From assembly GCA_023957245.1 (NCBI GenBank), contig JAMLHJ010000006.1, forward strand, positions 62,001 through 126,000: a stretch of 64,000 bases of DNA. The letters are read 5' to 3'. The notes under the pieces were generated by a model. That model saw nothing but the letters and a program-made list of their open reading frames with translations. It was not told where the DNA came from and ran no database searches. Origin of the DNA: Chitinophagales bacterium (lineage in GTDB: Bacteria; Bacteroidota; Bacteroidia; Chitinophagales; JADIYW01). Shown in pieces: positions 1 to 64,000 of the stretch. Both the position numbers and the translations under genes were made by a program. Numbering within the stretch: the stretch's first letter is position 1; every line of letters begins with the position of its first letter.

Positions 1-3000
1 TTGTTCTGACTGCCTCAGCATCAATAATAGCTTGCTTGATAGGGATACCATCTTTGAGTCTTATTTCTATAAAATCTATTAATAAGACTGAGTTTCTTAC
101 CATCACACCAGCTAGAGCAATCATACCAATGAATGATGTCGCTGTAAAATATGCTCCTAATAACCAGTGTCCTAAGACAATTCCTATTAGCGATAATGGA
201 ATGGCTACCATCATAATAATAGGTGTTTTGAAGTTTTGAAACCAACCAACAATCAACATATAGATAATAATAACTACAACAAGAAATGCTATTCCTAAGT
301 CTCTAAATACTTCCAATGTAATCTGCCATTCTCCATCCCATTTGACTGAAAATTCACTATCATTTTCGGGTTGACCCATATAAAGTTCATTAACAGTATA
401 TCCTGCTGGCAATTTGATTTCTTTCAACTTCTCTCCCATTCCCAAAATTGCATAAGCAGGACTTTCTAATGCACCTGCCATATCAGCAAGTACATATACT
501 ACTCTTTGCTGATCTTTTCTGCTAATAGATTTTTGAACAGTATCATTGTGAATGGTAATAATATCTCCTACAGTCACCATATTTCCTTGCTGACCTTTAA
601 TCTTCATGTTCTTAATATCCTCAATACTAGTTTTGTCTTTATCATCTAAAGCCATTACGATTCCAATTGAAGAAGCAGAGTTTTCGTCATATAAATTAGA
701 GATTGGAAACTCTCTCAATAAATAGGTTAAATTACCCACAACTTGCTGAGGTGCAACACCATTGAGCATAGCTTTTTCTTTATCCACTTCTAAGCGATAT
801 TCTGTCTGAACATCTTCTACATTCCAATCTATATCTACTACATCATCTGTATTCTCAAGAATATTTTTGACTTGATACGCCAATTGAATCTGTTCTTTAT
901 GATCTGGCCCATAGATTTCAGCAACAATAGTTGATAATACTGGAGGTCCAGGAGGCACTTCAATTAACTTCACATTAGCACCATATTTGGCAGCAATTTT
1001 CTGGACTTCTGGTCTTACTGCTTTAGCAATATCATGGCTCTGTCTTTTTCTATTTTCTTTATGTAAAAGATTGACTTGAATATCTGCCATATTACTATTG
1101 CCTCTCATGTCATAATGACGCACTAATCCATTGAAAGTAATCGGTGCTGAAGCTCCAATATAATTTTGGTAATTAACAACTTCTGGTATTGTAGTTAGAT
1201 ATTGAGCAATTTCTCTTGTTACAGCAGAAGTGCGTTCTAAAGTAGTTCCTTCTGGCATATCAATAACAACCTGAAATTCATTTTTATTATCAAAAGGCAA
1301 CATTTTCACAGCAACAGTTTTTGTGAAGAATAAAGAAACTGAGCCAATCAATAAAATAAATGTTACGACTAACACTACCCATCTTAATGCGCTATTATCT
1401 AACAAAGGTTTTTCTACTTTATTATAAAATTTGTATATCCAGCTATTCTCATGATCATCTTCGGCACTATTAGCTTCATGCTTATCTTTTTCAACAAGCA
1501 AATGATATCCTAAATATGGCGTAATTGTTAATGCTATAAATAACGATAATATCATCGCTATAGATGCGCCTATAGGCATAGGGCTCATATATGGTCCCAT
1601 CATGCCCGATACGAAAGCCATAGGCAATATAGCAGCGATAACAGTAAATGTTGCCAAAATTGTAGGATTACCGACCTCGTTAATTGCATAGATAGCAGCA
1701 TCTTTAAAAGGCAAACGTTTCATTTTGAAATGTCTATGCATATTTTCGGCAATGATAATACTGTCGTCAACTACAATACCTACGACAAATACTAAAGCAA
1801 ATAGCGTAATTCTATTGAGCGTATAGCCTAATATATAGTAACTAAACAATGTCAAAGCAAATGTTAGTGGTACTGACAAGAATACTACCAATGCACCTCT
1901 CCAACCCATCGCAATTGTCACTAATACTGTAACAGCAATAATTGCTATCAATAAGTGTAATAATAATTCATTCACTTTATCTGATGCAGTCTCTCCATAG
2001 TTTCTTGTCACCTCGACATTGACTTCATTAGGAATGAGATTTTCTTTAAGGCTCTCAATCTTGTTTAGAATATGCTCTGAAATTTTCATAGCATCAGCAC
2101 CTTTTACTTTGCCTATTGATAACGTAACTGCAGGATATTCTGAAGGTGAATTTTTATAATTTTCATTAAACTTACTATATCCAAAAGATATATAATTACT
2201 AGGAGTTCCTGGACCATCAACAATAGCTGCAACCTGTTTTAAATATACAGGCATGTTTTGATTGATACCTACAACAATATTTTCAATATCTTCTTTAGAG
2301 GATAAAAATTGACCTGTTGTAATCATAAATTCAGTGTCATTATTAACAAAGCTTCCTGATTGCATACTTCCATTATTGGCTTGAATCATTTGCATAATGC
2401 TAAGGGCATCAACTTTATTTTCAGCCATTTTATCTTTGTCTAATGCTACTTTAATCTCCCTAAGTCTCCCTCCTATCAGCTTGACATTAGATACATCCTT
2501 TATTTTCTTAATTTCAGAAGACATTTCTTCAGAAATTTGTCTTACTTGATAGTCATCATATTTATCACTCCATAAAGTTACAGCCAACATTGGGACATCG
2601 TCAATAGAACGAGTTTTCACCATTGGAGGCATCACCCCTTGAGGCAATAAATGAGAGTTCTTAATTAATTCGTCATAGAGTTTTACATAAGACCTTTCAA
2701 TATCTTCGCCTACTTTAAATTGAACAATCATCATCGCTTGACCATTCATTGCTGTACTATGAAGATGCTCTACTCCTTTTATATTAGATAGTACTTTTTC
2801 AAGAGGTTTTAAAACTCTACTTTCTACTTCTAGTGGGCTTGCTCCTGGATAGCCAACCATAATATCCACCATTGGAACATTGATTTGAGGCTCCTCCTCT
2901 CTAGGAATAAGCGTCGAACTATATACACCTATTATCATCAACCCAATCATCAATAACAATGACAACTTGGAGTCTAAGAACATAGATGCAATTTTACCTG

Positions 3001-3016
3001 ATATACCTTCTTGCAT
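1..3016 (-). CDS. RND efflux transporter permease, C-terminus cut by window edge
   Basis: Inner-membrane proton-driven pump of the AcrB/HAE-1 type, which works with a periplasmic adaptor and a TolC-like channel. I read an open frame on the minus strand from the ATG at 3016 to the window edge (about 1005 codons; the family usually has 1030-1070). It has an N-terminal membrane segment, then two large periplasmic regions between membrane bundles. The TM4 pair Asp417-Asp418 in the context VVDDSIIIAEN is the proton-relay signature, which favours a drug/organic-substrate pump over a CusA-like metal pump. Near the cut end a second membrane bundle contains GVMVRNSVLLIDF. It follows the adaptor gene by 66 bp and tolC further upstream, so the three form one operon. 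The substrate cannot be told from sequence. Confidence 0.93.
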   Translation of the reverse strand, partial: MQEGISGKIASMFLDSKLSLLLMIGLMIIGVYSSTLIPREEEPQINVPMVDIMVGYPGASPLEVESRVLKPLEKVLSNIKGVEHLHSTAMNGQAMMIVQFKVGEDIERSYVKLYDELIKNSHLLPQGVMPPMVKTRSIDDVPMLAVTLWSDKYDDYQVRQISEEMSSEIKKIKDVSNVKLIGGRLREIKVALDKDKMAENKVDALSIMQMIQANNGSMQSGSFVNNDTEFMITTGQFLSSKEDIENIVVGINQNMPVYLKQVAAIVDGPGTPSNYISFGYSKFNENYKNSPSEYPAVTLSIGKVKGADAMKISEHILNKIESLKENLIPNEVNVEVTRNYGETASDKVNELLLHLLIAIIAVTVLVTIAMGWRGALVVFLSVPLTFALTLFSYYILGYTLNRITLFALVFVVGIVVDDSIIIAENMHRHFKMKRLPFKDAAIYAINEVGNPTILATFTVIAAILPMAFVSGMMGPYMSPMPIGASIAMILSLFIALTITPYLGYHLLVEKDKHEANSAEDDHENSWIYKFYNKVEKPLLDNSALRWVVLVVTFILLIGSVSLFFTKTVAVKMLPFDNKNEFQVVIDMPEGTTLERTSAVTREIAQYLTTIPEVVNYQNYIGASAPITFNGLVRHYDMRGNSNMADIQVNLLHKENRKRQSHDIAKAVRPEVQKIAAKYGANVKLIEVPPGPPVLSTIVAEIYGPDHKEQIQLAYQVKNILENTDDVVDIDWNVEDVQTEYRLEVDKEKAMLNGVAPQQVVGNLTYLLREFPISNLYDENSASSIGIVMALDDKDKTSIEDIKNMKIKGQQGNMVTVGDIITIHNDTVQKSISRKDQQRVVYVLADMAGALESPAYAILGMGEKLKEIKLPAGYTVNELYMGQPENDSEFSVKWDGEWQITLEVFRDLGIAFLVVVIIIYMLIVGWFQNFKTPIIMMVAIPLSLIGIVLGHWLLGAYFTATSFIGMIALAGVMVRNSVLLIDFIEIRLKDGIPIKQAIIDAEAVRT

Positions 3017-3082
3017 ATTTATATTTTTAAAACTTTAAAATCATAGATAATATTTCTATCATTTACAAGTATTTATAATCAA

Positions 3083-4171
3083 TTACTTTACACTTACTTT
3101 TGAACCATTAAACAGTCTGTTGTCTGCATTTACAACATATTTTTCATTGGCTTGCAGACCAGAAAGTACTTCAATTTGATCGCCATAAGATTTGCCTAAT
3201 CTGAGCCATCTTAAAATTGCAATATTATCTTCGCCTACGACATATACACCTTTCAACTGTCCTTGATTGACAATTGCATCTTGTGCAACTAATACGACTT
3301 TATTTGAAGATGTAGCTGAAGATTTTTTTTCTACTTTAAATACTGCATTGACAAACATTCCTGACAATACAGAAGGTTCGTCTTTACTTAAATTGATTTT
3401 GACAACATATTGACCTCCAGTATTTTTGGCTGAGCTACTTACTTCTACTACTTTTCCTGCAATAATTTTATCTAGTGATTTTACATTGACATCAACAGAC
3501 AATCCATTGCTAATACTTGATATATCACTTTCAGAGACCATCACAACTGCTTGCAATTTGGATTCATTTTCAATACTCATGATTGGCATTCCAGGATTGG
3601 CCATATCTCCTACTTTTGCAAAAGTACCAGTAACAACACCTGAAAATGGAGCTATGATATTGGTATAAGCAAACTGTGCCATCACTTCATTTTTCATTTC
3701 TTTAGCTACTTCCAATCCTGCTTTAGCAATTTCCAAATGAGTAGTGATATCATCTAACTCCTTTTGTGTTGCACTTTTCTGATTGAATAAATTTAAAAAT
3801 CTATCATAATCTCTTTTTGCACTATTATAAACTGTTGTTGCTTGTTGGATACCAGCATCGGCTTGGGCTTTTTTAGCTTGTAAATCTGTACTGCTAATCG
3901 TAGCCAACAGCTGTCCTTTTTGAACATTTTGTCCAATAATAACATTGTAGGAAGTGATATATCCCATCATTCGTGTACTAATATTTGCGCTGTGTTCTGC
4001 TTCGATTTTTCCACTCGCAGTTACATATTTTCCATTTGAATTTCCTTCTACTTGTTGAACACTCACATTTACAGGTGGTAATTCTTGAATAGATGTTGTG
4101 CTTTCTTCAGTACATGACACTAAAAAGGTCATTAAAGAAATTGATGCAATTAATAAATTAATTTTATTCAT
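3083..4171 (-). CDS. RND efflux periplasmic adaptor lipoprotein (membrane fusion protein)
   Basis: Adaptor that bridges the RND pump and the outer-membrane channel. The N-terminus is a lipoprotein signal ending in LVSC, with the lipidated Cys at residue 20. A split lipoyl/barrel-sandwich domain (its first half near GQNVQKGQLLATI, its second near FSGVVTGTFAKVGD) flanks an alpha-hairpin around residues 95-165. A beta-barrel domain and a membrane-proximal domain follow. At 362 aa it has a normal length for the HlyD/AcrA family. It lies 15 bp after tolC and 66 bp before the pump gene, so co-expression is likely. This is a confident family call; the substrate is unknown. Confidence 0.95.
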   Translation of the reverse strand: MNKINLLIASISLMTFLVSCTEESTTSIQELPPVNVSVQQVEGNSNGKYVTASGKIEAEHSANISTRMMGYITSYNVIIGQNVQKGQLLATISSTDLQAKKAQADAGIQQATTVYNSAKRDYDRFLNLFNQKSATQKELDDITTHLEIAKAGLEVAKEMKNEVMAQFAYTNIIAPFSGVVTGTFAKVGDMANPGMPIMSIENESKLQAVVMVSESDISSISNGLSVDVNVKSLDKIIAGKVVEVSSSAKNTGGQYVVKINLSKDEPSVLSGMFVNAVFKVEKKSSATSSNKVVLVAQDAIVNQGQLKGVYVVGEDNIAILRWLRLGKSYGDQIEVLSGLQANEKYVVNADNRLFNGSKVSVK

Positions 4172-4186
4172 ATTAAAGTTGTTTTA

Positions 4187-5500
4187 TTACTTAGTTAAAA
4201 ATTCAATTTGAATGGTGGTTTCATTAAAGTCTTTTATTGCTTGTAAATAATTGACTTCTTTTTCGATTTCAGTAGCTTGAGAAATCAATAAATCAGATGT
4301 TTTTTCCAATCCTTCTTGATATCTATTTTCAATTAATCTTAGCGATTCACTTGCTTGCGCCTTAGCAGCTTTAGATAAATCTATTTTAGCTTGATTAGTG
4401 ATTAAATCACGTTTTGCTTTTTGCAATTCAAGTTTATTTTTTTCAATATGTAATTGCATTTCGCTTTCCGCTTTCTCAATATCAATTCTGTTTAATTTTA
4501 TTTTGTTATAAGTTTCACCACCGTTGAATATATCCCAAGAAAGAGATGCTCCCACTAAATAACCATTGTTTCCAAAGCCCCAAGCTTTTTTGTCATAAAG
4601 ATTAAATTCGCCAAAAGCGTTTAATCTCGGTAGCAGAGCTCTTTTATACATTGTAGTCATACTATTCTGTGCTTCGATGCCATTCTTCATTGCCATGATA
4701 TCCATGCGACCTTCATAAAAATCTAGTTGCGTATCTGTAGTCAAATTCTGAGTCAATCTATCAATCGGTTGATAAGTAACATCCGTATCTTTACCCATCA
4801 ACCAAGACAAATAATTGGAAAGGTTGGAGATATTGTTATCAATTTCAACTTCACGATTTTGAACATCTATAAGTCCTACTTTTACCATCAATACATCTGA
4901 TGGCTTAGCATATCCTTGCTTCTCCATATTCTCTGTATTTCTCAATACTTCTTGATAGGCGATAATTCCCTTTTGAACAGCACTTTTTGTCTCATACAAA
5001 AACTGCAAATTGTTAAAAGCTTTTTTAATTTCTACTTCAAGCATATTTTCTACGAATTGCTTTTTGTAATTAACAGCTTTAATCTTGGCTTGAACTGCCT
5101 TGCGAGCTGGGAAAATGTCAAAATTCAATATGGGTTGTTGTAAAGAAAATTTGGTATTAAAATGCCCAATACCTTTGGGGTCATTTAATAAATCTGGATT
5201 AAAATCCATTGCTGTGATTCTGCCTTGTTGCAACTTAAATCCAAATGCATTCAAAGGGTCATTGGTATGAAATCCTGTATAACTTATTGCAGCTCTTGGT
5301 AAAAATCCAGACAATGTATTGTTATACTCTGTCTCACTTTGTTGGATTTCGTACTGTTGAATTTTTAGTTGAGAGTTGTTGCTCTTCATTAAATTAATAG
5401 CTTGATGAAGATCTAAAGACTCCTGAGCCATTACTTGAAATATGGCAAAAAAGAAGTAAGAACCCATTAAAATTTTCTTCATGATTAATATTTTTTGCAA
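4187..5500 (-). CDS. TolC family outer-membrane efflux channel
   Basis: Outer-membrane channel of the tripartite efflux system. A signal peptide ends near VMAQESLDL, and two long alpha-helical repeats rich in Gln, Glu, Lys and Asn follow, as in outer membrane efflux protein (OEP) domains. The length (437 aa) is usual. Two starts are possible: the ATG at 5500, or a second ATG at 5482 that gives a more compact signal peptide beginning MKKILMG; I favour the second. It is the first gene of the operon with the adaptor and RND pump. No clear TAnnTTTG promoter was recognised in the 250 bp upstream. Confidence 0.94.
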   Translation of the reverse strand: MQKILIMKKILMGSYFFFAIFQVMAQESLDLHQAINLMKSNNSQLKIQQYEIQQSETEYNNTLSGFLPRAAISYTGFHTNDPLNAFGFKLQQGRITAMDFNPDLLNDPKGIGHFNTKFSLQQPILNFDIFPARKAVQAKIKAVNYKKQFVENMLEVEIKKAFNNLQFLYETKSAVQKGIIAYQEVLRNTENMEKQGYAKPSDVLMVKVGLIDVQNREVEIDNNISNLSNYLSWLMGKDTDVTYQPIDRLTQNLTTDTQLDFYEGRMDIMAMKNGIEAQNSMTTMYKRALLPRLNAFGEFNLYDKKAWGFGNNGYLVGASLSWDIFNGGETYNKIKLNRIDIEKAESEMQLHIEKNKLELQKAKRDLITNQAKIDLSKAAKAQASESLRLIENRYQEGLEKTSDLLISQATEIEKEVNYLQAIKDFNETTIQIEFLTK

Positions 5501-5751
5501 AGAAAATGCTATTAAACATGTCGGTTTGTAACAGTTGTTACCTATGTTGAAAGAAAATTCTTACTAAAATCAAATTGCAATAAAAAGGTGAAAGGGATAG
5601 AAAGTTTACGATTATAATACGTAATTGATTAATTATTAATAAAATGCAAATAAATAAAAATTACATTCCAATGTAAAAATAAATAATAAAAAGAACCATT
5701 ATAAATAAAACCAATGGCTTGATAGAGAATGATTATAAAATACGAACTCTT

Positions 5752-6480
5752 CTATTTTTTCCTTAGCTCAAAATTTTGACCTAAATACACTTTTCTGACA
5801 GTAGGGTCTTGAGCAAGTTCATCAGATGTTCCATGCATTAATATTTTCCCTTCAAACAACAAGTAGGCTCTATCTGTAATAGATAAAGTTTCTTGTACAT
5901 TGTGGTCAGTTATCAATACACCAATATTTCTTTTTTTGAGATCAGCTACAATTGACTGAATATCTTCCACTGCGATAGGGTCAATCCCTGCAAATGGTTC
6001 ATCTAACAAAATAAACTTAGGATCAGAAGCCAATGCTCTTGCAATTTCGGTTCTTCTTCTTTCTCCTCCAGAAAGCACCTTGCCCAAATTTTTACGCACA
6101 TGAGTCAAACTCAATTCATCTAATAATTGCTCTAATTTATCCTTCTGTTCTGACTTTTTAAGAGGAGTAAATTCTAATATTGCTTTGATATTATCTTCCA
6201 CGCTTAAAGAACGAAAGATGGAGTTTTCTTGTGGAAGATAGCCTATACCCAATTGAGACCTTTTATACATTGGATATTTGGAAATATCTTTATCATCTAA
6301 ATAAATTTTACCTTTATCAGGACTTAGCAAACCAGTAATCATATAAAAAGATGTGGTTTTACCAGCTCCATTAGGTCCAAGAAGTCCAACAATCTCTCCT
6401 TGATTCACTTCAATAGAAACCTCATTAACAACGACTCTCCTACTGTAGCTTTTGATTAAATTTTCCGACCTTAATACCAC
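5752..6480 (-). CDS. lptB: LPS export ABC transporter ATP-binding protein LptB
   Basis: Cytoplasmic ATPase that powers extraction of lipopolysaccharide from the inner membrane with LptF, LptG and LptC. Visible motifs are Walker A (GPNGAGKTT, residues 35-43), the ABC signature LSGGERRR near residue 137, Walker B FILLDEP followed by FAGIDP, and the switch His in ITDHNV. The protein is 242 aa, and the [17 protein letters not shown] region is typical of LptB rather than of other ABC ATPases. It starts 6 bp after recJ ends, so the two are probably co-transcribed. No lptFG genes are in the window. Confidence 0.95.
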
Positions 6481-6486
6481 TTCTAA

Positions 6487-8211
6487 TTACTTTAAGTCCT
6501 TGACTCTTAATTCTATATTCTGATGACCATTCCAATCATTGATATACAATTGGTAACAAATATCAAATTTAGATTTGCTTCTCAAAAAAGGAATGTAATC
6601 CCACATATTATAACCGATTCCTGGCTTTGATGTTTGCCCAGTTTTGGCAACATGAAGTTTGAGATGAGAATTTCCAACAAATCCATTATTACCTGTATCT
6701 CTCACATCTTTTGTTACGAAAGTCGGTTTATGATTGCCACTTCCAAATGGAGCCATTTTCTTTATCCATTCATAAAAATCAAGTGAAATATCATCCAATT
6801 CGATAATATCATCCACTTCTATCTTCTGTACTAATTGTTCTGACTGAATATTATCTTCTACTACTTGCTCAAATTTTTTTATAAAGTCTTGAACATGCAC
6901 CTTTTCCATACTGAATCCTGCAGCATATTTATGTCCTCCAAATTGTGTCAAATATTCACTACAAGATGTTAGAGCTTCATATAGGTCAAAACCTCCTGTA
7001 GAACGACCTGAACCTATCACTATGCCATTAGATTCTGTAAGTATAAGTGCTGGTTTATGTAATTGATCTACTATTCTAGAAGCAACAATTGCAATAATTC
7101 CTTGGTGCCAATTCTCTTGAAAAATAACTATCGCTTTTTTGTCCTCAAAACTATCATCTTCTTGGATAAGATTCAATGCAGATTTGGTAATATCTTTATC
7201 CAATAACTGACGAGCATAGTTGTTCTCATGGATAAACTGAGCCTTTTTGTTAGCTTCTTTATTATTGGACTCAATGAGCAATTCTACGGCATAAGAAGCA
7301 TGAAGAATTCTTCCAGTAGCATTGATTCTTGGACTTATAGTAAATACCAAATCCATTAGCTCCAATTTTCGTTTGGCTTTTACTATGTCTAAAATCGCTT
7401 TAAATCCCGGTCGGCTCCTTTTATTGATGTATTTCATTCCAAAATGAGCCAAAATCCTATTTTCCCCAGTGAGAGGAACAGTATCAGCTGCTATGCTCAC
7501 AGCCGTGAAATCTAACTGACTGTATAGAAATTCTTTATCTAAATGGTATTTTTCAGTATATCCTTGAATTAACTTAAAACCCACACCACAACCACTCAAT
7601 TCCTTATAAGGATAATTACAGTCAGCCCTTTTAGGATTAAGTACAGCCAAAGCATTGGGTAGAATCTCGCCAGGCAAATGATGATCACAGATAATGATAT
7701 CTATATTCTTCTCCTTAGCATAATTGATTTTACTATGCTCTTTTATCCCACAATCTAAAGCAATCATTAGCGTGTATGAATTATCTGAAGCATAATCAAT
7801 GCCGTCATTTGAAATACCACAACCTTCTTTATTTCTATCCGGCGTATAGTATCCTATGTTGTTATAATACTTTTTGAAAAAGGTATAAAGCATAGCAACA
7901 GAAGTAATACCATCGACATCATAATCTCCGTATATCAATATCTTTTCACCTGCTTGAATTGATTGGTGAATACGCAAAACCGCTTTATCCATATCCTTCA
8001 TTAAAAAAGGATTGTGCAAATTATCTAAAGATGGATTTAAAAAACGTTCCGCATCTTCTTTGCTTTTAATCCCTCTGAGTACTAATATTTTGCATATTGT
8101 AATAGGAAGGTTTAATTCATCATGGAGCGTATTTACAATAGAGTCATCTGCTTGCATAAACAACCATTCTTTGAAATTTGGGCTTATAATTAACGACTCT
8201 GACATACTCAC
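6487..8211 (-). CDS. recJ: single-stranded-DNA-specific exonuclease RecJ
   Basis: 5'-to-3' exonuclease on single-stranded DNA that acts in recombination and mismatch/base-excision repair. The DHH phosphoesterase core shows YGDYDVDG at residues 94-101 and the name-giving DHH at 176-178, with metal-binding Asp residues around ALDCG. The DHHA1 domain carries FGGHKYAAGFSM, and a C-terminal OB-fold region follows. The length (574 aa) is typical. Several Met codons near the N-terminus make the exact start uncertain; the ATG at 8211 and the one at 8205 differ by two residues. It lies immediately upstream of lptB. Confidence 0.95.
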   Translation of the reverse strand: MSMSESLIISPNFKEWLFMQADDSIVNTLHDELNLPITICKILVLRGIKSKEDAERFLNPSLDNLHNPFLMKDMDKAVLRIHQSIQAGEKILIYGDYDVDGITSVAMLYTFFKKYYNNIGYYTPDRNKEGCGISNDGIDYASDNSYTLMIALDCGIKEHSKINYAKEKNIDIIICDHHLPGEILPNALAVLNPKRADCNYPYKELSGCGVGFKLIQGYTEKYHLDKEFLYSQLDFTAVSIAADTVPLTGENRILAHFGMKYINKRSRPGFKAILDIVKAKRKLELMDLVFTISPRINATGRILHASYAVELLIESNNKEANKKAQFIHENNYARQLLDKDITKSALNLIQEDDSFEDKKAIVIFQENWHQGIIAIVASRIVDQLHKPALILTESNGIVIGSGRSTGGFDLYEALTSCSEYLTQFGGHKYAAGFSMEKVHVQDFIKKFEQVVEDNIQSEQLVQKIEVDDIIELDDISLDFYEWIKKMAPFGSGNHKPTFVTKDVRDTGNNGFVGNSHLKLHVAKTGQTSKPGIGYNMWDYIPFLRSKSKFDICYQLYINDWNGHQNIELRVKDLK

Positions 8212-8506
8212 ATTTACCTCTCTTTAGTTATTTTCCTTATGTTTTGACAATTTCAATATTAAGTCTAAAAATCTCTCATTTAACAAACATACCATTGCTT
8301 CAAATAAAGCCATAAATATATTTCAACACTAAATATATATATAATGTTGCAAAATACTTTTATGAATAATGAAGAAATTGAACAAATAAGTTTCGTAAAT
8401 ATAATGAAATATAAAAGCAACAGATAGTTTTTTGATTTATTTTGAAATCTTAAATTGTCTTATTTTTTTTCTATCTTGGATTGTCGATTCAATGACAAGC
8501 AGTATT

Positions 8507-9064
8507 ATGAAACATATTCTCATCTCTTTTTTCTATTTATCTACCCTATTAGCAGTAAAAGCACAAAATTTAGACCTTGATTCTGTAGCCACTTATGATG
8601 TCAATTTATCTGACTATCTAACAACAAATGGTCGAGTATATTATGCTAATAGCAAGGTGATTTCAAAAGACAAATATGATTTCTATAAAGAAAGTTGGAA
8701 AAAACTTCAAGAATGTCAACCATGTCGAGTATATACATATAATGCTGACAATCAATTAAAACATATCTCCATTCAGTATTACGAATGTTTAGTGGATACT
8801 TTTACTGAATATTTTCCAAGTGGAAAAATAAAAGTAGAAGGAAGTTTTAAAACAGTTAATAACAATGATTGGTCTAATCTAAGGCTCCGAGGATTATGTA
8901 GTATTAGAGAAGGAAATTGGAATTATTTTAATGATTTGGGTGCTTTGATTTATATCGAAACCTATGAAAATGGAAAATTGGTGAATACTGAATACATAAA
9001 AGAAGAAAAGCCAAGTACAATTAACAAAATAAAAGGCGTCTTTAAAAGAAATTCAGAAGAATGA
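8507..9064 (+). CDS. secreted protein with MORN/YwqK-like repeats, function unknown
   Basis: I start this at the ATG at 8507 because it begins a standard signal peptide (MKHILISFFYLSTLLAV, cut after KAQ); an in-frame extension to 8432 would put 25 unlikely residues before it. The mature part (about 165 aa) has short segments such as FTEYFPSGKIKVEGSF and GNWNYFNDLGALIYIETYENGKL, which match the MORN-variant/YwqK style repeat (text-like plus glycine-lysine turns) common in Bacteroidota. Such repeats are often annotated as antitoxin-like, but nothing here supports that role. A CxxC pair (CQPC) lies near residue 72. A possible -7 box TATCTTGG is at 8472-8479. Confidence 0.7.
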   Translation: MKHILISFFYLSTLLAVKAQNLDLDSVATYDVNLSDYLTTNGRVYYANSKVISKDKYDFYKESWKKLQECQPCRVYTYNADNQLKHISIQYYECLVDTFTEYFPSGKIKVEGSFKTVNNNDWSNLRLRGLCSIREGNWNYFNDLGALIYIETYENGKLVNTEYIKEEKPSTINKIKGVFKRNSEE

Positions 9065-9110
9065 TTGAATAGAATTGAAGGAATTTAATTTCAACAATAT
9101 TTTAATAAAG

Positions 9111-9118
9111 TATCTTTA
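9111..9118 (+). promoter_or_regulatory. TATCTTTA -7-type promoter box, 4 nt before the ATG at 9123
   Basis: Fits the Bacteroidota TAnnTTTG consensus except the last base. Its closeness to the start codon would place the transcription start on or next to the ATG. A weak TTTC lies about 18 nt upstream. Confidence 0.5.
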
Positions 9119-9122
9119 GCGA

Positions 9123-9971
9123 ATGTTTAGTGAAGGTATCATCTTAATGGCATTAGCAACTCTTTGCTTTTCGTTATTAAGTGTATGCGTCAAATATATA
9201 GGACATATTCCTGCTCATGAACTTATATTTTTCAGAGGGGTTATTACGTTAGCCCTTAGTTATTCTCACATAAAAAGTTTAAAAATTCCAGTTTTTGGAA
9301 ACAATAAGAGATTATTATTGGCTAGAGGTTTTTGGGGTACAGCTGCTCTAACCTGTTTTTTCTTTGCAGTTCAAAAAATACCATTAGCTACCGCTGCAAC
9401 ACTACAATATACCGCTCCTATTTTTACTGCGATATTTAGTATTTTCTATTTAAAAGAGAAAGTGAGTTCTACACAGTGGCTATTTATATTATTAGCAATG
9501 TTTGGAGTTGTATTGATTAATGGAATTGATGGAAATGTCAATTTATTTTATTTTGTTTTAGCAGTATTATCAGGAGTTTTTTCTGGATTAGCTTATGTCA
9601 TTGTTCGAAAATTAAAATCTACAGATCACCCAGCCGTGATAGTGTTCTATTTCCCATTTATTGCTGTTCCAATTATGTCAGTTTGGACCTATTTTGACTG
9701 GGTAAAACCTAATAGAAATGATTGGATTTTCATTATTTTAATAGGTGTTCTCACCCAGCTTGGACAGTTTTTAATGACCAAAGCATTACAAAAAGAAAAT
9801 GCAGCTAGAGCGACAAGCGTGATGTTTGTTGGGACAGTAAATGCATTTGTTTTCAGTATTTTTCTCTTTAACGAACACTATAATATTTATACTGTATTAG
9901 GTATTATAATTGTTACATTATCAGTAATTTCTAATATTTATTTCACATCTAAAAAACCAATCCAATCTTGA
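9123..9971 (+). CDS. DMT family (EamA) transporter
   Basis: Inner-membrane drug/metabolite-superfamily transporter with about ten membrane helices arranged as two EamA repeats (residues about 5-130 and 145-275). The motif LATAATLQYTAPIFTAIFS in the first repeat and the corresponding QLGQFLMTKALQ in the second are characteristic. The length of 282 aa is usual. The substrate cannot be inferred. The ATG lies only 4 nt after a TATCTTTA promoter-like box (9111-9118), so its mRNA may have almost no leader. The stop codon overlaps the TTG start of the downstream methyltransferase (9968-9971), indicating translational coupling. Confidence 0.9.
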   Translation: MFSEGIILMALATLCFSLLSVCVKYIGHIPAHELIFFRGVITLALSYSHIKSLKIPVFGNNKRLLLARGFWGTAALTCFFFAVQKIPLATAATLQYTAPIFTAIFSIFYLKEKVSSTQWLFILLAMFGVVLINGIDGNVNLFYFVLAVLSGVFSGLAYVIVRKLKSTDHPAVIVFYFPFIAVPIMSVWTYFDWVKPNRNDWIFIILIGVLTQLGQFLMTKALQKENAARATSVMFVGTVNAFVFSIFLFNEHYNIYTVLGIIIVTLSVISNIYFTSKKPIQS

Positions 9972-11323
9972 AGAAGAACATCTCACTTCCACCTAGTTTT
10001 ATTCATAACGTTCAAGAGCTTTTGGGAGATGAAGCTAGTGAATATTTTGATAGTTTAGAGAAAGAAGAAGTGAGTTCCATAAGACTTCATCCAGAACACG
10101 CTTTCCAACCTGAAATAGATACCCAAATCATTCCATGGGAACCACAAGGTAGATACTTATCACAAAGACCCATCTTTGCACTTGATCCAGCATGGCATGG
10201 TGGAATGTATTATGTTCAGGAAAGTTCATCAATGTTGACTGGATATATTTGTAAGAAATTATTTCAAACACCAATTGTTGCTTTAGATTTGTGTGCAGCA
10301 CCTGGCGGGAAATCCACTCATTTGCTATCTGTTCTACCTAAAGAAAGTTTATTGGTCAGCAATGAGATTATCCCAAAGCGCAATCAGATTTTAGTTGAAA
10401 ATATACAAAAATGGGGCAATTCCTTTAATATTGTCACCAAAGGTGAAGCCCATGAATTTGCTATTCTTGAACAAACATTTGATTTAATTGTCGTAGATGC
10501 ACCATGTTCAGGAGAAGGACTTTTCCGAAAACAACCAGAGGCTATCTCAGAATGGAGTGAAGAAAATGTACGTATTTGTACAGAAAGGCAAGAAAATATT
10601 TTAAATAATATCCATACTTCTCTAAAAACTGGAGGTTATTTATGTTATAGCACTTGCACTTATGAAATTTCAGAAAATGAAGAGCAGATTCAAAAACTAT
10701 TAGACACAGGTCTATATGAATTAATGAAGATTGATATTGAGAACTTCATTGGACTTAGAGAAGGATTAATTTCTGGAACAGTAAGATGTTGGTCTCATGC
10801 CGTTAAAGGCAGTGGATTTTTTATTGCGCTCTTAAAAAAAATAGCACATTCTTCACAAGAAATTCTATCAAAGAAAAAACGACATTGGAATTGGAAGTCT
10901 ATAAAGTCAGTACCACTACCCTTACAAAATTTTGTACAACTTCCTTCCAATCATTATGTATTTCAATCAGGAGATTATTATAGAGTATTTCCCAAAAAAT
11001 ATCAATATGAGTTATCCGCTATTGCAGAACATATTGCAGTGACCAACTTTGGAATAGATTTAGGCAAACTGAATAAAGATATTTTTACTCCTTCTCATGC
11101 ATTGATATATTCTTCATTGATAAATGAGAAAATTCCAATCTATTCAACAGAAGATAAAGAATTGGCACTTGATTATCTAAGAAGAAAAGACATTCCTGTT
11201 CAAGCTCATCTTCCAAATGGATGGGCAGTATTTCAATGGAATAATATTCGATTGGGTTGGATAAAACAAAATGCGCAAAGGGTAAATAATTATTACCCAT
11301 TAACATGGATGCTTAGAATGTAA
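9968..11323 (+). CDS. 16S rRNA m5C methyltransferase, RsmF/NOL1-NOP2-Sun family
   Basis: SAM-dependent RNA cytosine-C5 methyltransferase. The SAM-binding motif LDLCAAPGGKSTH is at residues 107-118. The conserved PCSGEG has Cys180 and the STCTYE motif has Cys230; in this family the TC-motif Cys is the nucleophile and the PC-motif Cys helps product release. A C-terminal region of about 150 aa resembles the RsmF PUA-like RNA-binding end. The start is TTG at 9968, overlapping the preceding stop as TTGA; no better ATG lies nearby and the N-terminus aligns naturally with the family. At 451 aa it has a typical length. The exact rRNA position is unproven. Confidence 0.9.
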   Translation: MKKNISLPPSFIHNVQELLGDEASEYFDSLEKEEVSSIRLHPEHAFQPEIDTQIIPWEPQGRYLSQRPIFALDPAWHGGMYYVQESSSMLTGYICKKLFQTPIVALDLCAAPGGKSTHLLSVLPKESLLVSNEIIPKRNQILVENIQKWGNSFNIVTKGEAHEFAILEQTFDLIVVDAPCSGEGLFRKQPEAISEWSEENVRICTERQENILNNIHTSLKTGGYLCYSTCTYEISENEEQIQKLLDTGLYELMKIDIENFIGLREGLISGTVRCWSHAVKGSGFFIALLKKIAHSSQEILSKKKRHWNWKSIKSVPLPLQNFVQLPSNHYVFQSGDYYRVFPKKYQYELSAIAEHIAVTNFGIDLGKLNKDIFTPSHALIYSSLINEKIPIYSTEDKELALDYLRRKDIPVQAHLPNGWAVFQWNNIRLGWIKQNAQRVNNYYPLTWMLRM

Positions 11324-11327
11324 TTTA

Positions 11328-12224
11328 TTAAAAGTACTCTAAAAAATTAGTGTCCTTTCCCGAAACTATTCTTTTATATCTATTATGCAAAAGATGTCCA
11401 ATGGTATCTTCCCATTCCAATTTGAGTTGATGACCATTAATATGTTTAATTCCAGCAACCTCAGCAGCTGTACCTGTGAAGAAAGCACCATCTGCCTGAA
11501 TGACATCTTCCACTCCAAACTCTTTTTCCACCACTTCAATTCCCATTTGCTTGGCTATTCCTCTAAGTGTTTGACTAGTGATACTTGGAAATATTTTTTC
11601 TGAAGGAGGAACAAATAATCTTCCACCTTTTTCATAAAAAAATGCACATCCCGGACCTTGAGCAACATATCCTTCCACATCAAGCATAAGCGCTTCATCA
11701 AAACCCTTATCTCTTGCTTCTTTAGTAGCTAAAATATCATTAGGAAAATGTCCAACAATCTTAGAGTCAATATAAGTAGTTTTTGGGTGAAGCCTTCTCC
11801 AAGATGATACCATTATATTCAGTTCATTATTGTCGTAATATCTTGTCCATTTCCAGCACGTCATTAACACATTAGGATGTTCAGCATCTGCTCTCAAAGT
11901 CATATTCTTATCCATGAATACCAATGGTCTGACATAAGCTTCTTTCATCCCATTTTTTTCGATTAACTCATAAGCATAATTAATAAGCTCCTGACTTGTA
12001 TAAGGCACTTGTATGCCTAATTTTTCTGAAGAAGCTAACAGACGTTCAAAGTGCCTCCTTACTTTAAAAAGGTGAGAGCCTTGAGTAGTATTATATGCTC
12101 TAATTCCTTCAAAAATACCATAACCATAATGTAATGTTTGATTGAAAGGACTGATTTTAAAATCTTTTACATTCTTAAAATTGCCATTAAAAAATAAAAT
12201 CGTTTTGTCTGTATGATATAGCAT
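11328..12224 (-). CDS. ilvE: branched-chain amino acid aminotransferase
   Basis: PLP-dependent class IV aminotransferase for the last step of leucine, isoleucine and valine synthesis and the first step of their breakdown. Lys155 in DSKIVGHFPNDILA is the expected Schiff-base lysine. HYGYGIFEGIRAY near residue 32 and the phosphate/PLP-binding region before TSQTLRGIA are conserved. The variant GPGCAFFYEKGGRL replaces the SGENIF motif of enterobacterial IlvE, as I recall for many Bacteroidota enzymes. It has 298 aa. It converges on the methyltransferase with a 4-bp gap. Two 10-bp direct repeats lie in its upstream region (12233-12256). Confidence 0.92.
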   Translation of the reverse strand: MLYHTDKTILFFNGNFKNVKDFKISPFNQTLHYGYGIFEGIRAYNTTQGSHLFKVRRHFERLLASSEKLGIQVPYTSQELINYAYELIEKNGMKEAYVRPLVFMDKNMTLRADAEHPNVLMTCWKWTRYYDNNELNIMVSSWRRLHPKTTYIDSKIVGHFPNDILATKEARDKGFDEALMLDVEGYVAQGPGCAFFYEKGGRLFVPPSEKIFPSITSQTLRGIAKQMGIEVVEKEFGVEDVIQADGAFFTGTAAEVAGIKHINGHQLKLEWEDTIGHLLHNRYKRIVSGKDTNFLEYF

Positions 12225-12232
12225 AATTGGTT

Positions 12233-12256
12233 ACAAGTTAATACTAACAAGTTAAT
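12233..12256 (-). repeat. two 10-bp direct repeats upstream of ilvE
   Basis: ACAAGTTAAT occurs at 12233-12242 and 12247-12256, spaced 14 bp apart, within 35 bp of the ilvE start. It could be a regulator-binding site; no factor is known to me. Confidence 0.5.
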
Positions 12257-12329
12257 TAAAAATCATTAGCTTTTAATGTTTTCGTACTACAAAACTTCAT
12301 TAATAGTTTTTTTCGTTAGCGAATAGTCC

Positions 12330-12337
12330 TATTTTTG
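12330..12337 (+). promoter_or_regulatory. TATTTTTG -7 box for the DUF4838 gene
   Basis: Exact TAnnTTTG match 20 nt before the ATG at 12358. No convincing -33 element was seen. Confidence 0.5.
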
Positions 12338-12357
12338 AACAATTTATAACAGAGAAG

Positions 12358-14370
12358 ATGAGATATAATCAGTTATTTATTAGCGTTTTAGTTGTATTGT
12401 TTTTAACATCATGTGTACTTATTAAAGAACGACGAAATCATAAAAAACATAAAAATATTGAATACGAAACAGTTTATAAAGACGAAACCGAAAAATTAGA
12501 TTTTGAATCTACAAGCAGAGTAAGTGACTCAAATGAAATATGGTATCACCCCAATCCTTGGTGGAGAATCAAAAGTGAGCCATTCCCTATGAGTAAAGAC
12601 TCCTTTGATATTAGAAGATATGGACCACAATATGGATTTTCAAAGTATATCAATCCTATTTCAACAACTATTGAAAATGATACATGGAGTAAATGGGTGT
12701 CAAAAAATCATTGGGACAGTTATGGAAATGCTGTAGTACATGATTGGCAAAGTTTTATTACAAATAAAAAAAGTGAATTTTCAGAACATCCTGAATATTT
12801 AGCAGAAAAAGATGGAAAAAGATTGGGGTATGGAAAGACCAGCAAATTATGTGTAAGTAATCCCAATGTGCAAAAACTGTACATTCAATATACAAAAGAG
12901 AAAATTAAGAAAAATCCAAATTTAAAAATCTATTCAGTTGAGCCATCAGACGGAGGAGGGTTTTGTACTTGTAAAGCTTGTACAAAAATCGGTAGTATAA
13001 GTAATCAAGTGTTTTTTATGGCAAATGCTGTTGCTAAAGGCATTAAAACAGAGTATCCTGATAAACAAGTTGGAGTATTGGCATATAATGAGCACTCGGA
13101 AGTTCCTAGCTTTAAAATAGAAAATAATGTCAAAGTAATTATTGTTCCAAATGGATTTCAAACAATATATACTCATTTAGGATCAATTACTTCTTGGTCA
13201 CAAAAGCACACGAATATTGGAATTTATGAATATTTTGGAATTCCACAATGGACTGGGGATCTTCCAAGAATTCCAGTAAAATCAATATTAGAAAAACTTG
13301 ATTTTATTAAAAAGGCAGGTGGAAATATGATTATTTATGAAGCTGGGACAAATATTAATGCTGCAATTCTAGCGTCATTATTCAACTTTATTATCATGAA
13401 TCCATCTCTGACTTGGGATGAGGTCTATGAAAAATTTCTGGATGATTGTTTTGCTAATTCTAAGGTTCCTATCAATAGAATGCTGAGTAGATGGTATTCT
13501 TATGGTAAACTAGGCGCTCAGGAATTAAACTATTCATTATATGATTTGAATGAAGCTAGTAAATTAACAAAAGATAAAAATGAAATTCAAAGAATACGTG
13601 ACTTGAAAGCTTATGTCAATTATTTAATCATTTATGATGAATGGATAAATATTCGAACTACAAAAGATTCTTTAAATGCAACAAAAGGATTTTTTGATTA
13701 TATCTACAACTCATCCAATAGAAACATCATCAATGTTACAGCACTGACTCAAATCTGGGCAAAATATATTAGTAATGAAAGCCTCTCCAATAGATTCAAA
13801 TATACTCAAATTGAGAAAAAGACTTGGATAAAATATATGACTGATGCTGAAATTGATAAATTATTTGAAGCTAATTATAAAAAATACAACCCTAAAAAAT
13901 CTGACTACAAAACAATTTATGATTATAATACTATACTAAAATCTCAGAAAAACTTAAGAAACCTAAATAACTATCAGGTTAATATATCAAATAACACAAG
14001 CATTAATGTTTATGTATCTTCTAAATCTATAACCTTAACCCCGGAATATAAAAGCTCTGACTCTAAGACTCTATTGAGTATTCAAGGATTAGATAACAAT
14101 TTCTTTTCACAACAATTTGTTGAAAGCAATCAATCATGGTCGGTAAATATTCCTGAGAATGGCATATATATTATCGGACAGAACCGTGTTTCATCTACTC
14201 TTGTTAAAATGGAGGGTAGTTTTATTCCATTAATATCAACAGTTACAAAATCTGATGAGAGCAATTATAATCTATCAAAAATAGGTACAGATAAAAAAAT
14301 AATTTCTACCAATAGTAAAGCTCCAATATCTGATTCTGCTCCTTTTTATTTATTGGAAGCCAAGGATTAA
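12358..14370 (+). CDS. DUF4838 domain lipoprotein, glycoside-hydrolase-like
   Basis: Lipoprotein with its lipidated Cys at residue 19 (LFLTSC). The body matches the DUF4838 family, whose members resemble glycoside hydrolases of the alpha-glucuronidase/GH20 type and are often found in Bacteroidota polysaccharide loci. The hallmark VEPSDGGGFCTCKAC is near residues 193-207, with three clustered Cys that may bind metal or form a disulfide. Conserved aromatic and acidic residues follow (NEHSEVP, YEYFGIP, IYEAGTN). No sugar-utilisation genes adjoin it, so its substrate is unknown. A TATTTTTG -7 box is at 12330-12337. Its stop codon overlaps the stop of the convergent OppA-like gene. Confidence 0.8.
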   Translation: MRYNQLFISVLVVLFLTSCVLIKERRNHKKHKNIEYETVYKDETEKLDFESTSRVSDSNEIWYHPNPWWRIKSEPFPMSKDSFDIRRYGPQYGFSKYINPISTTIENDTWSKWVSKNHWDSYGNAVVHDWQSFITNKKSEFSEHPEYLAEKDGKRLGYGKTSKLCVSNPNVQKLYIQYTKEKIKKNPNLKIYSVEPSDGGGFCTCKACTKIGSISNQVFFMANAVAKGIKTEYPDKQVGVLAYNEHSEVPSFKIENNVKVIIVPNGFQTIYTHLGSITSWSQKHTNIGIYEYFGIPQWTGDLPRIPVKSILEKLDFIKKAGGNMIIYEAGTNINAAILASLFNFIIMNPSLTWDEVYEKFLDDCFANSKVPINRMLSRWYSYGKLGAQELNYSLYDLNEASKLTKDKNEIQRIRDLKAYVNYLIIYDEWINIRTTKDSLNATKGFFDYIYNSSNRNIINVTALTQIWAKYISNESLSNRFKYTQIEKKTWIKYMTDAEIDKLFEANYKKYNPKKSDYKTIYDYNTILKSQKNLRNLNNYQVNISNNTSINVYVSSKSITLTPEYKSSDSKTLLSIQGLDNNFFSQQFVESNQSWSVNIPENGIYIIGQNRVSSTLVKMEGSFIPLISTVTKSDESNYNLSKIGTDKKIISTNSKAPISDSAPFYLLEAKD

Positions 14371-15968
14371 TTCATTTTTGCTGTTTTTAAGTCCAACATA
14401 TTCATTGCATTTGTTGACATATATATTACCCTTGGCCCCATAAATCTTATTAATTCATCATAGAATAATGGGACAATCGGTGCATCTTCTATCATTATAT
14501 TCTCCATTTCAAGGTATAATTTAGAAGCTTCTGTATCATTTACCATCATAGCTTTGACATACAAACTATCGTATTTTTGATTGTGATATCTAGTATAATT
14601 TGGAGGCGCACTATTTGCCCCGTAAAATAAGGCTAAAAAATTTTCAGCATCTGAATAATCTCCTATCCAAGATGCTCTAAAAAAGTCAACTTCATTTTTT
14701 GCCATTGCCTCTCTTAAAAAAGAACCTGGAGTTAATTGAATTATGACTTTTACACCTATTTCTTCAAGTGATTTAGCTATAAATTCTGTCAAATCTTGAT
14801 AATTTGGATTGGAACTCAAAACAATTACATCCATACCTTTACCATCAGGATATCCAGCTTTTGCAAGTAATTCTTTTGCGAGCTGAGGTTGATAGGAATA
14901 TCCTTTAACCTTATCATTAAATCCATTTATTCCTTGCGGGACTATCCCATGATGTGCAGGAACTCCTATCCCATTTCTTAAATACAAAATCATTTTTTCT
15001 CTATCAACAGCATAGTTGATGGCTTGTCGAACCAATTTGTTTTGGATAGCTGGGTTTTTTACTTTCCCCATTGAAAACCCAAGATACTCAGTATTCATAT
15101 AAGGAACTCTGACCATTTTGAGTTTACTTTTCAATTCATCTTTCAATTGACCTTTCGCATCTAATGCTTTGTCAATAAATGATTTATCAACTCCAGAAAC
15201 AAAATCAAATCCACCTTGTAAGAATTGCAAAAACTCTACCGCTCTATCATTTAGAAAACTAACTTTTAGTCCATCAATATATGGTAGCTTCTCTCCATTG
15301 CTATCTTTTTCAAAATAATTTGGATTGCGCTTCATCACTAGTGCATTATTTTCTTGCCACTTTACCATTTGAAAAGGACCTGTTCCGATAGCAATCTTTC
15401 TAAAATCTTTCTGATATTTTTCTACTATTTCTTTGGGAACTACAGAACAATATTGCAATGTCAACAAGCTTAAAAGTGGTCTAAATGGTAATTTTAAATG
15501 TAATACAAATGTAGTGTCATCAATAGCCTCAAACGGCATAGTGTCTCTAACCTTTCCATTAAAAAGCCAAGCTCCAGTAGATGCGACTTTCTTATCAATT
15601 ATTCTATTGAAGCTATAAACAAAATCTTCTGCAATTACTCTCCTGCCTTTTCCAGTTGGGAAAATTGGATGATTGTGAAAATATACATCATCTCGTAAAT
15701 AAAAAACATATTTCAATCCATCGTCAGATATTTTGTAACTTTTTGCAATCGAAGGGCTTACATTCAATTCATTATCTAATTGCAATAAACCATTATATAA
15801 TTGATTGCACATCCACATTGAAGATTGGTCTTTGGAAAATGCTGGATCTAATGAACTCAATCCTGCACTCAAATTCAATTTGAATATTTTTTTATCAGCT
15901 GTTTCTTGTCGAGGATTACATGCAACAAGAAGATAACTGATATAGATAATTAAATGAAATACCTTCAT
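14367..15968 (-). CDS. peptide-type ABC transporter substrate-binding lipoprotein (SBP_bac_5)
   Basis: Extracytoplasmic solute-binding protein of the OppA/DppA family, anchored as a lipoprotein (signal ending LLVAC, Cys about residue 17). Typical blocks are SLDPAFSKDQSS, LRDDVYFHN, VAEDFVYSF-like and TGPFQMVKW, then VRQAINYAVDREKM. The length (533 aa) is normal. No permease or ATPase genes are nearby, so it is an orphan binding protein in this window; a second paralog is at 39470. It is 7 bp downstream of the FMN reductase gene on the same strand. Substrate (oligopeptides or muropeptides) is a family-level guess. Confidence 0.9.
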   Translation of the reverse strand: MKVFHLIIYISYLLVACNPRQETADKKIFKLNLSAGLSSLDPAFSKDQSSMWMCNQLYNGLLQLDNELNVSPSIAKSYKISDDGLKYVFYLRDDVYFHNHPIFPTGKGRRVIAEDFVYSFNRIIDKKVASTGAWLFNGKVRDTMPFEAIDDTTFVLHLKLPFRPLLSLLTLQYCSVVPKEIVEKYQKDFRKIAIGTGPFQMVKWQENNALVMKRNPNYFEKDSNGEKLPYIDGLKVSFLNDRAVEFLQFLQGGFDFVSGVDKSFIDKALDAKGQLKDELKSKLKMVRVPYMNTEYLGFSMGKVKNPAIQNKLVRQAINYAVDREKMILYLRNGIGVPAHHGIVPQGINGFNDKVKGYSYQPQLAKELLAKAGYPDGKGMDVIVLSSNPNYQDLTEFIAKSLEEIGVKVIIQLTPGSFLREAMAKNEVDFFRASWIGDYSDAENFLALFYGANSAPPNYTRYHNQKYDSLYVKAMMVNDTEASKLYLEMENIMIEDAPIVPLFYDELIRFMGPRVIYMSTNAMNMLDLKTAKMN

Positions 15969-15975
15969 TTTTTTA

Positions 15976-16500
15976 TTACATTTTTAAAAACATTTCTATC
16001 TGTTGATCGATTAATTCTAGCGTTTCTTCTGCAATAAAATTCCCTTTTGTATCAAATTGTTTACTTACAGAAGAAATTGGAATCTTACTATGCAATACGT
16101 TGATTCTTAGATAATTAAGAACATTAGTAAAATCATCCATTCCTCTTAGATTTCCTGCACGTCCATCAGCAACTCCAACCAATGCTGCTTTTTTATTGTG
16201 ATAGCTTTTTTTGATATCGCTAGCATCTATCATCAACTTTAATACTCCTGGATAACTTCCATTATATTCGGGTATGATAAAAATAAATTTACTTGTAGGT
16301 ATAAGATATTTTTTTTCCAATTGAGCAAATGCAGGAGATTTCTTATCGTACATTTCATTGCTCAATATATCTGTTGGTAAATCCTGTAAATCTAAGAATT
16401 GGAATTCTACTTTTTTATTCTCTAATCTTTTAATGTAAACATCAGATATTTTTCGAGTCCAGCTATGAGGACGATTCGTGCAAGATATTAAAGTAATCAT
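15976..16500 (-). CDS. NADPH-dependent FMN reductase family protein
   Basis: Flavodoxin-fold reductase that transfers hydride from NAD(P)H to FMN and often to quinones or azo compounds. The N-terminal phosphate-binding loop ISCTNRPHSWTRK and the flavin-binding signature PEYNGSYPGVLK (residues about 93-104) identify it. At 174 aa it has the usual length. A TATATTTG promoter-type box lies at 16518-16525, 17 nt upstream of the ATG. It leads a two-gene unit with the OppA-like lipoprotein, although a functional link between the two is not evident. Confidence 0.88.
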   Translation of the reverse strand: MITLISCTNRPHSWTRKISDVYIKRLENKKVEFQFLDLQDLPTDILSNEMYDKKSPAFAQLEKKYLIPTSKFIFIIPEYNGSYPGVLKLMIDASDIKKSYHNKKAALVGVADGRAGNLRGMDDFTNVLNYLRINVLHSKIPISSVSKQFDTKGNFIAEETLELIDQQIEMFLKM

Positions 16501-16517
16501 ATTTCAAGAATAAAAGA

Positions 16518-16525
16518 CAAATATA
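16518..16525 (-). promoter_or_regulatory. TATATTTG -7 box for the FMN reductase gene
   Basis: Exact TAnnTTTG match on the minus strand, 17 nt before the start at 16500. A -33 element is not clear. Confidence 0.45.
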
Positions 16526-16611
16526 ATTGTTCAAATGAATTTTGCTTGATTATCCACATTAGATGTGAGCAACTAACACTATTCTTTAGGCATTTTGACA
16601 AGGATATAAAT

Positions 16612-16619
16612 TATCTTTG
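16612..16619 (+). promoter_or_regulatory. TATCTTTG -7 box for the UPF0173-parA-parB genes
   Basis: Exact TAnnTTTG match, 21 nt before the ATG at 16641. A TTTG 14 nt upstream is closer than the usual 17-23 nt spacing. Confidence 0.5.
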
Positions 16620-16640
16620 TTATCGTAAAAAAATCAAAAT

Positions 16641-17324
16641 ATGAAGTTCACTTATTATGGTCATTCATGCTTTGCAGTTGAAATCCGAGGTAAAAAAATC
16701 TTATTTGATCCGTTTATTACACCCAATGAACTTGCCAATCAGATAGTCTCTATTCAGGATATTCAATGTGATTATATTTTTATATCCCATGGTCATGCCG
16801 ATCATATTGCCGATGCAGTACAAATTGCTAAAATAACTGGCGCACAATGTGTTGCCGCATTTGAAATTACAGATTGGTTACAAAATCAAGGAATTACAAA
16901 TGTTCATCCGATGAATACTGGTGGCAAATGGAACTTTGATTTCGGAGTAGTAAAATGTGTAGTTGCCCAACATTCTTCTGCTCTCCCAGATGGTAGCTAT
17001 GGTGGTAATCCTTTAGGATTTGTATTTATTACTGAAGAAGGAGATTTTTATTACAGTGGAGATACGGCATTGACATTAGATATGCAATTGATTCCTAGAT
17101 GGGCAGATTTGAATTTTGCTATTTTACCCATAGGCGATAATTTCACTATGGATGCAGCAGATGCGTTGATTGCAGCGGAATTTGTTCAAACTCAAAAAGT
17201 TATCGGTGTACATTTTGACACTTTTGGCTATATAAAAATAGATCACGCACACGTTAAAAGAATTTTTGCGGAAAAAGGCATACAATTATTGTTGCCATCA
17301 ATTAACCAGACAATTGAGTTATAA
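16641..17324 (+). CDS. UPF0173 metal-dependent hydrolase (metallo-beta-lactamase fold)
   Basis: Metallo-beta-lactamase-fold hydrolase of the UlaG-like UPF0173 family, cytoplasmic, with no settled substrate. The metal motif is HGHADH (His50, His52, Asp54, His55). FDPFITPNEL upstream and YSGDTALTLDM and GVHFDTFGYI downstream supply the remaining ligands. At 227 aa it is the standard size. A TATCTTTG box at 16612-16619 is a plausible -7 element. parA begins 10 bp after its stop, so it probably heads the parAB transcript. Confidence 0.88.
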   Translation: MKFTYYGHSCFAVEIRGKKILFDPFITPNELANQIVSIQDIQCDYIFISHGHADHIADAVQIAKITGAQCVAAFEITDWLQNQGITNVHPMNTGGKWNFDFGVVKCVVAQHSSALPDGSYGGNPLGFVFITEEGDFYYSGDTALTLDMQLIPRWADLNFAILPIGDNFTMDAADALIAAEFVQTQKVIGVHFDTFGYIKIDHAHVKRIFAEKGIQLLLPSINQTIEL

Positions 17325-17334
17325 GAATACAAGC

Positions 17335-18138
17335 ATGGGAAAAATAATAAGTATAGCCAATCAAAAAGGCGGAGTAGGCAAAACAACTACAGCAATAAAT
17401 CTAGCGGCTAGCTTGGCCGTTTTAGAATTTAAAACTCTATTAGTAGATGCAGACCCCCAAGCAAATGGAACAAGTGGCTGTGGGTTTGATCCTAAAGCCA
17501 TAAAAATAAGCCTTTACGAATGTCTTATTGATGAAAAATCTGCAAAAGATGTTGTTTTAGAAACTGAAACACCCAATTTATTTTTAATACCTTCTCACCT
17601 TGACCTTGTTGGGGCTGAAATTGAGCTCATCAATCATCCTAACAGAGAAAATATAATGAAGCAAATGCTCGCTCCAATCAAGAATGATTTTGATTTCATT
17701 ATTATCGACTGTTCTCCTTCATTAGGACTAATCACTGTCAATGCTCTGACAGCGTCTGATTCAGTACTAATTCCTGTGCAGTGTGAATTTTTCGCATTAG
17801 AAGGTCTAGGAAAGTTATTGAATACTATCAAAATTGTACAAACAAGATTGAATACTGATTTAGAAATTGAAGGTATTTTATTAACAATGTATGATTCAAG
17901 ACTCAACCTTTCCAATCAGGTAGTTCAGGAAGTGAAAAGAAGGTTTGGAGATAGTGTATTTAAAACAATCGTACACAGAAATACAAGATTGGGTGAAGCT
18001 CAAAGTATGCGCACTCCTGTTATTATGTATGATGCAGATAGTAAGGGTGCTTTTAATTATTTGAATTTGGCAAGGGAAATTTTACAATCCAATGATTTAT
18101 TATCATCAATTGACAGTTCAACTTCAGAATTAAACTAA
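17335..18138 (+). CDS. parA: chromosome partitioning ATPase ParA/Soj
   Basis: Deviant-Walker ATPase that drives chromosome segregation with ParB. The start at 17335 gives MGKIISIANQKGGVGKTT, with the deviant Walker A KGGVGKTT at residues 11-18 including the signature Lys11; an upstream in-frame reading to 17266 overlaps the previous gene and is not needed. DADPQANGTSG follows, and the Walker B-like FIIIDCSPSLGLIT lies near residue 120. At 267 aa it is typical. It precedes parB by one base. No parS-like palindrome (TGTTTCACGTGAAACA) was seen in the window. Confidence 0.95.
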   Translation: MGKIISIANQKGGVGKTTTAINLAASLAVLEFKTLLVDADPQANGTSGCGFDPKAIKISLYECLIDEKSAKDVVLETETPNLFLIPSHLDLVGAEIELINHPNRENIMKQMLAPIKNDFDFIIIDCSPSLGLITVNALTASDSVLIPVQCEFFALEGLGKLLNTIKIVQTRLNTDLEIEGILLTMYDSRLNLSNQVVQEVKRRFGDSVFKTIVHRNTRLGEAQSMRTPVIMYDADSKGAFNYLNLAREILQSNDLLSSIDSSTSELN

Positions 18139-18139
18139 T

Positions 18140-19042
18140 ATGGCTAAGAAAAAATTTGTAGGTAGTGGTATAAGAGCTTTGCTTTCTGATATGAGTGAAG
18201 AAGCAGAAGTAGTGAAAATAAACGATTATGATGTTGATTCTATCATCAATACCGTATCTAAAATCCACTTGGATGAGATTGAAGTCAATCCATTTCAACC
18301 AAGGGTCGATTTTAATGAAAATGCACTTCTAGACTTAGCTAATTCTATACGTATCCATGGTGTTATTCAACCAATTACAGTAAGAAGAATTGCACCTAAA
18401 AAATATCAATTGATTGCTGGTGAAAGAAGACTACGAGCTTCTAAAATGGCTGGACAAATTGATATTCCTGCTTATGTCAGAGAAGTAAATGATCAAGAAT
18501 CTTTAGAGATTGCGTTGATTGAAAATATTCAAAGAGAAGACCTAAACGCAATGGAGATTTCCATTAATTATAAACGTTTGATTGATGAATGTGAATTGAC
18601 CCATGAGTCTTTGGGAGAAAGATTGGGTAAAGATCGTTCTACGATTACCAACTATTTGAGATTGCTCAAATTACCTCCTGAAATTCAGCACGGTTTAAAG
18701 GCAAGGTCTATCAGTATGGGACACGCTAGAGCATTGATTGCTTTAACTGAAGTGGAGAAACAATTATATGCTTTTAAAGAAATTGAATCCAAAAGTTTAT
18801 CTGTTAGAAAAACTGAAGAATTAGTTAGAAATCTAAATAGCGATGGCAAAGTTGCACCTCAAAAGAATACAGGAAGCAAAGAATTGCCAGCTGCATATCA
18901 ACAAGTTCAGATTAGATTGACAGATGCTTTAGAAACCAAAGTAAAAATCAAAAAAGGAAATACAGATAAAGGTGAAATAGTCATTCCTTTCTATTCTGCT
19001 GCAGACTTGGAAAGATTGATTGAATTACTAGAAAAATCATAA
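18140..19042 (+). CDS. parB: chromosome partitioning protein ParB
   Basis: CTP-dependent clamp that binds parS sites and partners ParA. The N-terminal ParB/Sulfiredoxin fold shows NPFQPRVDF, VIQPITVRR and the CTP-binding GERRLRAS. ALIENIQREDLN is the conserved box before the helix-turn-helix (LGERLGKDRSTITNYLRLL). A C-terminal dimerisation region follows. The 300-aa length is normal. It sits one base after parA, and 72 bp separate it from the M20 gene. Confidence 0.95.
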   Translation: MAKKKFVGSGIRALLSDMSEEAEVVKINDYDVDSIINTVSKIHLDEIEVNPFQPRVDFNENALLDLANSIRIHGVIQPITVRRIAPKKYQLIAGERRLRASKMAGQIDIPAYVREVNDQESLEIALIENIQREDLNAMEISINYKRLIDECELTHESLGERLGKDRSTITNYLRLLKLPPEIQHGLKARSISMGHARALIALTEVEKQLYAFKEIESKSLSVRKTEELVRNLNSDGKVAPQKNTGSKELPAAYQQVQIRLTDALETKVKIKKGNTDKGEIVIPFYSAADLERLIELLEKS

Positions 19043-19114
19043 TGTTGTTCTTTTCCTATTAGTTTGTTTTGTGATGAAAATTTCTTTTTTCACTAGTAGT
19101 ATTACAATTTCAAT

Positions 19115-20305
19115 ATGGATATTCTAGCATACATTCAGCAAAAAATTAATGAAATAGAAGATGAGTTGATAGCTATTAGAAGATATCTTCATGCACATCC
19201 TGAATTGAGTTTTCATGAAGAACAAACGATGCTATTTATCTCTAATCAGCTAACAAAAATGGGTATCCCCCATCAAACTCATATTGGAGGTTATGGTATT
19301 GTAGGGATAATTGAAGGCAAAAATCCATCATCAAAAACTATTGCCTTACGTGGAGATATCGATGCTCTTCCTATTTTAGAACAAAATAATGTTGCTTATA
19401 AGTCAATAAACACTGGAGTAATGCATGCTTGTGGGCATGATGTCCATACCACCAATGTATTAGGAGCGGCAAAAATTCTCAATGAAATCAGAGATTCATT
19501 TGAAGGTACAATAAAATTAATTTTCCAACCAGCAGAAGAAAAACTTCCAGGCGGCGCATCATTGATGATTAAAGATGGTGTATTGAAGAACCCAGATGTA
19601 GAAACAGTTGTCGGGCAACATGTATTACCCCAATTGGAAGCAGGGAAAATAGGTGTTAAAGCTGGTGAATATATGGCATCTGTAGATGAAATCTATATTA
19701 CAGTTAAAGGAAAAGGAGGACATGGTGCTCAACCCAATTTGGTAATAGATCCGATTTTAGCAGCTTCTCAGATTGTCGTGGCTCTTCAACAAATTAATAG
19801 CCGAAATGCCAATCCTATCACTCCTACTGTATTAACAATAGGCAAGTTTATAGGAAATGGAGCTACAAATGTTATTCCTTCTGAAGTGATTATGGAAGGT
19901 ACTTTAAGAACCTTTGACAAATCATGGAGAACCACTGCTCATCAACATATTCAGAACATTATTGACGGAATTGCTTTAGCTACAGGAACTGAAATCAACC
20001 TTCGTATAGAGCATGGTTATCCTCATTTATATAATGATGAAAATCTTACCGCAAATGTTATTGAATGGGCAAAAAGATATTTAGGTGAACAAAATGTAGA
20101 AATTCTTCCTATCAGAATGACTTCTGAAGATTTTGCTTATTACAGCCATTTAGTTCCATCTTGTTTTTATCGTCTAGGAACTGGAAATATTGAAAAAGGA
20201 ATTACTTCTTCTATTCACACCTCGACATTTGATATTGACGAAAGCGCACTTAAAGTAGGTGCTGGGCTAATGGCTTGGATTGCATTCAAACAATTAGAAA
20301 AATAA
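19115..20305 (+). CDS. M20 family amidohydrolase (N-acyl amino acid/hippurate hydrolase type)
   Basis: Zinc-dependent M20D peptidase/amidohydrolase, cytoplasmic. Metal ligands are visible in RGDIDALPI, MHACGHDVHT (residues about 103-112), QPAEEKLPGG and GQHVLP, and the late SIHTSTFDI. The dimerisation domain (VKGKGGHGAQPN) interrupts the catalytic domain as usual. At 396 aa it fits N-acyl-L-amino acid amidohydrolases. Family members act on N-acetyl amino acids, hippurate or IAA conjugates; the actual substrate is unknown. It follows parB with a 72-bp gap. Confidence 0.9.
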   Translation: MDILAYIQQKINEIEDELIAIRRYLHAHPELSFHEEQTMLFISNQLTKMGIPHQTHIGGYGIVGIIEGKNPSSKTIALRGDIDALPILEQNNVAYKSINTGVMHACGHDVHTTNVLGAAKILNEIRDSFEGTIKLIFQPAEEKLPGGASLMIKDGVLKNPDVETVVGQHVLPQLEAGKIGVKAGEYMASVDEIYITVKGKGGHGAQPNLVIDPILAASQIVVALQQINSRNANPITPTVLTIGKFIGNGATNVIPSEVIMEGTLRTFDKSWRTTAHQHIQNIIDGIALATGTEINLRIEHGYPHLYNDENLTANVIEWAKRYLGEQNVEILPIRMTSEDFAYYSHLVPSCFYRLGTGNIEKGITSSIHTSTFDIDESALKVGAGLMAWIAFKQLEK

Positions 20306-20354
20306 GATTTTTATTTCTAGGAAATATCTCTATATATTTCTTCCCTGCTTACTC

Positions 20355-20693
20355 CTATCCTATTATTCTGTGTGCTTCTTCTAATTTTTTATTGACTTGT
20401 CCAGTTAAAAAATGGTAAAGCATAATAAAATCAGAAGTAAGACTCCATAGTGGATATTGGAAAGTCGCAGGTTTATTTTTTTCAAATATAAAATGACCTG
20501 CCCAAGCAAATCCATATCCTAATACTGGCATTAAAAGAAATTTCCACCAAACTGGTGAAATAATTGCCCAAACTACAGTTGCTAAAAACAAACTTGTACC
20601 AATATAATGTAATCTTCTACATGTATTGTCTGAATGTTCTGTCAGATAGTAAGGATAAAACTCTTTAAGTGATTGAAAACGATTGGTGCTCAT
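20355..20693 (-). CDS. DUF962/Mpo1-like membrane protein
   Basis: Small membrane protein of the DUF962 (YGL010w/Mpo1) family; yeast Mpo1 is an iron-dependent dioxygenase in 2-hydroxy fatty acid alpha-oxidation. I start at the ATG at 20693 (MSTNRFQSLKEFYPYYL), giving 112 aa; a longer in-frame reading to 20792 adds a lysine- and isoleucine-rich stretch not seen in the family. The conserved HSDNTCRRLHYIGT motif supplies His ligands, GHFIFEKNKPATF a second His, and two or three hydrophobic helices are present. It converges on the M20 gene. Confidence 0.85.
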   Translation of the reverse strand: MSTNRFQSLKEFYPYYLTEHSDNTCRRLHYIGTSLFLATVVWAIISPVWWKFLLMPVLGYGFAWAGHFIFEKNKPATFQYPLWSLTSDFIMLYHFLTGQVNKKLEEAHRIIG

Positions 20694-20872
20694 ATTTCTA
20701 TTTATTAAAAGCAATTTAAGAAATTTCAATGTAAAAATGAAGTAATAAAAAATCTTCTTACGATTTATAATAAAAAATATTGATACTGTCAACTTTTTAC
20801 ACCCAAAAACAGAATTTTTTGAAACCTTATTAGATTGTTTAACGTAAGTATAATGTAAAACAACCTAACACT

Positions 20873-21742
20873 ATGAAACAATTAAAAATTACAACTAAAA
20901 TCACAACGAGGGACTCGTATTCTATTGACAGATATTTGGTGGAAATATCAAAATTACCCATGGTCAAAGAAGAACAAGAAATTGATTTGGCCAAAAGAAT
21001 CAGAATAGGAGAAAAAAAAGCATTAGATGACTTGATTACAGCCAATCTACGTTTTGTAGTGTCTGTTGCCAAGCAGTATCAAAATCAAGGCCTTTCACTC
21101 AATGATCTTATCAATGAAGGAAATATTGGATTAATAAAAGCAGCTACAAAATTTGACGAAACTAAAGGTTTTAAATTTATATCTTATGCTGTTTGGTGGA
21201 TTCGTCAGTCTATATTACAAGCCTTGATGGAACAACCAAGAGTGGTAAGGTTGCCTATGAATAAAGCAACTATTTATAGTCAAATTTCAAAAATCACTAG
21301 TGACTTCGAACAAAAAAATGAAAGAGAACCTACTGACGAAGAAATAGCCGAAATCATGGGTATGAAAGTGTCTGAAATCTCAATACTAAAACCTTGTTTG
21401 TCTTATCATGTTTCTACTGACCAACCTGTAGGTGAAGAAAATGTAGATACTTTTGGAGATTTCTTGACAGACAACTCTGTTCCTCGTCCAGATACAAATC
21501 TCAATGAAGCTGCATTGCAGTATCAAATTAACAATGCACTTTCTATCCTAAATCCAAGAGAATTGATGATTATAAAATATTATTACGGTATGAATGTTTG
21601 TCATCAACAATATAGTTTAGATGAGATTGGAGAGAAAATGTCATTGACAAGAGAAAGAGTCAGACAATTAAAAGACAAATCTTTAAGAAAAATTAAAAAA
21701 TCAGCGAACACCGCTTTTTTAAAACAATACTTGTGTTTATAG
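20873..21742 (+). CDS. RpoD-type sigma-70 factor, divergent paralog
   Basis: Sigma factor with regions 1.2 to 4 and no region 1.1, 289 aa, as in Bacteroidota RpoD proteins. Region 2 is well conserved (NLRFVVSVAKQYQNQGLSL, GFKFISYAVWWIRQSI), and region 4.2 has the helix-turn-helix YSLDEIGEKMSLTRERVRQ. Region 4 departs from the usual housekeeping form: LNPRELMIIKYYYGMN replaces the common LTDRE block, and RQLKDKSLRKIKK replaces RQIKEKAIRRL. It may therefore be a group 2 paralog rather than the primary factor; I cannot decide without the rest of the genome. A strong intrinsic terminator follows at 21771. Confidence 0.88.
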   Translation: MKQLKITTKITTRDSYSIDRYLVEISKLPMVKEEQEIDLAKRIRIGEKKALDDLITANLRFVVSVAKQYQNQGLSLNDLINEGNIGLIKAATKFDETKGFKFISYAVWWIRQSILQALMEQPRVVRLPMNKATIYSQISKITSDFEQKNEREPTDEEIAEIMGMKVSEISILKPCLSYHVSTDQPVGEENVDTFGDFLTDNSVPRPDTNLNEAALQYQINNALSILNPRELMIIKYYYGMNVCHQQYSLDEIGEKMSLTRERVRQLKDKSLRKIKKSANTAFLKQYLCL

Positions 21743-21770
21743 TTTTCATGGTTTTTTGTTCATATTTTGG

Positions 21771-21799
21771 AAGCACTCTCTAATAAAGAGTGCTTTTTC
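21771..21799 (+). terminator. intrinsic terminator after the sigma factor gene
   Basis: A perfect 9-bp stem AAGCACTCT/AGAGTGCTT with a 7-nt loop is followed by TTTCTT. It ends about 14 nt before the rpe ATG, which separates the two transcripts. Confidence 0.85.
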
Positions 21800-21800
21800 T

Positions 21801-21808
21801 TATCTTTA
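21801..21808 (+). promoter_or_regulatory. TATCTTTA box 4 nt before the rpe ATG
   Basis: Sits between the terminator of the sigma gene and the ATG at 21813. The spacing to the ATG is the same 4 nt as upstream of the DMT gene at 9123. Confidence 0.45.
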
Positions 21809-21812
21809 CGAC

Positions 21813-22472
21813 ATGCGTACTCCTATTATAGCTCCTTCAGTCCTATCAGCAGACTTTGCCAATCTCAAAGATTCTTTTCAATTATTTCATGAAAGTCAGG
21901 CAGATTGGGTTCATATAGACATTATGGATGGTAGATTTGTTCCTAATCTTAGTTTTGGTTTGCCTGTGGTAGCTGCAATGAGAAAACTGACAGAGAAGTT
22001 TTTTGACGTTCACTTAATGATTGTAGAACCAGAAAAATATTTAGAAGATTTTAAAAAAGCTGGAGCAGAACAAATTACTGTTCATATTGAAGCATGTACT
22101 CATCTTCATAGGACAATACAACAAATACACGATATGGGACTCAAAGCAGGTGTAGCAGTGAATCCTCACACTCCTATTTCTATGTTGGAAGATATTTTAC
22201 CTGACGCAGATCTCATTTGTTTAATGTCTGTCAATCCTGGATTTGGTGGGCAGAAATTCATACCTGGTACAATTAAAAAGATACAACAATTAGTAGAACT
22301 CAGAGAAAAAACAAACTCAAATGCCTTAATCGAAATAGACGGTGGCGTTACTATTAAAAATGCTAAAGAGATTTTTGATGCAGGAGCAGACGTTCTTGTT
22401 GCTGGCAGTTCAGTGTTCAATACGCCTAATCCTGTTTTAGCAGCCAATGAATTGAAAAATATTGCAAGTTAA
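21813..22472 (+). CDS. rpe: ribulose-phosphate 3-epimerase
   Basis: Pentose phosphate pathway enzyme that interconverts ribulose 5-phosphate and xylulose 5-phosphate, a metal-dependent TIM barrel. The start at 21813 (MRTPIIAPSVLSADF) matches the family; an in-frame reading to 21756 runs through the preceding terminator and is rejected. Catalytic and metal residues lie in WVHIDIMDGRFVPN, VHLMI, VNPGFGGQKF and EIDGGVT. The length is 219 aa. A TATCTTTA box lies 4 nt before the ATG. The TonB receptor gene begins 16 bp downstream. Confidence 0.95.
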   Translation: MRTPIIAPSVLSADFANLKDSFQLFHESQADWVHIDIMDGRFVPNLSFGLPVVAAMRKLTEKFFDVHLMIVEPEKYLEDFKKAGAEQITVHIEACTHLHRTIQQIHDMGLKAGVAVNPHTPISMLEDILPDADLICLMSVNPGFGGQKFIPGTIKKIQQLVELREKTNSNALIEIDGGVTIKNAKEIFDAGADVLVAGSSVFNTPNPVLAANELKNIAS

Positions 22473-22488
22473 TTTGAGTTTATTATAT

Positions 22489-24993
22489 ATGCGATATATA
22501 CTTCTAGCTCTTTTGGGTTTTTATTTTATTCCGACATCTTTGGGGCAAACCATTGATTTAAGAGGAACAATTAAAGATGAGTATGGCAATGCAATCTCTG
22601 GAGTAAATATTTCTGCACAATCCAATAAAGGCAATTATGGAAGTATATCAGAAGATAATGGCAATTATGAAATTCAAATAAAATACAATCAACAGAAATC
22701 AATAATTGTCACCTTTAAACATATTTCTTTTGAAACAAAGACAATAAATCTTCAAACATCTTTGGGTAAAAGTCAGCAAATGGATATTGTTTTGGACGAG
22801 GCTACCAATGTCTTGGACTCAACATTTATTACAATTCAAAAAAATACAAACTCCGATGTAAGTGAGACCAAACTTGACCCCAAAAATACGGTAATGCTTC
22901 CTTCTGTTAGTGGAAATACTGTTACAGATTTAATTAAAACATTGCCCAATGTTACGTCAAACAATGAACTCAGTTCACAATACTCTGTTCGTGGAGGCAA
23001 CTATGATGAAAATCTTGTTTACGTCAATGATTTTGAAATTTACAGACCTTTTTTAGTTTCCAATAGTCAACAAGAAGGTCTGAGTTTTATTAATCCTGAT
23101 TTGACAGAAAGCATCTCTTTTAATGCCGGAGGTTTTGAGTCAAAATATGGCGATAAAATGTCTAGTGTACTCAATATAAGATATAAAAGACCTAAGAAAT
23201 TTGGAGGAAGTGCTTCAATGAGTTTGCTAGGTGCTTCAACTCATTTAGAAGGTGCTACAAAGAACCAAAAACTATCATATCTTTTCGGATTGAGATATAA
23301 GTCCAACGGATACCTTTTAGGAAGTTTAGATAAAAAAGGTGAATACAGCCCTCGTTTTCTAGATATTCAGACAGATATAATTTATACTCCTTCACCGAAA
23401 ACTGAATTAGAATTATTATTAGGACTCAGCAATAATAGATTTATTTTTATACCTGAAACTCAATCTACCACAACAGGTACATTTAATCAAATCATGCGCT
23501 TGTCAGTATATTTTGATGGCAAAGAAAATTCTTATTTCAATAACAAAATGGGTGGATTAGCTTTTAAATTCAAGCCTAATTCAAAGTCTATATATAAGTT
23601 TGTCAGCTCAGCATGGCAAATCAACGAAAATGAAAATTTCAATATCATAGGAGAATATTTTTTAGATGAAATTGAATCTGATTTTGATAGCGAAAATTTT
23701 GGTAAAGTAAAAAACAATTTGGGTATAGGTACTTTTCATGATTGGACAAGAAATTCATTAAAGGGAAATATTTTTAATCTAGGTGTACGAAACACACACA
23801 TATTGAACAATCATACTTTGGAATGGGGTGCTTCTTTTCAATATGAAACATTTGAAGATAATATCAGCGAATGGGATAGAATAGATTCAGCCGGTTTTTC
23901 AATTCCTTATATTGGCAATCACCCTACGATTATCAATCGTTTAAAATCAAACATTAATCTTGATGGCATTAGATATCAAGCATATTTACAAGATGAATGG
24001 CAAATATTAAACGGTAAAAATAAGCTATCTATCAATGGCGGTGTAAGAATGCATTATTGGGATGTCAATAAAGAATTTATTATTAGCCCTCGAGCACAAT
24101 TATATTTTAAACCCAAAACTAGAAAAGATTTTTCTTTGAAAATGTCTGGTGGAATGTACGCTCAACCTCCTTTCTATAGAGAGTTGAGAGATTTTGAAGG
24201 GAAGATTCATACAGATGTCAAAGCTCAAAAGGCCTACCAATTTGTTTTAGGTTCAGAGCTCAATTTTCAAATGTGGAATAGAAATTTCAAATTCACTTCA
24301 GAGGCTTATTACAAGAAAATGACAGATTTGATACCTTATGAAGTAGAAGATGTCAGAATAAGATATTTTGCTAATAATAATTCAAAAGGCTACTCTGCTG
24401 GTATTGGCGTGCGACTATTCGGTGAATTTGTTAAAGGCACAGATTCATGGGTAAGTATGAGCTTTATGAAGACCGAAGAAGATATTTTAAACGATTATTA
24501 TTATAAATATTATAACAAAGATGGAGAGTTAATCAGTGGGTTCTCAAAAGACCAAATCGCTACTGATAGTTCAATTGTACGACCAGGATATATTCGTCGC
24601 CCCTCCGATCAAAGGTTCAATATGAGTATCTTTTTTCAAGATTATTTGTTGAAAAATAAAAATTTTAAGATGCACATGCAGTTGCATTTGGGTACTGGAT
24701 TGCCTTTTGGGCCACCAGATAGAAAGAGATATAATGACGTATTCAAAATGCCTCCATATCGTAGAGTAGATATTGGATTTTCTTATTTGATTGTTGATGG
24801 TGAAAAGAAAAGTAAATCTCAATTTTTTAGTCATTTTGACAAAATATGGCTAAGTGCTGAAGTGCTGAATCTATTAGGTGTACAAAATACTTTATCCTAT
24901 AGATGGATTAAAGATGTTAGCAACACATTATGGCCTCTTCCAAATTACCTGACTTCAAGAAGAATCAATGTTAAATTGTATATCAGTTTTTGA
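22489..24993 (+). CDS. TonB-dependent receptor with carboxypeptidase-like N-terminal domain
   Basis: Outer-membrane gated barrel for TonB-driven import. From the ATG at 22489 it has a signal peptide (cut near SLGQTIDL), a CarboxypepD_reg-like domain (residues about 22-105), a plug domain with YSVRGGNYDENLVYVNDFEI, and a 22-stranded barrel ending in an aromatic-rich strand with final Phe. It has 834 aa. The gene starts 16 bp after rpe. The substrate is unknown; no SusD partner follows, so it is not a classical SusCD pair. Confidence 0.92.
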   Translation: MRYILLALLGFYFIPTSLGQTIDLRGTIKDEYGNAISGVNISAQSNKGNYGSISEDNGNYEIQIKYNQQKSIIVTFKHISFETKTINLQTSLGKSQQMDIVLDEATNVLDSTFITIQKNTNSDVSETKLDPKNTVMLPSVSGNTVTDLIKTLPNVTSNNELSSQYSVRGGNYDENLVYVNDFEIYRPFLVSNSQQEGLSFINPDLTESISFNAGGFESKYGDKMSSVLNIRYKRPKKFGGSASMSLLGASTHLEGATKNQKLSYLFGLRYKSNGYLLGSLDKKGEYSPRFLDIQTDIIYTPSPKTELELLLGLSNNRFIFIPETQSTTTGTFNQIMRLSVYFDGKENSYFNNKMGGLAFKFKPNSKSIYKFVSSAWQINENENFNIIGEYFLDEIESDFDSENFGKVKNNLGIGTFHDWTRNSLKGNIFNLGVRNTHILNNHTLEWGASFQYETFEDNISEWDRIDSAGFSIPYIGNHPTIINRLKSNINLDGIRYQAYLQDEWQILNGKNKLSINGGVRMHYWDVNKEFIISPRAQLYFKPKTRKDFSLKMSGGMYAQPPFYRELRDFEGKIHTDVKAQKAYQFVLGSELNFQMWNRNFKFTSEAYYKKMTDLIPYEVEDVRIRYFANNNSKGYSAGIGVRLFGEFVKGTDSWVSMSFMKTEEDILNDYYYKYYNKDGELISGFSKDQIATDSSIVRPGYIRRPSDQRFNMSIFFQDYLLKNKNFKMHMQLHLGTGLPFGPPDRKRYNDVFKMPPYRRVDIGFSYLIVDGEKKSKSQFFSHFDKIWLSAEVLNLLGVQNTLSYRWIKDVSNTLWPLPNYLTSRRINVKLYISF

Positions 24994-25125
24994 TTTACAA
25001 AGTGAAAAGTGAAAAGTTGAAGTCTGAAGTCCCATGATATAGGTTGACATTTTTTTACATCACAATTTCACAGATGTTGATAATAAATCAATTTATTGTT
25101 TATCGTTTTAACAATATATTCAACT

Positions 25126-25161
25126 TTTGATTTCTTTTTAGATAAATAAACTTTACTTTTG
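25126..25161 (+). promoter_or_regulatory. promoter of the GT2/STELLO pair
   Basis: TTTG at 25126-25129 and TACTTTTG at 25154-25161, 24 nt apart, 26 nt upstream of the ATG. The spacing is one base over the usual range. Confidence 0.5.
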
Positions 25162-25187
25162 CGTTTTCAAATTAAACCATTTTTTAA

Positions 25188-25922
25188 ATGTACTTGTATA
25201 AAGATTGGGCAGCTGTCATTCCTATGGCCAACGAAGAAGAAGATTTCAAACCATTTATTGATTTACTCTCTTCAGTTTTAGATGTAATAGAAAGTGGCAA
25301 AATTTATTTTGTCATTGATAATGCTTCTAAAGATAAGACCCTTGAATTAGCAAGAGATTTGGAGAAAAGAGACAATCGTTTTGAAGTGGTATGGGCACCA
25401 CAAAATCGTTCTGTCGTAGATGCATACCTCAATGGTTTTAGATATGCTTATGACAAAGGGCATGAATTGATTATTGAAATGGATGCTGGATTATCACATG
25501 ACCCTAGAGCATTGCCTATGTTTTTGAGAGTACTTAACGAAGGTAATGAATGTGCATTTGGCAGTAGATTTATCAATGGTGGTTCTATGGGAGATTCTCC
25601 TTTTAAAAGAAGAATGTTATCCAAAACTGGAACTACATTGGCCAACCTATTATTAGGTACAAAATTAAAAGATATGACATCTGGATTCCAAGGATTTCAT
25701 AGAGATGTGATTAAAGCGATTTTAGATTATCAATTATTATCCAAAGCGCATTTTTACCAAACAGAATTAAGATATTTATTAAGAAAAAGGAGAATTTTTG
25801 AAGTGCCTATACATTACAAAGCACCATCTCCTAGAGTTTCTCAATCAGCAATAAAAAATGCAAATCAAACTTTGCTTCATTATTTTATAGAAAGATTAAA
25901 AGGTAATAAACCCACTATTTAA
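25188..25922 (+). CDS. glycosyltransferase family 2
   Basis: GT-A-fold family 2 transferase, 244 aa. The nucleotide-sugar binding region AAVIPMANEEED, the VIDNASKDKT loop and the metal-binding DAGLSHDPRALP (DxD-like position) are visible, followed by FGSRFINGGS, close to polyprenyl-phosphate glycosyltransferases of the DPM1/ArnC kind, but without C-terminal membrane helices. A TACTTTTG box (25154-25161) with TTTG 24 nt upstream is a fair promoter. The STELLO-type gene starts 9 bp after it, so the pair probably acts in one glycoconjugate pathway. Confidence 0.88.
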   Translation: MYLYKDWAAVIPMANEEEDFKPFIDLLSSVLDVIESGKIYFVIDNASKDKTLELARDLEKRDNRFEVVWAPQNRSVVDAYLNGFRYAYDKGHELIIEMDAGLSHDPRALPMFLRVLNEGNECAFGSRFINGGSMGDSPFKRRMLSKTGTTLANLLLGTKLKDMTSGFQGFHRDVIKAILDYQLLSKAHFYQTELRYLLRKRRIFEVPIHYKAPSPRVSQSAIKNANQTLLHYFIERLKGNKPTI

Positions 25923-25931
25923 CACACAGCT

Positions 25932-26942
25932 ATGTCAAAAAAATCTTTAGTAATTACATCGATTGCTCCATCTACTATGGAGTCTTTGCACACTTACACT
26001 AATGAATGTAAGCAAAGAGGTCTTGATTTTATTTTGATTGGAGATACTAAATCTCCAGCAGATTTTCACATTGATGAATGTGATTTTTGGTCTGTAGAAA
26101 GACAATTAACACTTGAGTCTGAGTTTGCTCAATTGTGCCCAACTCGTCATTATGCACGTAAAAACATTGGCTATATCGTTGCTATGCAGAGAGGTACAGA
26201 CGAAATTGTTGAGACTGACGATGACAACTATCCAAGAGAAGAATTTTGGAACAATCACAGCAAAGTGGTGAAGGCTAAAGATATACAAAATTTGGGTTGG
26301 GTGAACGTATATAATTATTTTGCAGATTCATTTATTTGGCCGAGAGGATTGCCTTTGGAAGAACTTCAAAAGCCATTGCCTGCATTAGATACATTTAATG
26401 ATAATGATGTTACTTGCCCTATCCAGCAAGGATTGGCTGATGAAAATCCAGATGTAGATGCAGTATTCAGATTGGCATTTCCTCTTCCATTGAATTTCAA
26501 AAAAGCTGGAAATATCGCATTGGGAAATAATGCTTGGTGCCCATTTAATAGCCAAAATACATATTGGTACAAAGAAGCATTTCCATTGTTGTATTTGCCT
26601 TCATATTGTAGCTTCCGTATGACTGATATTTGGAGAAGTTATGTAGCTCAAAGAATTGCATGGGCGAATGGTTGGAGTATTTTATTTCATGATGCTACAG
26701 TTTGGCAAGAAAGAAATGAACATAACCTAATGAAAGATTTCGAAGATGAAATCCCAGGTTACTTGAACAACGTAAAAATTTGTCAAGGTTTAGCTGCTTT
26801 AGATATTAAAGGTGGCAGAGAAAACATTTTGAATGACTTAGTGACATGTTACGAATTTCTAACTAGCGCTGGATTTGTAGGTAAAGAAGAAATGCCTTTA
26901 ATCCATGCATGGGTAAGAGATTTAGAAAAATATTGGAAATAA
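25932..26942 (+). CDS. STELLO/DUF288-type glycosyltransferase
   Basis: Matches the STELLO (DUF288) family, known in plants as Golgi glycosyltransferases associated with cellulose synthase and in bacteria as surface-glycan enzymes. SLVITSIAPSTMESLHTY begins the fold, and VETDDDNYPREEFW carries a DDD cluster typical of metal-dependent GT-A active sites. CSFRMTDIWRSYVAQRIAW is another conserved block. It has 336 aa and no signal peptide, so it acts in the cytoplasm. It is paired with the upstream GT2 gene and followed by a clear terminator. Confidence 0.85.
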   Translation: MSKKSLVITSIAPSTMESLHTYTNECKQRGLDFILIGDTKSPADFHIDECDFWSVERQLTLESEFAQLCPTRHYARKNIGYIVAMQRGTDEIVETDDDNYPREEFWNNHSKVVKAKDIQNLGWVNVYNYFADSFIWPRGLPLEELQKPLPALDTFNDNDVTCPIQQGLADENPDVDAVFRLAFPLPLNFKKAGNIALGNNAWCPFNSQNTYWYKEAFPLLYLPSYCSFRMTDIWRSYVAQRIAWANGWSILFHDATVWQERNEHNLMKDFEDEIPGYLNNVKICQGLAALDIKGGRENILNDLVTCYEFLTSAGFVGKEEMPLIHAWVRDLEKYWK

Positions 26943-26962
26943 AACAAAATTACTTTATCAAT

Positions 26963-26991
26963 AAAGCCTGAATCATATTCGGGCTTTTTTT
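26963..26991 (+). terminator. intrinsic terminator after the STELLO-type gene
   Basis: AAAGCC/GGCTTT and GAAT/ATTC arms, with a CAT loop, form a 10-11-bp hairpin followed by a long T run. Confidence 0.88.
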
Positions 26992-27101
26992 ATGTCAAAA
27001 ATTAATCTTATAAATTAGGAAGGAGAATAGGCTTTCTTCTATCTGATTTATAAATTTACCAACTTAAAAAATATCTTTATCTTTTGTTTCAATTAACAAG
27101 T

Positions 27102-30032
27102 ATGAAAATATCTCATTGTATTATAATTCTATTATTGGTTCTTCCAATAATTTCTAAAGCACAAAATTCAAAACAAAAAGATTATACAGTCAAAGGATAT
27201 ATCACAGATGCAGAAAATGGCGATGAGCTCATTGGTGTCAATGTATTTGTAGAAGGTCAAAAAGTAAAAGGAACTATTTCAGATTACAATGGATTTTACT
27301 CCCTATCTTTAAACGATTCGGCTGTTCTCGTCTTTAAATTTTTAGGCTATAAAGATGTTGTTAAAATGGTTAATTCTGATTTGGAATTCAACCTCAAACT
27401 TGAACCAGAAGGCATAGAATTAAATACAGTTGTTGTCAGTGCTTCTAGAAAACAAGAAAAGATTTTAGATGCTCCATCTTCAATTTCAGTAATCAATAGT
27501 GAAGTCATCTCCAACAAAGCTGGCGTTAGTACATTAGATTATCTAAAAAATGTTTCGGGTGTACATATCAATAAAAGTGGTATCCAAGGTGGCAATCCAT
27601 CTGTAAGAGGCTTTAACGGCTATTACTCCAATGATTTGATGACATTAGTGGACAATAGAATAGCTTCCCTCCCATCTCTGCGACTCAATGCATACAGTAT
27701 GATACCTACTGACAATGATGATATTGCCAGAATGGAAGTTTTGAGAGGTCCAGCTTCAGCACTTTATGGCCCCAATACAATAAATGGTGTTGTACATATC
27801 ATTACAAAATCACCTATTGATGAACAGGAAACTAAAGTGACATTGAGTCTAGGTGCAAGATCATTTATTGCAGACACTTTGATTTCTAAAAACAACCCCA
27901 ATCCTAGATTTGACAATGAAGAATTGACTAGTAGAGCAATTTATGCCATAAGTTTTAGACATGCAGACACGATTAGAACCACTCGTAAAAGAGGTGTAAA
28001 AATGGGTTATAAAATATCTGCAAAATCATTTCAAGGATTAGACTGGAAATATAGCGACCCAAATGAACCTATTAATATTGTCAGATATTTACCAACGGCA
28101 GATGGCCCAAAATACCTGAATAGAGATGGTTCTATTGACCCAAAAGGTAAAGGTCAGGAAGTGCCTAACCGCAGAAACGAAGAAATCAAAAAGTATAGCG
28201 CTGATGCGAGAATGGATTTTAGATTTAAAAAAGATGTTGACTTTGTTCTTTCAGGTGGATTCAATGATTATTCTGGTGTAGATATGACACCTATTGGAGC
28301 TATGCAGAACAAGCATTGGAAATATTATTATACTCAAGCAAGAGTGACATGGAAAAGATTATTTGCTCAAGCTTATATGAATGGCAATAATGCTGGCGAT
28401 ACTTACTACGTCCCTACTGGTGGTATCTATATTGACAAATCTAAATTTTATGGCACTCAAATACAACATAGCACAGAAATCAAAAAGCGTTTGAATCTTA
28501 TCTATGGTGCAGATGCATTTTTCTACAGACCCAATACTGAATATACTTTACATGGTAATTATGAAGACCAAGATAATATAACAGAAGTAGGAACATATTT
28601 GCAAGCTACTTATAATCTACATCCAAGAGTACAGTTTTTGGCAGCTTCGAGAATGGATTATGGCACTCAATTGGAAAAATTGACAATTTCGCCTCGTGCT
28701 GCATTTATTTACAAACCAGGTACTGGACAAAATCTAAGATTTGTGTTTAATAAAGCTTATCGTACAGCTGGTCCAAGTGCTTATTTTGCTGACGTATCTC
28801 AAGCAACAATACCTGTAGATATTCCAGTAAGAGCATGGGGAACTCCCAATTCTGGATTTCAATATAGCTTTGAAAACAATCCATATTATGGAGGCCAAAA
28901 TCTCCCACAATTTAGATCACCTTACTCTGAAGACAGAAATGCTTATTATAATGTAGGCGATCCCAACTTCAACAATATTGGTTGGCAAGGCATATTGAGT
29001 GCTATCAAACAGCAATTTGTCACTCAATTTCCTAATATGCCAGATTTGCCTATCATAGATGAAATAATAGATAAATTAATAGCAGATCTGACCCCTGCAA
29101 CAATTCCATCATCTGTTAATCAAGTCGTAAGAGATTTGAATTCAACTACAAAAACTTTTGTAGAATCAGATTGGACAAATATTAGAGATATTCAAGGATT
29201 GAAGCCTATGACTGCTTATAATTATGAAATTGGTTATAAAGGAATAGTTGCTAAGATGTTGTCACTATCAGTAGATATATATCGTACTGATTTTAAAAAC
29301 TATGTTGCGCCAGTCACGTTTGTAACCCCAGCTGTCATGTTCGATTCTGACGCATTATTGAACTATGTGGGTCCTGAAATTAGTCAGAGATTTAACGATA
29401 AGAACAATGCAATATACAAGACTTTATTGACAGCATTGTTAGATAAAAATTCAAAATTCGGTGGTAATAGTAATGGAACTGGAGAAGATGAGTTATTGGC
29501 ATTATTCAAAACTGCTGTAAGTAATTTACCTATCGGAATTATTACTCCAAAGCAATCTAATGGCCCTGAAATGCTTTTAGTTACTAGAAATATTGGAGAT
29601 ATATCTTTGTATGGAATGGACTTAGGTTTGACTGCTTTTCTGTCACCAGATTTGAATATTCAGGCCAATTACTCATTTGTCAATAAAGATTCAATTGAGG
29701 TTCCTGGTGCTCAATATGGCTATGTCGCTTTAAATGCTCCTAAACACAAGGTCAATGCTGGCGTTAATTATCACATCAAAAAAATAGGATTGAATATCGG
29801 AACAAGATTTCAATGGATGGCTGGTTTCCCTGTCAATTCGGGCAATTTCACTGGAAGAGTCAAACCTTATCACGATATTGACTTAGATTTATCTTGGACT
29901 CCTACTTTTCACGATAAATTGAATATTACTTTATCAGTTCAAAATCTTTATAAAAATGAACATCAATTTTTCATCGGCTCACCAGTGATTGGTTCTATGG
30001 CAATACTAAGATTGGGATATAGATTTTTGTAA
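27102..30032 (+). CDS. TonB-dependent receptor, long form
   Basis: A 976-aa outer-membrane receptor starting at the ATG at 27102 (MKISHCIIILLLV, signal cleaved near SKAQ). A carboxypeptidase-like domain at about 25-110 precedes a plug with SASRKQEKILDAPSSISVI, the TonB plug block PSVRGFNGYY, and MEVLRGPASALYGPNTING, then a large barrel ending LRLGYRFL. The TonB-box region and plug resemble vitamin B12/siderophore receptors more than SusC. Two promoter-type boxes (TATCTTTA at 27072-27079) lie upstream, preceded by an 8-bp inverted repeat at 27008-27053. No transporter partner adjoins it. Confidence 0.92.
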   Translation: MKISHCIIILLLVLPIISKAQNSKQKDYTVKGYITDAENGDELIGVNVFVEGQKVKGTISDYNGFYSLSLNDSAVLVFKFLGYKDVVKMVNSDLEFNLKLEPEGIELNTVVVSASRKQEKILDAPSSISVINSEVISNKAGVSTLDYLKNVSGVHINKSGIQGGNPSVRGFNGYYSNDLMTLVDNRIASLPSLRLNAYSMIPTDNDDIARMEVLRGPASALYGPNTINGVVHIITKSPIDEQETKVTLSLGARSFIADTLISKNNPNPRFDNEELTSRAIYAISFRHADTIRTTRKRGVKMGYKISAKSFQGLDWKYSDPNEPINIVRYLPTADGPKYLNRDGSIDPKGKGQEVPNRRNEEIKKYSADARMDFRFKKDVDFVLSGGFNDYSGVDMTPIGAMQNKHWKYYYTQARVTWKRLFAQAYMNGNNAGDTYYVPTGGIYIDKSKFYGTQIQHSTEIKKRLNLIYGADAFFYRPNTEYTLHGNYEDQDNITEVGTYLQATYNLHPRVQFLAASRMDYGTQLEKLTISPRAAFIYKPGTGQNLRFVFNKAYRTAGPSAYFADVSQATIPVDIPVRAWGTPNSGFQYSFENNPYYGGQNLPQFRSPYSEDRNAYYNVGDPNFNNIGWQGILSAIKQQFVTQFPNMPDLPIIDEIIDKLIADLTPATIPSSVNQVVRDLNSTTKTFVESDWTNIRDIQGLKPMTAYNYEIGYKGIVAKMLSLSVDIYRTDFKNYVAPVTFVTPAVMFDSDALLNYVGPEISQRFNDKNNAIYKTLLTALLDKNSKFGGNSNGTGEDELLALFKTAVSNLPIGIITPKQSNGPEMLLVTRNIGDISLYGMDLGLTAFLSPDLNIQANYSFVNKDSIEVPGAQYGYVALNAPKHKVNAGVNYHIKKIGLNIGTRFQWMAGFPVNSGNFTGRVKPYHDIDLDLSWTPTFHDKLNITLSVQNLYKNEHQFFIGSPVIGSMAILRLGYRFL

Positions 30033-30651
30033 TTTTTCGTACTGTTTTCTTTTCAATTATCGTGAGATGTGAAATGTAAGATGAGGAAATTTGGAGATGT
30101 GGAGATGTGATAATGCAGGTGACTGAGTTTTTTGAAACTTACCGCAAAGAACGCGATGTTTTATTACAGCGTCAAGAGTTAATTTTTTCTCATTAACTTA
30201 ACGCCCTCGATACAGTCATACCGCAGCCCAGCAAGGCGACCGCACAATCCAAGCTACAGCAAGAGTGTGCCTGTTCCTACGCAGGAAAAATTTACTCACG
30301 GCATTTTTATTTTCAATGGTGTTCATGATTGCTTCGCAGTTAAAAATATTTTTTCTTCCCCTTCTAAAGAAAATAAAACACTCATCACACAAACAAGCAC
30401 GACAAAGACTGTGAAACTCAACAACGAAAATGGTTTGCAAGGACAGATGGACAGAACCACTGGCTATAACATCATAACGAATAGAAAAAAGCCCTGAATA
30501 CAGCCATCCAATACTGAAAAGGTAAGTTTTTTGCTATTCGTTATACTTCGACAGATTCACTAGCAATACAGTTATTGAGGGCAGTATGCCACTTTTGAAA
30601 TTAACAAGTGGAGAAGTTTTAATTAGAACTTAGCCTAAAGATTGCAATCAA
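30033..30651. other. 619-bp gene-free island with raised G+C and inverted repeats
   Basis: No plausible gene is seen. The first part (30061-30110) is a purine-rich short-period repeat. The stretch 30201-30300 has 54 G+C in 100 bases by hand count, far above the surroundings. A perfect 11-bp inverted repeat (30474-30484 and 30534-30544) and two related segments (30203-30222 and 30491-30509) lie inside. It could be a decayed mobile element or an RNA gene. Confidence 0.6.
30474..30544. repeat. 11-bp perfect inverted repeat with A/T extensions
   Basis: ATAACGAATAG at 30474-30484 is the exact reverse complement of CTATTCGTTAT at 30534-30544, extended by six A and six T on the inner sides (one extra G on the right). 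Loop length is about 40 nt. Confidence 0.85.
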
Positions 30652-31812
30652 TTATTTTTCAACCATATCATTAGGAGAAAAAGGGATATTATCGTGGTCT
30701 ATTGCGTTAGTTAGATTTTTCAACATATCATACCATTTTAAACCACCTTTATTTTCCCCTAATCTTACAATGACAACTCCAGTTGATTTGTTCACCATCA
30801 TGATTTGACCTTTGAAGCCAGCTGCATAGAACACATCACTTTGATTGTCCCAAGTACTATACCACCAGCCATTGCAATAGTTGTGTATATTCTCTCTACA
30901 AACTTCATCAACGCAAAATGAATTTGTATAAGGACTCAAAATTTGTTTGCCATCCTTTTTGCCATTATTAATAATCAGATTACCAAACTTTGCTAAATCT
31001 CTAGCAGAAATATTCAATCCACCATAGAACTTAGGGTTTTTACTTTCTTTACTATCTACACTCCAAGCTACCTCATCTTCTAAATCAAGTTTAGATAAAA
31101 TTTTCTCTTCTAAATAATCTAATAAGGGTTGACCTACCGCTTTAGAAATACAAGTACCAAGTATCTGTGTATCAATAGACTTATAAGTATAAACTTCTCC
31201 AGGTTCATGTGCCAATTTGGGATGCAAAATAGCTTTTGATACATCTTTTAGATGATAAAATTTCAGTGTGCTTAATAACTTACCATATTCATCATAATCA
31301 ATCCCTGAGCGCATTTGAGCTAAGTGATATAATGTAATTTTTGCTAATTTCCCATCTTTAAACTCAGGAATAAAATCACTAACTGGTTGATCTATAGATT
31401 TAATTTTTCCTTCTTGAATCGCCATTGCTAAGGCAGTGGTAATAAATACTTTACTGACAGAAAAAATCTGGGTTTGTTCTCCTTGCTCAATACCATTAAA
31501 ATATTTTTCATAAAGCACTTTACCGTCTTTCATTATCAAAAATGAAGTAGTATTACTCTTTTCAAGCATTCTATCTAACTCTAAAAATTTATTGCTATAC
31601 TTTTCAGGTGCCCATTCTTTTAAGTCAGGAATAGATGCTTTTGAGTAGAGCATATTATGCTGTGTAGATGCTATTTGCAACTCCTGAGTACCATATCTTT
31701 TCCCATCATAAATAGTGGGTATTCTAAGTGATGAACAAGAAGAAACTAAGATAAATACAAATAAAATTAAAAATTTTGCTCTCAACATAATGATACTTTT
31801 AAACAAATTCAT
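30652..31812 (-). CDS. serine hydrolase, beta-lactamase class C family lipoprotein
   Basis: Penicillin-binding-protein-like hydrolase. The catalytic SxxK is SVSK in IFSVSKVFIT, near residue 129. The second motif is YKS in VYTYKSIDT, where most relatives have YSN. The third region is AAGFKGQ. A lipoprotein signal ends at LVSSC; the ATG at 31788 (MLRAKFLILF) gives a tidier signal than the one at 31812. Family members act as esterases, D-aminopeptidases or beta-lactamases; the particular activity is unknown. It stands alone between the non-coding island and folE. Confidence 0.86.
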   Translation of the reverse strand: MNLFKSIIMLRAKFLILFVFILVSSCSSLRIPTIYDGKRYGTQELQIASTQHNMLYSKASIPDLKEWAPEKYSNKFLELDRMLEKSNTTSFLIMKDGKVLYEKYFNGIEQGEQTQIFSVSKVFITTALAMAIQEGKIKSIDQPVSDFIPEFKDGKLAKITLYHLAQMRSGIDYDEYGKLLSTLKFYHLKDVSKAILHPKLAHEPGEVYTYKSIDTQILGTCISKAVGQPLLDYLEEKILSKLDLEDEVAWSVDSKESKNPKFYGGLNISARDLAKFGNLIINNGKKDGKQILSPYTNSFCVDEVCRENIHNYCNGWWYSTWDNQSDVFYAAGFKGQIMMVNKSTGVVIVRLGENKGGLKWYDMLKNLTNAIDHDNIPFSPNDMVEK

Positions 31813-31983
31813 TAATGATAAATGGTGAGATTAAAGTTAAACAAAAAGTTTTCATATACCAATTTATAGTTACTAAATAACAGTTTTTTAAGGAAAATAT
31901 ATTGAGATAGATAGAAAATATTACATAACAAGGAATTTAAAGTCTGTTCAAAGCCTTATATTGTGCTTAATTAATATTACGAG

Positions 31984-32568
31984 ATGCCAGAAAACTTTAA
32001 TCAAGAAGAAATCGATAAACTTGCCAGTCATTATAAAGAAATAATTTCCCTTATCGGTGAAGATGCTAATAGAGAAGGATTATTAAAAACTCCTGAAAGA
32101 GTATCCAAAGCAATGAAATTTATGACAAGTGGCTATTTTATAGATCCTATTGAGATTATTCGCTCTGCACTATTTCATGAAGATCATCATGAAATGGTCA
32201 TCGTGAAAGATATTGAACTATATTCTATGTGCGAACATCACATGTTACCATTTTTTGGCAAAGCACATGTTGCCTATATTCCCAATAAAGCAATTACTGG
32301 ATTGAGTAAAATCGCTAGAGTTGTAGATGCATTCTCTCAAAGACTTCAAGTGCAAGAAAGATTGACAATGCAGATTAGAGATTGTATTCAAGAGGCTCTA
32401 GACCCTCAAGGTGTTGCTGTAGTCATTGAAGCCAAACACATGTGTATGATGATGAGAGGTGTACAAAAACAAAATTCTATCACTACGACATCAGCATTTA
32501 CTGGTCAATTTGAACATGAAGCTACAAGGTCAGAATTTATAAGACTGATTAGCTCTGATTTAATGTAA
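31984..32568 (+). CDS. folE: GTP cyclohydrolase I
   Basis: First enzyme of tetrahydrofolate/pterin synthesis, converting GTP to dihydroneopterin triphosphate. Zinc ligands are in [10 protein letters not shown] and the later [29 protein letters not shown] and [10 protein letters not shown] are family signatures. The 194-aa length is standard. The ATG follows a weak TAATATTA box by 4 nt, so the mRNA may be leaderless. It converges on the AMP nucleosidase gene with a perfect 12-bp hairpin between them. Confidence 0.96.
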
Positions 32569-32581
32569 TAATTTGATATAA

Positions 32582-32611
32582 CTTTCTCTATTTCAATGTA
32601 AATAGAGAAAG
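32582..32611. terminator. 12-bp perfect hairpin between convergent folE and AMP nucleosidase genes
   Basis: CTTTCTCTATTT at 32582-32593 pairs with AAATAGAGAAAG at 32600-32611 around a 6-nt loop. No long T run follows on either strand, so it may shape transcript ends rather than be a strong terminator. Confidence 0.65.
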
Positions 32612-32618
32612 ATGTCAA

Positions 32619-33389
32619 CTAAAACTTCAAATGTTTTACCGTTTGTTTTTCGTATAAAATCTGGTGTAAAGACAATATTCCTGTTTTCAGATGTAATTCG
32701 ACAAAATCTCCAGATACTTTGGTGTCGCTCTCTTCTGTCTTCACTCCTTCAGGTATCATTGGTTGATCTGAAACTAATAATAATGCTCCTGTAGGAATTT
32801 CATTATGGAAGCCAACTGAAAATATAGTTGCTGTTTCCATATCTATAGCCATTGCTCTTATCACTCTAAGGTATTCTTTAAATTGAGCGTCATGCTCCCA
32901 TACTCTTCTGTTAGTTGTATAAACCGTACCTGTCCAATAGTCCAAGCCCATATCTCTAACAGTAGTAGAAATTGCTTTCTGTAAGGCAAATGCAGGAAGA
33001 GCAGGCACCTCTGCTGGAAAATAGTCATTAGACGTCCCTTCTCCTCTAATAGCAGCTATCGGTAATATAAAATCACCTATCTTATTTTTTCTTTTCAATC
33101 CGCCACATTTACCTAAAAACAAAACTGCTTTGGGAGTAATTGCCGATAATAAATCCATAATTGTTGCTGCAACTGGGCTACCCATACCAAAGTTGATAAT
33201 GGTAATTCCTTCAGCAGTCGCACATTTCATCGGTTTGCCTTCTCCAACCACTGGAACATTGTGCCATTTGGCAAATAGTTCAACATATTGCTGAAAATTG
33301 GTCAATATAATATGTTTAGAAAATTGATCGATAGACATTCCGGTATATCTCGGAAGCCAGTTATTTACTATATCTTCTTTAGTTTCCAT
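32619..33389 (-). CDS. AMP nucleosidase
   Basis: Purine nucleosidase of the phosphorylase superfamily; the short (256 aa) Bacteroidota AMP nucleosidase form lacks the N-terminal domain of E. coli Amn. GMGSPVAATIMDLL, LFLGKCGGLKRKNKIGDFI and the ribose-binding AIDMETATIFSVG are visible, with VSDQP near the C-terminus holding the base-contacting Asp. It would hydrolyse AMP to adenine and ribose 5-phosphate. rraA lies directly upstream on the same strand with a 22-bp gap. Confidence 0.88.
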   Translation of the reverse strand: METKEDIVNNWLPRYTGMSIDQFSKHIILTNFQQYVELFAKWHNVPVVGEGKPMKCATAEGITIINFGMGSPVAATIMDLLSAITPKAVLFLGKCGGLKRKNKIGDFILPIAAIRGEGTSNDYFPAEVPALPAFALQKAISTTVRDMGLDYWTGTVYTTNRRVWEHDAQFKEYLRVIRAMAIDMETATIFSVGFHNEIPTGALLLVSDQPMIPEGVKTEESDTKVSGDFVELHLKTGILSLHQILYEKQTVKHLKF

Positions 33390-33411
33390 AAATTAATTTT
33401 AATAAAAAATA

Positions 33412-33894
33412 TTATATCAAAGCGCTTTCACTCACTAGTATTCCATCCTCATCTGAATATAAAAAAGCACCTGGTTTAAAAGTTACATTAGCAAAATTTA
33501 CAGCCTCATTGGCTATTCCAGTTTTGCGTTTTACGGTTTTTGTTGGATTTGTATTTAAAGCTTTAATGCCAATTGCCATCTTGTTGATTTCAGCACTATC
33601 GCGAATACATCCATTGACAACAATTCCTTTCCATTGATTTTCCACTGCCGCAGCAGCAATTAAATCTCCAACAAGAGCACACCTCAAAGATGCGCCTCCA
33701 TCTATTACCAATACTTTACCTAAGCCATTTTCATTTCTCAACATATCTCCTACTAACGTATTATCTTCATGGCATTTGATAGTAACAATCTCTCCATGAA
33801 ATTTTGTCTTAAGTCCAAAAGATTTAAAAAATGGCAAGCACACATCTACTTTTCCTTCATGTGCATCATATAAATCGGCTGTTTGAAAACTCAT
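33412..33894 (-). CDS. RraA family protein (RNase E inhibitor-like / HMG aldolase-like)
   Basis: RraA-fold protein, 160 aa. The diagnostic run is DGGASLRCALVGDLIAAAA, then GIVVNGCIRDSAEI, containing the Gly and Arg-Asp pair used for metal and pyruvate binding by 4-hydroxy-4-methyl-2-oxoglutarate aldolases. E. coli RraA lacks that activity and inhibits RNase E; which role applies here is not clear. The length and start match RraA. It precedes the AMP nucleosidase gene. Confidence 0.88.
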   Translation of the reverse strand: MSFQTADLYDAHEGKVDVCLPFFKSFGLKTKFHGEIVTIKCHEDNTLVGDMLRNENGLGKVLVIDGGASLRCALVGDLIAAAAVENQWKGIVVNGCIRDSAEINKMAIGIKALNTNPTKTVKRKTGIANEAVNFANVTFKPGAFLYSDEDGILVSESALI

Positions 33895-33961
33895 CTTTTT
33901 TATAGTTTTAAATCAATAATTACGAATATATTTTTTTTAGAGCAATTCCACAAATCCAATA

Positions 33962-34000
33962 CAAAAAACAATGCCCTACAAAAATTGTTCTGTAGGGCAT
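33962..34000 (-). terminator. terminator of the PorP-OmpA gene
   Basis: Perfect 10-bp stem (ATGCCCTACA at 33971-33980, TGTAGGGCAT at 33991-34000) with a 10-nt loop and a T-rich tail on the minus strand. Confidence 0.85.
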
Positions 34001-34023
34001 TTATTTTGAAGATATTGAAAAAT

Positions 34024-35667
34024 CTATTTCACTTCTATCACTTTCAGCTCTACCCTTCTTTCATAAGCGGCATCAGTGCTATATATTGACTTCTGCTTAT
34101 CTTTTGGATCGCTACTGATTTCATCTGCAGCTTGAGCAGCACCATAAGCTTTCTGATCCAAGTTCAATTGACCATTGGTGATATAAGGCAATAAAGCTCC
34201 ATTATTCCATTTTTTCAAATAGTTGATTAATGCAACAGCTCTACGTTTGGTCAAATTGACATTGTAGCTTGAGCTAGCTAGCGGTGAAGCAAATCCTCTT
34301 ACTTCAGCAACTACAGATTTATTTTCTTTCAGCAATTGATGAACATCTTTCAATAAAGATTCTAGTTCGTCATTTGCCGATTTAACTTTGACAGCAAATT
34401 GAGCATCTTTATCATTCACCAACTTACCTAATTCTTGTACATAAGATTGATAAGTTTCGTCATAAGAAACATTTGTAGATGTATCTCTTGTCCTTGGATT
34501 AGGTTGGTCATTGGCATAGAACAATTCTACAGCTGCTCTCAGTTTTACAACTTCTGTTAAAGAATCTACCACATTGACTTTTGGAACTTCTACTACAAAC
34601 TCAGGTTCTGGTACAATAATAGTATCTTCAACTTGTGGTTCTTCCACTTTAGGTTCTTCAACTATTGGTGGTTCAAATAACTCAGGCTCTGGTTTCTTCT
34701 TTCTTTCCCACTCATAGTTCAATGCCAATTCATAAGCACCTCTACCAGAAGTAGCTGTTTTCAAATCTGAAACATTGCCATCAAATGCAAATCCTACTTT
34801 CAAATCTTTCCAATTCAAACCTACATATCCTACAACTGCATCGCCAATTCTATATCCTGGTCCAAATTGCAATTGTGTATTTTTAGACTCGCCCAATTTG
34901 ACACCAAAAATTGTTTGTAATAATGTTTCTTGAGCTTTATTTTGGTTTTGGTAATAGACTCCTGGGTGAAAAGACCACGCAGATGCTCCCAAATCAATAT
35001 TAGCTTTAGTATATGCCATCACTCTTGGTGCTACAGTCGCCTCAGAACCAGATAAAAAATTATATTTTGGGCTAGTGAGATTAAAAGATGAAACTCCTAA
35101 ATCTATATCTCCGATTTTCTTCAATTTTGAATTGAAATTAAATCCTAATCCCAAATCAAAATAACCTGCTTTATCTCCTACAATATCCTCACCATTTGAC
35201 ATTTCTGGATTATAATTCACTCCATCAAATTGTGCATTAAAAGTCAATTTAGAAAAATCTATTTGCTTTCTAGCATAAGCTCCATTAATACCCAATTGAA
35301 TTAATTGTTTATTGCTATTAAAATATTTTCCAATAGCTGCTGACACTGCAGGTCTAAACGTCGTCAATGCTCCATCTCCTGCTTTATCAAATAACAATTG
35401 AGCTCCGAGCCCCAATCTCCATCCACTCTCTTCATTATGAAAAACATTTCTATCATAACTAACATTAGTGGTACTATATGGAACAGGTATAGACCTCCAT
35501 TGATCTCTATAAAGTCCAGTAACTCTATTTTTCTTTTTAGCAAAACCAGTATTTGCTGGATTGAGATAAGTAGGATTCAAGTGTATTAAACTCCAATGAA
35601 AATCTTGCCCCTTTACAAGAAAAGGCAAAGCAACTAAGCAAACAGCAATTGACAATATTTTATTCAT
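34024..35667 (-). CDS. PorP/SprF-like type IX secretion membrane protein fused to OmpA domain
   Basis: Signal peptide, then a PorP/SprF beta-barrel (about residues 22-315) with the family opening HLNPTYLNPANTGFAKK and QWRSIPVPYSTTNVSYD. A Pro/Glu-rich linker (about 325-360) leads to a C-terminal OmpA-like peptidoglycan-binding domain, with VAEVRGFASPLASSSYN and KRRAVALINYLKK near 445-480 and ERRVELKVIEV at the end. PorP/SprF proteins act in type IX secretion and gliding, and OmpA domains anchor to peptidoglycan. This 547-aa fusion joins both. A good promoter (ATTG-N19-TACTTTTG, 35749-35779) lies upstream and a terminator downstream. Confidence 0.9.
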   Translation of the reverse strand: MNKILSIAVCLVALPFLVKGQDFHWSLIHLNPTYLNPANTGFAKKKNRVTGLYRDQWRSIPVPYSTTNVSYDRNVFHNEESGWRLGLGAQLLFDKAGDGALTTFRPAVSAAIGKYFNSNKQLIQLGINGAYARKQIDFSKLTFNAQFDGVNYNPEMSNGEDIVGDKAGYFDLGLGFNFNSKLKKIGDIDLGVSSFNLTSPKYNFLSGSEATVAPRVMAYTKANIDLGASAWSFHPGVYYQNQNKAQETLLQTIFGVKLGESKNTQLQFGPGYRIGDAVVGYVGLNWKDLKVGFAFDGNVSDLKTATSGRGAYELALNYEWERKKKPEPELFEPPIVEEPKVEEPQVEDTIIVPEPEFVVEVPKVNVVDSLTEVVKLRAAVELFYANDQPNPRTRDTSTNVSYDETYQSYVQELGKLVNDKDAQFAVKVKSANDELESLLKDVHQLLKENKSVVAEVRGFASPLASSSYNVNLTKRRAVALINYLKKWNNGALLPYITNGQLNLDQKAYGAAQAADEISSDPKDKQKSIYSTDAAYERRVELKVIEVK

Positions 35668-36027
35668 AGTATCGTTTCTAATTTGAAATTACTTTCCAAC
35701 TTACGTTAAAAAATAATAAAGCGACTACTCAAAATAGCAACTTCATGACAAAAGTACAATAGTAAAAGCATATTGCAATTATCTGATTCAAATATTCTCT
35801 CACTTTTGAGCAACTATTTGCAATATTGTTCTATTAATAATGAAAATAATATTCATTTTTATCTGTTTTGAGCTAAAATATGCTTGAGTAATTTTAATAT
35901 AATTGTCACAAATCAATGGTAATAATATTTTCACTTTTTTCTTTTTTAATGCTCAATTAAAAAAAACCAATAAAATCTTTGAAAAAGTTGGTATTAATTT
36001 TGTTCTTTGAATGAAAAACCAAAAATT
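35668..36027. other. 360-bp divergent intergenic region, no gene
   Basis: Between the PorP-OmpA gene and the thioredoxin pair. It holds the promoter for the former (35749-35779) and a TAATTTTG box for the latter (35995-36002). Nothing else was recognised in it. Confidence 0.6.
35749..35779 (-). promoter_or_regulatory. promoter of the PorP-OmpA gene
   Basis: On the minus strand ATTG (35776-35779) and TACTTTTG (35749-35756) are separated by exactly 19 nt, matching the Bacteroidota -33/-7 consensus. The leader is about 75-80 nt. Confidence 0.75.
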
Positions 36028-36591
36028 ATGAATAGAAATCAGTACAATTGGATATATGCTCTCGTCATTATTCTCGTAGCATCAGGAGCCTTTATGGCAT
36101 TTACTCCATCTATAGAAAGTGTAGAACAAAATTCTAATACTATTAAATGGATGAGTTTGGAAGATATAGAAAAGGCTCAAACAACATCACCTAGACCAGT
36201 TCTTGTCAGCTTAAACACATCTTGGTGTGTATGGTGTAAGAAAATGGATGAAAGTACTTTTTCAGATGCTAGTGTTATTAACTATATCAACAATAATTTT
36301 TACGCATTAAAATTTGATGCTGAAGCTGATGTTAATTATAATTTGAAAGGTAAAAGTTATTCTTTGACAACTATTAATAATAGAAAAGTGCATCAATTGG
36401 CATGGGATTGGGGAAATGTCAATGGAAGAATCGGATATCCAACTATAGTTATTCTAGATGAAAAATTAGATAAGCTAAATGCGTCTCCTGGATTTAAAGA
36501 TGTAGAAGCTATGACTTCTTTAATGAAATTTTATGGAGAAGGAATTTATAAAACAAAATCTTGGCAAGATTATTTAAGTGGAGGAAAATAA
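36028..36591 (+). CDS. membrane-anchored thioredoxin-fold protein
   Basis: Thioredoxin-like protein with an N-terminal membrane anchor or uncleaved signal (IYALVIILVASGAFMAF) and the redox motif CVWC at residues 67-70 in NTSWCVWCKKMDEST. GYPTIVIL carries the expected cis-Pro. At 187 aa it fits the DsbD-gamma/thioredoxin_7 type. I start at the ATG at 36028; a TTG at 36007 adds seven residues. A TAATTTTG box lies at 35995-36002. The next gene is a homologue one base downstream, suggesting a periplasmic disulfide-handling pair. Confidence 0.88.
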   Translation: MNRNQYNWIYALVIILVASGAFMAFTPSIESVEQNSNTIKWMSLEDIEKAQTTSPRPVLVSLNTSWCVWCKKMDESTFSDASVINYINNNFYALKFDAEADVNYNLKGKSYSLTTINNRKVHQLAWDWGNVNGRIGYPTIVILDEKLDKLNASPGFKDVEAMTSLMKFYGEGIYKTKSWQDYLSGGK

Positions 36592-36592
36592 A

Positions 36593-37168
36593 ATGATAAT
36601 GAATAATTTAAAGCATTGGTTGGCTTTTGCCTTATTACTAACAGTATTTTCATGTAATGCCAATTCGAATGAACAAGCTAGCTCTTCTGATAGTGCTATT
36701 CAATGGATGTCTTTTGAAGAAGCAGTAAAAAGAGCCGAAACGGATAAAAATCCAAAGAATATTTTTATAGATTTTTATACCCATTGGTGTGGATGGTGTA
36801 AGGTCATGGACAAGCAGACCTTCTCTGACCCCAATGTCATCAAATTGATGAATAAATATTTTTATGCAGTCAAATTTGATGCAGAAAGCAAAGAAACCAT
36901 CAATTTCAAGGGAAAAGATTATGGTTTTGTAGCCTCAGGAAGAAATGGCTATCATGAGTTAGCTGCTAATATCATGCAAGGACAACTCTCCTATCCTACT
37001 TTTATATTTCTCAACCCTAAATTTGAAATCATTACCCCAATAAGCGGTTTTGTTAAACCAGAAGAATTTGAGCCAATAGTCAATTTCGTAGGTCAAAATC
37101 TTTTTATGAAAGAAGGTGGAGGCGATTGGCAAGGATATAAAAGTAGTTATGTAAGAGGGCAAAAATAA
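36593..37168 (+). CDS. thioredoxin-fold lipoprotein
   Basis: Second thioredoxin-fold gene, starting at the ATG at 36593, one base after the preceding stop. The signal ends in VFSC with the lipidated Cys at about residue 21. The redox motif CGWC is at residues 66-69 (THWCGWCKVMDKQTFSD), and LSYPTFIFL contains the cis-Pro. It shares the layout of its neighbour, including the long insertion (KFDAES, FKGKDYG) between the motif and the cis-Pro, so the two probably arose by duplication. An intrinsic terminator follows at 37222. Confidence 0.88.
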   Translation: MIMNNLKHWLAFALLLTVFSCNANSNEQASSSDSAIQWMSFEEAVKRAETDKNPKNIFIDFYTHWCGWCKVMDKQTFSDPNVIKLMNKYFYAVKFDAESKETINFKGKDYGFVASGRNGYHELAANIMQGQLSYPTFIFLNPKFEIITPISGFVKPEEFEPIVNFVGQNLFMKEGGGDWQGYKSSYVRGQK

Positions 37169-37221
37169 TTTATCTTTAATGGAAGAATATCCATATTGTC
37201 TATAAATACATAAAAAGTTAG

Positions 37222-37252
37222 AAGGAGAAAGTAAATATTTTCTCCTTTTTTA
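37222..37252 (+). terminator. terminator after the thioredoxin-fold pair
   Basis: AAGGAGAAA/TTTCTCCTT stem with an 8-nt loop and a following T run, 54 bp after the stop. Confidence 0.82.
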
Positions 37253-37290
37253 TTTTAGCAGTTGAGATAACAGTAACAAAAGATTTATCA

Positions 37291-38391
37291 TTAAAGTTCT
37301 ATTTTAAACTCATAATGAGTACTCCTCCCACCAGAATTTGCTTTCACTAAAATTCCTTTTTTTACCAAATCAGTAATATCTCTTAAAGCAGTATCTTGAG
37401 AAGTCTTTGTAATCTTTGCCCATTTAGATGTAGTCAAATTACCTTTAAAACCATCCAATAATTTATTTAGCATTTTCTGCTGACGTTCATTATTAATTTG
37501 ACCTGCATTCCTTGCCCAAAACAGATGCTTTAGGATTACTTTATTTATAATTGTATTTGAAGAAAGTATAGCAATTTTCAAACATTCAAGAAACCAAATA
37601 ATCGAATCTGTAATATTCAAATCATCTTTTTGAGTATGCTCTAATATTTTATAATAATCCTTTCTTTCATTTTTGATTTGAGCTGACATACTGTAATAAC
37701 GCTGATTAATACCATCTGCTTTAGAGAGTTGCATATCAGTAATAGCACGAGCAATACGACCATTCCCATCATCAAATGGATGTATGGTAACAAACCATAA
37801 ATGTGCAATTGCTGCTTTTAGGATTGGATCAATCTTAGTTTCTTTATTAAACCAATCTATAAACTGCTTCATTTCCTTTTCTAATAATTTTGCATTAGGA
37901 GCTTCGTAATGTACAATTTCTCTGCCCATTCCTCCTGAAACAACCAGCATATCACCTGTGCGCCATTTTGCAACTTCAATTTTATACATTCCGCTTCTAC
38001 CTGTAGGGAATAATGAAGCATGCCATCCAAATAATCTTTCCTCGCTCAATGATTTATCATTATTTTGAGTAGCATCTAACATCATTTCTACGACTCCATC
38101 AATATGCCTATCTGAGTGTTGTAAACCTGAATTTTCTAATCCTAATCTTATCGCAATTGACGAACGAACTTGTTCAGGATTTAGAATTTCGCCCTCGATT
38201 TCAGAAGATTGGACAACATCTAGTACTAGTGTTTCTAAATTGGCATCATCTTTCAACTCAAGACCAAGTAATTCAACTTTGCCTATTAACTTCCCTTGTA
38301 GATTCCTTACCTCACTCAAAAGAGATATGAAATCCTGTTCATTCCATTGAAAATCTGTCCAATTATTGAGTTGATGAATGTAATTTGACAT
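37291..38391 (-). CDS. Fic family protein with N-terminal DUF4172-like domain and winged helix
   Basis: Fic-domain enzyme that transfers AMP (or another nucleotide part) to proteins. The Fic motif HPFDDGNGRIAR is near residue 205. An N-terminal inhibitory motif of the form (S/T)xxxE(G/N) is present as SSEIEG near residue 65, as in self-inhibited class II Fic proteins. The C-terminal about 60 aa look like a winged helix (TSKWAKITKTSQDTALRDI), which may bind DNA. I start at the ATG at 38391 (MSNYIHQLNNW); an ATG at 38406 adds five residues. Two 34-bp repeats lie directly upstream. Confidence 0.9.
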   Translation of the reverse strand: MSNYIHQLNNWTDFQWNEQDFISLLSEVRNLQGKLIGKVELLGLELKDDANLETLVLDVVQSSEIEGEILNPEQVRSSIAIRLGLENSGLQHSDRHIDGVVEMMLDATQNNDKSLSEERLFGWHASLFPTGRSGMYKIEVAKWRTGDMLVVSGGMGREIVHYEAPNAKLLEKEMKQFIDWFNKETKIDPILKAAIAHLWFVTIHPFDDGNGRIARAITDMQLSKADGINQRYYSMSAQIKNERKDYYKILEHTQKDDLNITDSIIWFLECLKIAILSSNTIINKVILKHLFWARNAGQINNERQQKMLNKLLDGFKGNLTTSKWAKITKTSQDTALRDITDLVKKGILVKANSGGRSTHYEFKIEL

Positions 38392-38406
38392 AATAATTTT
38401 AATCAA

Positions 38407-38474
38407 TGCGGTAAAAATTCAAATTATTCTCCGCAAAATATGCGGTAATTAGCACTCTTTTTCTCCGCAAGAAC
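38407..38474. repeat. two 34-bp tandem repeats upstream of the Fic gene, likely operators
   Basis: Each 34-bp unit (38407-38440 and 38441-38474) begins with TGCGGTAA and has CTCCGCAA at offset 22-29. The two half-sites recur at exactly the same spacing while the middle bases differ, so the half-sites look selected. They face the Fic start codon 16 bp away. Confidence 0.7.
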
Positions 38475-38590
38475 ATTTATGAATTGGTCTCATACTTATT
38501 TAAACACCTTCATACTCCATACTTTGAAAGAATTTAAAGAACTAAATACTTAATTTATTCCAACAAGCACGCTCTTACAAGTAGTTTTCC

Positions 38591-38598
38591 TATTTTAG
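38591..38598 (+). promoter_or_regulatory. TATTTTAG box 4 nt before the xth ATG
   Basis: Imperfect TAnnTTTG match at the same 4-nt distance from the ATG as the boxes at 9111 and 21801. No clear -33 element. Confidence 0.35.
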
Positions 38599-38602
38599 CA
38601 TT

Positions 38603-39385
38603 ATGTCTAGTTTGAAAATTGTATCTTATAATGTAAATGGTATTCGCTCTGCTTTGTCAAAAGGTTTGAGCAATTGGATTGAAGAAAATGATTACGATAT
38701 TATTTTATTTCAAGAAATCAAAGCAGATTTAGCTTCCATACCCACTGAAATTTTTGAACATCTTGGTTATCAGAATACTTGGTTTCCTGCTCAAAAGAAA
38801 GGTTATAGTGGTGTCGGAGCAATTTACAAACTTCAGCCTGAACAAGTTATTCATGGGATGAACATTGAGGAATATGACAACGAAGGCCGCTTGCTTAGAC
38901 TAGACTTTGGAAACTTTACCATCATCAATTCCTATTTTCCATCAGGTTCAAGTGGAGATATTAGACAAGATGTCAAAATGAAATATTTGGACAGTTTTTA
39001 TGATTATATTCAAGATTTAAGACATACTCGCCCAAATATTCTAGTTTCTGGAGATTATAATATTTGTCATCATTCAATAGACATCCATGATCCTAAAGGC
39101 AATAAAAATTCATCTGGCTTCTTACCTGAAGAGAGAGCATGGATGAGTAAATATTTTGCACATGGATTTATAGATACATTTAGATACTTCAATCAAGAAC
39201 CTGACCATTATTCTTGGTGGTCATACCGTGCTGGAGCTAGAAGTAAAAACAAAGGTTGGAGAATTGATTATCATGCTGTTACTGAGCCTATAAAAGATTA
39301 TTTGAAATCAGCAGACATTTTCCCTATGGTTGTACATTCAGACCATTGCCCTATCTATGTAGAAATTGACAAAGCAATTGTATAA
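38603..39385 (+). CDS. xth: exodeoxyribonuclease III
   Basis: AP endonuclease / 3'-to-5' exonuclease of the EEP superfamily for base-excision repair. VSYNVNGIRSA, the metal-binding LFQEIKAD, YSGVGAIYK, SGDYNICHHSIDIHDP and the catalytic VVHSDHCPIYVE are visible. At 260 aa it has a normal length. A TATTTTAG box (38591-38598) stands 4 nt before the ATG, so a leaderless transcript is plausible. It is divergent from the Fic gene across a 211-bp gap. Confidence 0.95.
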   Translation: MSSLKIVSYNVNGIRSALSKGLSNWIEENDYDIILFQEIKADLASIPTEIFEHLGYQNTWFPAQKKGYSGVGAIYKLQPEQVIHGMNIEEYDNEGRLLRLDFGNFTIINSYFPSGSSGDIRQDVKMKYLDSFYDYIQDLRHTRPNILVSGDYNICHHSIDIHDPKGNKNSSGFLPEERAWMSKYFAHGFIDTFRYFNQEPDHYSWWSYRAGARSKNKGWRIDYHAVTEPIKDYLKSADIFPMVVHSDHCPIYVEIDKAIV

Positions 39386-39431
39386 ATAGCGAACACCTAT
39401 TCGAAGATTTTCACTATTACATAAAAGAAAA

Positions 39432-39439
39432 TATCTTTG
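39432..39439 (+). promoter_or_regulatory. TATCTTTG -7 box for the second OppA-like gene
   Basis: Exact TAnnTTTG match 30 nt before the ATG at 39470. Confidence 0.45.
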
Positions 39440-39469
39440 TTGTAAATTTTTGATTTTTATATTTTAAGT

Positions 39470-41212
39470 ATGAACTCACTTTCATTTAGATATTACTTAT
39501 TCTTCATCATATTTCCATTATTAATTTCTGGCTGCCATTCCAATGATAGTACTGAAAGCAATTTGCGCCCAGCAAAAGGAGATAGATATTATGGCGGTAC
39601 ACTTAGATATAATGAAGAAGAATTTCTCAAAAGCCTTTACCCTCTCAATGTTACCGAGGTGACTGGACATAGAATCACTGAACAGATTTATGAAGGCTTA
39701 GTTGAGTTTAATCAAGAATCTTTGGCAATTGAGCCTTCACTTGCCAAAAGTTGGGATGTAAATCCTGAAGGTACAATATACACCTTTCATTTAAGAACAG
39801 ACGTATATTTTCATGATGACCCATGTTTTCCAAATGGCATTGGAAGACGAATGATAGCAAGTGATATCAAATATTGTTATGATAGATTATGCTTTAATAA
39901 CCCATCTGAAAATCAAGGATTTTGGATATTTAAAGATGTTGTCAAAGGAGCTAATGAGTATAATGAAGCAACAGGTAATAAAACAATACCCCCACAAGGA
40001 GTAGAAGGTGTAAAAGTGATTAATGACAGTACAATATCTATTGAATTGTATCAACCTTTTTCTGTTTTTCTTTCGAGAATGGGATTGGTATTTGCAAAAG
40101 TTTATCCAAAGGAAGCTGTTGACAAATATGGTAGCGATATGCGTATTAAGTGTGTTGGAACAGGACCTTATCGTCTAAAGTTGATGAAGGAAAATGAAAT
40201 CACTTTCTTAACACGCAATGATAAATATTGGAGAAAAGATGAGTTTGGCAATCAACTACCCTATATAGACCATATTAAAGTCACTTATATTAAAGAAAAA
40301 AGAGCAGAATTTTTATCCTTCAAAAAAGGAGAGATTGATTTTATTTATAGATTTCCATTAGATATGGTGGATGAAATTTTAAAACCAGATGGCACTTTAA
40401 AAGATGAGTTTAATCAATATCAGTTACAATCAAAACCTGTCATGGCAATTCAATACTATGGTTTTTTAAATATCCATCCTATTTTTAAAGATAAAAGAGT
40501 CAGACAAGCATTTTGTTATGCAGTAGATAAAGATAAACTTTGTACCTATACATTGAGAAATTCAGGTTTTCCTGCCAACTATGGAATGGTACCTCCTGGA
40601 ACAGGTACTTATGATGCAACGCTAGTACATGGTTATAAATATAATCCAGAAAAGGCAAAATCATTAATGGCAGAAGCTGGTTATCCCAATGGAAAAGGAT
40701 TTCCTAAAATCACACTACAATTGAATAGCGGTGGAGGAAGAAATAGTCAAGTTGCAGAAGCTGTTCAAAAGATGTTAGAAGATGTTTTGAATATCAAAAT
40801 AGAGCTATTGACAATTCCTTGGGCACAGCATACAGAAGCTGTAGAATCAGCAAAAGCTGCATTTTGGCGACTTGGTTGGGTAGCTGATTATCCAGAAGCG
40901 GAAAACTTCCTCAATCTATTTTTGTCAAAATATGTTCCAGCTGATATCAATGAGAAAACATACATCAACTCATATAGATATGTCAATAAAAACTTTGACA
41001 GTGTGCTAGAAAAAGCGTTGAGAACTGTAGATGACAAGGAACGCAATCAATTATATGCCGAAGCAGATCAAATTGTTACCAATGATGCTCCAGTTATGCC
41101 ATTGTTTTACGATGTAGATCATCGTTTACTTCAACCTAATCTTCATAATTTCAACCAGAATGCAATGGAATATAGGAATTATTCTGTTGCCTATTTTACT
41201 CCTAAGAAATAA
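39470..41212 (+). CDS. peptide-type ABC transporter substrate-binding lipoprotein, second copy
   Basis: OppA/DppA-family binding protein of 580 aa with a lipoprotein signal (FPLLISGC, Cys about residue 22). SLAKSWDVNPEGTIYTFHL, LRTDVYFHDD, GTGPYRLKL and VRQAFCYAVDKDKL are family blocks. It is a clear paralog of the lipoprotein at 14367-15968, and like it has no permease or ATPase next door. A TATCTTTG box is at 39432-39439, 30 nt before the ATG. A terminator shared with the convergent amidohydrolase follows. Confidence 0.9.
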   Translation: MNSLSFRYYLFFIIFPLLISGCHSNDSTESNLRPAKGDRYYGGTLRYNEEEFLKSLYPLNVTEVTGHRITEQIYEGLVEFNQESLAIEPSLAKSWDVNPEGTIYTFHLRTDVYFHDDPCFPNGIGRRMIASDIKYCYDRLCFNNPSENQGFWIFKDVVKGANEYNEATGNKTIPPQGVEGVKVINDSTISIELYQPFSVFLSRMGLVFAKVYPKEAVDKYGSDMRIKCVGTGPYRLKLMKENEITFLTRNDKYWRKDEFGNQLPYIDHIKVTYIKEKRAEFLSFKKGEIDFIYRFPLDMVDEILKPDGTLKDEFNQYQLQSKPVMAIQYYGFLNIHPIFKDKRVRQAFCYAVDKDKLCTYTLRNSGFPANYGMVPPGTGTYDATLVHGYKYNPEKAKSLMAEAGYPNGKGFPKITLQLNSGGGRNSQVAEAVQKMLEDVLNIKIELLTIPWAQHTEAVESAKAAFWRLGWVADYPEAENFLNLFLSKYVPADINEKTYINSYRYVNKNFDSVLEKALRTVDDKERNQLYAEADQIVTNDAPVMPLFYDVDHRLLQPNLHNFNQNAMEYRNYSVAYFTPKK

Positions 41213-41221
41213 GATACATCA

Positions 41222-41265
41222 ATAAAAAAAGAGTGCCAAGATTTTCCTAGCACTCTTATATTTTT
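41222..41265. terminator. bidirectional terminator between convergent OppA-like and amidohydrolase genes
   Basis: An 8-bp stem AAGAGTGC/GCACTCTT with extra inner pairing, a run of A on the left and T on the right, so both strands get a T tail. Confidence 0.78.
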
Positions 41266-41312
41266 AGGCTGTTTGCAAATATATTTCCTATTTTATTTGC
41301 AAAATATTTAGA

Positions 41313-43064
41313 TTATTTATTGCTCAAATTGGATCTTAACAATTGTCCAAATATTTTCTTTTTACCTAAATCTTCATGAAATTGAACAACACCATTATTG
41401 GTATATGCTTCATTTCCGTTGATAAATACATGCTGAACAACTTTGCCACTTCTTTTGACCAATCTATATCCACCACCAAAAGCAGGGTGATAATCTTCAA
41501 TTGGGTCTGAATTGATTTCTGCTTCAATTCTCGTAGGATCGATGACAACAACGTCAGCTCTTTTGCCTACAGTAATATCTCCAGCATCAATCCCTAGAAA
41601 GTCTGCAGGTTCTTTTGTTGAGCGATAAATTGCTTTCTCGATTGGCATATCTTCTGGATATCTTAGAGCAGTTTTCAAAAACTGTAAAGGACCATCGTGA
41701 AAAGCCATATTGACATTATGAGCACCGCTATCATTAAAGCCTGGCATACAATGTTTGTAACCTAACAACTCCAATCTCACTTTTTCTCTATGATTGGAAG
41801 TATCGCACCACCAACGGATCTGAGTGTCATACTCTGCCAATAAATCCATGAAATGTTCAACTGGATCTTTCTTAGCATCATTAGCAATCTGAACAAAATT
41901 TTTACCTATATGTGAAGCATCTGGAGATTTCACTACCCACATTTCTTTTAATGCTCTAGGAAATACAGAAGCAGCTTTATGATTCCATTCCTTTTCAAAT
42001 TGCTTTCTAAAGCTTTTATCTTTAAAAATCGTTTTCCTTTCTTCTCCAGTTGCACTTATCGCTTTTATCATCGAAGGAAACTCTTCAAATAATGGAGTAA
42101 TCGGTCCATCACCAAAGTTCTTAAAAGGTTCTGCAAGTGTCTGAAATCTCATTTCTGCACCCAAAATATCATTTCCTAAGAAACCTAAAAGTTTGAGTAA
42201 TTTATAAATTCTTTCATTGGATTTAAGGTCCAATGCAGCTACAATTGTTGTTCTAATACTCTTTTTAAAGAATCCTCCCCTGCTCAAATTCATTATCGTC
42301 ACAAAAGATGTTTTATCTATAGCATTGGGAGTAATTTGTAACACTCTATTGTGTTTTCTTAAAACATCAGCCAATTTATAATACTCAGATTTTGCAGCTT
42401 GTTGTGATGGGACAGAAACTCCAGTAAATTTTTTATTATATACACCAGCCCAACGATGAAATGGCAACATATCAACAGATACACCTAAATACCCTTCATC
42501 CAAAGCTTCTTCTACTAATTTTTGCATTTTTTGAATTTCTTCATTACTTGCTTTTTTCTCAGTAAAACTCCTTTCAACACCCATGGCTGCCATACGAATA
42601 TTGGAGTGACCAATAAAACTGGCAATATTTGGACCTACAGGAACTGTGTCTAAATGCTCATAATACTCTTTTGGAGATTTCCAAGTAATATTTCCTATCA
42701 ACCAATCACTCAATGCTTTGGCAGGAATATTCTCTACCCTACAAAACAAATCGACAATATCTTCATCTTTACCCACCGCAGCAGATAAAGAACAATTGCC
42801 AATAATTACAGTTGTAACTCCATGCCTTACAGACTCATCTAATGCAGGCATCACTTCCAATTCAGCATCATAATGAGCATGAATATCTAAAAATCCTGGG
42901 CAAATCCATTTACCAGTTACATCTATTTCTTTAGCTCCTTCAATAGCAGCTGCTTTATCTGAAACAGATGCAATAATATTATCTTTTATGACGACATCTT
43001 TTTTGACTCCAGGGTTTCCCAATCCATCAAAATAAATTCCGTTTCTAAGAATTGTTACAGACAT
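41313..43064 (-). CDS. N-acyl-D-amino-acid deacylase-like amidohydrolase
   Basis: Amidohydrolase-superfamily enzyme resembling D-aminoacylases. The metal motif HAHYDAEL is near residue 63, after CPGFLDI. The Cys-containing GNCSLSAAV, GHSNIRMAAMG, and the late DSGAHNVNMAFHDGPL and GKRADVVVIDP complete the pattern. I start at the ATG at 43064 (MSVTILRNGIYFDG), giving 583 aa; a reading from 43127 would add 21 residues not expected at the N-terminus. The substrate is inferred only by family. It follows the APS reductase gene by 125 bp. Confidence 0.86.
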   Translation of the reverse strand: MSVTILRNGIYFDGLGNPGVKKDVVIKDNIIASVSDKAAAIEGAKEIDVTGKWICPGFLDIHAHYDAELEVMPALDESVRHGVTTVIIGNCSLSAAVGKDEDIVDLFCRVENIPAKALSDWLIGNITWKSPKEYYEHLDTVPVGPNIASFIGHSNIRMAAMGVERSFTEKKASNEEIQKMQKLVEEALDEGYLGVSVDMLPFHRWAGVYNKKFTGVSVPSQQAAKSEYYKLADVLRKHNRVLQITPNAIDKTSFVTIMNLSRGGFFKKSIRTTIVAALDLKSNERIYKLLKLLGFLGNDILGAEMRFQTLAEPFKNFGDGPITPLFEEFPSMIKAISATGEERKTIFKDKSFRKQFEKEWNHKAASVFPRALKEMWVVKSPDASHIGKNFVQIANDAKKDPVEHFMDLLAEYDTQIRWWCDTSNHREKVRLELLGYKHCMPGFNDSGAHNVNMAFHDGPLQFLKTALRYPEDMPIEKAIYRSTKEPADFLGIDAGDITVGKRADVVVIDPTRIEAEINSDPIEDYHPAFGGGYRLVKRSGKVVQHVFINGNEAYTNNGVVQFHEDLGKKKIFGQLLRSNLSNK

Positions 43065-43189
43065 AAATATATTTTTCCTAAAAATAGTATTTTGAATAGA
43101 AAATAAAAAAAATGAATGCACTGACATTGATAAGTAATTATCAATTCAAAGCTTTTTTAGTTTTTGTCAAAATTGAAACAAACTAAATC

Positions 43190-43864
43190 TTATACATGCA
43201 AACCACATTCTACCTTAGACATATTCTCCCATCTGCCTGCACGTCCATTGCTAGCAACAGTGCATTGTTGACAACCTACGGAGTGAAAACCTTTTTGATA
43301 TAAAGGATGTTGAGGTAATTGATTATCAGATATATATCTTTTTACATCATCTGCAGTCTGATCGATAATGGGATTAAACTTGATGATATCTTTTTTATAC
43401 TCAAAAATATTGCTTTGAGCTCGAAATCCACTTTGGTAAGACATTAAGCCAGTCACCCAGACATCAAAGTTTAATTTGAGTTTATCCAAAGGTTCGACTT
43501 TATTGACAGAGCAACACAAGTCTGGGTCTTTTGCCCAAATTTCATTTTTAGTAGTAAATTGATTTCTCCTTGCATCAGGTAAAACATCGACAACATTCAA
43601 ATTCCATTCCTGGGCTAAAGAGTTTTTGTAAACAATTGTTTCAGGAAAATGATAAGTAGTATCTAGGAAGTAAATTGTTTCAGTGGGATTAACTTTCTGA
43701 AAAAGATGTAATAAATAAATTGATGTCGTGCCAAATGATGAAGTCAGCAGAATACTATTAAAATCTTTATACAATTCACGTATTCTTTCTTCAGGTGAAA
43801 GAGGTTGATATTTTTCGCATAAAGATACAATTACTGAGTTTGAAACATCATACAAAAGCGACAT
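43190..43864 (-). CDS. cysH: [4Fe-4S] adenylyl-sulfate reductase, thioredoxin-dependent
   Basis: Assimilatory sulfate reduction enzyme that forms sulfite. The ATP-pyrophosphatase-like fold shows SFGTTSIYLLHLF and FLDTTYHFPET. Two cysteine pairs, DLCCSVNK (about residue 108) and GCQQCTV (about 200), are the [4Fe-4S] ligands that mark the APS-specific rather than PAPS-specific type. The nucleophilic Cys sits in VECGLHV at the very C-terminus. At 224 aa it is typical. No other sulfate genes are adjacent, but the upstream neighbour is a thiol peroxidase. Confidence 0.9.
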   Translation of the reverse strand: MSLLYDVSNSVIVSLCEKYQPLSPEERIRELYKDFNSILLTSSFGTTSIYLLHLFQKVNPTETIYFLDTTYHFPETIVYKNSLAQEWNLNVVDVLPDARRNQFTTKNEIWAKDPDLCCSVNKVEPLDKLKLNFDVWVTGLMSYQSGFRAQSNIFEYKKDIIKFNPIIDQTADDVKRYISDNQLPQHPLYQKGFHSVGCQQCTVASNGRAGRWENMSKVECGLHV

Positions 43865-43951
43865 CTTACAATTGTTGATTTTTAAATTTCTGATTATATT
43901 AAGGAGCTAATCGGATTTAAAAGTACTTACTTCATCATCAATAAAATATTG

Positions 43952-43987
43952 AAAAATCAGATTTAATTATTTAGCAACAAATCTGAC
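43952..43987 (-). terminator. second terminator downstream of the peroxiredoxin gene
   Basis: TCAGATTT (43957-43964) and AAATCTGA (43980-43987) pair, with a T run on the minus strand after the stem. It lies just beyond the longer structure at 43992-44081. Confidence 0.6.
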
Positions 43988-43991
43988 TAAA

Positions 43992-44081
43992 AAAATAACT
44001 GCTACATCTTAGATAAAATACTCTTTCAGATTGTTTTATATAGCTGAAAGTAACAGATAGTATCCTCTAAAATGTAGCAGT
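43992..44081 (-). terminator. long imperfect hairpin with T run in the peroxiredoxin 3' end
   Basis: Nested pairing: ACTGCTACAT/ATGTAGCAGT (10 bp), TTAG/CTAA, ATAC/GTAT and CTTTCAG/CTGAAAG around a 13-nt loop, 25 bp in all. A run of seven T follows on the minus strand. It begins 14 nt after the stop codon. It is much larger than a minimal terminator. Confidence 0.75.
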
Positions 44082-44095
44082 CTCTCTATAAACTA

Positions 44096-44731
44096 CTATA
44101 GATTGGGTTGTGGGGTAGTTCTTAAGTAAGGTTTGATTTTAGTATAACCTTTAGGGAATTTTGCAGGAATATCTTCATCTTTAATAGCAGGTGCAATGAC
44201 TACATCTTCACCTTGTTTCCAATCTGCAGGAGTAGCCACACTATAATTTGCTGTTAATTGTAATGAGTCAATCACTCTCAAGATTTCATTAAAGTTTCTA
44301 CCTGTTGATGCAGGATAAGTCAAAATTAATTTGATTTTTTTATCACCTCCGATAATAAATACTGAACGTACAGTAAACTTATCTGATGCATTAGGATGTA
44401 TCATATCATATAATGCAGATACTTCAAAATTTGGGTCTGCAATAATAGGATAGTTAACAATTGTATTTTGAGTCTCATTAATATCTTTCACCCAACCCAA
44501 ATGAGAATCTAATGGATCAACACTTAGAGCAATGGTTTTCACATTTCTCTTCTTAAACTCATCTTGTAATTTTGCAACTGTGCCCAATTCTGTAGTACAT
44601 ACTGGTGTATAATCTGCAGGATGTGAAAATAATACTCCCCAGCTATCACCTAACCATTGGTGAAAACTTACTTCTCCTTCTGTTGTGTCCACTGTAAAAT
44701 CTGGTGCGACATCGCCTAATCTAATTGCCAT
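44096..44731 (-). CDS. peroxiredoxin, 1-Cys (Prx6) type
   Basis: Thiol peroxidase that reduces H2O2 and organic peroxides. The peroxidatic Cys is in HPADYTPVCTTELGT (about residue 45), and Arg in FTVRSVFII is the expected active-site partner. No resolving Cys is seen elsewhere, and the long C-terminal arm (GEDVVIAPAIKDEDIPAKFP) is characteristic of the Prx6 subfamily. It has 211 aa. The upstream region carries a promoter, a folded leader and an intrinsic terminator before the gene, and its 3' end has an unusually long hairpin; both are described separately. Confidence 0.93.
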   Translation of the reverse strand: MAIRLGDVAPDFTVDTTEGEVSFHQWLGDSWGVLFSHPADYTPVCTTELGTVAKLQDEFKKRNVKTIALSVDPLDSHLGWVKDINETQNTIVNYPIIADPNFEVSALYDMIHPNASDKFTVRSVFIIGGDKKIKLILTYPASTGRNFNEILRVIDSLQLTANYSVATPADWKQGEDVVIAPAIKDEDIPAKFPKGYTKIKPYLRTTPQPNL

Positions 44732-44793
44732 AATGCTTTGTTTTTGTTTGTTTGTTAATAATTATTTTATAGTTTATTTTTCCTTTTATTCAT

Positions 44794-44825
44794 AAAAAAA
44801 GCCCTTCTGATGAAAGAAGGGCTTT
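44794..44825 (-). terminator. intrinsic terminator between the RNA leader and the peroxiredoxin gene
   Basis: A perfect 11-bp stem (44798-44808 with 44815-44825) and 6-nt loop, followed by seven T on the minus strand. It also could end the E1 transcript. Confidence 0.88.
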
Positions 44826-44946
44826 ATATCGCTATGGCTAAATAGTATCAAATATATACACAATTTCCCTTCCTGTATGGTTTCATACAACAACAGCAAT
44901 TGTTCATTGATATTTTCAAACTATTTAGCATTGATTTAAAATTGTA
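44794..44946 (-). ncRNA. candidate structured RNA or attenuator leader upstream of peroxiredoxin
   Basis: Minus-strand RNA of about 150 nt from a start near 44946 to the terminator. A 10-bp outer stem pairs 44920-44929 with 44837-44846 and is extended by ATCAA/TTGAT after an 8-nt bulge. Inside are hairpins AACAA/TTGTT (44889-44904) and GTATG/CATAC (44875-44888). GAAGGG at 44867-44872 is complementary to CCCTTC in the terminator's 5' arm, which would allow an antiterminator. No known RNA family is recognised. Confidence 0.6.
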
Positions 44947-44949
44947 CCT

Positions 44950-44980
44950 CAAATATATTACTGTGATTTAAAAAATCAAA
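44950..44980 (-). promoter_or_regulatory. consensus promoter of the RNA leader
   Basis: TTTG (44977-44980) and TATATTTG (44950-44957) are separated by exactly 19 nt on the minus strand, a perfect match to the Bacteroidota -33/-7 consensus. Confidence 0.8.
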
Positions 44981-45048
44981 TTTTATCTCTATTTTTTTGA
45001 AAATTTTTATTTCTATTCTTCAAAAATATTCAATTCTACATAAAAAGT

Positions 45049-47475
45049 TTAAAATAATGGATATTTATGTGGGTTACTTTCGTGCATCATTTGATAGATA
45101 TTATTGAATACATCTTCTGCATTAGGTTTGCAGAAATAGTTGCCATCACTGCCATAAGAAGCTCTATGGTCAGTCGCACTCATGCATTTAGGTGCTGCAT
45201 CTAAGTAGTTAAAAATATTTTGGTGATTCATTACTTGTTCTAACATATAAGCACTTCCTCCACCAGGAACATCCTCATCTAAGAAAAGTACTCTATTTGT
45301 TTTACGAACCGATTGTCCAATTACACCCCTAATATCAAAAGGTAATAAGGTCTGAACATCAATCAATTCAACACTTATATCTACTTCATTCAATAAATGA
45401 ATCGCATCTTGAGCTACTCTTACACACGACCCATAAGTTACCAAAGTAATATCTTGACCCTCTTGTAATATTTCAGGCACTCCTAAAGGAACAGTAAACT
45501 CACCAGGATTTGATGGGATTTTTTCCTTTAACCTATAGCCATTCAGACATTCAATGACTAAAGCTGGTTCATCACATCTCAATAATAAATTATAAAATCC
45601 AGCTGCTTGCGTCATATTTCTTGGCACACAAATATGAATACCTCTTAAACTACCTAAAAGCATACTCATAGGCGAACCCGTATGCCATATCCCTTCCAGT
45701 CTATGACCTCTCGTCCTAATAATCAATGGAGCCTTCTGACCACCTTTTGTCCGATAGGAAAGACAAGCTAAATCGTCCATCAATGGACTTAAAGCATAAT
45801 TGATATAATCCAAATATTGTATTTCAGCAATAGGTCTTAGCCCTCGCATCGCCAATCCTATTCCCTCTCCTATTATACTTGCTTCTCGGATGCCCGTATC
45901 ATACACCCGCTCTTTGCCATATTTTTCTTGCAGACCATTAAACGCTTGATTGACATCTCCAATAAATCCAACATCTTCACCAAAAGCAACAATATGTGAA
46001 TCTCTCGCTAAGTTTGCATCAAAACAAAGATTCAACACTTGGTATCCACTTAGTATTTTGGGCTTTTCTTCATACTCAGCAGGAACTATTGGATATTTCA
46101 ATGGTGATTCAGAAGAATTAGTATGCAAATAAGTACAAAACCTTTCTTTATTCACCATTCGACTTTCTTCGTACCAATTTGACAATTTACTTCTTTCTGT
46201 AACTTGTTCATTTCTCGTCATCAAAAGAACCTCATGAGCCACCTTTAAAAAATCCAATCTTGTCGGTTCAATTGCGTATTTAACTTCCTTAATGACTTCT
46301 TTTAAATTATCCTTTAATTCAGATACATCTTGCAATGCTTCCATCAAAGAGAGCGCATCTTTTAACTCTTCTTGAATAGGATTATTAAAATCAGCCCAAG
46401 CCTTTTTTTGAGCTTTCTTGACTTCTTCCTTAGCTTCAATTTTCAACTTCAACAAATCTTCTTCATTAGCTAATTGGCTTTGAAGTATCCATTTTTGCAT
46501 CTGGGCAATCCCATCCATTTCCTTCTCCCACTCCAATCTCTCTTTTGTCTTATATCGTTCATGCGAACCAGATGTGGAGTGTCCTTGAATCTGAATCAAA
46601 TCTTCAATATGCACAAGAACAGGTTGGTGATTTTCTCGTATTTCTGAAATAATTTCTCTATAAGTCTTTAGTAATTCAGGGTAATTCCAACCTTTAACTT
46701 TTACTATTTTAAGAGAAGGAATACTATCAGTACTTTGAAATCCTTTGACTGCTTCAGAAATAGAAGATTTTGCAGTCTGTAATGATTTGGGAACAGAAAT
46801 TCCATAGCCATCATCCCAGACATTAATAATCAAAGGCACTTGCTGAACACAAGCAGCATTGAGTACTTCCCAAAAAAAACCTTCAGACGTACTCGCATCA
46901 CCAATAGATACAAAACAAACTTCATTCCCATTGATTGAAAATTTTTCATCTTCGAGAATATCTTTTAGTTCTCTATATTTTTTGGAAGCCAAAGCAAGTC
47001 CTAATGCTCTCAACATCTGATTGGCAGTAGGAGAATTATCAGCGGCAGAATTTTTTTGTTGAGTTAAATATTTCCACGAACCATCTGGTTTTAGATTTCT
47101 TGTAGAAAAATGGTTATTCATTTGCCTTCCTCCAGAATGAGGTTCATAAGACAAATTGGGATTAGCATATAATTGACCAAAAAGATGCTCCAATGTTACA
47201 ATCCCTGTAGCTAATGCAAAAGTCTGATCTCTATAATATCCAGCTCTAAAATCACCATTTTGAAATACTTTTGCCATTGCAATCTGAGGAAGTTCTTTAC
47301 CACCTCCAAATATTCCGAATTTAGCTTTACCTGTAAGTACTTCTTTTCTACCTAGCAAACTCATTTCTCGACTAATGCAAGCTAATTTGAAATCATTCAA
47401 AACCTCTCTTCTAAAATCTTCAAAAGAAATAGTCTGATTATCATCAAAAACATTACTTACTATAGACTCAGCCAT
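45049..47475 (-). CDS. fused E1 alpha/beta 2-oxoacid dehydrogenase (branched-chain type)
   Basis: Thiamine-diphosphate E1 component with alpha (residues about 1-400) and beta (about 450-808) parts in one chain. The TPP motif is GDASTSEGFFWEVLNAACVQ (about residues 193-212), with YRDQTFALATG and MLRALGLALASKKY before it. The beta half has HIVAFGEDVGFIGDVNQAF, GIREASIIGEGIGLAMRGLRP and VLFLDEDVPGGGSAYM. The fused form is common in Bacteroidota. Substrates are probably branched-chain 2-oxoacids; no E2 or E3 gene is adjacent. Transcription would end at the terminator at 44794 unless earlier. Confidence 0.9.
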   Translation of the reverse strand: MAESIVSNVFDDNQTISFEDFRREVLNDFKLACISREMSLLGRKEVLTGKAKFGIFGGGKELPQIAMAKVFQNGDFRAGYYRDQTFALATGIVTLEHLFGQLYANPNLSYEPHSGGRQMNNHFSTRNLKPDGSWKYLTQQKNSAADNSPTANQMLRALGLALASKKYRELKDILEDEKFSINGNEVCFVSIGDASTSEGFFWEVLNAACVQQVPLIINVWDDGYGISVPKSLQTAKSSISEAVKGFQSTDSIPSLKIVKVKGWNYPELLKTYREIISEIRENHQPVLVHIEDLIQIQGHSTSGSHERYKTKERLEWEKEMDGIAQMQKWILQSQLANEEDLLKLKIEAKEEVKKAQKKAWADFNNPIQEELKDALSLMEALQDVSELKDNLKEVIKEVKYAIEPTRLDFLKVAHEVLLMTRNEQVTERSKLSNWYEESRMVNKERFCTYLHTNSSESPLKYPIVPAEYEEKPKILSGYQVLNLCFDANLARDSHIVAFGEDVGFIGDVNQAFNGLQEKYGKERVYDTGIREASIIGEGIGLAMRGLRPIAEIQYLDYINYALSPLMDDLACLSYRTKGGQKAPLIIRTRGHRLEGIWHTGSPMSMLLGSLRGIHICVPRNMTQAAGFYNLLLRCDEPALVIECLNGYRLKEKIPSNPGEFTVPLGVPEILQEGQDITLVTYGSCVRVAQDAIHLLNEVDISVELIDVQTLLPFDIRGVIGQSVRKTNRVLFLDEDVPGGGSAYMLEQVMNHQNIFNYLDAAPKCMSATDHRASYGSDGNYFCKPNAEDVFNNIYQMMHESNPHKYPLF

Positions 47476-47751
47476 TTATATATCAGATTGCAATATTTAA
47501 ATTACAGATTTAAACACAAAAATGGCAATAAAGTTGATTAAATTAATTATTTATCAACTCGAAAACAAAATTCATTATTTACTACTAATTGAAATTTATA
47601 TGTAAGAAAATGAATGATAAAGCTACACCACACCAATACACTCAAACAAATCTTCATAATAATTCTAACAAATTAACATAATAGAATTAGATGATTTTGA
47701 ACTAAAGAGTTAGATGAAAATTAACTATCTTGCGATTAGAAAGTTGAACGT
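47476..47751. other. 276-bp AT-rich intergenic region upstream of the HpaII-type system
   Basis: No gene is seen. A TATCTTG box at 47726-47732 is a possible promoter for the methyltransferase. No direct or inverted repeat marking an insertion boundary was noticed. Confidence 0.4.
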
Positions 47752-49038
47752 GTGATTAAGAATATTGGAATGAATTTTAAAGAAAAAATATCCTTAGAAA
47801 ATATTGACAACAAGCAGCTTAGAAAACTGTTAATTGAAGCAGACAGCAACAAAGAGGCAGTGCTAACTCACTTTTTATTCAACTCAAAAAACGGAATCTC
47901 TCAATTTTACAAGGAGGATGCCATAGCTTTTACAAAAGAAATTTTGGAATACAAATTTCCAGAAGAAGAAGTAACATTACAAGTTGCCGAAGAAGCATTA
48001 CAATACGGTTTATTCGACACTTTCCAAATTCCTTTTCCTCCATTAGAGAAACCAAAATTCAAATTTATTGACTTGTTTGCTGGAATTGGTGGTTTCCGTT
48101 TGGCTTTACAAAACCTTGGTGGAAAATGTGTGTTTACTTGCGAATGGGACAAAGAAGCTAAACGAACTTATAAAGCAAATTTTGGCGAAACACCTTTTGG
48201 TGATATAACCAAAGAAGAAACAAAATCTTATATTCCAGATGGTTTCGATGTGCTTTGTGCGGGCTTCCCTTGTCAAGCCTTTTCAATTGCAGGAAAAAGA
48301 GGAGGTTTTGAAGATACAAGAGGAACTTTGTTTTTTGATGTTGCCGAAATTATCAAAAGGAAACAACCTAAGGCTATTTTTTTAGAAAATGTAAAAGGTT
48401 TAAGAAATCACGACAAAGGAAAAACCCTCACAACCATTTTAAATGTTTTACGAGAAGATTTAGGATATTTTGTTCCTGAACCTCAAATTGTAAACGCAAA
48501 AGATTTTGGTGTTCCTCAAAACAGAGAACGAATATATATCGTAGGTTTTCACCCAAGTACTGGAATCAACGAATTTACTTATCCAAAACCAATGGATAAA
48601 GAAGTAACTTTCTCTGATGTTAAAGAAGAAAACGTTCCACCTACAAAATATTACTTATCAACACAATACATACAAACTTTAGAAAATCACAAAGCAAGAC
48701 ACGAAAGCAAAGGCAATGGTTTTGGTTATGCCATCATTCCTGATGATGGAATTAGCAATGCTATTGTTGTTGGAGGAATGGGTAGAGAAAGAAATTTAGT
48801 TTATGACCATAGAATTACAGATTTTACGCCAACAACTCATATAAAAGGAACAGTAAATCGTGAAGGAATTAGAAAAATGACACCACGAGAATGGGCAAGA
48901 TTACAAGGTTTTCCTGACAATTATTTAATTCCAGTTGCTGATGCTTCCGCTTATAAACAGTTCGGTAACTCCGTTGCCGTACCAGCGATACAAGCAACCG
49001 CAAAAGAAATACTAAAACTAATTTTGAAAATTAAATGA
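47752..49038 (+). CDS. DNA (cytosine-5) methyltransferase, M.HpaII-type
   Basis: Type II modification enzyme. C5-methyltransferase motifs appear in order: motif I FIDLFAGIGGFRLAL (about residue 106), IV GFPCQAFSIAGKRGGF with the catalytic Cys (about 174), VI FLENVKGL, VIII QNRERIYIVGF, IX TPREWARLQGFPDNY and X YKQFGNSVAVPAI. About 100 residues precede motif I, a longer N-terminus than minimal enzymes have. The likely start is GTG at 47752 or the ATG at 47770. Its last four bases overlap the endonuclease start. The CCGG target is inferred from the partner gene. Confidence 0.93.
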   Translation: MIKNIGMNFKEKISLENIDNKQLRKLLIEADSNKEAVLTHFLFNSKNGISQFYKEDAIAFTKEILEYKFPEEEVTLQVAEEALQYGLFDTFQIPFPPLEKPKFKFIDLFAGIGGFRLALQNLGGKCVFTCEWDKEAKRTYKANFGETPFGDITKEETKSYIPDGFDVLCAGFPCQAFSIAGKRGGFEDTRGTLFFDVAEIIKRKQPKAIFLENVKGLRNHDKGKTLTTILNVLREDLGYFVPEPQIVNAKDFGVPQNRERIYIVGFHPSTGINEFTYPKPMDKEVTFSDVKEENVPPTKYYLSTQYIQTLENHKARHESKGNGFGYAIIPDDGISNAIVVGGMGRERNLVYDHRITDFTPTTHIKGTVNREGIRKMTPREWARLQGFPDNYLIPVADASAYKQFGNSVAVPAIQATAKEILKLILKIK

Positions 49039-50111
49039 TAACAGGAAATAAAGGCGAATGGAGTGAAATTTATACGTTGCTAAAAGTAATTGCAGATAAA
49101 CAGCTCTTTGCTGGCGATAGTAACTTAAACAAAATTGAAAATTTAATTTTTCCAATCGTAAAAATTTTACGTAACGAAACAGATGGCAGTTTTGAATTTA
49201 CTTTCGATAAAGATTTAGTTATCGTAAAAAATGATAGTAAAGAATTTAGAATTTCAGTTGCAGAATTTCAAAAACAAGCATATTTTCTTCTTACTAAACT
49301 CAAAGAAAAAACAAACGCAACTTTTTCAATTCCTGAAGTTGAAACTTTTATCAATTCGTTTAATAGCAAAACAATTAAAGCAAAATCAACTGTAAAAAGC
49401 GATATTAAAATTGTAATTCACGACCAGCGAACAGGTACAAATCCCGAATTAGGTTTTAGTATTAAATCTCAACTTGGAGGCGCTTCTACTCTACTGAATG
49501 CTGGAAAAACAACGAATTTCATTTACAAAATAAATAAGCTGAATTTATCTGCTATACAAATTAAAGAAATCAATTCTATCAATACTAGAAGCAAAATAAA
49601 GGATAGACTTGAAAAGCTTAAAGAACTAAAAGGAGAATTTACTTTTGACAAACTAGAAAGTTCAGTTTTTGAAAACAATTTAGTTCTGATTGATAGTGCA
49701 TTACCAAAGATAATTTCTGAAATTATATTTCTATTTTTCACTTCAAACTACTCTAAAACTCCTGACTTAGTTTCTAAAATTTCGATATTAAATCCACTTG
49801 GCTACAATTTGATAAATAATCACCCGTTTTATTCATACAAGATTAAACGCTTTCTGACAGACATCGCATTAGGAATGATGCCTTCGAAAGTTTGGACAGG
49901 TGAGCTTGATGCAACAGGTGGCTATTTGGTTGTGAAAGATGACGGAGAAATTTTATGCTATCACATCTATAACAGAAATGAGTTTGAAGACTATTTATTT
50001 ACAAATACAAAATTAGAAACAGCAAGTAGTTCACGTCATGAATTTGGAAAAGTTTATGAAGAGAAAGAACAATTATACTTCAAATTAAACTTACAAATAC
50101 GATTTTTGTAA
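49035..50111 (+). CDS. HpaII-family type II restriction endonuclease
   Basis: Endonuclease of the HpaII family, which cuts CCGG. The N-terminus ITGNKGEWSEIYTLLKVIAD and the core IHDQRTGTNPELGFSIKSQ (about residues 127-145), then LGGASTLLNAGKTTNFIY, match the family as I remember it; the central run has the Asp/Glu-x-Lys spacing of a metal-dependent nuclease site. It has 358 aa. The start ATG overlaps the methyltransferase stop (ATGA), so translation is coupled and modification is made first. No controller (C) gene or Vsr gene is adjacent. Confidence 0.85.
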   Translation: MITGNKGEWSEIYTLLKVIADKQLFAGDSNLNKIENLIFPIVKILRNETDGSFEFTFDKDLVIVKNDSKEFRISVAEFQKQAYFLLTKLKEKTNATFSIPEVETFINSFNSKTIKAKSTVKSDIKIVIHDQRTGTNPELGFSIKSQLGGASTLLNAGKTTNFIYKINKLNLSAIQIKEINSINTRSKIKDRLEKLKELKGEFTFDKLESSVFENNLVLIDSALPKIISEIIFLFFTSNYSKTPDLVSKISILNPLGYNLINNHPFYSYKIKRFLTDIALGMMPSKVWTGELDATGGYLVVKDDGEILCYHIYNRNEFEDYLFTNTKLETASSSRHEFGKVYEEKEQLYFKLNLQIRFL

Positions 50112-50221
50112 ACAATAATATATAATTAGCCAATGCTTTACTCTCTATAAAGCAGATAATAAAGTGACAACAATTTTATAGTACCCAAAATAAAAATTTA
50201 GGTATAATCAATAAATTATCA

Positions 50222-51964
50222 CTAAAAATCTATATGTCGATATGGAATATTCCAGCGCATCGCAAGATTGACAAAATGAGAATTTCTATCTCTTTCATCC
50301 ATCTCACTATTCACTCTTCTATATCTGTAATTCAAATCAAATGAGATATTGTGCCACGGCATATAAGTGACTATCAAATCTGTCAAATTGAGTTTGGTAC
50401 GTACTCCTTGACCGACATAGTTGTCATACATTTGCTCTTTATCTCTATATGAAGTGAATATATTTTTCCCCCAATTGGAACCATCAACATCCTCGCCGTA
50501 TCTAGCTCGAATATGTTTAGCCATTACAAACCATTTAGGAGTCGGCTGATATCTTAATATAGAAACAATCTCAGTAAAATTGGCACCTAATGGATGCGCT
50601 AAAGGTTGATTGTAATGCGTCCATGTCGTTACTTCATCATTATGAGAATAAGTATAAGGTCTTACAAGATTACCTTCTATCTGAAAATCTAAATTTTCCA
50701 CTCCAAAAACATTGATATACTTCATTCCCAATTGAGTACCCACTTTGGTTCCCCACCAACGATTGGGTTTGAAGAAACCTTTTAATCCTTTTCCTTTCAA
50801 GTCAAATTCTTGTCCAATATTCATCTCGTCCATCAACAATTGACCATAAATGGAAAAATGTTTGGCAAAATTGGCTTTAAAATCAAAACCAATCATAGCA
50901 TTATCTGGGCTACCTAAAATCTGTTCAACGTATCTGTAAAAAATAATTGGATTCAGATATTGAAATTCAAAATGATTCTGTCTAGAAAATACAACAGATT
51001 CGAATACTCCAATATTTAACCATCTTGTAGCATTGATACTCAGATGATGAACTGCCATGTACTTTTTGTTTAACAAAGTATCTTGACGACGAGGATACTC
51101 ACTTGTCAATTCAGCAAAAATATTGGTGTAGTTGAGTTTCCAAACTCTAGTATTCACTTTCAAAAACAAATAATCATTACCATAATCAGAAAGCAATAAT
51201 GAGCGATAACCATCGCCAATGAAGTTTTTATCATGTCCAAATTGAAAACTTAAATATTTGGAAGGAGTAAAAGCGACATAACCTTTTGCTCTAAAATAAT
51301 CATAACCTCCATTTTTAAACCCTTTGTAATATCCCGCACCAGGTATTCCTTTCGTTGATTGAATTTCGTCAGTTATAAATGCTGGGTAAAATGCTTGTTC
51401 TGAAGTAAAAAAGGTATAAAAACTTAACATTTTATCTACTTGACCTCTAATTTCAAAGCCTTTGGCATTAATTTGTTTGATTTTATTTCCTTTCAAATTA
51501 TCGGCATCAAAGCCCACACCTATCTGAGCAACAGGGTTTAGAACAGCTTTAAATTTTGCTTTATTGACACTTAAAAAATTAGCAGGTTGCTTATAAAATA
51601 TTTTTAAAATTGGTTTCTTACTTTCTCTCATTCCTTTCTCACTGAACTCCATATTATCCCTATAGAGATAGTCCATATTCGCCAAATCAACATCTGATAA
51701 TTCGCAATTGCTAACGGTATCAATATAGCTGACATATTCCATAGCTCCCAATCTATCAATTGGTTTATTGACACTATGATAGCCCTCCATTAATTTACCA
51801 CATTGTATCTCCAATCTATCCAACATGTGATAAGAAGGCGAACCTTGAGGAATAGTCGAACTTTGAGCATTCACATTGACACTAAGAGATACCAACATGA
51901 AAAACAATAATAAAGAAAGATTAATAGAACTATTTTTTACCATATTCATATACATCAATGCCAA
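50222..51964 (-). CDS. outer-membrane beta-barrel protein, RemB/Wzi-like
   Basis: Secreted 580-aa protein with a signal peptide (cleaved near VNAQ) and many amphipathic beta-strands. It resembles Bacteroidota proteins annotated as gliding motility protein RemB or capsule-assembly Wzi family (LSFQFGHDKNFIGDGYRSLLL, FRYQYLNP-like FEFQYLNPIIFYR, FDLNYRYRRVNSEM). The role would be capsule or adhesin surface assembly, an inference from family only. Met codons at 51964, 51949 and 51943 make the start uncertain. It follows the HpaII island convergently. Confidence 0.75.
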   Translation of the reverse strand: MALMYMNMVKNSSINLSLLLFFMLVSLSVNVNAQSSTIPQGSPSYHMLDRLEIQCGKLMEGYHSVNKPIDRLGAMEYVSYIDTVSNCELSDVDLANMDYLYRDNMEFSEKGMRESKKPILKIFYKQPANFLSVNKAKFKAVLNPVAQIGVGFDADNLKGNKIKQINAKGFEIRGQVDKMLSFYTFFTSEQAFYPAFITDEIQSTKGIPGAGYYKGFKNGGYDYFRAKGYVAFTPSKYLSFQFGHDKNFIGDGYRSLLLSDYGNDYLFLKVNTRVWKLNYTNIFAELTSEYPRRQDTLLNKKYMAVHHLSINATRWLNIGVFESVVFSRQNHFEFQYLNPIIFYRYVEQILGSPDNAMIGFDFKANFAKHFSIYGQLLMDEMNIGQEFDLKGKGLKGFFKPNRWWGTKVGTQLGMKYINVFGVENLDFQIEGNLVRPYTYSHNDEVTTWTHYNQPLAHPLGANFTEIVSILRYQPTPKWFVMAKHIRARYGEDVDGSNWGKNIFTSYRDKEQMYDNYVGQGVRTKLNLTDLIVTYMPWHNISFDLNYRYRRVNSEMDERDRNSHFVNLAMRWNIPYRHIDF

Positions 51965-52025
51965 AAGTAATATTTTGAATTTGAAAGAACTTAAGATTTA
52001 ATATAAAAGTGAATTTATTTACTGA

Positions 52026-53291
52026 TTAAACTGCTTCATTATCACCATAAGGAGTTTTATATCCTGATAATGCATAATAAATCAAGAATAACCAACCTGG
52101 AACCATAATCAAAAATGCTATCTTTTTAGAATCTATCCATTCGGCAAAAAGACCCATCAAAGGCATTAAAACAGCTCCACCAACTATCATCATCACCAAT
52201 ATGGCAGAGCCTATTTTAGTATGTTTTCCTAGTCCATTTAATGCTAAAGGCCAAATAATAGGCCACATTGCAGATTGTGACAATCCTAATAATGCAAAAA
52301 ATGCAACTGCTGTATATCCTTCTGTAAGCAATGCCAAAGTCAAAAATAATATACTCAACAAAGCAGAGATAATCAATGCTGGTCTTTGTCTGATAAACTT
52401 AGGTATCAATGCAATAGATAAAAAATATCCTACTAACATGGCAATAGCAGTATTGGCAGCAAATTTTGATGCGATTTGTTTAGAGTACCCTAAAGTTTCT
52501 CCAAATGTCGTAAATGCATCATAACTAATCACTTCTGCACCGACATAGAAAAACAATGCTACTGCTCCTAATACTAAATTGCGATGCCCTAAAACACTTG
52601 TTGCCGTATGTTTACTTTCCTCATCTTTATCTTGTTCTGGTTCTGGAAGATTGATAAACAATAACATAATTCCCAATAGTGCAAAAGATGTAGAAATAAC
52701 AGAATATGGTCTAATTACCTTATTGGCTAGAGCTTGTAATTCTAGTGCTTTATCAGCAGCACTCATAGCAGGTAATGCTGCTTCTATTTGGTCAATATTA
52801 TGTAAAAACAAAGAACTTAATAAAAATACTGCACAATATCCCGCTAATTTATTACAAACACCCATAAAACTGATTCGTTGAGCAGCACTTTCAATAGGGC
52901 CCAAAATCGTTACATAAGGATTTGATGCTGTCTGTAATAATGCCAAACCAGTTCCTATTACAAATAATCCGGTTAAAAATAAGGGATAACTAATTGTCCT
53001 CGCAGCTGGTATAAATAAAAGAGCTCCTATTGCCATAATTAACAGTCCAATAGACATTCCTTTTTTAAATCCAGCCCATTTCAAAATATATGAACTAGGA
53101 ATAGACATGAAAAAATAAGCTGCAAAAAATGCAGTACCTACAAAATAAGACTCTGTGTCAGTCAATTGACAAGCAATCTTTAAATAAGGAATTAATTGAC
53201 TATTAGCCCATGTGATAAATCCAAAAATGAAAAATAATATTCCAATAATTGTTATTGGAAAGAGATATGAAGGCGATTGAGATTTAGCCAT
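52026..53291 (-). CDS. sugar MFS transporter, FucP/GluP family
   Basis: Inner-membrane proton/sugar symporter with 12 predicted helices. The signature LLQTASNPYVTILGP (about residue 120) followed by SAAQRISFMGVCNKLAG is diagnostic for fucose/glucose/galactose permeases. FFIFGFITWANSQLIPYLK at the N-terminus also fits. It has 421 aa. The exact sugar is unknown. The gene stands alone, with a terminator for the upstream SGNH gene at 53398-53433. Confidence 0.92.
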   Translation of the reverse strand: MAKSQSPSYLFPITIIGILFFIFGFITWANSQLIPYLKIACQLTDTESYFVGTAFFAAYFFMSIPSSYILKWAGFKKGMSIGLLIMAIGALLFIPAARTISYPLFLTGLFVIGTGLALLQTASNPYVTILGPIESAAQRISFMGVCNKLAGYCAVFLLSSLFLHNIDQIEAALPAMSAADKALELQALANKVIRPYSVISTSFALLGIMLLFINLPEPEQDKDEESKHTATSVLGHRNLVLGAVALFFYVGAEVISYDAFTTFGETLGYSKQIASKFAANTAIAMLVGYFLSIALIPKFIRQRPALIISALLSILFLTLALLTEGYTAVAFFALLGLSQSAMWPIIWPLALNGLGKHTKIGSAILVMMIVGGAVLMPLMGLFAEWIDSKKIAFLIMVPGWLFLIYYALSGYKTPYGDNEAV

Positions 53292-53397
53292 ATTGTTGAT
53301 TTATTTTTGTTTGATTTTATTGTCCTAAACTTAGTATATATTTTAAGAAAAACAGTAGTATGTAATTAATATTTTCAATTTGAATGGCTAAGTATTT

Positions 53398-53433
53398 AAA
53401 AAGAGAAAGAGATTGCCTTTTCAGACAATCTCT
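53398..53433 (-). terminator. terminator after the SGNH hydrolase gene
   Basis: AGAGATTG (53408-53415) pairs with CAATCTCT (53426-53433) around a 10-nt loop. A T-rich tail follows on the minus strand. Confidence 0.75.
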
Positions 53434-53463
53434 CCCACTAACAAAAAAAACAAAAAAAATGAA

Positions 53464-55179
53464 TTATCTCTGAATTACAATACTGCCATTTCTAATCTGA
53501 TACCCATCGGTCATAGAAATATGATATACGCCAGCTGGAAGGTCAGCCATCTTCACTTGCTCACGTACTTGATTACTCATTCCTACATTATTTAGTGACC
53601 TTACCACCTCACCTATCGAGTTAATAATAGTAGCATTAACTCCTGGTTTTCTAAACTCCAATGGAATATCTACATTTAAAATATCTGTTACAGGATTGGG
53701 ATAAATAGATAAAGGTAAAACAGAATTATTTTTTATTCCAACTGACATAGGAACTTCCGACATTCTCAAATCCAAAGTCGGCGCAAAATACTTATCCTCT
53801 GCATTTCCTCCGTAATATTCAAAATATTGCATATTGGCAGGATTAGCACCGAAAGCTACTTTTATTCTAAATTGTACTCTTTTGCCACTCGCAATTGCAT
53901 CTAATACATCTTGATTTAAATCTACTCTGAATTTATAATCATCTTCTTTTGCAACACCAACAATACAACCCAAATTAACAAAATCTGCAGCATCAGAAAA
54001 ATCTGCAGGGTCTATATCGACAGAAGTACCAAAATGACCAATTTTTGCTTCGACAGTCACTTTGTCAACAACATTTTCATTATTTCTAAGTTGTCCTAAA
54101 CCAGACTTTCTAGTCAAATACAAAGCCCCTTTTTCTATTTTTACTCCTTCAGTAAAATTATCTGTATCGAAAGAAAATATTCCAGCAAATTCTTGGGAGT
54201 TAACCTTTCCTATTTTTCCACCATTTCCTTGATTGACAACACCATTTGATGCTACCCAACCATCTTGCTTGCCAGTAGAGCGAAATGAATAATTGTAATC
54301 TTGTCTAAAATAGCTTCCAATATAATTTCTTATCATATTATTAGCAACAAACTGATATCCCTTGCCATTAAAGTGGTAAGCATCATATCCTGCCAAGCCC
54401 ATATAATTGGGATGTGTAGGATATCTTATATCTCCATAAGGCAATGTAACAGTTTTGGGTGCAAATGTTCCGTAAGGAGGAAACAAAGAAGCTGTTGGAT
54501 ATCCACCATAATATTGAGCAACTCCCATATTATTAACATAGTGAATATTTGGAGTATTCTTATAGCGAGGATAGTTTTCTCTATAAGTTTCAAATTCTAT
54601 CAATAAAGGATTAAGCACTTCAGGAGCAACAAAACCAAATTTTTCCCATTGACTATAATAAGGATTCCATTCGTTTCCTATCATCGTTTCTGAAAAGTTA
54701 GGATAATCATAACTACCTATTACTACTTGTGCATCTGGTTTGTATTTGAAAATAATATCAATAATCTGATCTGTATAAAAGAGCATTTCGTCTGTATATG
54801 GTTTCAAATCTTCCATGGTTTTACCTGGTCTCCATTTCCACATGACATCATTTCCTCCAATAAAAATCACGAATACATCTTCAGAAGAAGTACGTATTCT
54901 AGCATCCAACAAATCTTTCCAGCCATCTGAAGCCCATGTCTCAGCTTGCATACTGATGATAGCAGTAAAATTGCCATCTTCTTTAATGTCAGCAAAGCCA
55001 TTCTGTCTTAGAGCTTCTGCCATGGAGCGATAAGTCCACATAAAATTGGCCCAACTATCCCCTATCAGCATGATTCTGTCTTTAGGAGTCTGACCACATG
55101 TTTCACTTTGTGCAAAGGAAACGTTAGGAGCACAAAATAATAGTGCTAAAATAAAAAATAAGTAAAATTGCGGTTTCAT
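53464..55179 (-). CDS. secreted SGNH/GDSL hydrolase with T9SS sorting domain
   Basis: Type IX-secreted esterase-like protein of 571 aa. After a signal peptide (VSFAQSE) comes the block I motif MLIGDSWANFMW with the nucleophile Ser (about residue 43), block III FIGGNDVMWKW (Gly and Asn), and a late His in AYHFNGKGYQF (about 270). A middle beta-rich domain (about 300-470) follows. The C-terminal sorting domain is seen as LSIYPNPVTDILNV and DLPAGVYHISMTDG. Family members deacylate carbohydrates or lipids; the substrate is unknown. It is not an operon with its neighbours. Confidence 0.9.
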   Translation of the reverse strand: MKPQFYLFFILALLFCAPNVSFAQSETCGQTPKDRIMLIGDSWANFMWTYRSMAEALRQNGFADIKEDGNFTAIISMQAETWASDGWKDLLDARIRTSSEDVFVIFIGGNDVMWKWRPGKTMEDLKPYTDEMLFYTDQIIDIIFKYKPDAQVVIGSYDYPNFSETMIGNEWNPYYSQWEKFGFVAPEVLNPLLIEFETYRENYPRYKNTPNIHYVNNMGVAQYYGGYPTASLFPPYGTFAPKTVTLPYGDIRYPTHPNYMGLAGYDAYHFNGKGYQFVANNMIRNYIGSYFRQDYNYSFRSTGKQDGWVASNGVVNQGNGGKIGKVNSQEFAGIFSFDTDNFTEGVKIEKGALYLTRKSGLGQLRNNENVVDKVTVEAKIGHFGTSVDIDPADFSDAADFVNLGCIVGVAKEDDYKFRVDLNQDVLDAIASGKRVQFRIKVAFGANPANMQYFEYYGGNAEDKYFAPTLDLRMSEVPMSVGIKNNSVLPLSIYPNPVTDILNVDIPLEFRKPGVNATIINSIGEVVRSLNNVGMSNQVREQVKMADLPAGVYHISMTDGYQIRNGSIVIQR

Positions 55180-55359
55180 ACATTACGAGTATTGTGTAAA
55201 TATAAAAACAATACCAATAAATAGTTAATAATTTCTTAAAAAATTACAAACAAACCTTATTTTCCTCCTAAATGTTAACTTTCATTAGCTTCTACAGAAA
55301 CATGAAGCAAACAAATTTAATAATAATGATATAGGTAAAATTAAGAAGGATTTAAGAAA

Positions 55360-56277
55360 TCATTTATCCAAATATTTCCATAATTCCAATTTCTCCCAAG
55401 TCTTTTCAGTGTCAACATATCCATTTTCATAGGATTTTTTCACCCAGTATGCTGCTTGTTTATCATCTTTTGTGACACCATCTCCACTAAAATACAACAT
55501 ACCTACTAAAAATTGAGCTGTAGCTAAATTTTGTTCAGCTGCTTTTTTAAACCAAGTAAATGCTTGATTCAAATCTTGAGTTGTTCCTTCGCCCAAATAA
55601 TACATTTTAGCAAGGAAACTTTCTGCATTAACATTTCCTTGTTCAGCTGCTTTTTTATACCATGCAAATGCTTGATTTAAATCTTTGTTTGTACCATCTC
55701 CGTTATAATACATTACCCCTACATTAAATTGTGCGCTAGCATGACCTTGTTCGGCTGCTTTTTTAAACCATAAAAAAGATTGATTCATATCAGGAGCTAC
55801 ACCATTCCCATTAAAATACATGTTTCCAAGATCATATTGTGCCATAGCTATTCCTTGCTCAGCAGCTTTCTTATACCAAACAAATGCTTTAGCGGTATCT
55901 TTCAAATCTCCTTCATAAATAGCAGCAAGATTATACTGAGCATTACCATGACCTTGCTCAGCTGCCTTTTTAAACCATTCGACTGCTTGAGGAATATCTT
56001 TTAACACACCATCTCCATTATAATACAATATTCCCAGATTATATTGTGAGTTGGTATCTCCTTGATAGGCAGCTTTTTTAAACCATTCAATTGCTTTTTG
56101 AACATCTTTCGGAACTTCACCCCCAATATAATAGATACTTCCTAAATTAAACTGAGCTTCGATATTGCCTCTTTCAGCAGCTTCTTTTACTATTTCAAAG
56201 AAAGATTTCCCTTCTTGAGCATAAGAATAGTGAATAAGAAATAGAAAATAGAGTGAAAAAAATAATTTACTTTTCAT
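55360..56277 (-). CDS. secreted Sel1-repeat protein
   Basis: Signal peptide (YSYAQEG) followed by seven Sel1-like TPR repeats of about 36 residues, each ending in a form of WFKKAAEQG; the third repeat is 33 aa. The repeats start AQFNLGSIYYIGG, SQYNLGILYYNGD, AQYNLAAIYEG, AQYDLGNMYFNGN, AQFNVGVMYYNGD, AESFLAKMYYLGE and AQFLVGMLYFSGD. Sel1 repeats make protein-protein contacts. Length 305 aa. Function is unknown. The DNA repeats in phase with the protein repeat, so the gene could vary by recombination. Confidence 0.92.
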   Translation of the reverse strand: MKSKLFFSLYFLFLIHYSYAQEGKSFFEIVKEAAERGNIEAQFNLGSIYYIGGEVPKDVQKAIEWFKKAAYQGDTNSQYNLGILYYNGDGVLKDIPQAVEWFKKAAEQGHGNAQYNLAAIYEGDLKDTAKAFVWYKKAAEQGIAMAQYDLGNMYFNGNGVAPDMNQSFLWFKKAAEQGHASAQFNVGVMYYNGDGTNKDLNQAFAWYKKAAEQGNVNAESFLAKMYYLGEGTTQDLNQAFTWFKKAAEQNLATAQFLVGMLYFSGDGVTKDDKQAAYWVKKSYENGYVDTEKTWEKLELWKYLDK

Positions 56278-56523
56278 AGGGTGATTTAATTTTATTAGTT
56301 AAAAATAAGCCGTAAAAAATTCATAATATAGAATTAATACAATAAATTTAATTTAAACTAATATAATACACCTCAATTTTTTAGTTAAATTTTCTATTTT
56401 TTTCAATATAAAATCCACAAATAAAAATAGGAACTACAATAGCTCCCATTTCTAAAATATTTTAATTTAATTTATTATATTTCAATAAATTATAACAAAC
56501 TTTTTAATTCAAACTTTAAATAG

Positions 56524-57888
56524 TTACCCTTCAGTATAATACTTCAAAAAATAGGGAATTGTTTCGATACCTTTTAAAAAGTTAAATATACCATAGTGCT
56601 CATTGGGCGAATGAATATCATCGGTATCTAATCCAAATCCCATCAGTACCGTTTTCACTCCTAGTTCTTCTTCAAACAAAGCAACTATTGGAATACTTCC
56701 ACCACCACGTTGAGGAACTGGTTTTTTGCCAAAAGTTTTTTCCATAGCTCGTTCTGCTGCTGCATACTCTTTTGAATCAGATGGAACTACAACTGGTTCA
56801 CCTCCATGATGATAAGTCACTTTTACTTTGACACTTTCTGGAGCTATTGCTCTGAAATGCTTTTCAAATAATTGGCTAATTTTTTCAGATTGTTGATTGG
56901 GTACTAATCTCATTGAGATTTTTGCAAAAGCTTTAGATGGCAGCACTGTTTTGGCACCTTCTCCAATATATCCACCCCATATTCCATTCACGTCAAGAGT
57001 AGGACGTGTAGAAGTTCTTTCAATAGTTGTATATCCTTTCTCACCTTGAGTTGTTGAAATATTCAATTCTTTGCGATATTCTTCTTCTGAAAAAGGAATG
57101 CTATTAATCGCTTGTCTTTCAGCTTCAGACAAATTAATAACATCATCATAAAATCCATCAATAGTTACATGACCATTATCATCTATTAACTGAGCTATCA
57201 TTTTACATAGCGTATTGATAGGATTGGCAACAGCTCCGCCATACACTCCAGAATGTAAATCTCTATTAGGACCTGTCACTTCAACTTCCATATAAGAAAG
57301 TCCTCTTAAACCGACTGTAATTGAAGGAATATCATTAGCGATAATAGCTGTATCGGATACTAATATGACATCACAAGATAATTTTGCCTTATTTTCTCTG
57401 ACAAAATCTCCCAAATGTTCAGAACCGACTTCCTCCTCTCCTTCAATCATAAATTTGACATTACAAGGCAATAGATTTTCAGCAAGCAACAATTCAACAG
57501 CTTTGACATGCATATAAAATTGACCTTTGTCATCAGCTGAACCACGAGCATAAATCTTTCCATCTTTAATCACAGGTTCAAATGGTGGTGAAGTCCATAA
57601 TTCAATTGGATCAGCAGGTTGCACATCATAATGTCCATAAATTAAAACTGTAGGCAATTGACTATCAATGATTTTTTCAGCATATACAACAGGAAAACCT
57701 TTGGTGGAACAAATCTCAACAGCATCTAATCCAGCAGCAACTAATTTCTCGCTGACAAATTCAGCAGCTTTTAATACATCTTCCTTATATTTTGGTTCTG
57801 CACTTACTGAAGGTATTTTCAATAATTCTATCAGCTCATTGATGTATCTGTCTTGATTTTGATGAATTAATTTTTGAATATTGTCCAT
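56524..57888 (-). CDS. M20 family dipeptidase
   Basis: Zinc dipeptidase of the CPG2/carnosinase-like M20 type, 454 aa. Metal and catalytic residues are in YGHYDVQPADP (His and Asp), RGSADDKGQFYMH, IEGEEEVGS and the late DDIHSPNEHYGIFNF. GLRGLSYMEVEVTG and DLHSGVYGGAVANP are typical of this branch, which is distinct from the M20D gene at 19115. Substrates are expected to be dipeptides. It is separated from the heptose kinase gene by 116 bp with no clear promoter seen. Confidence 0.9.
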   Translation of the reverse strand: MDNIQKLIHQNQDRYINELIELLKIPSVSAEPKYKEDVLKAAEFVSEKLVAAGLDAVEICSTKGFPVVYAEKIIDSQLPTVLIYGHYDVQPADPIELWTSPPFEPVIKDGKIYARGSADDKGQFYMHVKAVELLLAENLLPCNVKFMIEGEEEVGSEHLGDFVRENKAKLSCDVILVSDTAIIANDIPSITVGLRGLSYMEVEVTGPNRDLHSGVYGGAVANPINTLCKMIAQLIDDNGHVTIDGFYDDVINLSEAERQAINSIPFSEEEYRKELNISTTQGEKGYTTIERTSTRPTLDVNGIWGGYIGEGAKTVLPSKAFAKISMRLVPNQQSEKISQLFEKHFRAIAPESVKVKVTYHHGGEPVVVPSDSKEYAAAERAMEKTFGKKPVPQRGGGSIPIVALFEEELGVKTVLMGFGLDTDDIHSPNEHYGIFNFLKGIETIPYFLKYYTEG

Positions 57889-58004
57889 TTGTATTTTTTT
57901 GATGAGTAAAATTAATGAGTTCTATTAGTTTCTAAAGTTAAAAGTTTCAAATTAAAAAAATGATTAGATTTCCGCACTCTGTTAAATGCCTAATTATCAA
58001 ATCA

Positions 58005-58901
58005 TTAGAAAATAAATTTTGATAAATCACTCGGTTTTATTACATAAGTGCCCAATTGAGTAACCGAATATTCAGCAAGTTGTTTGGCTATTTGAATAGA
58101 TTGACTCATATCATATCCTTTTGAGATACCATAAACAAGCCCTACCAATATGGTATCTCCCGCACCTGTAATATCAACCACTTGTTGCAAATGTGCAGGA
58201 TAAAAATGATGTGTGTCTCGATGAATATACATGATTCCTTCTGCACCCAAAGTAACCACCATGTGTTCAATATGATTATCTATAATACATTGTCGTCCTT
58301 TACCCACCAATTCTTCATAAGAATTAAAATTTCCGATATACTTGACAAACTCATTTCTGTTGGGTTTGATAAGCCACGCTCCACGATATAGCGAAATATC
58401 TCTTTTAGGATCAATAAGTATTTTAATTCCCTTTGATTGAAAATGAAGAATATACTTTTGAATATCTTTCAAACTTCCTTTATTATAATCACTAAGAACT
58501 AAATAATCTGGAGAAAGGTTTTTTACTTTTTCAAACAAAAAGTCCGCTTCTTGTTCAAAACTTTCTTCTATATCAATACGAGCGATGTGCTTACCATTGC
58601 CTAATATTCTAGTCTTGGAGATAGTAGGTGATTGTTGGGATATTATATTCAAATAATTAACTTGATAATCATTCAGAATATTTTTAATCAATTCTGCATC
58701 TCCATCCTGCCCCACTACTCCAGCAAGAGTAGTAGATATTCCAAGAGAAGAAAGATTTACCGCTACATTGGCAGCTCCTCCTGTAGCATAAGAATTACTC
58801 GCTCGAATAATCACCGGAACTGGTGCCTCAGGTGAAATCCTATCAATCACACCACTTTTATATTTATCGAGAATAATATCACCTACAACCAATACTTGCA
58901 T
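58005..58901 (-). CDS. rfaE1: D-glycero-beta-D-manno-heptose-7-phosphate kinase (RfaE domain I)
   Basis: PfkB-family kinase that phosphorylates heptose 7-phosphate for the LPS core or surface glycans. The opening VLVVGDIILDKYKSG and RISPEAPVPVI are diagnostic for the RfaE/HldE kinase domain. The catalytic motif DITGAGDTILVGLVYG (about residues 240-255) is the PfkB anion hole with its base Asp. At 298 aa it is the stand-alone kinase without the adenylyltransferase domain of enteric HldE. No other heptose gene is in the window. Confidence 0.9.
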   Translation of the reverse strand: MQVLVVGDIILDKYKSGVIDRISPEAPVPVIIRASNSYATGGAANVAVNLSSLGISTTLAGVVGQDGDAELIKNILNDYQVNYLNIISQQSPTISKTRILGNGKHIARIDIEESFEQEADFLFEKVKNLSPDYLVLSDYNKGSLKDIQKYILHFQSKGIKILIDPKRDISLYRGAWLIKPNRNEFVKYIGNFNSYEELVGKGRQCIIDNHIEHMVVTLGAEGIMYIHRDTHHFYPAHLQQVVDITGAGDTILVGLVYGISKGYDMSQSIQIAKQLAEYSVTQLGTYVIKPSDLSKFIF

Positions 58902-59045
58902 ATTGTGAAGATAAGAAAGCTATTGAAATTCTCCATTTTTATAGTTTTGATTATTGCTAATTATGATACTGGCATTGACAGTTTTGTGTTTCAGGTCTTT
59001 CATCTCTTATCTTGATTCATGGCTCTTGATTCCCGATTCCTATCA

Positions 59046-60278
59046 TTACTCCACGTACTCATACCATATCTTCAGTCCTGCTATTTCTAATGTTTTGGCT
59101 TCAGCATCGTGCTTGTATGAAAAATCTTCTACTTTGGTTTTGAGATATTCCGTATTTCCGTACATATCCGTATGATAGAACTCTGTCGTCCTTTGGGAAA
59201 CGAGATGTGTACTTTTCTCTTCCAGTATATAGTATTGCGGAATGCCGAAAGAAATCAGCCAGTTACCCTCGCCACTTCCGTATTCGCTTTTCCATTGACT
59301 TGCATCTCCGTAGTATAATTTCCTTGTATTCAAATTCATCACTCCATACCTACTATTTAGGTAAAGCAATTCTTCATTGACTAGGCGCTTTAATTTTGTT
59401 GGTACATCATCAGCCTTAATATAATGAAATGAAAACTTCACTGGACCAAGTTCAAGAGCTTCAAGCAATTGATTTGCTTTATCATCCGGAATCAAGATAG
59501 GAGCTGGATTAACATAGTAATTCAGCCCAAATTTTTCGAACAAATCTTTAAAGAGTCTATCTCTTCCAGTATATACTTGATTTACGATAACTTTTCTGTA
59601 TAAATCCTCGTAGGGAATATCATTCCAATCCTCAAAAGGAGTCCCTTTTAAATCTTCAAACCCAATATCATTAATCCCTTTCACCGATTCTATTCTGTCT
59701 GGTAATCCATAGCTATTGTATGACTGCATGCGCATATTCAACGAACGATAGTTTAGTTTTCTTGCTTCACTTGGAGAGACTGTATTGCCATTACCAAATG
59801 TGCTATCTAATAGTATAGAATTTAACATACCATTAGATAATCTACTGATATTCACTCTTGAAAGATCCTGAGATATTAAACTTGACCATGGAATAATACG
59901 AGGTACATTTACTTTAATATTTACTATCAAATCTTTGCCTACTATGGTCGTATAAGGTCTAATATCGGGGTAACCAGGAAACTCATAATTCCTTGTTCCT
60001 ATTTTTATTTGACCATTGTCGTATTCTATAGAAGCAACTGAATTTAACGAATCAGTTAATATATCACTCAATTGTCCACTTTCATCATAGCGATAGTAAA
60101 TATCAGACTTGACCAATCCTCCTCCATTATCATGTGAATATTGAACTTTTGTTATCCTGATATCTCTATCGCCCTCTTTTGGTATGTCAGATTTTTCAGG
60201 AGTATCTTTCTTACAAGCCCCAAACAGGAGTATAAAAGCAAGGATGCCATATTGTATTTTAAACAGTTTTTTCATCAT
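59046..60278 (-). CDS. lipoprotein of unknown function
   Basis: A 410-aa lipoprotein (FILLFGAC, Cys about residue 22) with no family I recognise. The mature part has YRYDESGQLSDILTD (RHS-like/DUF4595-style text near residue 63), ISRLSNGMLNSILLDS and a C-terminal run rich in Tyr and Glu. Such Tyr-rich blocks occur in Bacteroidota lipoproteins annotated DUF4595 or hypothetical. The start at 60278 has two adjacent Met codons. A 45-bp remnant of another gene's end lies directly upstream. Confidence 0.6.
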   Translation of the reverse strand: MMKKLFKIQYGILAFILLFGACKKDTPEKSDIPKEGDRDIRITKVQYSHDNGGGLVKSDIYYRYDESGQLSDILTDSLNSVASIEYDNGQIKIGTRNYEFPGYPDIRPYTTIVGKDLIVNIKVNVPRIIPWSSLISQDLSRVNISRLSNGMLNSILLDSTFGNGNTVSPSEARKLNYRSLNMRMQSYNSYGLPDRIESVKGINDIGFEDLKGTPFEDWNDIPYEDLYRKVIVNQVYTGRDRLFKDLFEKFGLNYYVNPAPILIPDDKANQLLEALELGPVKFSFHYIKADDVPTKLKRLVNEELLYLNSRYGVMNLNTRKLYYGDASQWKSEYGSGEGNWLISFGIPQYYILEEKSTHLVSQRTTEFYHTDMYGNTEYLKTKVEDFSYKHDAEAKTLEIAGLKIWYEYVE

Positions 60279-60286
60279 TAAAAAAT

Positions 60287-60331
60287 TTAAGGGTTTAGAT
60301 CTAATGTAGCACCTAACGGCACTTCAAAATT
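60287..60331 (-). pseudogene. remnant of the C-terminal end of a coathanger-stack-type protein
   Basis: On the minus strand this stretch reads NFEVPLGATLDLNP and then a stop. It is nearly identical to the last 14 residues (NFEVPVGAILDVNP) of the secreted hydrolase ending at 62246, and the DNA differs at only about 7 of 46 positions. The short spacer to the next ATG is also alike. It is in a different frame from the T9SS gene whose stop overlaps it by two bases. It looks like the end of a former gene that was replaced or truncated. Confidence 0.8.
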
Positions 60332-62234
60332 ATTTCTTAATAACAAATTTTCGATTACTTACATACATTCCATCTTGATAAACGGCGAGATACATACCAG
60401 TAGGCAGCTGACTGATATCTATCTGTTTTTGAAAACCGTCCATTTTCATAGCCTGATGTACTCTACCGTCACTTCCTATTATTGACAGATGACCTGAAAG
60501 ATTTTCTGTTGAGCGAATACTCAATGTATGAGAAGTAGGATTAGGAAAGATTGTCCAATCTAATTGCTCATTAGAAAGATAATTTTTCACTTGAGTGATA
60601 GTTCCATCTTTCCAACTCCAAATAATAAAATTCTTAGCTTCTTTGTCGGAAGCTCCAAATAGGACTTCATCACCTACATTGACGATAGACAATCGGCCAT
60701 AAGCTCCTTCTGTCATGGGGCTATATGTTTCAAAACTAATGTCTTTGTAACTATCACTGATCAAAAAGTCTAAATAGCTTGTATAAAATAAGCCTGTGTC
60801 AGTAGTATCGCTATCTCTTCCTCTATGTCTGAAAACAGTGAGTTTATCTTCTACATTCCAGCACATATATTCGTTATAACTCCACTGATTGTCAGTCGAG
60901 TTAAGCGGATAATTCTTCAGGTATTGCTTCACCTGATTCCCCTCTATTCCCACCACGTTCAGATAATGGGAAGATGTATTTGACGCATTGTCAAAGAGTA
61001 TTTCTACAAACGTTAGTATATCCTGATGCTCAAATCGTATTGGAGAAATATAATTAAACAAAGGGATTGAACTTCTGAATGGTTTGTTATAGAATACACC
61101 CATATTGCCTTCTGTAAAATTAATTTTACCCAAGTTTTCAAAGATTTCACCTTTTATTTCATAAATATCTAACTGTGCCGTTGTTGTGTCCACATCGCTG
61201 AGCCAAAGTAGTCTGCCATCTAATTCAAATAGTTTAAAGCTTGTCAAAATGCCATATCCGTTTTCTTTTGGGGGAATACTTTGAACGATTGAAGTCCCAT
61301 TTTTAGTGCCGTTGGTTTTCCATATTCTGGTATTACCTATTGCACGTAAAGCATAGTGATCCAGATATACATGTGCGAATCTTACAATATTATTATAAAC
61401 AATATATACATTATCTCCATATGCAAAATATTGAGTGGGTACAGAATTACATTGGTACTCTGTCTCTTCAGAAGTACATTCATCAGGAACACCACCCACA
61501 TCCCTCGTGTCTCCAATAATTGTATCTACTTTAAAATTAGCAGTATTGAAAACATACAACATATCTTGTGCAGACAAATAGATTTTCTCTTTGTGATAAA
61601 AAGGCCTTTGCGTTTCATAATTATCAAATGATTCCCATCCAAAATCTTGAATCGACCACACTTCAGTCCAAGTTGAATCATCAAATGTCAATAAGTTGAA
61701 TGCTTTGCCGCAACCTTCTGTTTCTATCAGGAAATTTTTTCCGGCTGATTGTAAAAACCCCATAAAACCTAGACAGTCTTCGTGTAAAAGTCTGGCATTT
61801 TGCTGACCTGTTCTGAGGTGAGTGCCTAACAAAAAAGTAGAGTAATTGCCTATGTCATCATTACTATATCCGCTGACAATGGTATAGATCCAGTTTTCTT
61901 CTCTCAGGAAATACCGAAGTCCATGCTGTGAGATATTGGTATAATACTCGTTTTCCTGAATGCTGTATTGCCCTCTTTCGTTATTATAGGTAGTATTTCT
62001 TGCCTCTTTGGTTTTTAGATGATATACCCAGTCTGCCATATACCCATGCCCATCTTTTTCATATATCACTACCATTCCCAGATAATCATCATCTATCTTT
62101 TCAAAATAGGTGATAGACGCCTTGCCTGTATAACCTAATTCCTCAGGGGTAATCTTAGGTTGCAAATCATCTGCCTTTAGAAGATTTACCGATCCTGTAT
62201 ATAAAATCAATAAGAGTGAACAAAATAATTTCAT
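60330..62234 (-). CDS. secreted T9SS-sorted protein of unknown function
   Basis: A 634-aa protein with an N-terminal signal (LFCSLLLILYTGSVNLL) and a C-terminal type A sorting domain (about residues 555-634: WTIFPNPTSHTLSI, ISQLPTGMYLAVYQDG and a final VIKK). The body has repeated Asp/Tyr/Trp-rich strands that suggest a beta-propeller, but no catalytic motif is recognised. It lies 11 bp after the hydrolase gene end. The intergenic spacer and the gene-end remnant after it suggest a cassette exchange. Confidence 0.75.
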   Translation of the reverse strand: MKLFCSLLLILYTGSVNLLKADDLQPKITPEELGYTGKASITYFEKIDDDYLGMVVIYEKDGHGYMADWVYHLKTKEARNTTYNNERGQYSIQENEYYTNISQHGLRYFLREENWIYTIVSGYSNDDIGNYSTFLLGTHLRTGQQNARLLHEDCLGFMGFLQSAGKNFLIETEGCGKAFNLLTFDDSTWTEVWSIQDFGWESFDNYETQRPFYHKEKIYLSAQDMLYVFNTANFKVDTIIGDTRDVGGVPDECTSEETEYQCNSVPTQYFAYGDNVYIVYNNIVRFAHVYLDHYALRAIGNTRIWKTNGTKNGTSIVQSIPPKENGYGILTSFKLFELDGRLLWLSDVDTTTAQLDIYEIKGEIFENLGKINFTEGNMGVFYNKPFRSSIPLFNYISPIRFEHQDILTFVEILFDNASNTSSHYLNVVGIEGNQVKQYLKNYPLNSTDNQWSYNEYMCWNVEDKLTVFRHRGRDSDTTDTGLFYTSYLDFLISDSYKDISFETYSPMTEGAYGRLSIVNVGDEVLFGASDKEAKNFIIWSWKDGTITQVKNYLSNEQLDWTIFPNPTSHTLSIRSTENLSGHLSIIGSDGRVHQAMKMDGFQKQIDISQLPTGMYLAVYQDGMYVSNRKFVIKK

Positions 62235-62245
62235 AATTTAAAAAT

Positions 62246-64000
62246 TTAAGGATTAACATCTAATATAGCACCTACAGGCACCTCAAAATTGCCGGGAATC
62301 AGCACATATCCTGTTGCATCCAAAACAAGGGACATTCCGCTGTTGACTGTGACATTTTGAGAGTGGATATTGCCACAATGGATGATGCTGGTATTGACAG
62401 TGACTGTCTGATGGTCGTAATACAAAATACCATTACATGGTGTCGGGCAAGTGGCTGGCACCAGCACGTTTTTAGTAACAGGGATGGTCACACCGCCACC
62501 GTAATTCACTGAGGCTCTCACCCAACCACTACTGGTACTGAGGCTTTTATAGGATATAGCAGACCCGGTATTGGAACCCACTATCTGCAAGTTGGGCGAT
62601 ACCGTCCATGTGATAGTCGCCCACGCTGGAGGATTGCTCACAGCGGCAGCGACTGTTCCACAAACAGAGTCAACAGTAATAATCGGAGGCGCTAATAGTG
62701 TTTGATCATCTGTCAGACAATACTCGGTTGGCACATCCGGAAATACAGAATAGGCATGATTCGTCCATATCGGGCCAGCATTACCCATCACTCGCTTCAT
62801 AAAAAGGGAGATGTTGTCAAATACGATGTCCCTTGGATTGTATTTGGACGAAGGTGTACCTTTCTGATATACATCCCAGCCTCCTGCTCCGTTAGCTAAT
62901 GAATTGAGAGGAGAGTGTCCTCCTCTTATCACTTGACTCAAACCAACCTTGTTATGAGTAGTTTTTAGCAGATTGTACATGTATTTAGAACCATAACCAC
63001 GGGGATATCGAAAGGCTTCCAATATATTATATACAGTATCCAGTACATTAAGAGGTAAGAAATCGGGTATAAACCATTGCACAACAAAGAATTTGTAACC
63101 TACTCTTCCCGTATCTTGGTTAATTATTTCGTCACATGTTCCATGCATAAAATTCATTGCTACCTGATTGGTAACAGTGGTATTATTAGTAAAAATAGTA
63201 TCATAAAAACTTGCACCTGCCATTGGAATAATTCCTTTGATTTTGGGTATCGGATAGCCATTTGTACGTAAAGGATCACCTGGAGGGATTGTCGCAATAG
63301 TAGTAGCACTTCCACCACTGCATTTGACAAACGAGATGGAAGAAGGTATCTCATGCCCATCCAAAAATACCGAGTATATCGTCAGTACTGCCCCTGCACT
63401 AATCCCTGCAACAAAAACATTATTACTATCAATCAAAGAATTGGTATCAATCTCTGATTTAAATATTTTTCTAAAATCACTGAATGAAGCTAATGCCGCA
63501 TATTCTAAAAAGATTTTAGATTTAGTTCCTTGCGTATGTGTACATCCAACAGGATGAAGTAGTTTTGAAGCTACAAACAAACGATTAATCATCGTAGTGG
63601 TATCTCCAATAGAAGTCTTGTAGTCTATCCATACCACATTATTTAAACCGCCTTCTGTAAGTTTATATGCTAATTTATATATGTCAGGAATACTATTATT
63701 ATCAGGATCTAACTCTGCTTGATTATCCAAATGCGTAAATCCTCCTCCAGATAACAAAAAGATAGTAGGCTTTCTGTTTAATGATTTCATCAATATTCCA
63801 TTTTCATTTGTTTCTTTTGACAAAAAACGATAGACTGTCATATCTGTGAACCATTCCAAATTATCGTTATGATGGATCTCTCTGCCATTTTCATAAGTGA
63901 TCTCATAAGGTGTAGCCTTGATGAACTGCGAGTCTATTTCCACAATGTATTGAGGCTTTTCTTTTTTGCGTTCATCCTGTGCCATTGCACTCTTATCTGT
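62246..64000 (-). CDS. secreted alpha/beta hydrolase with coathanger-stack C-terminus, 5' end beyond the window
   Basis: The frame is open to the right edge; the reading there (TDKSAMAQDERKK) is the end of a signal peptide cut near AMAQ, so the true start lies outside. Catalytic residues are visible: Ser in GISAG (about 200 residues from the Met at 63985), Asp in GTCDEI and His in RGGHSPLN. A poly-threonine/proline-type beta domain (WATITWTVSPNLQIVGS) and a C-terminal stack of the kind seen in 3-coathanger proteins (VTVNSGMSLVLDATGYV, NFEVPVGAILDVNP) follow. Coding DNA at 62250-62700 is visibly G+C-richer than the neighbours. Confidence 0.85.
   Translation of the reverse strand, partial: TDKSAMAQDERKKEKPQYIVEIDSQFIKATPYEITYENGREIHHNDNLEWFTDMTVYRFLSKETNENGILMKSLNRKPTIFLLSGGGFTHLDNQAELDPDNNSIPDIYKLAYKLTEGGLNNVVWIDYKTSIGDTTTMINRLFVASKLLHPVGCTHTQGTKSKIFLEYAALASFSDFRKIFKSEIDTNSLIDSNNVFVAGISAGAVLTIYSVFLDGHEIPSSISFVKCSGGSATTIATIPPGDPLRTNGYPIPKIKGIIPMAGASFYDTIFTNNTTVTNQVAMNFMHGTCDEIINQDTGRVGYKFFVVQWFIPDFLPLNVLDTVYNILEAFRYPRGYGSKYMYNLLKTTHNKVGLSQVIRGGHSPLNSLANGAGGWDVYQKGTPSSKYNPRDIVFDNISLFMKRVMGNAGPIWTNHAYSVFPDVPTEYCLTDDQTLLAPPIITVDSVCGTVAAAVSNPPAWATITWTVSPNLQIVGSNTGSAISYKSLSTSSGWVRASVNYGGGVTIPVTKNVLVPATCPTPCNGILYYDHQTVTVNTSIIHCGNIHSQNVTVNSGMSLVLDATGYVLIPGNFEVPVGAILDVNP

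Follow-up and report, generated by a model that had tools for sequence, protein, structure and literature searches.

A cysteine-codon leader and a putative transcription attenuator upstream of a peroxiredoxin/cysH operon, with counterparts at sulfur genes across an order of Bacteroidota

Introduction

In mycobacteria and their relatives, cys operons have been predicted to be preceded by leader peptides with runs of cysteine codons but no accompanying terminator (Seliverstov 2005, PMC1262725). Mycobacterial poly-Cys uORFs were also seen by ribosome profiling (Shell 2015, PMC4633059) and, as cited in PMC13236596, were studied as cysteine-responsive attenuators by Canestrari 2020. In Rhodobacterales, uORFC-8-2 upstream of cysS has two Cys codons and is followed by a terminator, and ribosome-mediated attenuation has been proposed for it (PMC8632094). 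In the literature searched, this was previously the only case in which a Cys-codon leader is combined with an intrinsic terminator. For Flavobacterium psychrophilum, a transcriptome study reported leader-peptide attenuation upstream of amino-acid operons, which are not named in its main text (PMC9723704). An earlier description of a Cys leader in Bacteroidota was not found in the literature searched, which covered the main text of that study.

Here, we analyzed a window of 64,000 nucleotides from a Chitinophagales bacterium (GCA_023957245.1, contig JAMLHJ010000006.1), in which an earlier note had described an attenuator-like leader ahead of a 1-Cys-type peroxiredoxin (Prx) gene. Our results support the attenuator-like character of this leader; the probable sensor, a short ORF with four Cys codons, had been overlooked.

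Results

A Cys-run ORF lies within a structured leader

The promoter, the structured leader and the terminator with seven T residues that had been noted before were all found in place (Table 1). TTTG-N19-TATATTTG-type promoters match four times in the window versus 4.4 expected by chance, and the -7 box TATATTTG is kept at the equivalent place in G001, a genome of the same genus. Terminators like the 11-bp one occur once in the window versus 0.1 expected from shuffles. The leader folds with a z-score of -4.67 (0/200 shuffles equal its stability), and its part 5' of the terminator forms a single long bulged hairpin in the minimum-energy fold rather than the "multi-branched" structure of the earlier note. 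Between the terminator and the Prx ATG (44731), no TTTG/TAnnTTTG promoter was found, in agreement with the earlier note, which saw no second promoter there; the sole sigma70-type match in this stretch (9/12) overlaps the start codon and is not of the phylum's promoter type.

Table 1 Features of the leader and the downstream genes in the window
Feature	Position	Strand	Sequence	Basis or remark
Promoter, Bacteroidota type	44980-44950	minus	TTTG-N19-TATATTTG	Pattern match; -7 box conserved in G001
Predicted transcription start site	near 44945	minus		Inferred from promoter position
Leader-peptide ORF, 27 codons	44931-44848	minus	MLNSLKISMNNCCCCMKPYRKGNCVYI, then stop	Alternative in-frame ATG at 44907
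Outer 10-bp stem, 5' strand	44929-44920	minus	GCUAAAUAGU	Minimum-energy fold; overlaps start of leader ORF
Four consecutive Cys codons, proposed sensor	44898-44887	minus	TGC TGT TGT TGT	
Segment 2, antiterminator strand	44874-44867	minus	AGGAAGGG	Contains GAAGGG
Outer 10-bp stem, 3' strand	44846-44837	minus	ACUAUUUAGC	Minimum-energy fold
Intrinsic terminator, 11-bp stem	44825-44798 (whole with U7: 44825-44794)	minus	AAAGCCCUUCU-UUCAUC-AGAAGGGCUUU	
Segment 3, terminator 5' arm	44821-44814	minus	CCCUUCUU	Partner of segment 2
U7 tract of the terminator	44800-44794	minus		
1-Cys-type peroxiredoxin (Prx), first regulated gene	44731-44096	minus		Pfam AhpC-TSA and 1-cysPrx_C; NCBIfam PRK13189 over cut-off
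Phosphoadenylyl-sulfate (PAPS) reductase CysH, likely second operon gene	43864-43190	minus		NCBIfam NF002537 over cut-off

The orthologous leader peptide in G001 reads MSNSLKISMYNCCCCMKIYRKE up to its stop codon; residues are conserved, and the codons for Ser, Leu and two of the Cys residues differ synonymously. Together with the Cys run, these synonymous changes indicate that the leader ORF is coding, and its translation is predicted. The layout is that of an attenuator: a promoter-proximal short ORF, predicted to be translated, carries a run of one regulatory codon, and an intrinsic terminator separates it from the first structural gene, whose ATG follows the end of the ORF after 116 nt. Conservation beyond the source strain, on which the earlier note had made its reading depend, extends in G001 to the peptide ORF, the -7 box and an intrinsic terminator (loop of 10 nt). 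The G001 locus is L002; the record L031 is Chitinophagales bacterium ACE_NR_BACT6, and the Prx is 97% identical to that of the window. By DNA similarity across the relatives, a full-length match to the leader was obtained in G001 only, the remaining matches being AT-rich or terminator noise. In G002, the third genome of this genus, Prx is preceded by two tandem Cys-run leaders (L221), which end in SCCCMCMMPSGI and CYCCCCCMTIQRHCRI.

A segment behind the Cys codons can pair with the terminator arm

The previously noted complementarity of GAAGGG (44872-44867) to CCCTTC in the terminator was confirmed. GAAGGG pairs with CCCUUC, and the extended helix AGGAAGGG/CCCUUCUU comprises 8 pairs (shuffle p = 0.015). 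Here, a segment 3' of the Cys codons complements the 5' arm of the terminator, and we consider this helix the putative antiterminator. GAAGGG begins 14 nt past the last Cys codon, and segment 2 lies 24 nt downstream of the first. When the RNA up to the terminator 5' arm was folded with a stalled ribosome, the antiterminator formed at about -12.6 kcal/mol. In the ribosome-free fold, segment 2 was held in an upstream hairpin (UUGUAUG/CAUACAG and flanks), and the terminator formed in the downstream RNA once a ribosome was placed at the stop codon. The complete terminator is more stable than the fold in which the antiterminator is imposed (-20.5 versus -15.6), so that the antiterminator could prevail only if it formed earlier.

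Some observations count against an attenuator that works in this way. At the window locus, the distance from segment 2 to the end of the leader stop codon is 19 nt, versus a median of 5 nt elsewhere; a terminating ribosome may thus not cover the segment, and the upstream hairpin would have to act. In G001, the antiterminator is also weaker, at -10.3 kcal/mol with about 6 pairs and an A-C mismatch. Only G001 aligns when the Prx leader is examined for covariation, and its weaker pairing comes without compensation.

The segments vary together between loci

In the 50 units described below, we then determined the longest complement that the terminator 5' arm finds in the 45 nt following the Cys run, and compared it with dinucleotide shuffles. 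Complementarity exceeded the shuffles at p < 0.05 in 32/50 loci (Wilcoxon 3e-13); the 18/50 loci that miss this level count against the model. In a swap control, each terminator arm fitted its own leader better than leaders taken from elsewhere (p = 4e-8, median percentile 0.90), which argues that both segments vary together between loci. The p-values of both tests treat related loci as independent and, given shared ancestry, overstate that independence. The median distance to the start of segment 2 is 14 nt from the last Cys codon and about 30 nt from the first. The end of the leader stop codon lies a median of 5 nt beyond segment 2, where a terminating ribosome would mask the segment. In stalled-ribosome folds, the antiterminator formed in 40/49 loci, which serves only as a consistency check since the segments were chosen for complementarity.

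Similar leaders precede sulfur genes across the order

The genome of the window (G000) contains further leaders of this type, as found by a pattern-based census that may miss leaders with few Cys codons. One, outside the window (G000:C20, about 185.5 kb), encodes MKAKFQSFRNILAACCCCCMNTNG with five Cys codons and precedes genes for a cysM-like PLP enzyme, a JAMM protein and a ThiF/MoeZ protein; its GGUGAGG is the full complement of CCUCACC in the terminator arm. Another, MKKNVNRQMCCSSIKDV with two Cys codons, lies before a Cys_Met_Meta_PP (metY-type) gene. The ATG of the cysM-associated leader is located only about 7 nt past a TATATTTG box (L157, about 970-1030), and the transcript from which this ORF would be translated may be nearly leaderless.

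A search with the cysM-like protein through 150 genomes of the order led to 30 loci that were read, and upstream sequence was sufficient in 28 of them. In 26/28, the cysM-like homologue is preceded by an ORF that starts with ATG and contains three or more consecutive Cys codons; in four of these (L168, L169, L170, L190) it is located further upstream, and in L168, L169 and L170 it lies ahead of a Prx-type gene that heads the operon. The remaining two (L186, L188) show CICCC after a GTG start, as read by eye. Scanning all fetched loci yielded 50 units consisting of a Cys-run ORF, a terminator and a downstream gene. Unit L095, which adjoins no recognised sulfur gene, was taken as chance; the other 49, for which presence of the terminator was a selection criterion of the scan, precede sulfur or cysteine genes.

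The genes downstream make or handle cysteine, cysH at the window locus and cysM, serine acetyltransferase, sulfite reductase and metY-type genes elsewhere. A unit's first gene is cysM-like, a peroxiredoxin or of the sulfite-reductase, serine-acetyltransferase or metY type, the serine-acetyltransferase type being assigned from sequence by eye (in L223, a cysteine synthase comes next). The units stem from families f1, f2, f5, f9, f11, f13, f19, f21 and f22 of the order and from G457, which belongs to another order. Tandem leaders, each with its own terminator and both ahead of a single operon, occur at L042, L198, L221, L228, L229, L232, L249 and L257-L260. Apart from the Cys run and the complementary segment, leader sequences vary freely between loci. 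In the leaders of L152 (G457), L042 and L221, Met and Cys runs are mixed, e.g. KMMMCCKMSMCVPICCCRK before a metY-type gene; such leaders possibly sense both sulfur amino acids.

Among the best 80 Prx homologues from public genomes, a terminator-type Cys-run leader was found only in L031 and L042. Nearly all Prx homologues thus lack it, which indicates that the leader follows cysteine and sulfur operons with Prx as one member, and not the peroxiredoxin class. In these 80 loci (983,330 strand-bases), at least four Cys codons plus a terminator were matched once, and never in reversed sequences; the finder is conservative and misses L031 with its 10-nt terminator loop. At L056 (about 1390-1510), where a metY-type gene lies upstream of Prx, an eight-Cys ORF precedes the metY-type gene. 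Behind this ORF comes an inverted repeat with no U-run, maybe a translational or Rho-dependent version. Across the order, the pattern NCCCCMK with one mismatch gave real leaders in G000, G001 and G022 (L119), most other matches being coding noise. Phylum-wide matches outside the order to TGYTGYTGY plus GGCTTTTT or to four Cys codons plus a T-run were likewise mostly coding noise, so that runs of at least four Cys codons with such spacing look concentrated in the window's order.

The downstream genes and sulfur metabolism

The gene order Prx-CysH is kept in G001, and the Prx operon probably continues into cysH. No PF01077 sulfite reductase was found in the genus, though CysH and a CysD-like protein are present. 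A cysH without a sulfite reductase counts against control of this gene by cysteine supply. A cysteate-synthase-like gene (CapA-like homologue) is located at G000:C4:980-1948, scoring below the curated cut-off, and sulfite in this genus may go to sulfonolipids rather than to cysteine. In other families, Prx heads cysM-JAMM-ThiF operons (L245, L259), which suggests a functional link between Prx and cysteine synthesis.

Discussion

The leader ORF, its Cys run, the competing helices, the terminator and their conservation, as observed here, make it very probable that the leader is a ribosome-mediated transcription attenuator sensing cysteine supply, a function that we infer from anatomy and comparison. 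RNA polymerase would start near 44945, and a ribosome would begin to translate the leader ORF. When charged tRNA-Cys, most likely the signal, is scarce, the ribosome would stall in the run of four Cys codons, leaving segment 2 (AGGAAGGG) free to pair with segment 3 (CCCUUCUU) once this is transcribed, and polymerase would read on into Prx and cysH. With plentiful Cys-tRNA, the ribosome would near the stop codon and segment 2 would be covered or recaptured by the upstream hairpin; with segment 2 unavailable, the 11-bp terminator would form and transcription would end at U7. Cysteine shortage in the cell probably switches the Prx/cysH operon on, and a peroxiredoxin would thereby be controlled, as is likely, by cysteine and not by peroxide.

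The earlier note had considered a redox- or ligand-sensing leader, that is, an RNA that binds a small molecule or senses peroxide and thereby picks terminator or antiterminator. Such a riboswitch would be compatible with the stable leader (z -4.67) and with a terminator before a peroxide-defence gene. However, the conserved part is coding sequence with a Cys run while the rest varies freely, and most Prx homologues lack the leader, whereas cysM-type operons carry it. The Rfam covariance-model search that the note had proposed reached no family (best 22-31 bits versus gathering thresholds of 49-60), all families staying well under threshold; matches to Phe_leader and Thr_leader, far below gathering scores, reflect mainly the terminator hairpin. 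With no sign in its favor and a Cys-run leader peptide as the likely sensor, we regard the riboswitch as highly improbable. The long bulged hairpin followed by a terminator also resembles the shape of 6S RNA, and a 6S-like sRNA was our first idea, dropped in view of the Cys ORF and of the Rfam search, which gave no 6S-type match. An independent sRNA, with Prx transcribed otherwise, had already been ranked as the weaker alternative, a ranking with which we agree: a short terminated RNA would arise whenever cysteine is plentiful, but the synonymous changes and the Cys run point to coding, Prx has no second promoter of the phylum's type, and the units are closely followed, on the same strand, by sulfur genes. 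We deem this explanation equally improbable.

The poly-Cys ORF could also work by translational coupling or Rho-dependent termination, with the intrinsic terminator as a side feature. Mycobacterial precedents without intrinsic terminators (PMC1262725) and the eight-Cys ORF at L056, which stands before a metY-type gene without a U-run terminator, are in line with this route. Nevertheless, nearly all Bacteroidota loci have a strong U-run terminator, most with a matched segment 2, and the 116 nt between the leader ORF and the Prx ATG make direct translational coupling unlikely. We thus consider this route very unlikely, and favor attenuation by a ribosome stalling at the Cys codons.

Taken further, poly-Cys attenuators, often in tandem, might constitute the main cysteine-sensing regulon of this Bacteroidota order, coordinating sulfate reduction, cysteine synthesis (cysM/JAMM/ThiF), homocysteine synthesis and a dedicated Prx via tRNA-Cys charging and not via a CysB-type regulator. 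We put this forward tentatively, as a reading that may well prove too broad. If it is true, tandem units would allow a two-step or steeper response, and the leaders that mix Cys and Met runs (L042, L152, L221) would respond to both sulfur amino acids. The proposed attenuator gives an explanation, open to testing, of cysteine sensing in these Bacteroidota, and poly-Cys leaders that mark sulfur-metabolism genes provide a simple signature for genome mining.

What is new here is a putative Cys-leader/terminator switch that is widespread in one order of Bacteroidota, including tandem arrangements. The actinobacterial poly-Cys uORFs are alike in that a short Cys-run ORF precedes cysteine and sulfur operons, and cysteine-responsive attenuation has been reported for them. 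They differ in phylum, genes and peptides, and they lack a conserved intrinsic terminator, with Rho or coupling being proposed, whereas the Bacteroidota units have a terminator, a strong one at the window locus, and usually an antiterminator segment. Like uORFC-8-2, the Bacteroidota units combine a uORF containing Cys codons with an intrinsic terminator behind it. That uORF, however, has two tandem Cys codons and precedes only cysS in alphaproteobacteria, whereas the Bacteroidota leaders mostly have 3-10 Cys codons, precede biosynthesis operons and frequently form tandem units; the window leader, with four Cys codons, precedes a Prx/cysH operon. To the classical trp, his, leu, thr and phe attenuators, the likeness lies in a leader peptide rich in the regulatory codon and in a 2:3 antiterminator that competes with a 3:4 terminator. 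Where those read Trp, His, Leu, Thr or Phe codons, the Bacteroidota leaders would read Cys.
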